From: a virus
Virus record (IMG/VR): IMGVR_UViG_3300019880_000035
Coordinates: 1 to 24,729 of that record
Length of the DNA stretch: 24,729 nt
Direction: 5' to 3' (one strand)
The position numbers and the translations under genes were made by a program. Numbering within the stretch: the first letter of the stretch is position 1; each line of letters starts with the position of its first letter. Shown here piece by piece: positions 1-24,729 of the stretch. Below the pieces are notes generated by a model. That model was given only the letters and a program-made list of their open reading frames with translations. It was not told the origin of the DNA and did not search any database.

Positions 1-1
1 A

Positions 2-295
2 TATCGCATCAATCCTAGTGGCGGAATAGTTCAGATTAAACTTAATCCTGAATCTATCTACTCGTCATTTGGTCGATCTGACTTTGTAGAATTTCTACTA
101 AAGGTAAGATCGGTAAGGATCATCAAACTTGATGATGGTAGTAAGTTAATAGTTCGGCCCGACTCTTTCTTAAAGAAAACTAAAGAGGAATTCAATGAGA
201 AGGCTACGAAATTACTGCACGATAAGTCTTGGCAAAAGACAGCAGTAATTAGAGGGCCAGCAATTGTAGTGTTGCCGGAAGATTGGAAAACATGA
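2..295 (+). CDS. 3' end of an unrecognised protein (truncated by window edge)
   Basis: An open frame runs from the window edge to a TGA at 293-295, giving about 97 C-terminal residues. It looks like real coding sequence: it is uninterrupted, has mixed composition, and its stop overlaps the next ATG in an ATGA junction, the arrangement used throughout this window. The visible part is basic and rich in Lys, Ile and Val (for example IIKLDDGSKLIVRPDSF) and has no cysteines or recognisable motif. The start lies outside the window, so no function is given. Confidence 0.75.
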   Translation, partial: YRINPSGGIVQIKLNPESIYSSFGRSDFVEFLLKVRSVRIIKLDDGSKLIVRPDSFLKKTKEEFNEKATKLLHDKSWQKTAVIRGPAIVVLPEDWKT

Positions 296-681
296 GCGAG
301 GATTGGCGATACGAAAAGATGTTAAATAACTGTTTCAGGTGTCACAAAGAACCGTACGAAACAGATGAAACGCATTGGCATTATTGCAATGACTGTGTTA
401 AGGTCTGTACGATTTGCGGTGAATTAAAGCCTTTGTGGTCGTTTGACTTCGATTTTAAATCCGCAGAATATAAGCGATGGCATGAAGCTAAAGCTTATGG
501 ATTTATGAATGCAAGCGGCCATCTTAATGAGTGTGCTTCTTGTTTAAGAAGTGCATTAGAATCACTTCAGGCAAAAATAGTGGTAGTTAAAGGCAAGCCT
601 ACGGTAACGATTCCCGGTGTCTCGGCTGAACAGCTAGAAATGATGCTGAATGCCATGCAGGGCAAGCCTAGAGACACGTAG
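292..681 (+). CDS. Small zinc-binding protein with four CxxC pairs
   Basis: 129 residues. The ATG at 292 is chosen because it overlaps the upstream stop (ATGA); a TTG nine bases earlier is possible but has no better ribosome site. Four CxxC pairs are visible: C14/C17, C32/C35, C39/C42 and C81/C84. That is enough for two zinc sites, as in zinc-ribbon or treble-clef proteins. Between the third and fourth pairs lies an aromatic, acidic stretch (WSFDFDFKSAEYKRW). I do not recognise the family. Nucleic-acid binding is the usual job of such folds in phages, but this is inference. It is followed by a 47-base gap and then a tRNA gene. Confidence 0.75.
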   Translation: MSEDWRYEKMLNNCFRCHKEPYETDETHWHYCNDCVKVCTICGELKPLWSFDFDFKSAEYKRWHEAKAYGFMNASGHLNECASCLRSALESLQAKIVVVKGKPTVTIPGVSAEQLEMMLNAMQGKPRDT

Positions 682-728
682 CGGCCCGGTAGCCTATGGA
701 TAAGGCAATTACGTCAGTCGGCAATATT

Positions 729-816
729 GCGGGTATGGCGGAACTGGCAGACGCACCGGACTTAAAATCCGTTGATTTAATAAATCGTGCAGGTTCGACT
801 CCTGTTACCCGCACCA
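729..816 (+). tRNA. tRNA-Leu (anticodon UAA)
   Basis: Class II tRNA of 88 bases. The acceptor arm GCGGGTA (729-735) pairs with TACCCGC (806-812), followed by discriminator A813 and an encoded CCA (814-816). The anticodon stem CCGGA/TCCGT holds the loop CTTAAAA, so the anticodon is TAA, reading UUA and UUG. A long variable arm precedes a T arm with loop TTCGACT, as expected for leucine tRNA. TTA codons are common in the surrounding genes, so the tRNA may support phage codon use in its host. Confidence 0.95.
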
Positions 817-834
817 TTTAAATTTAGGAGAACC

Positions 835-1005
835 ATGACAGTTAAAGAATTGAAAGAGCAATTAGAGGATTTTGGCGATCACCTTGAGATAGTGGTCGCA
901 AATGAAGATGGGCAATATGAAATTGATTCAATTGATACTGCACCACTTCATGTTAACTCTCAAAAAGAGGGAATGACTGGCGTTCTAATTTACACAAGTA
1001 ACTAA
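835..1005 (+). CDS. Small acidic protein, unrecognised
   Basis: 56 residues from ATG 835, which is preceded by TTTAGGAGAACC, a strong ribosome site just after the tRNA 3' end. The sequence opens MTVKELKEQLEDFGDHLEI, an amphipathic helix followed by a strand-rich acidic part. Two other short proteins here (15447-15680 and 21466-21651) open in a similar way, with a hydrophobic helix and then a strand carrying acidic residues. They may be one family of small phage proteins of unknown role. There are no cysteines and no membrane segment. Confidence 0.75.
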   Translation: MTVKELKEQLEDFGDHLEIVVANEDGQYEIDSIDTAPLHVNSQKEGMTGVLIYTSN

Positions 1006-1013
1006 CAGAGGGG

Positions 1014-1109
1014 TTCCGGTTCTGTCTCTTGTAAGCGAAACAGATTAAATGATAGTTTAGGCTATCAGCCGGAATTAATGTGCAGCAAAAGTTCCAAGCC
1101 TTTTGCACA
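1014..1109 (+). promoter_or_regulatory. Structured 5' leader RNA, copy 1 (possible cis-regulator)
   Basis: Gene-free leader between a stop at 1005 and an ATG at 1121. A three-way junction can be drawn by eye: P1 TTCCGG (1014-1019) with CCGGAA (1069-1074); P2 TCTGT (1021-1025) with ACAGA (1040-1044); P3 GATAG (1051-1055) with CTATC (1062-1066). It is followed by TAATGTGCA and a two-part hairpin: outer TGTGC/GCACA (1079-1083/1105-1109), inner AAAAG/CTTTT (1087-1091/1100-1104), with the 8-base loop TTCCAAGC (1092-1099). The ribosome site AAGGAG begins two bases after the hairpin. The leader at 2138-2289 repeats this design with different stem sequences, which supports a folded RNA. I could not match it to a riboswitch class I know. 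Confidence 0.55.
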
Positions 1110-1120
1110 TAAGGAGAAAT

Positions 1121-1339
1121 ATGGAAACTAAACTAAAATATTCGCTTATCTTTTCCGACAAGGACGTTCCGAAGGCTGAAATTCTAATTATAGACGGCCC
1201 AATTGAAATAAGAGATTTTCAGTTACTGTCGCAGGAACGTGTTTTAGCAATTAACCTCAGCGGAAGGGGTTGGCATTTAAATCGACGAGGAAATGATCGA
1301 AGTTTTCGCAATCTCAAAATAGAGGCGTTTGTTGAATGA
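1121..1339 (+). CDS. Small unrecognised protein behind a structured leader
   Basis: 72 residues, starting at ATG 1121 with AAGGAG at 1111-1116. The residues alternate in the manner of a small beta-rich domain (KYSLIF, AEILIIDGPIEI), ending in an Arg-rich segment (RGWHLNRRGNDRSFRN). It has no cysteines, signal or membrane segment. Its last codons overlap the next start (ATGA at 1336-1339), so the two genes are probably translationally coupled and governed by the same leader RNA. Function unknown. Confidence 0.75.
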   Translation: METKLKYSLIFSDKDVPKAEILIIDGPIEIRDFQLLSQERVLAINLSGRGWHLNRRGNDRSFRNLKIEAFVE

Positions 1340-2046
1340 GCTATGAAAGAGTAAGCCCGAGACTTGTTCAGACAATCATAGAGATATATCCAAATCAAAA
1401 GTTTAATGATGGAGATTTAATCTATGATTGGATTGACAGCGCCATCGACTATATGAAAGAAAATATAGAAAATGGAACTGCCAATGATTTCGTACAATCA
1501 ATGTATAAAGCTTACACAACTTATCTAAGTCTTACGAAAGGACAATTACGCGGATTACTTAACTGTATTCGTGCAGAGGTTCTGGCAGCAGATAAAAATG
1601 CCGATGCAGTTATTACAGAGCTAATTACAGGTGAGAAGCCACTCGATTTGAGATCACTTCCGTCCGGTAGTTATGCAGTTGACCACGGCGATGAAACTGC
1701 ATTCTATAAGATTGATGTGATAAATGACGAGAAATCAAAGTGGAACGGATGGGTATTTGTTAATATCCTCGCAAGTGATACAAAGATTAAATGTGGTTCT
1801 CAGCGTCCCGGTCAAACATATCAAGGAACGCAAGAAAATCTTCTAAGAGAGATTCTTAAAGACCCACTCAAAGCAATGAGTTTGTTTGGTCATAAAATTG
1901 GTCGATGCGGTATTTGTGGCCGCACTCTAACTGATGCTGAATCAATAGAAATGGGCATTGGCCCTATATGTGCTCAAAAATCAGGATTTAGCATGTTTGA
2001 GAAAGATGTTCTAAAAGCACTCGGTTTTGGAACCAATTTTAAATAA
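1336..2046 (+). CDS. DUF6011-like protein with C-terminal zinc motif
   Basis: 236 residues, start coupled to the upstream gene by ATGA. The C-terminal part has RCGICGRTLTD at 190-200 and GIGPICAQK at 207-215, so C191, C194 and C212 are likely metal ligands. This pattern (GxCxxCGRxLTDxxSxxxGIGPxC) is the signature I associate with DUF6011 domains, which are common in phages. The middle part (LPSGSYAV at 108-115, then WVFVNILASD) resembles the domain that often precedes it. Its role is not established; a nucleic-acid or replication accessory function would fit the SNF2 helicase gene nearby. Confident on the motif, weak on function. Confidence 0.8.
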   Translation: MSYERVSPRLVQTIIEIYPNQKFNDGDLIYDWIDSAIDYMKENIENGTANDFVQSMYKAYTTYLSLTKGQLRGLLNCIRAEVLAADKNADAVITELITGEKPLDLRSLPSGSYAVDHGDETAFYKIDVINDEKSKWNGWVFVNILASDTKIKCGSQRPGQTYQGTQENLLREILKDPLKAMSLFGHKIGRCGICGRTLTDAESIEMGIGPICAQKSGFSMFEKDVLKALGFGTNFK

Positions 2047-2049
2047 CAA

Positions 2050-2072
2050 ATGTGATAGTAATGATATCACAT
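2050..2072 (+). repeat. Perfect 8-bp inverted repeat upstream of a promoter
   Basis: ATGTGATA (2050-2057) and TATCACAT (2065-2072) are perfect inverted copies around a 7-base loop. They lie just after the stop of the DUF6011-like gene and 20 bases upstream of the -35 box at 2093. It could be a protein operator or a weak terminator; no run of T follows, which argues against a strong intrinsic terminator. Confidence 0.5.
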
Positions 2073-2092
2073 TATCTACCTGAACAAGTGTA

Positions 2093-2121
2093 TTGACACC
2101 CGTTTGAGCGTCCGGTAACAT
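2093..2121 (+). promoter_or_regulatory. Promoter (TTGACA, 17 bp, TAACAT)
   Basis: A perfect -35 hexamer TTGACA (2093-2098) and a -10 TAACAT (2116-2121) are separated by 17 bases in a 260-base gene-free region. Transcription would start near 2128 and make a leader of about 180 bases before the ATG at 2308. This is the best-looking sigma-70-type promoter on the + strand of the window. It would drive the acidic peptide, SWIM protein and SNF2 helicase genes. Confidence 0.65.
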
Positions 2122-2137
2122 TAGAAATTCAGAGGAA

Positions 2138-2289
2138 ATTGGGTTTAGGGTAGTTTCCAGTTATTCCAGTTGGAAACGCAATTGCATGAACTGGCTGCAA
2201 ACCAGAATAAGAGTAGGCGCGAATACTCAAAGAGATAGATTGCAACTATCCGCCCAATCGTAATGTGCATCTTGGTTCCAAGCCCAAGA
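2138..2289 (+). promoter_or_regulatory. Structured 5' leader RNA, copy 2 (possible cis-regulator)
   Basis: This is the untranslated leader following the promoter at 2093. Closing helix ATTGGG (2138-2143) pairs with CCCAAT (2253-2258). Inside are GTTTCCA/TGGAAAC (2153-2159/2171-2177), CTGG/CCAG (2191-2194/2202-2205), GAGTA/TACTC (2211-2215/2224-2228) and GATAG/CTATC (2234-2238/2246-2250). Then TAATGTGCA (2261-2269) leads to the hairpin TCTTGG/CCAAGA (2270-2275/2284-2289) with loop TTCCAAGC. The P3 helix, TAATGTGCA and the loop match copy 1 at 1014-1109 exactly, while the P1 and last-hairpin stems differ but still pair. The ribosome site follows at 2294-2299. Confidence 0.55.
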
Positions 2290-2307
2290 GAAAAAGGAGA
2301 GAAACAA

Positions 2308-2448
2308 ATGGCAGATTACGATAGAGACATTCTTCCTTATCGTACTTTTGATGAACCAGAAGATGATTCTGAGAAATTAGAAGAAGAGATAAGGAGTGAT
2401 GATTTTGACGAAACTGGCGGTGCATGGGGTGACTATAAAAATGGTTAA
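2308..2448 (+). CDS. Small acidic peptide
   Basis: 46 residues from ATG 2308, with AAAGGAGAG ahead of it. The peptide is very acidic, about one third Asp and Glu (for example DEPEDDSEKLEEE), and has no cysteines or hydrophobic segment. It is first in the transcript led by the promoter at 2093 and the structured leader, and its end overlaps the next gene by 8 bases. It could be a DNA-mimic or a leader-coupled peptide, but nothing in the sequence settles this. Confidence 0.65.
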   Translation: MADYDRDILPYRTFDEPEDDSEKLEEEIRSDDFDETGGAWGDYKNG

Positions 2449-2689
2449 AACATTCACCAAAAATGTTACGTCAAGTGAAATGGCGAATCTACGTCATGCG
2501 TGGAAGATTGACGAGAATCATTACCGCGTATTTGGTCGGGATGGCGATAGTTATGTTGTTTTCATAGTTGTTGATAACAAAGTAATTATCGTTATCGCTT
2601 GTCCGTGTCAGGCAGGGAGTTTTGGAAACCCCTGTTTTCACAAGACGGTTGTAACTAGGAGGCTATTGAGAGAGAAACAAATTGTCTAG
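2441..2689 (+). CDS. SWIM zinc-finger protein
   Basis: 82 residues from ATG 2441, which overlaps the end of the acidic peptide gene. Starts at 2396 or 2399 are in frame, but the AAGGAG at 2391-2396 is too close to them. Residues 54-67 form C-x-C-x8-C-x-H (C54, C56, C65, H67), the SWIM zinc-finger pattern, preceded by strands (YVVFIVVDNKVIIVIA). SWIM domains bind DNA or proteins and are often found beside or fused to SNF2 helicases; here the SNF2 gene follows directly with an 8-base overlap. A role as accessory subunit of that helicase is likely but inferred. Confidence 0.8.
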   Translation: MVKTFTKNVTSSEMANLRHAWKIDENHYRVFGRDGDSYVVFIVVDNKVIIVIACPCQAGSFGNPCFHKTVVTRRLLREKQIV

Positions 2690-5219
2690 CGATAAAGCAC
2701 TAAATTCACAAGAATTAAAAGCATTCATGGAATATGCGAAAGCGCATAATGCCATCATGCAAAAATTACAGGCAGATGAAAGAGAGGTTAGCTCTTTTTA
2801 TACATCGGGAAGTACATCTCATTATGAGCTTCAAACTCCCGATCCTGAGCCTGAAGAAATAAAGCCAGTTGGCCCCTCGCTTTTAATGAAAGCAGTTGGT
2901 CAATTAGCACATCAATCACTTCAGTCTGCGGAACCTGATCCCTTTATCATTGGACTTTCAGTTCTTGGTGAAGAGAAATGGGTTCCAAAGCAAAGAATGG
3001 CCGCGTTTCTTCTTTGCACGACTAAATACAGAAAGAGTCTTGAAGGGTTAGGATTTGATGTTTCAATGATTACCAATCCCGATCTAGAGAAGCAACCAGA
3101 AACCAAATCAGTTAAAGTCGTCAAGGAAATTTACTGCGATGATAGAAGTATGGGATTTATTCTTCACTTCCGTCATCTTCCAGTAAATGAATTCAAGAAC
3201 GTACGTGATGGCGTTTCGCAAATAGTTGGGCGGCAATATCACAACGGAACCGCAGTCGGAACACGTATGAATGAACCACATTGGCTAGTTTCGGGAGATG
3301 CACCCTCAGTTACTTCTTTAGTGAAGTATATTTGGGGAGCATTTAATGGGCATGGAAGAATTATTCCTGCCGAACCGTCAGAATGGACAATCCATGAGGG
3401 TGTTGCAGATAGAATTCAATGGATTCTAACTCGCGCAACTCAACTACGAGCAATGTCAGGCGCGCACTTTTCAGACTGGCGACCAAGAAATGATTACAGT
3501 CATCTTAAAAATGGAAAGATCGTTGACTTATATCCATATCAAATGGCTGGAATCGAGTACGCCTTAACTCAAACTGAAGAGTCTCGATTATCCGCTGGTA
3601 GATATGGTGATGGCGTTTTAGTCGGTGATCCAATGGGATTAGGTAAAACCGCAGAAGCTATTGTTACCGTATCTGAATCATGGGAAAGGGAACTAGAAAA
3701 GAATCCAAACCTGAAGCGTGAGGATTTGAAAGTTCTAGTTATCTGTCCTGCATCCGTTAAGATCAACTGGCAAAGAGAAATCTTAGAATGGGTTGGAAAG
3801 TTTGGTTACACTTCTCAGATTTTGAGAGGCAATCGAATTCAGCCGATTTGGGGTAACTTTGTCATTTGCAATCCTTCGCTAATAAAGAAGGACTACGATC
3901 AAGAGTTAAGAGATTGGAGTCCCTCAGTTCTATACACCATGATTCTTGCTCAGAAGTGGTTTGGAATCACGGCTGATGAATCACATCAATATAAGAATGA
4001 GAGGGCACAGCGAACAGTAAATGCACTTGAACTCTTTTCTGGAAAGAGATGGAGTTCAAGTGATATGGCAAAGATTCCTTGGAGATTCCCGGTTCCAATT
4101 AGAATCATGTTGTCTGGTTCGCCAGTTCTAAATAGACCAGGAGAATTTGCTTCACAACTTGAAGCACTTGGAATTCTGGATCAGTTCGGTGGTCGTAGTC
4201 GATTTGAAAGTATGTATGGTTCAACTCGCAATAAAAATCGATTAGTCGAGATGCACGAAAGATTGATGGAGCGTGGTTATCTTCGCCGCGAGAAAGAGGA
4301 TATGGCATTGACTCCTGAAATGAGAATAGTGCCATTAAAGAATGTTCCAAGGCACGTTCTAGATACCAACAAGTCAAAGCGTGAAGATTGGCCGAGACTT
4401 CTTCAGGAATGGGATTATGAGTTCCTACCGGGAGTTCTTGGTCAGTTGCCGCCGAAGATTTCAACTCCGGTGTTGGTTGAGATTACCAATAGAAAAGAGT
4501 ATGACTTCGCAGAGAAGAACTTTATTCAATGGTTAAAGGAACACTACAAAGACTTTGACGATGCCGACCAGAGAGTTTCAAGAGCCGCATCAAATGAGGC
4601 GCTTGTTAAATTCAACATTCTAAAGCATATGTCAGGCAGAGGAAAGGTCAAAGCATTCATTGACTGGACAGAACAGTTTATGAGTGAAACTGAAGATCAA
4701 AAGTTAGTCGTTTACGTCGATCACCTAGATGTATTCCATGCAATAAAGGATCACTTTCCTAACTCCGCTGGAATTCTAGGTGGACAAACCGAAGAAGATC
4801 GTCAGCAAAATATTGATGATTTTCAAGAGAAGCCCAATATCAGATTGATGGTTGCAATGTTAACCGCTGGTGGCATCGGAATTACATTAACTGCCGCTAG
4901 TCATCTAGTCTTTTTGGAACTAGGATGGACACCTGCAATTCACGATCAGGCCGAAGCTAGAATTTGGGGCCGCGTTAATGACCTTCACGGTGCGATGATT
5001 TACTGGTTCTTAGGTGAGAGAACTGTTGACTCTCATGTTGCACAATTAATTGACAGTAAAAGAGATATAGTGTCAGCTTCTACACAGGGAGCCGACTCTG
5101 ATGAAACTGCATTAATTACAGTCATGGCAATGAACCTAATGAGAGAGCGTGAGGAACAGGCCAAAACAGTATTCGATAACATCATGCAGTCACCGGACGA
5201 ATCGGACGACGAAGAATAA
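2682..5219 (+). CDS. SNF2-family DNA helicase/translocase
   Basis: 845 residues. The TTG at 2682 is chosen because GAGAGAGAAACAA stands before it, the same spacing as other starts here; ATG 2727 is the alternative. Motif I is GDPMGLGKT at 315-323 (K322), motif Ia has VICPASVKINWQREI, motif II is the DESH box at 432-435, motif III is LSGSP. The C-terminal half has AGGIGITLTAASHLVFLE (motif V) and QAEARIWGR (motif VI, with the arginine finger). This is a full SNF2 ATPase that probably moves along double-stranded DNA and remodels forks or protein-DNA complexes. Residues of roughly 125-220 loosely resemble the annealing-helicase (HARP-like) domain of SMARCAL1, which is tentative. A nuclease domain is not seen. 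Confidence 0.93.
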   Translation: MSSDKALNSQELKAFMEYAKAHNAIMQKLQADEREVSSFYTSGSTSHYELQTPDPEPEEIKPVGPSLLMKAVGQLAHQSLQSAEPDPFIIGLSVLGEEKWVPKQRMAAFLLCTTKYRKSLEGLGFDVSMITNPDLEKQPETKSVKVVKEIYCDDRSMGFILHFRHLPVNEFKNVRDGVSQIVGRQYHNGTAVGTRMNEPHWLVSGDAPSVTSLVKYIWGAFNGHGRIIPAEPSEWTIHEGVADRIQWILTRATQLRAMSGAHFSDWRPRNDYSHLKNGKIVDLYPYQMAGIEYALTQTEESRLSAGRYGDGVLVGDPMGLGKTAEAIVTVSESWERELEKNPNLKREDLKVLVICPASVKINWQREILEWVGKFGYTSQILRGNRIQPIWGNFVICNPSLIKKDYDQELRDWSPSVLYTMILAQKWFGITADESHQYKNERAQRTVNALELFSGKRWSSSDMAKIPWRFPVPIRIMLSGSPVLNRPGEFASQLEALGILDQFGGRSRFESMYGSTRNKNRLVEMHERLMERGYLRREKEDMALTPEMRIVPLKNVPRHVLDTNKSKREDWPRLLQEWDYEFLPGVLGQLPPKISTPVLVEITNRKEYDFAEKNFIQWLKEHYKDFDDADQRVSRAASNEALVKFNILKHMSGRGKVKAFIDWTEQFMSETEDQKLVVYVDHLDVFHAIKDHFPNSAGILGGQTEEDRQQNIDDFQEKPNIRLMVAMLTAGGIGITLTAASHLVFLELGWTPAIHDQAEARIWGRVNDLHGAMIYWFLGERTVDSHVAQLIDSKRDIVSASTQGADSDETALITVMAMNLMREREEQAKTVFDNIMQSPDESDDEE

Positions 5220-5380
5220 TGTTAGTTAGATACTGGAATCTATATGAATCAAGATATGAGTACAGCGATAGTCATACCAAGGAATCAGCAAATCTTAAAG
5301 CAAAACAACTCTTCAAGCGATATCCATGGCTTAAGGACATTGATATCTTAGATGTAATAGAAACGAAACGTAAAAAATGA
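5219..5380 (+). CDS. Small basic protein after the SNF2 gene
   Basis: 53 residues. The ATG shares its A with the TAA stop of the SNF2 gene (TAATG), which is how several genes here are joined. The product starts MLVRYWNLYESRYEYSDS and ends in a basic tail. The middle (ESANLKAKQLFKRYPWLK) looks like an amphipathic helix. This resembles the short peptide at 5538, which also has an opening strand and then a 'D/E-A-x-K' helix, but the match is weak. Function unknown. Confidence 0.65.
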   Translation: MLVRYWNLYESRYEYSDSHTKESANLKAKQLFKRYPWLKDIDILDVIETKRKK

Positions 5381-5394
5381 ATCTCCCACGGCAA

Positions 5395-5523
5395 CCACTC
5401 AATCGGGACTAGGAGAATCATTAGCGGATTAGTTAGGGTGAGTGGTAAGTGGCAATGGGGTTAGCGTCACACTGTTAATTAATGTAAAGCCTAAGAGTAT
5501 TTTCACAACAGACTAAATTTAGA
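5395..5523 (+). promoter_or_regulatory. Third structured leader region (possible cis-regulator)
   Basis: The 157 bases between 5380 and 5538 hold no gene. CCACTC (5395-5400) pairs with GAGTGG (5440-5445) around a small hairpin GAATC/GGATT (5415-5419/5426-5430). Downstream, CTGTT can pair with AACAG around ATTAATGT, a string also found in leader copy 1. CTAAATTTAG (5514-5523) is a perfect palindrome just before the ribosome site. The TTCCAAGC loop of the other two leaders is missing and I see no convincing promoter, so kinship with them is uncertain. Confidence 0.35.
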
Positions 5524-5537
5524 ACTTTAGGAGAGAA

Positions 5538-5798
5538 ATGCTTAAATTGTATTTGTATTCAATTAAACATGATGGATTTATTGCGGCCGAGTCAGAAGAA
5601 GATGCAAGGAAATATTTTGAAGCTCATAAAAATGATTACCCCGGTATCCTATCTGATCCCGAAACTTTTACAAGTATAGTTGGCCCACTTACGAACGTAC
5701 ATGAGGAATTTAAAAGAGATATTCCTTGGGGCGATCAAAACGAAAAGGAATTAACTTGTCAACAAATTTTAGATTTGGAGAGAAAATCAAATGGTTAA
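5538..5798 (+). CDS. Small unrecognised protein
   Basis: 86 residues from ATG 5538, preceded by the strong site TTTAGGAGAGAA. It opens with a strand (LKLYLYSIKHDGFIAAES) and continues with EEDARKYFEAHKN, a pattern seen in small beta-alpha phage proteins. The rest is acidic. It lies behind a structured leader and overlaps the next start by 8 bases (5791-5798). No motif allows a function. Confidence 0.75.
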   Translation: MLKLYLYSIKHDGFIAAESEEDARKYFEAHKNDYPGILSDPETFTSIVGPLTNVHEEFKRDIPWGDQNEKELTCQQILDLERKSNG

Positions 5799-6180
5799 AA
5801 GGAAATACTTTAAAGCAACTCTCTTTGGAGATGTAGATTATGATCCTACAAAAGATGATCGAGTTGAAGTTAATGAACCAGAAGCTAATCTCGTCTCGTC
5901 GGTTGGAGAACGAGAGTATTACAATCCTGAAGATATCGAACACTTCTCGACCAATCACTTTCCAGTTCTTGATCTGGATTTTCCTTGTCAATTAGTTCCA
6001 TCGTCAACGCCCGGTAAGTTTCATCTTTATATGGACAAGAGTGTTACATGGGTCGCATATCAAAACGTACTTACTGCTATGGCAAGTGCAGGACTTCTTG
6101 AATTAGGATATGTTTCCGCGTCAATCGCTAGGAGAGCTACGTTTGTTCGTAAGCCGGGTGTTCTAAAAATAGTTAAATGA
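5791..6180 (+). CDS. Conserved-looking phage protein, function unknown
   Basis: 129 residues from ATG 5791, overlapping the upstream gene. The centre carries HFPVLDLDFPCQLVPSSTPG, followed by FHLYMDKSVTW and later LLELGYVSAS and RKPGVLK. I associate this arrangement (LDxDxPxxLVPSSTPGxxHLY) with a family of small actinobacteriophage proteins of unknown role, but I cannot name it. No membrane segment or zinc site is seen. It ends in an ATGA overlap with the next gene. Confidence 0.7.
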   Translation: MVKRKYFKATLFGDVDYDPTKDDRVEVNEPEANLVSSVGEREYYNPEDIEHFSTNHFPVLDLDFPCQLVPSSTPGKFHLYMDKSVTWVAYQNVLTAMASAGLLELGYVSASIARRATFVRKPGVLKIVK

Positions 6181-6494
6181 CCGAAACTTTAGAATACGCA
6201 ATAAGAAGCGTTCATAATGGCGTTGCTATGGCGTATACCAGAGCGGAAATTGAATGTAATGCCTATTGTAAACCGCCAGTTCATTGTGATGTTTGGTACA
6301 ACCAACTAGAGGAAGAGAATAGAGGGTTTTTTATAGACCTTCTACAACAACAACTAGGAAGAAGCGCAGAAATACTTGAAGTTAAAAGAACTCTAGAAGC
6401 GCAGCAAATGGTTCCTGAATTTTATGTTGGATATGGAGAACAAGTTGAAGGACAATCAGTTAATGCATGGCTTGTATTTTGGAAATTGAGGTGA
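6177..6494 (+). CDS. Unrecognised protein
   Basis: 105 residues, start coupled by ATGA. The N-terminus is helical and carries cysteines C28, C31 and C38 (ECNAYCKPPVHCDVW), which are not in a clear zinc pattern. The middle is acidic and Gln-rich (LLQQQLG), the C-terminus is aromatic (NAWLVFWKLR). The end overlaps a GTG start of a lysine-rich peptide. Function unknown. Confidence 0.65.
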   Translation: MTETLEYAIRSVHNGVAMAYTRAEIECNAYCKPPVHCDVWYNQLEEENRGFFIDLLQQQLGRSAEILEVKRTLEAQQMVPEFYVGYGEQVEGQSVNAWLVFWKLR

Positions 6495-6652
6495 GCGAAA
6501 GAAAGCAACAATCTAAACGCAGAAAAACAGAGGTCAAAAAAAAGGCAAAACTCAAACGATTAAAGAAAAAGAAAAGGCTCCTGACAATCAAGAGCCTTTC
6601 AAGTAATCTATATCTAGCGAAGAACGATCCTAGGCGTCCTCCCCCTTCTTAG
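6491..6652 (+). CDS. Possible lysine-rich peptide
   Basis: A 53-residue frame from GTG 6491 in a GTGA overlap; an in-frame ATG at 6467 is the alternative. The first 33 residues are nearly all Lys and Arg with a few polar residues, as in nucleic-acid-binding tails. The 3' third runs through the terminator hairpin at 6573-6599 and into the 3' end of the opposing gene, which is unusual. The A-rich sequence may simply be the T-rich tail of that minus-strand terminator, in which case this frame is not a gene. Confidence 0.35.
   Translation: MSERKQQSKRRKTEVKKKAKLKRLKKKKRLLTIKSLSSNLYLAKNDPRRPPPS
6573..6599 (-). terminator. Intrinsic terminator of the minus-strand gene
   Basis: AAAGGCTC (6573-6580) pairs with GAGCCTTT (6592-6599) around an 11-base loop. 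Read on the minus strand the stem is followed by a T-rich tail (TTCTTTTTCTTT), as intrinsic terminators require. It lies 31 bases past the stop codon at 6630 of the minus-strand gene. On the + strand no such T-run follows, so it serves mainly minus-strand transcripts. Confidence 0.75.
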
Positions 6653-6848
6653 ACTTCTTGGTTTCCTTCTCCACTTCGCGGGGATCAGCCGGAAGAACCT
6701 TTTCGGGTTCCTCTGCAAACTGATTAATCAGCGAATGTGGAGTATTCGGCGGAAAGGTCGCGGCGTGTTTTGCATTTTTTAACTGTTCGTCAGTTAAATT
6801 CTGCGGAAGAGCGGCGTCGTCGGTTTCAGTCGCGGTGGCTTTAGTCAT
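6630..6848 (-). CDS. Isolated minus-strand protein, unrecognised
   Basis: 72 residues, ATG at 6848 reading leftward to a TAG at 6630. The product is hydrophilic, Ala/Thr-rich at first (ATATETDDAAL), has a likely helical centre (DEQLKNAKHAA, PHSLINQF) and ends in a charged Lys/Glu tail. It has higher GC than its neighbours and no Shine-Dalgarno site. Because it has its own terminator and a candidate promoter, I judge it a real single-gene unit inside an opposing operon, perhaps a later acquisition. A structural-protein-like tail (chaperone or virion moron) is possible; nothing proves it. Confidence 0.65.
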   Translation of the reverse strand: MTKATATETDDAALPQNLTDEQLKNAKHAATFPPNTPHSLINQFAEEPEKVLPADPREVEKETKKSKKGEDA

Positions 6849-6854
6849 AGCTGA

Positions 6855-6884
6855 AGCATACCCGCTGTCAAGTGTCGCTGTCCA
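6855..6884 (-). promoter_or_regulatory. Candidate promoter of the minus-strand gene
   Basis: On the minus strand TGGACA (6884-6879) and TATGCT (6860-6855) are 18 bases apart. The -10 box ends six bases before the ATG, which would give a leaderless mRNA, in line with the absence of a ribosome site. A perfect TTGACA also lies at 6871-6866, but its matching -10 box would overlap the start codon. Confidence 0.4.
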
Positions 6885-6906
6885 CCCACATTTGCAGGAG
6901 ATTCCA

Positions 6907-7269
6907 ATGGATATCGAAATTCAAACACATAGAATCAAAACATCGCAGCCTCGCGTATTTTTTATGATGGATGGCCCATATATTGATGGCGTTCCAGAAG
7001 AAGAAAGAATTAAAGATGAATTACTTCAAGAGGCATGTGACGTATTTAACAACACATTAGCAACGATTTACGGAAAGCCAGCCGAAGATTCATGGGCAGG
7101 AAAGTATTACTGGCCCGACTGGATGGATCAGGAACATAAATTAGCATATGCATTAGCATTAACCAATTTTAGAACTTTCATGCGTCACCTTGCAGCGGAA
7201 GCATATGCGCTTCACGTTGATCGAAATAAAGACAAGAAAGATGATGCAATAAAAACTGAAACTCCATGA
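6907..7269 (+). CDS. Unrecognised protein
   Basis: 120 residues from ATG 6907 with AGGAG nine bases upstream; the frame is open further upstream but only the ATG has this site. The protein is acidic and helical, with a central aromatic segment (WAGKYYWPDWMDQEHK) and a long C-terminal helix (AYALALTNFRTFMRHLAAEAYAL). The tail is charged. It ends by overlapping the next ATG. There is no cysteine pair or membrane segment, and I recognise no family. Confidence 0.75.
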   Translation: MDIEIQTHRIKTSQPRVFFMMDGPYIDGVPEEERIKDELLQEACDVFNNTLATIYGKPAEDSWAGKYYWPDWMDQEHKLAYALALTNFRTFMRHLAAEAYALHVDRNKDKKDDAIKTETP

Positions 7270-7643
7270 CCTTAGAGAAGGGCGCAAATCAAACATTTAC
7301 TGGTAAGTTAGTTCGTGAAAAGATTCTTGCCATTATCAGGCGTGAAGAAATGACTGGACACTTTCTTTCTATTAGAGAAATTGGAGAAGCAGTCGGACTT
7401 CATTCCTCTTCAACTGTTTGGAATCACGTAACTCGATTAAGACGCGAAGGAAAAATAACAACTTCTCGCCTTGGACACTCACGATCAATTAGATACGTTA
7501 AAATGGTTCACGAAGTTTGTGGATGTTGTAATGGAAGTGGCTTTGCTTCTAATAGATTCCAAGGAATAATGGAACCCGACATTCCCGGTACAGAATTAAT
7601 AGGTGATAAAAGATCGCCAGAGGAAACTTCATTTGGGCACTGA
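7266..7643 (+). CDS. LexA-type winged-helix protein with DnaJ-like zinc motif
   Basis: 125 residues, ATGA-coupled start. Residues 15-65 match the LexA DNA-binding domain: REKILAIIRREEMTGHFLSIREIGEAVGLHSSSTVWNH is split by a hairpin-prone glycine and has the SIREIGEAVG helix plus the STVWNHVTRL recognition helix. The peptidase part of LexA (Ala-Gly cleavage site, Ser-Lys dyad) is absent. Instead C85-G-C-C88-N-G-S-G forms one DnaJ-type CxxCxGxG motif. It probably binds operator DNA, perhaps host SOS boxes or phage promoters, without being cleaved by RecA. The HD hydrolase gene overlaps its end. The family call is firm; the target is unknown. Confidence 0.8.
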   Translation: MTLEKGANQTFTGKLVREKILAIIRREEMTGHFLSIREIGEAVGLHSSSTVWNHVTRLRREGKITTSRLGHSRSIRYVKMVHEVCGCCNGSGFASNRFQGIMEPDIPGTELIGDKRSPEETSFGH

Positions 7644-8301
7644 GAAATTTGATATTGAAGCGTTTCGACTGGCACATAAAAACTGGCTTAAAGCCATGGA
7701 AAAAGCAGGCGTAAGTATATCTAGTCCTGTAGTGCCGGGAATGTATATAGGTGGAGTCAGAGTTGCTGACGTTACAAAGGTAGAAATGGAAAGAAAAATG
7801 CCAAAAACTCAATTTGCTTCTGATTTTAGGATGCCAATATCATCTAAAAATATGACACTGGAATCTGCTATTGCACTTGCTGCAAATGCGCATCGTGGAC
7901 AAAAAGATTTAGCAGGAGAACCTTATATTCTCCACCCGTTAAGGGTAATGTCTAAGTTTAAGACATACGAAGCAAGAATGACCGCAGTTTTACATGACGT
8001 AGTTGAAGATACTGAATGGACAATTGAGAGTCTAATGAGGGCAAATGTTCCGAGTAGCGTTATACACGCAGTCGGCTCACTTACTCGCAATAAGGCAATT
8101 GGAGAACTCTATATGGATTATATTCGCAGAGTTTGTACCAATTATTATGCAGTTCATATCAAGATTGAAGATTTAAGGGATAATTTAGATATGAACAGAC
8201 TTTCACCAGAAGGCGTTATGAAATATAAAGGTTTATTTAAGAGAGAACAAAAGGCATTGGACTATTGTTTAACAAATTCCCACTACAACGGTGTGCTATA
8301 G
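7633..8301 (+). CDS. HD-domain (p)ppGpp hydrolase-like protein
   Basis: 222 residues from TTG 7633, chosen for the AGAGGAAA ahead of it; GTG 7603 is possible without such a site. The HD fold of RelA/SpoT and small alarmone hydrolases is clear from residue 74 on: AHRGQ with H87, YILHPLRV with H101, LHDVVEDT with H121-D122 and E125-D126, and KIEDLRDN with D180. All metal ligands and the E-D pair needed for (p)ppGpp 3'-pyrophosphohydrolysis are present; no synthetase domain follows. It could lower host alarmone during infection, or act on another nucleotide. The gene lies after a LexA-like gene and before a GC-rich gene-free island. Confidence 0.88.
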   Translation: MGTEKFDIEAFRLAHKNWLKAMEKAGVSISSPVVPGMYIGGVRVADVTKVEMERKMPKTQFASDFRMPISSKNMTLESAIALAANAHRGQKDLAGEPYILHPLRVMSKFKTYEARMTAVLHDVVEDTEWTIESLMRANVPSSVIHAVGSLTRNKAIGELYMDYIRRVCTNYYAVHIKIEDLRDNLDMNRLSPEGVMKYKGLFKREQKALDYCLTNSHYNGVL

Positions 8302-8302
8302 T
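8294..8302 (+). promoter_or_regulatory. Extended -10 promoter
   Basis: TGC followed by TATAGT (8297-8302) fits an extended -10 element at the 3' end of the hydrolase gene. No good -35 box is seen at the usual distance. A start near 8308 would transcribe the GC-rich island and end at the terminator at 8476-8520, or read on into the recombination genes. Confidence 0.4.
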
Positions 8303-8413
8303 GGTCTTGTTTCTCTCCGTTTGGCGTGGGGGGCGGGTAGCTTTGGGTGGCTTCGGCCAGACCCGCCCCCTCAACCTCACCAGATGCCCCAAGATCGACC
8401 CTAGGCGCACCCC

Positions 8414-8443
8414 TTGACAAAGCCTCCCCGCCCGGTGTACGGT
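8414..8443 (+). promoter_or_regulatory. Candidate internal promoter (TTGACA, 18 bp, TACGGT)
   Basis: A perfect TTGACA (8414-8419) is followed at 18 bases by TACGGT (8438-8443), which fits the looser TAnnnT -10 box of actinobacteria but only three of six bases of TATAAT. It lies inside the GC-rich island and would make a short transcript of about 75 bases ending at the terminator. Confidence 0.35.
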
Positions 8444-8475
8444 CGCCGTGGCGCTCCCTGTGCCGTCGTCCTCTT

Positions 8476-8520
8476 GAGGGAATTGGATACGCGAAATATT
8501 CATCCAATTCCCTCTTATTT
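8476..8520 (+). terminator. Strong intrinsic terminator just before the ERF gene
   Basis: GAGGGAATTGGAT (8476-8488) and ATCCAATTCCCTC (8502-8514) form a perfect 13-bp stem around a 13-base loop, followed by TTATTTATTCTT. The ribosome site of the next gene (AGGAG) starts only a few bases further on. Transcripts for the ERF gene must therefore read through it, as there is no room for another promoter downstream. Confidence 0.85.
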
Positions 8521-8540
8521 ATTCTTAGGAGAAGAAACAC

Positions 8541-9503
8541 TTGCCAGATACTAAACCCAATTTATATCAAAAAATTGCCCAAATAACAGAGGCAATTGGA
8601 ATCATCGGAAAGGATGCCAATGCTCCGCAACAGATGGGCGGTTACGCATTCACTTCTCATGGCATGGTCATTGGACACTTACGCCATGAATTAACTTCAC
8701 GAAACGTTGTGATTCGTCCTAGTGGCGAGGAACTTCTACGCTTTGAAGTTACCGAAAAGAAAACAACTGTCATGCAAGGCAATGTACCAGTTGAAAAAGT
8801 TTCCTTTACATATCATTCAGTTATCAAGTATCGATTCACCGTAATCGATGGTGACGATCCCTCAGTTTTCTTTGATGATTTTTGGATCGGAGAAGGAATG
8901 GACAACGGTGATAAGGGAATTCAGAAAGCTGGAACTTCAGCAGAAAAGTATTACCTTATGAAGTTGTTTAAGATGGGCGACAAGGATGATCCCGATGGTA
9001 TTGATACTGACGGAACGACTCGTACTGAAAGTCAATCAGCAACCTTAACAAAGCCAGCCGCAGCAAAACCGCCAACTCCATACGTTCCACCATCGCCACC
9101 AACTACAGCGAGCGCGCCGCCAGAACCGAAGAATCAACTTGAACAATTGGTTCTGGATGCGGGATTGAATGGCGCAAAGCCTGATCCCGACCAGAAAGAT
9201 GTTTCACCTGAAACATATAAGAATCAAATCGAAGCATTAGTTTGGTTCGGTGAGCAATTACCATCCTCAATGGGATGGTTCCGTGGAAAGATCGTTCCAA
9301 TGGTTTCTTTGTGGGAGACTCGTTCAAAAGCCGGGAAACTTACGGCTGAAAACGGACTTAACTCTCCCTCTGGTATTGATTGGATTTTCGATCAATTAAA
9401 AGCAGCACACGTTACGAATTGTGGTAGTGCAAATTGCGAACACTTGACGGCTGCAAAGATTGCAGTTTTAGTGGGTGGCCGCATTGTTGATCCGGCGAAA
9501 TGA
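8541..9503 (+). CDS. erf: ERF-family single-strand annealing protein
   Basis: 320 residues from TTG 8541, with TTAGGAGAAG ahead of it. The N-terminal half fits the ERF superfamily: NLYQKIAQI at 7-15, the KD...GGYAFTSH segment, and the hallmark GEGMDNGDKGIQKAGTSAEK at 117-136 followed by YYLMKLFKMG and the acidic KDDPDG. These proteins coat single-stranded DNA and anneal complementary strands in phage recombination. Residues 170-200 form a Pro/Ala-rich linker, followed by a C-terminal domain of unknown role. The Cas4-like nuclease encoded downstream is the natural partner. The gene sits right behind a strong terminator, so its level may depend on read-through. Confidence 0.9.
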   Translation: MPDTKPNLYQKIAQITEAIGIIGKDANAPQQMGGYAFTSHGMVIGHLRHELTSRNVVIRPSGEELLRFEVTEKKTTVMQGNVPVEKVSFTYHSVIKYRFTVIDGDDPSVFFDDFWIGEGMDNGDKGIQKAGTSAEKYYLMKLFKMGDKDDPDGIDTDGTTRTESQSATLTKPAAAKPPTPYVPPSPPTTASAPPEPKNQLEQLVLDAGLNGAKPDPDQKDVSPETYKNQIEALVWFGEQLPSSMGWFRGKIVPMVSLWETRSKAGKLTAENGLNSPSGIDWIFDQLKAAHVTNCGSANCEHLTAAKIAVLVGGRIVDPAK

Positions 9504-9898
9504 AAATTGATTATTACACCGAGCCAGTCGAAGAATACCAGAAAGGCTTAACTGAATCAAATAACACACAAGAACTTCTTACGCATATTAAGAAGTTTCA
9601 AAAGGTAGCAAATGACGCTTATCTTAAAGTAGGACAAGTTTATTTTAACTTTGATGAATTTAAGGAAGGTCTTTTAAAGGAACGCAACAAAGAATATGCT
9701 GGTGATGAATACGCCGCCAAATATGGTGATGTTATATTCCCAATGGTGATGTTTCAAGCGATGTTAGTTGCTTCACAATTCATGGTTCCTTGGGGACTTG
9801 CCTATATACGACTAAAGGATGTGGGTCGCGTTAAAGAAACTCGTGGTATTGCACATTGGATTCCACCATCGGAGGAAGATATTGCTGAAGAACTTTGA
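9500..9898 (+). CDS. Unrecognised protein in the recombination cluster
   Basis: 132 residues, ATGA-coupled to the ERF gene. It is mostly helical and charged. A central segment, FPMVMFQAMLVASQFMVPWG, is hydrophobic but followed directly by LAYIRLKDVGRV and does not look like a simple membrane helix. I loosely associate this 'VPWGxAYIR' pattern with small actinobacteriophage proteins of unknown role. The position between ERF and nuclease genes suggests a DNA-metabolism role, but that is inference. Confidence 0.7.
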   Translation: MKIDYYTEPVEEYQKGLTESNNTQELLTHIKKFQKVANDAYLKVGQVYFNFDEFKEGLLKERNKEYAGDEYAAKYGDVIFPMVMFQAMLVASQFMVPWGLAYIRLKDVGRVKETRGIAHWIPPSEEDIAEEL

Positions 9899-10049
9899 TG
9901 ACGCTACAAAACAATGTTGTTGGGTAGAAAAAGAAAAGCGATGCGAGAACAAGCCGGCCTCGGGAAGCGAGAAATTATCAGCTTGTACTGAACACTTAGA
10001 AATGCATCGAAAATTGACCACCGCGCCGGGAGAGGAAGATGCGAAATGA
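9882..10049 (+). CDS. Small zinc-binding peptide
   Basis: 55 residues from TTG 9882, which has the near-perfect site GGAGGAAG at 9871-9878. It overlaps the upstream gene by 17 bases in another frame. Cysteines and a histidine are spaced as in a small zinc finger: C12 or C13, C21, C35 and H38 (RCENKPASGS, ACTEHLEMH). This resembles the 'RCxN...GSxxCxxH' peptides seen in many phages and bacteria. Likely a compact metal-stabilised binder of DNA or protein. The end overlaps the next ATG. Confidence 0.7.
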   Translation: MLKNFDDATKQCCWVEKEKRCENKPASGSEKLSACTEHLEMHRKLTTAPGEEDAK

Positions 10050-10354
10050 AATTCCTAGTCATAGGTTTATTTCTTATATTAGGATTTTTCATAGGGTTAG
10101 CGTTTTGGGATGAAGTTTTCTCACCGCCAGATGGACATACAGAGTTTCAGGTTCAATCTATTACCTCAGATCGTCAAGGACTAGAAACGTTACATTACAT
10201 TTCAACAACCGACGGCAGAGTTTTTAGATTTGACAGAAAAAAAGTAGAATGGATTAGAGTTAAAATTAATTGCACTTATTCCGCTGATGAATTTCTACAC
10301 ATTGACACCATTCCCGTTATCACCAACGTCAAAGAAATAGGTTGTGTGGGTTGA
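10046..10354 (+). CDS. Small membrane-anchored protein
   Basis: 102 residues, ATGA-coupled, with GAGAGGAAG ahead. Residues 3-20 (FLVIGLFLILGFFIGLAF) form a single hydrophobic segment after a lysine, so the protein is probably anchored in the inner membrane with the rest outside, or is a cleaved signal peptide without a clear cleavage site. The soluble part is beta-rich. It has two cysteines (CTY and GCVG near the end). It lies between recombination genes, where its role is not obvious. Confidence 0.7.
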   Translation: MKFLVIGLFLILGFFIGLAFWDEVFSPPDGHTEFQVQSITSDRQGLETLHYISTTDGRVFRFDRKKVEWIRVKINCTYSADEFLHIDTIPVITNVKEIGCVG

Positions 10355-11544
10355 CGCTCAGAACAGAAGAACAACAACTACGAATTAGAAAGAATGAGGA
10401 ACCGGGGTTCTTTCCTCTTTCATATTCCCGAGCTAAAACATATGACGATTGCGCGCTGAGATACAAATACGAGAACATCGATAAACTAGGAAGAATATCG
10501 GGTGACGCGGCGGACTTGGGTAGTGCTGCCCATGTTTTCCAAGAAGTTATGTTTACCGATGGAATTGAGGCGGCTAATGCAGCGGCTAGGGCAATGGTTC
10601 CACTTGCAAAGTCTGTGGAGTGGATGAATGCCAAAACAATTATCGAATCAATTGTAATAAAGAAAGACAATCTCTTCGGTGCAGAACTTAGGATGCATTG
10701 GGAGTTTCCTGTAGAACATACCGGGTTTGATGTAGACCATGACGGATCAAGGGAAACGATAATAGTTCAAGTCGAAGCAAAGATCGACCAACTCTTTGTA
10801 TATCACGAAGAAAATACAATAGAGATAATCGATGGAAAGTCAGGATCGCAGGTTCCCAACGAAAAAGAACTTCAGGCTGATTCACAAGGAAAGCTTTATG
10901 CGGTTGTTGTAATCGAAAATCTAGGCGACCTTGGAATAAAGAAAGTTAAATTTACTCAGGCTCAATGGAAGTACGGGCGATTAATAACTGTAGAGTTTAG
11001 CATTGAGGAACTGGAAGAGTTCAAACACACATTTATGGCTAAAGCAGCCAAGATAATTAACGATCAAGAGTTTGAACCTCAACCCGACACTCATTGTCAT
11101 TGGTGTCCGTTTGTTTTAAATTGTAATGCGGCGCAAAGAATGTTGCCGCAGATGGTAGAGATAGCTGGTCTTAAACTGCCGCCAGTCATTACAACAGATG
11201 AAGAGGCAGAGCAAATTGCTAAGGGAGTTCTACATCTAGAGGAAATTGCAAAACGGTACAGGGCGGCAATTCGTGGGTATACAAAAGAAACTCATAAAAA
11301 TGTTCGTGTTGGAGAAAAAGGTGGATGGGGTTGGTTCAAACGATCAACTCTAAAGATAGGTGATCTTAGTTTATTGTTGGAAACAGCGAGTGCAATGGGC
11401 ATAAAACTAGACGCTTATCTTTCTTTCAATAATAAAGTAGGAAAGACTTTGGTTAAAGACCATCCCGATCTTATGGAGGGATTGGTCGAAGAACAATATC
11501 CATTCTTTGATTACAAAGCGAATACTGAAAAGGATGATGACTAA
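10351..11544 (+). CDS. Cas4/RecB-like PD-(D/E)XK exonuclease with Fe-S site
   Basis: 397 residues from TTG 10351, in a TTGA overlap with the upstream stop; another in-frame TTG lies nine bases earlier. Order of motifs: LSYSRAKTYDDC (C34), GSAAHVF (H61), VEAKIDQ (D146), the nuclease core EIIDGKSG (D161, K163), QxxxY (Q179, Y183), and a late cluster CHWCPFVLNC (C249, C252, C258). C34 and the last three cysteines are placed as in the iron-sulfur cluster of Cas4 and AddB. This is likely a 5' single-strand exonuclease that prepares ends for the ERF protein. No helicase domain is present. The C-terminal 120 residues are unassigned. Confidence 0.88.
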   Translation: MTLRTEEQQLRIRKNEEPGFFPLSYSRAKTYDDCALRYKYENIDKLGRISGDAADLGSAAHVFQEVMFTDGIEAANAAARAMVPLAKSVEWMNAKTIIESIVIKKDNLFGAELRMHWEFPVEHTGFDVDHDGSRETIIVQVEAKIDQLFVYHEENTIEIIDGKSGSQVPNEKELQADSQGKLYAVVVIENLGDLGIKKVKFTQAQWKYGRLITVEFSIEELEEFKHTFMAKAAKIINDQEFEPQPDTHCHWCPFVLNCNAAQRMLPQMVEIAGLKLPPVITTDEEAEQIAKGVLHLEEIAKRYRAAIRGYTKETHKNVRVGEKGGWGWFKRSTLKIGDLSLLLETASAMGIKLDAYLSFNNKVGKTLVKDHPDLMEGLVEEQYPFFDYKANTEKDDD

Positions 11545-11700
11545 ATGGTAACAAAGGAACAGGCTGAAGTTATGTGGTATAAGGCACAGGCAATTGCTCA
11601 ATTAATCTATGCCGGTTATACACATGAATCCGTACGTGATGCAGTCAACAATAATAACCTTTCTATACTAGAAAAGGCTGAATCAGGAGAGAAAAAGTAA
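11545..11700 (+). CDS. Small unrecognised protein
   Basis: 51 residues, starting directly after the nuclease stop (TAA then ATG 11545) and ending in a TAATG overlap with the next gene. It is a helical, Ala/Gln-rich sequence (VMWYKAQAIAQLIYAGYTHESVRDAV) with no cysteines. The pattern AGYTHESVRDAVNNNNLS resembles short phage proteins predicted to bind the portal or capsid, but I cannot support such a role. Function unknown. Confidence 0.65.
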   Translation: MVTKEQAEVMWYKAQAIAQLIYAGYTHESVRDAVNNNNLSILEKAESGEKK

Positions 11701-12011
11701 TGGGTCTTACGTTTGTTAAAGAAGTTCCGGCGCAGGTTAAAACTACAAAAGGTCGATCTGCAAGGATTGTCGAGCAGTTAAAGAAGAATCCCGGTGAGTG
11801 GGCTGTTGCGTATCGAATGGCTTCACGGAGCCTTGCAACGAGTCGTGCAAGTGCGTTGCGTAAGTTAGGTGCGGAAGTTACAACTCGCACAGAAAGTGGT
11901 CGCATTTTTGTTTACGCAAGATTTGTTGGCGCAGTAAAAGCAAAGCGTGTTGGTCGCGCACAGGGAGTTAAGAGGACTCGCAAGAAGGTCGCAGTCGAAG
12001 TTAGTCAGTAA
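11700..12011 (+). CDS. Basic, winged-helix-like protein
   Basis: 103 residues, TAATG start and TAATG end. The central part (ARIVEQLKKNPGEWAVAYR, then SRASALRKLGAEVTTRTESG, then RIFVYARFVG) has the helix-helix-strand order of a small winged helix. The C-terminal 30 residues are rich in Lys and Arg (KAKRVGRAQGVKRTRKK). DNA binding is likely by composition and fold pattern, without a named family. The upstream gene encodes a nuclease; the next two encode membrane proteins. Confidence 0.7.
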   Translation: MGLTFVKEVPAQVKTTKGRSARIVEQLKKNPGEWAVAYRMASRSLATSRASALRKLGAEVTTRTESGRIFVYARFVGAVKAKRVGRAQGVKRTRKKVAVEVSQ

Positions 12012-12166
12012 TGAAGTACGTAGATATAGGATTTATTTTATTCTGCGTAGGACTTTGCGTTCTGTTGTTGTTTTTAGGAATTTACTTTCTGATGGGATGG
12101 ACGTTCATCCACGATAAACTTCGGAAAGAAACAAAGGAAGATTTAGGAGAGAAACATGGAAAGTAG
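12011..12166 (+). CDS. Small membrane protein upstream of SPFH gene
   Basis: 51 residues from the TAATG junction at 12011. Residues 6-30 (IGFILFCVGLCVLLLFLGIYFLMGW, in two overlapping pieces) are strongly hydrophobic, so a single membrane span is likely; the C-terminal 20 residues are charged. The end overlaps the SPFH start by 11 bases, so the two are probably made together. A small partner of the SPFH protein is a reasonable inference. Confidence 0.7.
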   Translation: MKYVDIGFILFCVGLCVLLLFLGIYFLMGWTFIHDKLRKETKEDLGEKHGK

Positions 12167-12968
12167 CACTAAGTTTTTGTGGGGATGTGGAGGAATTATT
12201 GGCGCTGTAGTCATTGTCCTCTTTCTCATTCTCGCCTCGGGGTCGCAGGTGAATGCTGGAAACGTTGGGGTTCTTTCAAGTTTTGGAGCAATTGATCCAA
12301 AACAAGAACCACTAGCTCCCGGTTTTCATTTCATCCCCCCATTTGTCAATCATATTGAATCAGTTTCAATTCAGCCTCAGAATCACAAGTTTGCAAAGGT
12401 TGGGGCTGCCTCTAAAGAGTTGCAGAACGTGTTTGTAACTGGTGGTGTTAACTATCAGATTGATCCCGCACAAGCAGCGAAATTAGTGACTGCGGGTGGA
12501 GTTGAGGCAATTGTTTCTAAGGTCTTTGATCCTGCATTTCAGGACTATATCAAAGAGATTGTTCCTACTTATGCCGTTACAGATATTCTACCAAACAGAT
12601 CGCAAATTAGAGATGCAGTTAAACTTAAACTAGCAGACAAGGCGCTTGTGTATGGAATCATTGTTACTGATGTGTTCATTACACAGATTGACTTTGATCC
12701 AGATTTTACAGCAGCTATTGAAGCGAAACAGGTTGCGACACAGAAGTTAGAACAAGCAAAGATTGAAGCTCAAACCGCAGTTGCAAAAGCTGAAGGTGAT
12801 GCTAATGCAAAAATCGCACAGGCTGAGGGTGACGCCAAGGCTAACGCATTGCGCCAGAAAGGTTTGTCGCCACTACTTATTGAATGGCTTATCGTCAACG
12901 GTTGGGATGGACACTTGCCACAAGTTACTGGTGGTGCAAGTCCCTTTATTTCGATTGGACTGAAGTAA
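12156..12968 (+). CDS. SPFH/prohibitin-family membrane protein
   Basis: 270 residues from ATG 12156, preceded by TTTAGGAGAGAAAC. A short cytoplasmic start is followed by a membrane helix at about 10-29 (CGGIIGAVVIVLFLILASGS), then the SPFH (band 7) domain: GNVGVLSSFGAIDP, APGFHFIPPF, TGGVNYQID, and the coiled-coil arm with repeated AEGDA (KAEGDANAKIAQAEGDAKA). It ends GWDGHLPQVTGG, as prohibitins do. SPFH proteins form membrane rings or scaffolds and regulate FtsH-type proteases. The phage copy may shield phage proteins or reorganise the host membrane; inference only. Confidence 0.92.
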   Translation: MESSTKFLWGCGGIIGAVVIVLFLILASGSQVNAGNVGVLSSFGAIDPKQEPLAPGFHFIPPFVNHIESVSIQPQNHKFAKVGAASKELQNVFVTGGVNYQIDPAQAAKLVTAGGVEAIVSKVFDPAFQDYIKEIVPTYAVTDILPNRSQIRDAVKLKLADKALVYGIIVTDVFITQIDFDPDFTAAIEAKQVATQKLEQAKIEAQTAVAKAEGDANAKIAQAEGDAKANALRQKGLSPLLIEWLIVNGWDGHLPQVTGGASPFISIGLK

Positions 12969-12972
12969 ATCA

Positions 12973-13287
12973 ATGGAACCTAATCCAGTACAAATAGATC
13001 AAGCATTCGCAATGGTGAAGTTTATCACCACAAAGACTACAAAGTCTATAAAATTTAAGGATGCTTTGTATCTAGCTGGATTTAGTTTTCCATTAGAACA
13101 AAAGCTTCATTTAATTGAAAGAGTGATTAAATTAGGGAGAGCGGAGTCCGTGTATTCCGCTCTCTATTTTCGTGCAGAGTTTCAGGAGGCAGAGGTTCAA
13201 TATCACAAAGGCCCGATGCCTAAAAAAGATTCCTCATTTGCTTCCATTGGAGAGATTCTTACTCCCCCTAGTGGCGGGACGAGTTAA
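12973..13287 (+). CDS. Unrecognised protein with an internal hairpin
   Basis: 104 residues, start ATG 12973 four bases after the SPFH stop, without a good ribosome site. The N-terminal 60 residues are helical and polar (AFAMVKFITTKTTKSIKFKD, ALYLAGFSF); no motif is known. The last 54 bases overlap the 3' end of a minus-strand gene. A terminator-like hairpin at 13137-13164 lies within the frame, which is odd for a coding gene. It may still be real, since the frame stays open with normal composition through the hairpin. Confidence 0.6.
   Translation: MEPNPVQIDQAFAMVKFITTKTTKSIKFKDALYLAGFSFPLEQKLHLIERVIKLGRAESVYSALYFRAEFQEAEVQYHKGPMPKKDSSFASIGEILTPPSGGTS
13137..13164. terminator. Terminator-like hairpin between convergent genes
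   Basis: GAGAGCGGA (13137-13145) pairs with TCCGCTCTC (13156-13164) around a 10-base loop. On the + strand TATTTT follows, so it may end + transcripts inside the 12973-13287 frame. On the minus strand it lies 70 bases past the stop of the HTH gene, with a less T-rich tail. The most likely use is to separate the two opposing transcripts. Confidence 0.5.
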
Positions 13288-13566
13288 ATCTTGTTCAAGA
13301 AGATCGGTCTGCATGTTTATCAACCACTCATAAATGTGTTGTCGAAGTACCTTGTAACCAATTGCTCCACCAAATTTGATTGCCTTTAAACGACCAGATT
13401 TGATATGAGCCTTTACTGTCATCTCTGTTATATCGAGTCTTTCAGCAACATCTGAAATGGAGTAAACATCTAGATCAAGCATTCCGCGACGAGAAGGAAA
13501 ACCCAAAGCGACTTCCTCTTCTTCTGTTATCGGTCGAGTTTCTTCGGGAAGGACTAAGTTCTGCAT
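13234..13566 (-). CDS. HTH DNA-binding protein of excisionase/MerR-like type
   Basis: 110 residues, ATG at 13566 reading leftward. A longer frame to 13602 exists, but it overlaps the helicase start further and has no better signal. Residues 34-82 carry a helix-turn-helix of the excisionase/HTH_17 type: VYSISDVAERLDITEMTVKA, then SGRLKAIKFGGAIGYKV and an IYEWL helix. It probably binds DNA as a small regulator. The start lies close to that of the DnaB gene on the other strand, so it may repress its own promoter and the helicase transcript. No ribosome site is visible. The end overlaps the gene at 12973-13287. Confidence 0.8.
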   Translation of the reverse strand: MQNLVLPEETRPITEEEEVALGFPSRRGMLDLDVYSISDVAERLDITEMTVKAHIKSGRLKAIKFGGAIGYKVLRQHIYEWLINMQTDLLEQDLTRPATRGSKNLSNGSK

Positions 13567-13581
13567 GAATCTATGAGAGAA

Positions 13582-13590
13582 ATGATACCA
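13582..13590 (-). promoter_or_regulatory. Extended -10 promoter of the minus-strand HTH gene
   Basis: On the minus strand TGG plus TATCAT (13590-13582) is an extended -10 element. It ends 15 bases before the ATG at 13566, so the mRNA would have a leader of about eight bases and no ribosome site. A weak TTGATG lies 19 bases upstream. Confidence 0.45.
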
Positions 13591-14886
13591 GAAAACAACC
13601 ACCCCCCATCAAATGAGGATGCCGAGCGCGCCCTGTTGGGGACGATGCTTCACTTTCCTGAAACGGTAGGCGAAGTGGCGTCACTTCTTCGCCCCCACCA
13701 TTTTTACAATGGCTCTCACGATTGGATTTATTCAGTCTTAACTGAAATGTATCTCCATCAAATTCCAATTGATAACGTGACCGTTGCGGCTGAACTTGAA
13801 AAGGCAGGAAAGCTAGAGCGTATAGGTGGAAGAACAAAAATCGTTCAACTTCAATCTGAAGGATATGTCCGACAGAATGCAGTTCACTATGCAAACATTA
13901 TTTTTGACTGTTTTCAAAAAAGACAGATCATTGATATAGCTAAGGAAATAGTTTATCGACGGATGGACGAAGGACTATCCGCTAATGAATTACTGGACGA
14001 AACACTTCAGAAATATTTCGCGTTGACAGGTACGACCGGAAGGGTTGCAGAAAGACTAGGTGACAATGCGATCACGGATTACATTACGATCCTTCAGAAT
14101 CCGCAACCACAAAAATTGTCGTGGCCTTGGAGTAATCTCGATAAGATTCTCCACGGTCTTTATCCCGGTGAAATGACAGTAATCGGAGGACGACCCGGTA
14201 GCGGTAAAACTGCGTTCGCGTTGAACTTAGCATTAGACCTTGGAATGGAGAAGAAAAAACCCATCGGAATTTTCTCTCTTGAAATGTCGAAACAGTCATT
14301 GGTAAACCGCATGTTGTCACAGTTGGCAAGTGTTGATTCGTCCCTACTAAGGGATGCACAGATCGGCCCTGAAGAGTGGGAGCGGGTTCTAGAAGCTTCC
14401 ATAACGTTGTCACAGGCTCCGATATATGTCGATGATGACTCGTCGCTAAGTGAGATGGACTTGATTACCAAGACTAGAAAAATGAAGTATCAGTTCGGAG
14501 TTGAATGCATCATCTTGGATTATTTGCAACTCTTGAAATCTTCAGGTAAGCCCGGTAATCGAGAGCAGGAAGTTTCAGGATTCGCACAGACAGCAAAAAG
14601 AATTGCGCGTGAATTAGACGTTGCAGTAGTTGTTCTTTCCTCTCTTAATCGTGGGCCAGAATTTCGTGAGGATCACCGTCCATTAATCTCTGACTTTAGA
14701 GAGAGTGGTGGAATTGAAAATGAAGCCGATGTGATTCTTGGCCTTTATCGGGATCACTACTACAACCCATCAGCTAACCCATACGACGCGGAAGTAATTG
14801 TGTTAAAACAGCGCAATGGCCCGACCGGAACTGTTGCTCTGAAGTTTGAAAAGAAGTACACGATGTTTTGGAGTGAAACACATTAA
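13582..14886 (+). CDS. dnaB: Replicative DNA helicase DnaB
   Basis: 434 residues from ATG 13582, chosen because GAGAGAA precedes it as at other starts here; ATG 13573 adds three residues. The N-terminal DnaB domain is recognised by NEDAERALLGTML and RPHHFY. The RecA-like motor has Walker A GGRPGSGKT (about 202-210), SLEMSK, Walker B CIILDYLQLL, LSSLNRGPE, and the arginine-finger region DFRESGGIENEAD. Length is typical. It unwinds DNA at the phage fork as a hexamer. No helicase loader or primase is visible, so these may come from elsewhere or from the host. It is oriented head-to-head with the HTH gene. Confidence 0.96.
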   Translation: MIPENNHPPSNEDAERALLGTMLHFPETVGEVASLLRPHHFYNGSHDWIYSVLTEMYLHQIPIDNVTVAAELEKAGKLERIGGRTKIVQLQSEGYVRQNAVHYANIIFDCFQKRQIIDIAKEIVYRRMDEGLSANELLDETLQKYFALTGTTGRVAERLGDNAITDYITILQNPQPQKLSWPWSNLDKILHGLYPGEMTVIGGRPGSGKTAFALNLALDLGMEKKKPIGIFSLEMSKQSLVNRMLSQLASVDSSLLRDAQIGPEEWERVLEASITLSQAPIYVDDDSSLSEMDLITKTRKMKYQFGVECIILDYLQLLKSSGKPGNREQEVSGFAQTAKRIARELDVAVVVLSSLNRGPEFREDHRPLISDFRESGGIENEADVILGLYRDHYYNPSANPYDAEVIVLKQRNGPTGTVALKFEKKYTMFWSETH

Positions 14887-15138
14887 ATGGAAAATGATAT
14901 CGATATTTCGATGTACGGTGCCGAACGGCGCATTAGACCCAATGGCGACAGGATTACGATTATGCCATCAGATAAATTTGACAATATCCTAAGAGTAGTT
15001 GAAGTCGCCAAGAAGATAATTAACACTAGGAACTACAAACGCTATCTATCTCCCGGTGATAAAGCACAAAATTCTCTAACCGGAAGATTTGAAGATGGGT
15101 TAGATGAACTTGAAACTAATATCAATTCAATTAAATGA
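14887..15138 (+). CDS. Unrecognised protein after dnaB
   Basis: 83 residues, ATG immediately after the dnaB stop. It begins with an acidic segment, has a basic centre (AERRIRPNGDRITIM) and then a helical region (FDNILRVVEVAKKIINTRNYKRYL). The string YLSPGDKAQNSLTGRFEDGLDELE is unlike any family I know. It ends in an ATGA overlap. Possibly a small helicase partner by position only. Confidence 0.65.
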   Translation: MENDIDISMYGAERRIRPNGDRITIMPSDKFDNILRVVEVAKKIINTRNYKRYLSPGDKAQNSLTGRFEDGLDELETNINSIK

Positions 15139-15308
15139 CAAATCTAGCAAGGGGAATGTGCGCTCACCATCTTCCGGCTGGCCCTGAAGATTACAGAGCT
15201 AGATATAAATGGGCACAAGCGAAACTTAAAAATGGAGAACGACAGAAGCAATGTAGGAATTGCCGATACTGGTTCTTCAAAGAGGAAATGGGTAATGAAC
15301 AGACTTAA
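15135..15308 (+). CDS. Small zinc protein
   Basis: 57 residues, ATGA-coupled. C40 and C43 (KQCRNCRYW) form a single CxxC followed by aromatic WFFKEE; the N-terminus has CAHHLP at 9-14, which could supply further ligands. The segment YRARYKWAQAKLKNGERQ before the CxxC is a charged helix. Such peptides are common in phages, and I take it as a small nucleic-acid- or protein-binding finger. It overlaps the next gene by 14 bases. Confidence 0.7.
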   Translation: MTNLARGMCAHHLPAGPEDYRARYKWAQAKLKNGERQKQCRNCRYWFFKEEMGNEQT

Positions 15309-15450
15309 TCAATGTACCTTTAGATGGACAACTCCAAGAGTTCTTAAAACAGATAAGCCAAACAATCACGAATGCATAAGGAATGTTCACAAAGATAAAC
15401 TCCATATTTGCTATTGTGGTACGGAATATAGAGTTAAATTAACAGAATGA
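15295..15450 (+). CDS. Small Cys/His peptide
   Basis: 51 residues from ATG 15295, chosen because GAGGAAA stands ahead of it; an upstream in-frame ATG at 15232 has no such site. The Cys/His spacing fits a zinc site: C7, H25, C27, H32, H37, C39, C41 (HECIRN, HKDKLHICYCG). This 'HxC...HxxxxxHxCxCG' type is familiar from actinobacteriophage genomes, without a known role. It ends in an ATGA overlap. Confidence 0.65.
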   Translation: MNRLNQCTFRWTTPRVLKTDKPNNHECIRNVHKDKLHICYCGTEYRVKLTE

Positions 15451-15680
15451 CAATTGGAATGCTCATGGATCAACTTAAAGATTTAGGAATTCGACGGTTC
15501 TGCTTTAGGGATCATCATGGCGAATATGAAGCGATGGTAGTCAATGATGACGGAGATGTATTTGGAGTTAAGAACGAGACTATAGACGGCGCTGCAACAG
15601 ATTTACTCGATGCAATCCGAACAAGAAAAATACTAGGGAGTGATGGATGGCAAGAGCTACTAAACCCAAACCTAAATTAA
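15447..15680 (+). CDS. Small unrecognised protein
   Basis: 77 residues, ATGA-coupled. It opens MTIGMLMDQLKDLG and continues with a strand-rich part (FCFRDHHGEYEAMVVNDDGDVFGV), the same order as the proteins at 835-1005 and 21466-21651. A C-terminal helix (GAATDLLDAIRTRKIL) follows. It overlaps the next gene in another frame by 34 bases. Confidence 0.7.
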   Translation: MTIGMLMDQLKDLGIRRFCFRDHHGEYEAMVVNDDGDVFGVKNETIDGAATDLLDAIRTRKILGSDGWQELLNPNLN

Positions 15681-15823
15681 TCGATTTGTTTCATGATTGG
15701 ACTAAGGCAATGGATAATGCAACTTCAGCATCATCGAAAATGTCCATAACCCCGGCGTTAATGAAAGCGGAAGAAGAAACATACAACATCTTTTATGAGG
15801 CTTTAAAGAAATGCAATTGTTAA
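15647..15823 (+). CDS. Small helical protein
   Basis: 58 residues from ATG 15647, with AGGGAG ahead of it. It has a basic start (MARATKPKPKLID) and then two amphipathic helices (LFHDWTKAMDNA, PALMKAEEETYNIFYEALKK), ending in CNC. The frame overlaps both its neighbours. No family is recognised. Confidence 0.6.
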   Translation: MARATKPKPKLIDLFHDWTKAMDNATSASSKMSITPALMKAEEETYNIFYEALKKCNC

Positions 15824-16230
15824 TCACTACGATCTTTGCGTTTACTACCTATCTCTTTATAGCAGTTTTGTTTTTTATTACAGGCTATAACTTCCACAAA
15901 ATTCGAGTAGCAAGGCGACAAAAGATGGAGTTAGAAGCAGCACATACAGGCGTACACAGACACGACGTTCCAGAAACTACACAGATAGTTGATGGTAAAA
16001 GATATTCCAGCATGGATTCTAAGTGCATTGCGCAGGGTTCAACGATGCTTGGATGGGCGTGGCTTATGCGATCAAATAACAATAACTACTACATGATTTC
16101 GCAAAGCATTCTTGGACAGGGGATTTTTCCACAAACACAGGAACAGGCAATTGCATTTCATACATCATGTAGTGTCCGTGAAGTTCCATTTGACAAAGCA
16201 TTTCCCGGCGTGAAGATTCAAGATGCTTAA
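15811..16230 (+). CDS. Membrane-anchored protein, unrecognised
   Basis: 139 residues from ATG 15811, overlapping the upstream gene. Residues 3-25 (LLITTIFAFTTYLFIAVLFF) form a membrane helix, followed by a basic stop-transfer stretch (HKIRVARRQK). The soluble part has two cysteines (SKCIAQG and HTSCSVREV) and is otherwise unremarkable. A type I or N-in anchored phage protein with the domain in the cytoplasm is likely. Function unknown. Confidence 0.7.
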   Translation: MQLLITTIFAFTTYLFIAVLFFITGYNFHKIRVARRQKMELEAAHTGVHRHDVPETTQIVDGKRYSSMDSKCIAQGSTMLGWAWLMRSNNNNYYMISQSILGQGIFPQTQEQAIAFHTSCSVREVPFDKAFPGVKIQDA

Positions 16231-16423
16231 GTCTCAGCATATTTGTAGTCGTGGGTGTAATGGAGATTTGCATGGAGAATTAGTTTCAAATCCTCCAAAT
16301 GGCGTCCTGCAACTTCAGACACTTCAGAGTTGGTTGGATGCGCGAGAACTTCAGGGAAAGGAAATTGAAGTCTTTATTCAGGGTGGCAATAAAAAATATA
16401 TGGCAATATTTTGGATAGAGTGA
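16223..16423 (+). CDS. Small unrecognised protein
   Basis: 66 residues from ATG 16223, overlapping the upstream stop by 8 bases and ending in TGATG with the next gene. It begins LKSQHICSRGCNGDLHGEL, with C8 and C12, and continues with a helix (TLQSWLDARELQ) and a strand (EIEVFIQ, KYMAIFWIE). No family is known. Confidence 0.65.
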   Translation: MLKSQHICSRGCNGDLHGELVSNPPNGVLQLQTLQSWLDARELQGKEIEVFIQGGNKKYMAIFWIE

Positions 16424-16680
16424 TGCGTAAGCATGTTTTTGAAGGTTCGCCCGGTTCAGATAATTGTATGCATTCGACATACTCATTTCCGCGTGAGGAA
16501 ACTTGTGGTAAGAGGCGTAATGATGAATCGATCCATATTCCAAAGAAGATCGTTAAGAATATTCATCCACCTAAAGATCCAAAGAAGCGTAGGAAAATCG
16601 GATGGGAAACAAAGCTGAAGCTAAAGCGCAAGGTTAAAAATGCAATGGCGAAGCAGAGTAGAAAGAAGAATCGGGTGTGA
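16423..16680 (+). CDS. Small Cys/His protein with basic tail
   Basis: 85 residues from ATG 16423 in a TGATG overlap; an upstream in-frame ATG exists at 16411. The N-terminal part holds H4, C15, H17, C28 and H37 (SDNCMHSTYS, REETCGKRRNDESIH), a zinc-binding pattern of the 'CGxxxxxxxH' kind common in actinobacteriophages. The last 40 residues are strongly basic (PPKDPKKRRKIGWETKLKLK, then RKVKNAMAKQSRKKNR). DNA or RNA binding is likely from composition. It is followed immediately by the next gene. Confidence 0.7.
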   Translation: MRKHVFEGSPGSDNCMHSTYSFPREETCGKRRNDESIHIPKKIVKNIHPPKDPKKRRKIGWETKLKLKRKVKNAMAKQSRKKNRV

Positions 16681-17096
16681 TGCATATAATCCTTTCCGAG
16701 ATTCTAACAACCGAATACGTTATATCAACGCCATTTAATGCGTTGCTTGGGAGGGTTCCGGTTGTTGTGTATGCAGTATTGGATAACACGGTAGTTCTAC
16801 AGATAATCGGAGAAGATTTAAGAAAGGTAGTTCGTCACGATTTAATTAATGTTGATCCAGATAAGTTAAGGGCGCGTCCTTCTCCGATACTGGACGCACT
16901 TCACAAGTCTCGGGAAAAAGGAAGGTTAAACTCTCGTAAAACACATGACAAAGGAATCGAAACAGAAGAAGATACAAGCAGCGACTATTTTACAGAATCA
17001 ATTGCGATTTCAGAAAATAAGAACGGATGGGCCAAATACGACCCGGTGGAAGTCTTGGCGAAAAACGCAAAGAGCGATAGCAGTCAAGAGGGCTAA
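16680..17096 (+). CDS. Unrecognised protein overlapping an HNH gene
   Basis: 138 residues from ATG 16680, which shares an A with the upstream TGA. The N-terminal 65 residues are hydrophobic and beta-rich (VPVVVYAVLDNTVVLQIIGE), perhaps a small barrel. The C-terminal 50 residues are acidic and low-complexity and are encoded by the 152 bases that also encode the N-terminus of the HNH nuclease in another frame. One of the two frames may be shorter than drawn. No family is recognised. Confidence 0.6.
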   Translation: MHIILSEILTTEYVISTPFNALLGRVPVVVYAVLDNTVVLQIIGEDLRKVVRHDLINVDPDKLRARPSPILDALHKSREKGRLNSRKTHDKGIETEEDTSSDYFTESIAISENKNGWAKYDPVEVLAKNAKSDSSQEG

Positions 17097-17430
17097 TGGA
17101 AGTTGTGAGTTACATCCTACATATGGAGAAACTTTAACTTGGCATCATCCCTTTGGAAGATCACATATAATTTCGGAACCGTGGGCATCGTGGTATCCGA
17201 TAACAATTATGTTATGTGGCGGCGATCACATGGACGTTCATATTGATATTAAATTAAGGCGAATAGTTGAGTGGGGTGCAGTTGAAAGATTTGTCGTCGC
17301 TACCAATTGGCAAGATCGATTTTGGGAATCAGGAGACTGGTCGCCTATTGAAATAATCAAAACAATGATAAGACAACTAGAAAATGATGGGAGGACTCCT
17401 GATGACTTTTCAGCTATCAGAAGTATATGA
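16945..17430 (+). CDS. HNH endonuclease-like protein
   Basis: 161 residues from ATG 16945; TTG 17002 is a later alternative start. Zinc and catalytic residues of an HNH domain are visible: C54 and H57 (SCELHP), HHPFGR with H67-H68, LCGGDHMDVH with C91, H95 and H99. The basic N-terminal segment (RWKSWRKTQRAIAVKRA) fits the usual approach to the fold. HNH proteins of this size are nicking or double-strand nucleases, often involved in packaging or homing; here it sits among replication genes. A long overlap with the upstream frame (152 bases) is unusual. Confidence 0.8.
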   Translation: MTKESKQKKIQAATILQNQLRFQKIRTDGPNTTRWKSWRKTQRAIAVKRANGSCELHPTYGETLTWHHPFGRSHIISEPWASWYPITIMLCGGDHMDVHIDIKLRRIVEWGAVERFVVATNWQDRFWESGDWSPIEIIKTMIRQLENDGRTPDDFSAIRSI

Positions 17431-17632
17431 AGAATTGACTAAAGAAAAGACAAAGGTACATCTAGCTAGTGAACGTATTGAGTATTACACTAAGTATCTT
17501 GAACTTCTAGATAAATTTGAAAAATCTATCGAAGAATGTAAGCCCCAATACGAAATAAATATGCTCCGTAAAAAAGTTAACAATGCAAGAATTCGAATTG
17601 AATCTTGGTTAAAAAGGGAAGAGGTTGCATGA
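17402..17632 (+). CDS. Coiled-coil protein
   Basis: 76 residues from ATG 17402, chosen because GGAGG lies at 17391-17395; ATG 17384 is in frame without such a site. The whole protein is a heptad-like helix (VYEELTKEKTKVHLASERIE, then YLELLDKFEKSIEE and LRKKVNNARIRIESWL). It overlaps the HNH end by 29 bases and the SSB start by four. It may pair with SSB or another protein, but this is only inferred from position. Confidence 0.7.
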   Translation: MTFQLSEVYEELTKEKTKVHLASERIEYYTKYLELLDKFEKSIEECKPQYEINMLRKKVNNARIRIESWLKREEVA

Positions 17633-17952
17633 GTTTAAATCAAGTGGCATTAATGGGTAAAATTTCAAACGATCCCTCAATGAAATATTCAACCAATGGG
17701 CTGGCTATTACGGAGTTTGTTCTTGAAACAACTGGTAGTCCCAATCGCCCAAATGACAAACATAAAATTGTTTGTTTTGGAAAGGGTGAAGGCGATGATG
17801 GCGTGGCTGGATTCGTAGCACAAAATATGGGAAAGGGTACGCTCGTTATTGTAGTAGGTCGATTGTCAGGTCAAGAGTTCACTACAAAAGAAAACAAAAC
17901 ATTCCTTAATTCACAAGTCAATGCATTTAGTGTTGAAAAGATAGGCGAGTAA
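17629..17952 (+). CDS. ssb: Single-stranded DNA-binding protein
   Basis: 107 residues from ATG 17629, in an ATGA overlap; the frame is open upstream but has no better start. The OB-fold is recognised from SLNQVALMGKISNDPSMKY, then TNGLAITEFVLETTG, HKIVCFGKGE, AGFVAQNMGKGTLVIVVGRLS and NSQVNAFSVEKIGE. This is the bacterial SSB pattern at a short length. The glycine- and acid-rich C-terminal tail that recruits partners in host SSB is absent. It coats single-stranded DNA during phage replication and recombination. Confidence 0.9.
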   Translation: MSLNQVALMGKISNDPSMKYSTNGLAITEFVLETTGSPNRPNDKHKIVCFGKGEGDDGVAGFVAQNMGKGTLVIVVGRLSGQEFTTKENKTFLNSQVNAFSVEKIGE

Positions 17953-18287
17953 TGCTAACTTTTGAACAGTTACGATTAAAGAATGGTTTAAGGTGTGAGA
18001 GAGATTTTCACCCAATAGATGATTGGTCTGAAACTGATTGGGCTACAGCGTTCGGTGGTGAATGTGGAGAAGCGTTAAATCTAATCAAGAAGCGACGCCG
18101 CAAAACTACTGATGGACTTCAATACGCTATGGATGCCCCCACGATTGATGAAGTAGTGGACGAACTAGCAGATGCAGTTATCTATGCTGATCTTCTTTGC
18201 ACTCGTATGGGGGCAAATTTAGAAGATGGAATTCGTCGTAAATTTAATGAAGTAAGTGAAAGAATAAATAGTAAGGTAACAATATAA
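17952..18287 (+). CDS. MazG-like nucleotide pyrophosphohydrolase
   Basis: 111 residues, TAATG start. The MazG-like signature is present: TAFGGECGEA with E37 and E40, and DEVVDELADAVIYADLL with E71 and D74, the four acidic residues that hold the magnesium ions. Proteins of this fold hydrolyse NTPs or dNTPs to monophosphates. In phages they may clean nucleotide pools or lower alarmone levels. A second, divergent MazG-like gene lies at 22917-23291. Confidence 0.87.
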   Translation: MLTFEQLRLKNGLRCERDFHPIDDWSETDWATAFGGECGEALNLIKKRRRKTTDGLQYAMDAPTIDEVVDELADAVIYADLLCTRMGANLEDGIRRKFNEVSERINSKVTI

Positions 18288-18673
18288 TGTACGAGTATGA
18301 AGCTACATTGGTAGCGGTTCATGATGGCGATACTATTACACTAGATATTGATTTAGGTTTCAGTATTCATTTCTTAACTCCGAAAGTTGGTAACACTCCA
18401 CAGTCATTTAGATTCAATGGATACGATGCGCCCGAATTAGGACGACCAGATAAGCTTGGTGAAAAAGCAAAGGCCGCAGTTATCCTATGGTTTGGCGCTC
18501 ATGGTGGGCCGTATCACATCCAAACTTTTAAAGATCACGCCGAGAAATACGGAAGATACTTACTGGATTATGTAGTATCGTCTGTAGATAATCATGAATT
18601 GATTAATGATATGGTAATTCTTGGATATTTGAAAACCTATACGGGATCAGGTCCAAAACCTTCATGGCCGTGA
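18287..18673 (+). CDS. SNase-like (thermonuclease-fold) nuclease
   Basis: 128 residues, TAATG start. The staphylococcal-nuclease fold is seen: ATLVAVHDGDTITLDIDLG (D13, D15, T16), FRFNGYDAPE (R42, D47, E50) and EKYGRYL (R90). These match the calcium ligands and catalytic Arg/Glu of the family, so activity is likely. No signal peptide is present, so it acts in the cytoplasm, perhaps on host DNA or RNA. The stop lies inside the RusA start region. Confidence 0.87.
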   Translation: MYEYEATLVAVHDGDTITLDIDLGFSIHFLTPKVGNTPQSFRFNGYDAPELGRPDKLGEKAKAAVILWFGAHGGPYHIQTFKDHAEKYGRYLLDYVVSSVDNHELINDMVILGYLKTYTGSGPKPSWP

Positions 18674-19302
18674 GTGAAGAAATTGAGTCAGATGAAAATA
18701 TTGAAGATTATGGAGAAGAGTTTCCAGTTCGTCCCACGCCTGAATTAATTATTTTTGAAATATTAATTGATGGCGATCCAGTTTCAAAACAACGTCCAAG
18801 ATTTGCCCCTAATCGCGGGGGAAGATATTACACGCCTAAAAAATCAGTAGAGGCTGAAGGATATATTGCAGACCAAATAGTAGAAGTCTATAAAGACGCT
18901 CCTGATGATAAAACTATTTTTGGAATGTGGCTTCGATTCTTTTCTAAAACTTACCAACGACGCGATGTAGATAATATGGTTAAACTTGTGTTTGATGCCT
19001 GCAATGGAGTTGTTTGGAAGGATGACGCACAGGTAGTAGAATTAATTGCAACAGTTAGAAGGGCCGCAGTTTTTCCAAGAACCGAAATTGTTTGTTATAG
19101 AAAATTAGGATCGCAACTTTATCACACTATTAATTGCGACTATTGTGGAAAAGAAAGAAGAGCATATCCTTCCTTAACTAAAATGGAACATAATTTTTGT
19201 GATAAAAAATGTATGGGTCTTTGGAGAACTCAACAAACTGAAAAAAGAAACGAGGAACTTCTAAAGGCAATGGGACTTCGTCCTAAAATTGACTCAACAT
19301 AA
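18664..19302 (+). CDS. rusA: RusA-family Holliday junction resolvase with C-terminal zinc finger
   Basis: 212 residues from ATG 18664; GTG 18670 is close by. The RusA core spans about 28-148: GDPVSKQRPRFA at 37-48, RYYTPKKSVEAE, QRRDVDNMVKLVFDACNG with D101 and D103, and VVWKDDAQV with D120 and D121. These acids match the catalytic aspartates of RusA. A zinc finger is appended at 158-183 (C158, C161, C179, C183), which plain RusA lacks (about 120 residues). It should cut four-way junctions made by phage recombination. The zinc finger may help bind branched DNA. Confidence 0.9.
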   Translation: MAVSEEIESDENIEDYGEEFPVRPTPELIIFEILIDGDPVSKQRPRFAPNRGGRYYTPKKSVEAEGYIADQIVEVYKDAPDDKTIFGMWLRFFSKTYQRRDVDNMVKLVFDACNGVVWKDDAQVVELIATVRRAAVFPRTEIVCYRKLGSQLYHTINCDYCGKERRAYPSLTKMEHNFCDKKCMGLWRTQQTEKRNEELLKAMGLRPKIDST

Positions 19303-19636
19303 ATCACAATCAAAGTCGAAATACAAGACGTTTGATTGGAATGACTCTTTAATAGTAGCAATTCAGAAACGCACACTAGGACACGCTAAAACTTCAGCAT
19401 TGCTCTCTAGAATCGTTATGAGGTCATACAATCGTGCATCCGCATTGGGTTTCCTTAATCATTTATCTAACCTAGGTTTCTATGGAGAAGATATCTGGTA
19501 CGGATTTGAGAACTATTGTCAATCAGATCAACAGATGTTTGAAGCAGTTGTGGAAATAGAGGATAAAGGCTTCTATAACTTCATTTTAGATTACAAAGGC
19601 CAACAGGCACTTAAAGCATTAAAAGGAAAAGATTAA
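19289..19636 (+). CDS. Unrecognised protein
   Basis: 115 residues from TTG 19289, which overlaps the RusA end by 14 bases. The N-terminus is basic and Ser/Lys-rich; the rest is helical with aromatic clusters (FYGEDIWYGFENYC and YNFILDYKGQQAL). There is no zinc pair and no membrane segment. I recognise no family. Confidence 0.7.
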   Translation: MTQHKSQSKSKYKTFDWNDSLIVAIQKRTLGHAKTSALLSRIVMRSYNRASALGFLNHLSNLGFYGEDIWYGFENYCQSDQQMFEAVVEIEDKGFYNFILDYKGQQALKALKGKD

Positions 19637-19837
19637 ATGTTAGACGAAAATGAGATAAGAGAACTTCAGAAAGTTAAGGATGCAGTTGATTGCGCGGTTA
19701 GATTTCTCGTAAAGAGAGATGAAATGAATGCGGAAATGCACCTATCCACAACTCCCAGATATTCGCCGTTAACCGTAAGATTAGAAGCGGCACAGATGAC
19801 GTTGGGCGCAATTGTTGATCCACCAACTAATTTCTGA
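19637..19837 (+). CDS. Small helical protein
   Basis: 66 residues, ATG directly after the upstream stop, with AAAGGA ahead. It is a helix-rich acidic start (NEIRELQKVKDAVDCAVRFL) followed by a loop region, ending with GAIVDPPTNF. The end overlaps the next ATG. Function unknown. Confidence 0.65.
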   Translation: MLDENEIRELQKVKDAVDCAVRFLVKRDEMNAEMHLSTTPRYSPLTVRLEAAQMTLGAIVDPPTNF

Positions 19838-20280
19838 TGTATAATATCTTAGTAACAGGCGATAGATTCTGGATTGAATATTCAGTAGTTTACGAAGCCT
19901 TAGCAAAAGCATGGGATGATTTTGTAAAAACTTCTCCCGCGAAAAGCACACGGAATATCACAGTCGTTCACGGTGCAGCGAAGGGTGCGGATACACATGC
20001 TGGATTTGCAGCACACAAATTAGGAATGGGAGTTCGTACCTATCCCGCTAATTGGAATAAATACAAGAAGGGCGCAGGTCCGATTCGTAACTCTCTTATG
20101 TTGAAAGAAAACAAGATCGATATAGTTCTGGCGTTCCACGATCACATCAAGGAAAGTAAAGGAACCCTTGATATGGTCAAGAAAGCATTGGAACTTAGAA
20201 TTCCAGTTCGATTACATCAGTCAGATGGAAGTCATCTTATGTTTTGGGAACTTCCAGTATTCCTTGACTTCATAAAATGA
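19837..20280 (+). CDS. SLOG-domain (DUF2493/YspA-like) protein
   Basis: 147 residues from ATG 19837. The Rossmann-like SLOG fold of the DUF2493 family is clear: ILVTGDRFW at 4-12, VVHGAAKGADTHAG at 43-56, PANWNKYKKGAGPIRN at 70-85, and VLAFHDHIKESKGTLDM, then KALELRIPV. SLOG domains bind or process nucleotide derivatives, and relatives occur in nucleotide-signal defence and stress systems. In phages the function of DUF2493 is unknown. Two MazG-like genes and an HD hydrolase in the same region hint at nucleotide management. Confidence 0.9.
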   Translation: MYNILVTGDRFWIEYSVVYEALAKAWDDFVKTSPAKSTRNITVVHGAAKGADTHAGFAAHKLGMGVRTYPANWNKYKKGAGPIRNSLMLKENKIDIVLAFHDHIKESKGTLDMVKKALELRIPVRLHQSDGSHLMFWELPVFLDFIK

Positions 20281-20501
20281 ATTGCCCTATATTGGAATGC
20301 CCTAACAAAGCAACCAAGACAATTGAAATTCACATCAACTCATACACAGATCATACAAAGAGAACGCGGCGACGCTGCGTTTTAAAGACTAAGGTTTGTA
20401 TCGACCATCAGTATGTTCACGGATATGCATGGACGAGAGCGCCATATCCAATGATTCATCAAGGCGCATTTCCCGCAGACTACAAAGAGTTTCATAAATG
20501 A
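20277..20501 (+). CDS. Small zinc-binding protein
   Basis: 74 residues, ATGA-coupled. C3 and C8 (NCPILECPN) and C34 and C41 with H44 (RCVLKTKVCIDH) look like a two-part zinc site of the 'CPxxxCxNxA...CxxH' kind. The centre is basic (HTKRTRRRC). It ends in an ATGA overlap with another zinc peptide. Confidence 0.7.
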   Translation: MNCPILECPNKATKTIEIHINSYTDHTKRTRRRCVLKTKVCIDHQYVHGYAWTRAPYPMIHQGAFPADYKEFHK

Positions 20502-20677
20502 TATGGATTAAGACGCAGGTAAGTCGTATTGTTCGTTATTGTGATAGTTGTCGTCGTCCTATAGAGATAGGAGAATATTACGAACGTCACACAGCAAGTC
20601 CACACCATGACGATCTAGAAAATCAATTTTGGTGGCATTTAGATAAGTGTATGTTTTGTATTGATGCAACTAAGTAG
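20498..20677 (+). CDS. Small zinc-finger protein
   Basis: 59 residues, ATGA-coupled. Two CxxC pairs, C15/C18 (CDSCRRPIEIGEYY) and C51/C54 (KCMFCIDA), flank an acidic, His-containing loop, a treble-clef or LIM-like arrangement. The first half has the 'CDxCxxxIxxGExY' signature of small phage zinc proteins. The gene ends nine bases before the TTG start of the next gene. Confidence 0.75.
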   Translation: MIWIKTQVSRIVRYCDSCRRPIEIGEYYERHTASPHHDDLENQFWWHLDKCMFCIDATK

Positions 20678-20686
20678 GAGAGAAAC

Positions 20687-21466
20687 TTGGAAATAACTGA
20701 GAAAATAAAACATCTAAACCGAGAACAACTTGACGCAATCGTAACTGCACGTAGAGCGGTATCTGTTACTGAATTTGTTTCAGTTAACGGAAAGGCCCGA
20801 GCAGCGTGTATTCAACGACATTATGGATGGCAAGATCAATTACTGAAATTTACCAATGCTTCCATAGAAGCTTCAGTTAGATCAAAGATTGGAAATGCCA
20901 TAAGTACCGCAGCAATCGTGTCAGCGTTTGAAGCAATGGGACTTGGAATTATCGCCAAGACTGATCTTGAATTAGACGAATACGACACAATCATTAGTCC
21001 TGTTATTTCGGCATTTCCTGAATTAGTTGTTCTTAAACAAGATTGGACTGTTGTTCCATTAGAACAAAATAAAGGATGGAGGCCAGCCGTTCAATATCAA
21101 CCACCACCTATGGAAACTCGTGGAATAACAGAAAAGAAGGGTCGTCCATATCGCAGACACGAAGATTTAGAAACGGCAGTTGCAGATGCGGCGGCAGCAG
21201 ATATTAATGATATCATGGCCGCTCTCAAACCCAAGAATAAAGAACCAGAAAAGAAATTAACGGGGGCAGAAGCTATCGCTGCAATGCTTGCTGCTATAAA
21301 GAAACCAGAAGAAAAGATAATTGCAATTCCCGATAATTCACAAGTTCCTGTATTTGAAACTGTTGCAGAGATACTGGAAATAGAAGTAGTTTCCGATCCC
21401 CAACCTAAGAAGAAATTCACGACAGAAGAAATGCTTAAAATGATGCAACCAAAGAAGTTAATATAA
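20687..21466 (+). CDS. Unrecognised protein with low-complexity C-terminus
   Basis: 259 residues from TTG 20687, preceded by TAGGAGAGAAAC. The N-terminal 125 residues look folded (VTARRAVSVTEFVSVNGKAR, then IGNAISTAAIVSAFEAMGLG and TIISPVISAFPELVVLKQDW). Then come a Pro-rich linker, a basic KKGRPYRR segment, and a long Ala/Lys/Glu-rich helix region that ends with a short motif-like FTTEEMLKMMQPKK. No known domain is seen. Its architecture, a folded part plus a flexible tail, suits a protein that ties partners together. Confidence 0.75.
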   Translation: MEITEKIKHLNREQLDAIVTARRAVSVTEFVSVNGKARAACIQRHYGWQDQLLKFTNASIEASVRSKIGNAISTAAIVSAFEAMGLGIIAKTDLELDEYDTIISPVISAFPELVVLKQDWTVVPLEQNKGWRPAVQYQPPPMETRGITEKKGRPYRRHEDLETAVADAAAADINDIMAALKPKNKEPEKKLTGAEAIAAMLAAIKKPEEKIIAIPDNSQVPVFETVAEILEIEVVSDPQPKKKFTTEEMLKMMQPKKLI

Positions 21467-21651
21467 TGATTGTTCAAGAACTTCTTGAACGTCTTAGAAT
21501 AGCTGACCCTAAACTTCCAATAGAAATCTTAGACGTATCAGGTCGAGGATTAAAATTGGAAATTACCGATGGTAAGTGGGCTATACAAGTCGGAAGTACA
21601 GCCGTATTTATTCGTATAGATGAAAAAATAAGGGAAAAAAGGTATGTGTAA
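21466..21651 (+). CDS. Small unrecognised protein
   Basis: 61 residues, TAATG start. It opens MIVQELLERLRIADPKLPIEI, then runs through strands (RGLKLEITDGKWAIQVGS, AVFIRID). The same order, helix then strand, is seen at 835-1005 and 15447-15680, so it may belong with them. It overlaps the next gene by 8 bases. Confidence 0.7.
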   Translation: MIVQELLERLRIADPKLPIEILDVSGRGLKLEITDGKWAIQVGSTAVFIRIDEKIREKRYV

Positions 21652-21904
21652 AGGATGCGTTAAGGCAGTCGAGGATTATTTTCCAGATTGTCCAGATAAG
21701 GAATATGGAAACTTTCTTTTTTCAGCAACTCCATTTCCATTTGGCGATGCTTCGACTACTCGTATGCACCTTAAAGAAGCAAAGGATGCTGGTTGCAAAA
21801 CGTGGAAAGAAGCAATCACTTATGCCAATGAACACTTTGATGATTCAATGAAAAGTCTCAAAGAACTAGAAAAGAAAAAGAATAAGAGTATCTTGCAGTT
21901 GTGA
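21644..21904 (+). CDS. Small cysteine-bearing protein
   Basis: 86 residues from ATG 21644, overlapping the upstream gene. C2 and C5 (MCKGCVKAV) form a CxxC at the very N-terminus; C16 and C51 may add ligands. The rest is acidic and helical (TWKEAITYANEHFDDSMKSL) with a Lys-rich end. It ends in a GTGA overlap with a 25-residue membrane peptide. Confidence 0.65.
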   Translation: MCKGCVKAVEDYFPDCPDKEYGNFLFSATPFPFGDASTTRMHLKEAKDAGCKTWKEAITYANEHFDDSMKSLKELEKKKNKSILQL

Positions 21905-21978
21905 TATTCTTCCTTTATTGTATTGCTGTGTGGATTTGGCTTCTGATGCATCCACATTGGAGTGAAGAAGAACAATGA
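21901..21978 (+). CDS. 25-residue membrane micropeptide
   Basis: GTG at 21901 to TGA at 21978. The product begins IFFLYCIAVWIWLLM, a short membrane helix, and ends HPHWSEEEQ. The start is in a GTGA overlap with the upstream gene and the stop overlaps the next ATG (ATGA), so it exactly fills the gap. This tight fit argues for a real gene rather than chance. Possible roles include a membrane-acting toxin or regulator, but none is supported. Confidence 0.55.
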   Translation: MIFFLYCIAVWIWLLMHPHWSEEEQ

Positions 21979-22361
21979 GAGTTCAAATTTTTCGTAAGAA
22001 ATTAGCAAACGGCCACCATGAAACCCGCGTTCAAGTAAATGATTCGTTTTGGTTTGCGACCGGAAGTAACGATAAGGCATCGGATACTGGACTTCTTCTT
22101 TTTCTAGCAGAGGAATTCGCAAGGGCGCAATTAACAATTAAAGAAAGAGATGTGAGAATGAATGACTACTCCTGTCCTGAATGTAAGGGAACTGGAGAAA
22201 CCCTAATAGGTTTTCCTAAAATGTCCTGTTATTTTTGCAATGGAACCGGACGACTTCCTGATCGTAGAAGTAAAACAATAAGCGATAGACGAAAGTATGA
22301 CAGCCCCGGTATGGAACGTCGTAAGAATTTCACGTTTACAGATAGGAGAAGAAAGATATGA
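21975..22361 (+). CDS. DnaJ-type zinc-motif protein
   Basis: 128 residues, ATGA-coupled. After an N-terminal domain of about 60 residues it carries two CxxCxGxG motifs, CPECKGTG (C67, C70) and CYFCNGTG (C85, C88), together one zinc site as in the DnaJ cysteine-rich region. No J domain is present. The tail repeats an Arg-rich unit three or four times (PDRRSK, SDRRKYD, MERRKNF, TDRRRK), which suggests RNA or DNA binding. The LexA-like protein at 7266 carries one copy of the same zinc motif. Confidence 0.75.
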   Translation: MRVQIFRKKLANGHHETRVQVNDSFWFATGSNDKASDTGLLLFLAEEFARAQLTIKERDVRMNDYSCPECKGTGETLIGFPKMSCYFCNGTGRLPDRRSKTISDRRKYDSPGMERRKNFTFTDRRRKI

Positions 22362-22675
22362 TTACTGGATTTCAACTTGATGTTTCTTCAGATGAACTTA
22401 AGAATCATCTCCAGATTAAAGCTGACTACCACAAGGGAAAGGCTGAGTCTTATGGACGGCAATTAGAAGGTGTTACAAAATTAATGAGCGACGAACCGAA
22501 TGCCGGTTTGGGACAAACTGTTAATGCAGATACTGGCTTGCATAATCAATATAGAAGTCATGCTCAAAGAGCTTCATTTTTTAAGTTCTGTGCAGATCAT
22601 ATTTTACCTAACGAAACTTATCGATTAACTGAAGAGAATTTAATTAAACTAGAATTTGTAGAGAGATTCTTTTAA
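22358..22675 (+). CDS. Unrecognised helical protein
   Basis: 105 residues, ATGA-coupled with GATAGGAG ahead of it. The sequence is largely helical (SSDELKNHLQIKADYHKGKA) with a polar centre and an aromatic end (SFFKFCADHI, FVERFF). No motif is known. It ends in a TAATG overlap. Confidence 0.7.
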   Translation: MITGFQLDVSSDELKNHLQIKADYHKGKAESYGRQLEGVTKLMSDEPNAGLGQTVNADTGLHNQYRSHAQRASFFKFCADHILPNETYRLTEENLIKLEFVERFF

Positions 22676-22917
22676 TGATTAAGGTAGAAGTCATCCGTAA
22701 AATTCAATCCTATACATTAGGAATAGGCGGTACAGGTACGATTGATTGGGAAGTTTTACTTGAGTGTGGACATACTAAAATAGCGACCTCTCAACAATTA
22801 CAAACTAATACATTTCTCCTTGAAACGGAATGTGCCGAATGCGAGAAAATGGCGACCCGCGATTTAGAGCAATTTCACGTACCAGAAAAACAAACTTCAA
22901 AAACGAGGACATACTAA
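22675..22917 (+). CDS. Small protein with possible zinc site
   Basis: 80 residues, TAATG start. Strands predominate (IKVEVIRKIQSYTLG, DWEVLLECGHTKIAT). C31-x-H33 (ECGHTK) and C53/C56 (ECAECEKM) fit a zinc ribbon. The tail is polar. It ends in a TAATG overlap with the second MazG-like gene. Confidence 0.65.
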   Translation: MIKVEVIRKIQSYTLGIGGTGTIDWEVLLECGHTKIATSQQLQTNTFLLETECAECEKMATRDLEQFHVPEKQTSKTRTY

Positions 22918-23291
22918 TGCCAACATTAAGTTCGTATCAAGCACGACACAAAGAATGGTCAGAGAAAAACTTTCCTAACGAAACTTGGCAAGATGTTCTC
23001 ATGGGAGTCGTGGAAGAAGTAGGTGAATTAAATCACTATCTCTTAAAGCAGAAACAAAAGATTCGCGGAACTTACGAGGAACACGAAGCTGGTGCCAAAG
23101 ATTCAGTTGGAGATATCATGGTATATCTAATGCATGTTTGTACTTTGCGAGGATGGGATATGGAAACTATCTTCCAGAAAACAGTCGAGCATGTATTGAC
23201 TCGGGAGTGGGTTGTAGACCCCTTGACTGGCGTAACTGGAATGAAATCAAATACTGAAATTCATTCAGATACGGTAGTTGGAAATCCATGA
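22917..23291 (+). CDS. Second MazG-like pyrophosphohydrolase
   Basis: 124 residues from ATG 22917 in a TAATG overlap. MazG-like acids are visible: MGVVEEVGELNHYL with E33, E34 and E37, and AKDSVGDIMVYLMHV with D62 and D66. The tail beyond TREW is not part of the core fold. It is only distantly related to the MazG-like protein at 17952, so the pair is probably not a recent duplication. It should hydrolyse a nucleoside triphosphate or a related nucleotide; the substrate cannot be told. Confidence 0.83.
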   Translation: MPTLSSYQARHKEWSEKNFPNETWQDVLMGVVEEVGELNHYLLKQKQKIRGTYEEHEAGAKDSVGDIMVYLMHVCTLRGWDMETIFQKTVEHVLTREWVVDPLTGVTGMKSNTEIHSDTVVGNP

Positions 23292-23482
23292 AGCGATTAG
23301 AAGCGGCGTTTCTTCTCTTAAAAATATGTCCCAAATGTGGGTCAAACTGTAGTGTTCAAGGACTTGTCTTATGGTGTCCCATACATCAAATTATTTACAC
23401 CGGAACAATAGTTGCATTATGGAATGCACTCGATCCGCCCAAGGGAGCATATGAAGAAAACAGCAAGTACGAACAAGTCTAG
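23288..23482 (+). CDS. Small zinc-ribbon protein
   Basis: 64 residues, ATGA-coupled. CPKCGSNC (C14, C17, C21) followed by CPIH (C30, H33) makes a compact zinc ribbon near the N-terminus. The middle (TGTIVALWNALDPPKG) is a helix. It overlaps the next gene by 32 bases in another frame. Confidence 0.7.
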   Translation: MKRLEAAFLLLKICPKCGSNCSVQGLVLWCPIHQIIYTGTIVALWNALDPPKGAYEENSKYEQV

Positions 23483-23807
23483 TATTCAAAATTACAATCC
23501 CCACGCAAAGCCTATTAGATTTAAAAGATTAACTTTGGAAACTGAGGATGGAGTAATCTTTGAAGTGCCGGGATTACAAATAAGAGAAATGAGCGTAACT
23601 ACTCCTATGGAGATGACTGATGGCCCCGGCGTTCCTAAAGGTCAATTTATTAAAACCGTCGGCCCCCAAGAAGTAACGATTGTATTTCAGACTTTTGGTA
23701 TCAATTGGCCTAACCGTACGAAATACGCAGTAGAGGAAGAGATTAGAAATCTAACTCCTAAATCTCTACAGTTACCACCACCTAAGCAGTTACCAGAACA
23801 CAAATGA
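23451..23807 (+). CDS. First of two tandem paralogous beta-rich proteins
   Basis: 118 residues from ATG 23451, with AAGGGAG ahead of it; an upstream ATG at 23412 has no such site. After a basic lead it has FKRLTLETEDGVIFEVPGLQ, SVTTPMEMTDGP and GPQEVTIVFQTFG, and ends in PPPKQLPEHK. The next gene has the same order and the same C-terminal PKQL...LPEHK element, so the two arose by duplication. The fold is probably a small beta-sandwich. Function unknown. Confidence 0.75.
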   Translation: MKKTASTNKSSIQNYNPHAKPIRFKRLTLETEDGVIFEVPGLQIREMSVTTPMEMTDGPGVPKGQFIKTVGPQEVTIVFQTFGINWPNRTKYAVEEEIRNLTPKSLQLPPPKQLPEHK

Positions 23808-24097
23808 GTTACATTAAAAAGTTAACTATAGAATTCGAAGATAGCGAGGGCAATGTTGTATCTACTGATATAGATGGAGTCTACGTTACCTCAATTGATA
23901 TAAATAGACCAATGGACTATTTCTTTGCGCGTGATAGATTCATTCCACACGGCCCTGATGAAATCACAATTAAGATGCTGGCGTATGGCGATGCATGGGT
24001 TGGCGCTACGGTTAGACCACAAAGAAATATAACGCCAACACCTAAGCAATTAACTACTTCTCTAAGGCAACTACCGGAACACAAAGATGACAAGTAG
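23804..24097 (+). CDS. Second of two tandem paralogous beta-rich proteins
   Basis: 97 residues, ATGA-coupled. Matching elements are IKKLTIEFEDSEGNVVSTDI, TSIDINRPMDYFF and HGPDEITIKMLAYGDAW, then TPKQL and RQLPEHKDDK. It lacks the basic N-terminal lead of its upstream copy. The duplicated C-terminal motif LPEHK is the best conserved part and could be a binding tail. Function unknown. Confidence 0.75.
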   Translation: MSYIKKLTIEFEDSEGNVVSTDIDGVYVTSIDINRPMDYFFARDRFIPHGPDEITIKMLAYGDAWVGATVRPQRNITPTPKQLTTSLRQLPEHKDDK

Positions 24098-24434
24098 ACA
24101 CGAATGTAAATATTGGCAACTTAATTTAAAATATCATTATCGACATTGTAGGTTTTGTGGAAGATACCAGTATGACTATGGTGGAGTTTGGAAAGATCAG
24201 ATAACCTTTGAACAATTTATAAATCGCTTTGCAAAACTAGGCGGAACTACAGTATCTGAAAAAGAATGTGATATTCAAATTAAAGCAGGTGCATTTTTTG
24301 AATTCAATTCATACGAGGCTTGGGGGGCCGCAATTTTTGTAACAATTAATAGTATTCCATATGGCCCGTTTACAAATTTAAATCATGCCATGTGGAATAT
24401 AGAAACAGAAAGAAACAAGATACCACCTAAATGA
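24087..24434 (+). CDS. Small zinc-containing protein
   Basis: 115 residues from ATG 24087, overlapping the upstream gene by 11 bases. The N-terminus holds H5, C7, H17, H20, C21 and C24 (HECKYW, YHYRHCRFCGRYQ), probably one zinc site. The rest alternates strands and helices (EQFINRFAKLGGTTVSE, AGAFFEFNSYEAWGAAIFVT). No family is recognised. It ends in an ATGA overlap. Confidence 0.7.
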   Translation: MTSRHECKYWQLNLKYHYRHCRFCGRYQYDYGGVWKDQITFEQFINRFAKLGGTTVSEKECDIQIKAGAFFEFNSYEAWGAAIFVTINSIPYGPFTNLNHAMWNIETERNKIPPK

Positions 24435-24697
24435 TAGATCAAGAAGAGAGGAATAAACGTAAGCAAAAGTGGATGGCTCATGGATTCGGTATAGCCAAAC
24501 GCTTTAGAGAATCAGGCGAAACCATTGGAAATATAATGGCTTCAGTAAGTGTAAATGAGATAGCAGAATTCGACGGATATACTGCTGTGCTTGAAGAACT
24601 AGAAACTACATTGCATGAGTGTGGAATAGCTGCATTTAGTGAGAAATTCCTCATTTTCATGCTCTTGAATGCAAGAATCCCTAATCCCAAGGGCTGA
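24431..24697 (+). CDS. Unrecognised helical protein
   Basis: 88 residues, ATGA-coupled. A basic start (ERNKRKQKWMAHGFG) leads to helices (AKRFRESGETIGNIMASVSV and YTAVLEELETTLHECGIAAF). It is the last gene in the window. The remaining 32 bases (24698-24729) are G-rich and too short to interpret. Confidence 0.65.
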   Translation: MIDQEERNKRKQKWMAHGFGIAKRFRESGETIGNIMASVSVNEIAEFDGYTAVLEELETTLHECGIAAFSEKFLIFMLLNARIPNPKG

Positions 24698-24729
24698 TAT
24701 AAGTCAGGGGGTCGCGTGAGGGGCTGAGA

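What the first reader, a model, noticed from the sequence alone, without database searches (positions are those of the whole stretch)
1014..2289. A folded leader RNA occurs twice with changed but still paired stems
Leaders at 1014-1109 and 2138-2289 share GATAG/CTATC, TAATGTGCA and an 8-base hairpin loop TTCCAAGC at the same places, right before strong ribosome sites. The closing helix (TTCCGG/CCGGAA versus ATTGGG/CCCAAT) and the last stem (AAAAG/CTTTT versus TCTTGG/CCAAGA) differ in sequence yet remain complementary. Changed bases that keep pairing point to selection on structure. The design, a junction domain followed by a hairpin near the ribosome site, resembles a translational riboswitch or a protein-binding operator, but it matches no class I know. 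It would control the DUF6011-like gene in one case and the SWIM/SNF2 genes in the other.
Basis: partly seen in the sequence, partly recalled or inferred. Interest (0 to 1): 0.72.

Follow-up and report, generated by a model that had tools for sequence, protein, structure and literature searches.

The report
Twister ribozymes between phage genes
The two repeated leader RNAs are self-cutting twister ribozymes (a known class, rare type P5) placed just before two phage gene groups, and the same ribozyme stands between successive genes, up to nine per contig, in other phages, which makes the unknown role of phage ribozymes directly testable.

Summary
Both leaders are type-P5 twister self-cleaving ribozymes, not a riboswitch or operator. 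The shared letters are the twister core. Rfam Twister-P5 scores copy 1 at 36.6 bits (gathering 37.6). A covariance model built from 40 other viral twisters, without the window, finds copy 1 (E 1e-9) and the 3' part of copy 2 (E 2e-7). Expected cuts: U1076^A1077 and U2261^A2262. Copy 2 has one P2 mismatch, so its activity is less sure.

The wider finding: in IMG/VR contigs, type-P5 twisters recur between cistrons, up to nine per contig, on the gene strand. Of 65 in 11 arrays, 51 lie between a stop codon 0-7 nt upstream and a ribosome site plus start codon downstream (4% at random positions). Helices and both pseudoknots covary. A cultured phage, Tunturi_4, carries four in annotated intergenic gaps. 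Most likely they cut the polycistronic mRNA between genes; cleavage and purpose are inferred, not shown. Ribozymes near phage genes were already published; I found no held paper describing one-per-cistron arrays, but key papers were unavailable.

The parts
1005..1106 (+). Copy 1: type-P5 twister ribozyme. P2 5' ACA 1005-1007; L1' GAGGG 1008-1012; P1 GUUCCGG/CCGGAAU 1013-1019/1069-1075 capped by a three-way junction; UAA 1076-1078; P2 3' UGU 1079-1081; L2 GCA 1082-1084; P4 GCAAAAG/CUUUUGC 1085-1091/1100-1106; loop UUCCAAGC 1092-1099
   Evidence: Rfam RF02684 36.6 bits, E 1.3e-5; independent model R1 40.7 bits, E 1.2e-9; P2, P1 and P4 all in the MFE fold
1076..1077 (+). Predicted scissile U-A step of copy 1
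   Evidence: Homology to the twister U-A cleavage site next to P1 (PMC5408937); inferred
2130..2289 (+). Copy 2: type-P5 twister ribozyme with a P1 insert of about 110 nt. P2 5' CA 2130-2131; L1' GAGGA 2132-2136; P1 AUUGGG/CCCAAU 2138-2143/2253-2258; UAA 2261-2263; UGU 2264-2266; GCA 2267-2269; P4 UCUUGG/CCAAGA 2270-2275/2284-2289; loop UUCCAAGC 2276-2283
   Evidence: R1 32.0 bits, E 2.4e-7 for the 3' part, with a length-limited nearer 5' strand at 2226-2289; Rfam Twister-P5 17.1 bits; distal CAGAGG strand 2/20000 shuffles. P2 third pair is a U-U mismatch and 1 nt is extra beside the scissile step
2261..2262 (+). Predicted scissile U-A step of copy 2
   Evidence: As for copy 1; inferred
1051..1066 (+). 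GATAG/CTATC hairpin in the P1 cap of copy 1, 2 nt from P1 (the same in copy 2 at 2234-2250)
   Evidence: Sequence; function unknown, possibly a shared tertiary or sensor element
835..1005 (+). Upstream cistron whose stop codon TAA (1003-1005) abuts CAGAGG of copy 1; its last A is a P2 base
   Evidence: ORF list; same abutment as in the arrays
1121..1339 (+). Small ORF (72 aa) downstream of copy 1, no family
1336..2046 (+). DUF6011 protein (PF19474), second cistron after copy 1
   Evidence: Pfam E 2.7e-14; a twister-array contig also has a DUF6011 gene second after a twister (L123)
2093..2121 (+). Promoter-like TTGACA-17-TAACAT just upstream of copy 2
   Evidence: 10 of 12 match; the scan found no more promoter-like sites than shuffles do
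2308..5219 (+). Cistrons downstream of copy 2: 46-aa ORF, SWIM-like ORF (2441-2689), SNF2 helicase (2682-5219)
   Evidence: SNF2 Pfam E 5e-17, PHROG 62 E 2.8e-74

Best explanation
Both leaders are type-P5 twister self-cleaving ribozymes. Each folds P2, P1 and P4, held together by pseudoknots T1 (L1' GAGGR with loop UYCC) and T2 (L2 GC with loop GC), and should cut at the U-A step 3' of P1 (U1076^A1077; U2261^A2262). The cut would leave the upstream RNA ending in the P1 hairpin with a 2',3'-cyclic phosphate. The downstream mRNA would start with a 5'-OH, AAUGUGCA, the P4 hairpin, then the ribosome site. The likely job is processing of a polycistronic phage mRNA between cistrons, so that neighbouring genes get separate half-lives and translation. 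Because the stop codon of the upstream gene is often built into the P2 strand, a terminating ribosome would block folding, so cutting may be gated by translation. Shown: sequence, structure, covariation, position. Inferred: activity, ends, purpose, gating. Rough confidence: identity 0.95 for copy 1 and 0.88 for copy 2; intercistronic processing role 0.65; translation gating 0.3.
For: Rfam RF02684 hit on copy 1. Model R1, from 40 viral twisters without the window, finds copies 1 and 2 at E 1.2e-9 and 2.4e-7; next best window hit E 2.1. All conserved core elements (GAGG, UAAUG, GCA, CCAAGC) are present in both copies. T1 covaries in 91 viral twisters: GGG/CCC 55, GGA/UCC 27, GUG/CAC 3, GAG/CUC 2, UGG/CCA 1; T2 varies as GC/GC, GG/CC, AC/GU, AG/CU, pairing in 90 of 90 with letters. 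Copy 2 has GGA/UCC; copy 1 has GGG/UCC (one G-U). Whole-structure covariation score 0.636 against 0.142 in shuffles (0/500) and 0.045-0.105 in slid controls. Position: 54/65 array twisters have an ORF stop ending 0-7 nt upstream (one at +4; control 12.5%), 61/65 an SD+start within 60 nt (25%), both 51/65 (4%); copy 1 fits exactly. Eleven contigs carry 5-9 each, all on one strand. Four in the cultured phage Tunturi_4, in gaps between independently annotated genes.
Against: Neither copy passes Rfam's gathering score (36.6 and 17.1 against 37.6); the long P1 inserts probably explain part of this. Copy 2 has a U-U mismatch in P2 and an extra base beside the scissile step, and the automated search chose a nearer 5' strand (2226), not CAGAGG at 2130. 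Copy 2 lies 83 nt after the upstream stop, behind a promoter-like site, so it fits the stop-abutting layout less well. In one E. coli study a twister cutting in the 5' UTR with the ribosome site free did not change expression (PMC5052635), so the benefit of cutting is not obvious. No cleavage data exist here.
Confidence: 0.85

Rival explanations
1. Ligand-regulated twisters: the extended P1 caps (three-way junction with GATAG/CTATC; about 110 nt in copy 2) are sensor domains that switch self-cleavage, a natural ribozyme-based switch.
For: Both window copies have unusually long P1 caps sharing a hairpin of identical stem sequence at identical spacing; long caps occur in a minority of other phage twisters (L120, L117, L124, L129). 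PMC5052635 suggested regulatory roles for variable P1/P5 domains.
Against: No Rfam aptamer in the caps. Other long caps mostly fold as extended hairpins and do not share GATAG/CTATC. Only two copies are available, so the cap cannot be tested for covariation.
Confidence: 0.1
2. A translational riboswitch or protein-binding operator, as first proposed: the last hairpin masks or presents the ribosome site.
For: The last hairpin ends about 4 nt upstream of the purine-rich ribosome site in both copies.
Against: The conserved letters are the twister core with both pseudoknots covarying in relatives. The ribosome site is not masked in the predicted structures of copy 2 and only weakly paired in copy 1.
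Confidence: 0.03
3. Decayed twisters: homologous to ribozymes but no longer cutting; kept as 5' hairpins or passive structures.
For: Sub-threshold Rfam scores; copy 2 P2 mismatch and extra base; copy 1 G-U in T1.
Against: All strongly conserved core letters are intact in both copies, and stems changed with pairing kept. P1 is reported dispensable for cleavage (PMC5408937), so the P1 irregularity need not matter.
Confidence: 0.1
4. Excision and ligation: the two twisters cut out the 1185-nt RNA carrying the small ORF and DUF6011, whose 5'-OH and cyclic-phosphate ends are joined by RtcB into a circle or healed.
For: Twister products are RtcB substrates (own knowledge); one array contig encodes RtcB about 3 kb upstream of its array (G006, E 1e-118).
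Against: RtcB is in only 1 of 32 twister records, and not in the window; records are fragments, and host RtcB is possible.
Confidence: 0.05

Closest known systems
Type-P5 twister ribozyme (Rfam RF02684)
   Same: Core letters, P1/P2/P4, strand order of the P5 permutation, T1 and T2, U-A scissile step
   Different: P1 capped by a junction domain (49-nt cap in copy 1, about 110 nt in copy 2); P2 of 3 bp (2 bp + mismatch in copy 2) and no fourth pair; scores just under (copy 1) and well under (copy 2) Rfam's gathering cut-off
Type-P1 twister (RF03160) and twister-sister
   Same: P4 loop similarity; RF03160 is hit weakly by the copy 2 loop (16.1 bits)
   Different: Strand order is P5, not P1. Twister-sister shows no pseudoknots and is cut on the opposite strand (PMC5408937)
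glmS ribozyme-riboswitch
   Same: Self-cleaving RNA in a 5' leader, leaving a 5'-OH mRNA (own knowledge)
   Different: Unrelated fold; no evidence of a cofactor here
Ribozyme-gene associations of hammerhead, twister, pistol, hatchet (Roth 2014, Weinberg 2015, as cited in PMC10085705)
   Same: Enrichment near phage genes and near other ribozymes, reason unknown
   Different: Here a per-cistron layout with the stop codon in or beside the P2 strand is measured, in arrays where only type-P5 twisters were detected

Membership tests
Twister ribozyme, type P5 (RF02684) | Score above Rfam gathering cut-off (37.6 bits) | tested here: not met
   36.6 for copy 1, 17.1 for copy 2; 83 matches in 30 other viral contigs pass. 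This cut-off is a curation threshold, not a defining biochemical feature; an independent model finds both.
Twister ribozyme, type P5 (RF02684) | Conserved L1, L1', L2 and L4 letters (GAG, UAA, GC, CCAAGC) | tested here: met
   All present in both copies
Twister ribozyme, type P5 (RF02684) | Stems P1, P2, P4 in P5 strand order | tested here: met
   Copy 1: all three in the MFE. Copy 2: P1 and P4 met, P2 only 2 bp + U-U mismatch, so inconclusive for P2 there
Twister ribozyme, type P5 (RF02684) | Pseudoknot T1, three pairs L1'-L4 | tested here: met
   Copy 1 G-C, G-C, G-U; copy 2 G-C, G-C, A-U. Covaries across 91 relatives
Twister ribozyme, type P5 (RF02684) | Pseudoknot T2, L2 GC with L4 GC | tested here: met
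   GC/GC in both; relatives covary
Twister ribozyme, type P5 (RF02684) | Self-cleavage at the U-A step | not testable with these tools
   Needs RNA in vitro
Riboswitch | Match to a known aptamer class | tested here: not met
   No Rfam riboswitch in either leader

The most novel reading that the evidence does not exclude
In a group of tailed phages almost every cistron or pair of cistrons of a long operon is preceded by its own twister ribozyme, with the upstream stop codon built into the catalytic fold, so that the polycistronic mRNA is cut into gene-sized pieces in a way gated by translation termination: a ribozyme-based mRNA segmentation system.
Probability: 0.3. Interest if true: 0.85.

Novelty: new member of a known kind. 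Interest (0 to 1): 0.58.

Why it matters
Twister and other small ribozymes were known to cluster near phage genes and near one another, with the reason unknown (PMC10085705). The layout found here (stop codon, ribozyme, ribosome site, start codon; many per operon in arrays; pseudoknots kept by compensatory change) points to intercistronic mRNA processing. It also supplies a cultured phage-host pair, Tunturi_4 on Tunturiibacter, in which the question can be tested by 5'-OH RNA end mapping. For the window, it replaces a putative new riboswitch by a specific biochemical prediction at two nucleotides.

Tried and rejected
TAATGTGCA + TTCCAAGC alone in viral contigs gave 56 hits that, as listed with their flanks, look like chance or coding matches rather than ribozymes. 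CAGAGG with a 42-72-nt cap and exact TAATGTGCA gave none. Close relatives of the window phage by DUF6011 and SNF2 proteins: one weak locus and distant helicases only, so the leaders could not be followed in near kin. The genome search RF02684 on the window found nothing although cmscan does; I attribute this to the fast first look and the long inserts. Pseudomonas phage JBD67 resembled a query but has no convincing twister; Phage Phass-1 has one weak candidate among tRNA genes (20.8 bits). Genome contigs: the 3-bp-P2 pattern found none. RtcB as a general partner: rejected (1 of 32). Simple recent duplication: rejected, because the copies differ outside the core. Searches were malformed requests.

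Full report
Observation. The two leaders are as described: the pattern TAATGTGCA-N(3-20)-TTCCAAGC occurs twice and never in shuffles, and the named stems exist.

Identity. Rfam's Twister-P5 model matches 1004-1103 at 36.6 bits, E 1.3e-5, just below its gathering score of 37.6. Copy 2 is found only weakly by Rfam (17.1 bits). I attribute this to its P1 insert of about 110 nt, probably longer than the search length the model allows. I therefore collected type-P5 twisters from viral contigs by pattern, aligned 40 and built a model without the window. It finds copy 1 at 40.7 bits (E 1.2e-9) and the 3' part of copy 2 at 32.0 bits (E 2.4e-7); the next window hit has E 2.1. For copy 2 the model pairs a nearer AAGAGA strand. 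CAGAGGA at 2130 is the better partner: its CAGAGG is identical to the consensus, it gives a perfect T1 (GGA/UCC, plus A2137-U2276) and a 6-bp P1, a combination reached by 2 of 20,000 shuffles.

Anatomy of copy 1: P2 A1005-C-A / U1079-G-U; L1' GAGGG 1008-1012; P1 1013-1019/1069-1075; UAA 1076-1078; L2 GCA 1082-1084; P4 1085-1091/1100-1106; loop UUCCAAGC 1092-1099. T1: G1010-C1095, G1011-C1094, G1012-U1093. T2: G1082-C1099, C1083-G1098. Copy 2 is equivalent, with T1 G2134-C2279, G2135-C2278, A2136-U2277 and T2 G2267-C2283, C2268-G2282. It has a U-U mismatch as third P2 pair and one unpaired base more beside the scissile step. Naming of stems, pseudoknots and the U-A step follows PMC5408937.

Relatives. 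A Rfam search of 31 whole IMG/VR records that held a pattern hit gave at least one Twister-P5 match in each, over the cut-off in 30; none of 14 control genomes matched at the same E-value limit. These records were chosen because they held the pattern, so this is not a frequency. Eleven records carry 5 to 9 twisters within about 2 to 7 kb, all on one strand. Cut-outs of these arrays (84 kb) hold 64 matches over the gathering score and no other Rfam family over its own. In 91 twisters the helices P1, P2, P4 and T1 are 97.8% paired, with a covariation score of 0.636 against 0.142 in shuffles and 0.045-0.105 in slid controls. T1 appears as five different triplet pairs, 88 of 89 complementary, and T2 as GC/GC, GG/CC, AC/GU and AG/CU, 90 of 90 able to pair, wobble allowed. 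The alignment was fitted to the helices but not to T1 or T2, which the model does not contain. Sequences within one array are related, so counts are not independent events.

Position. For 65 array twisters, an open frame of at least 40 codons ends 0-7 nt upstream of CAGAGG (one at +4) in 54, against 12.5% of random positions on the same strands. A start codon with a ribosome site follows within 60 nt in 61 (25%); both hold in 51 (4%). Often the stop is TAG directly before CAGAGG, its G being a P2 base. In the window, copy 1 fits exactly: TAA 1003-1005 abuts CAGAGG, and ATG follows at 1121. Copy 2 stands 83 nt after the DUF6011 stop, behind a promoter-like TTGACA-17-TAACAT (such sites are no commoner here than in shuffles), and before ATG 2308. 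One array contig (L123) has a DUF6011 gene second after a twister, as the window does. A cultured phage, Tunturiibacter phage Tunturi_4, has four twisters (63.5, 46.6, 41.9 and 39.5 bits), each in a gap between annotated genes, two of them overlapping the upstream stop by 2 nt; its paper does not mention ribozymes.

Mechanism. The best reading is that the RNA cuts itself between cistrons. The upstream mRNA would end in the P1 hairpin, and the downstream mRNA would begin with a 5'-OH and the P4 hairpin before its ribosome site. What the phage gains is inferred: separate stability and translation of cistrons. The overlap of stop codon and P2 suggests that a terminating ribosome prevents folding, so cutting might follow translation; this is a hypothesis. 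Ligation by RtcB is not a general partner (1 of 32 records). Cleavage itself was not and could not be tested here.

Novelty. Twister type P5 is a published class, and enrichment of ribozymes near phage genes and near one another has been published with the reason unknown (PMC10085705). I found no held paper describing twisters at successive cistrons of a phage operon, but the two primary papers and a 2019 review are not in the library, so novelty of the arrays is unproven. The window's own peculiarity is the large P1 cap with a shared GATAG/CTATC hairpin; whether it senses something is open.

Noticed in passing
window 729-816: tRNA-Leu (anticodon TAA) upstream of the twister-containing gene cluster.
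   Followed up: no
G006:C1:50628-51827 (minus strand): A phage contig with a twister array encodes an RtcB RNA ligase about 3 kb upstream of the array; RtcB joins the kind of ends that twisters make.
   Followed up: partly
L127 11047-11108, 11970-12035, 14205-14266, 15787-15851 (PP885687.1): Four twister-P5 ribozymes in intergenic gaps of cultured Tunturiibacter phage Tunturi_4, with rare T1 variants GUG/CAC and GAG/CUC that keep pairing.
   Followed up: yes
L128 1453-1518 (Phage Phass-1, OQ749652.1): Weak twister-like match (20.8 bits) between tRNA genes of a code-15 gut phage.
   Followed up: no
window 2049-2073: Inverted repeat AATGTGATA-gtaatga-TATCACATT just after the DUF6011 gene, upstream of a promoter-like site; possible operator or terminator hairpin.
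   Followed up: no
window 2441-2689: Small ORF with a SWIM-like CxCxnCxH motif directly before the SNF2 helicase; no Pfam SWIM match.
   Followed up: partly
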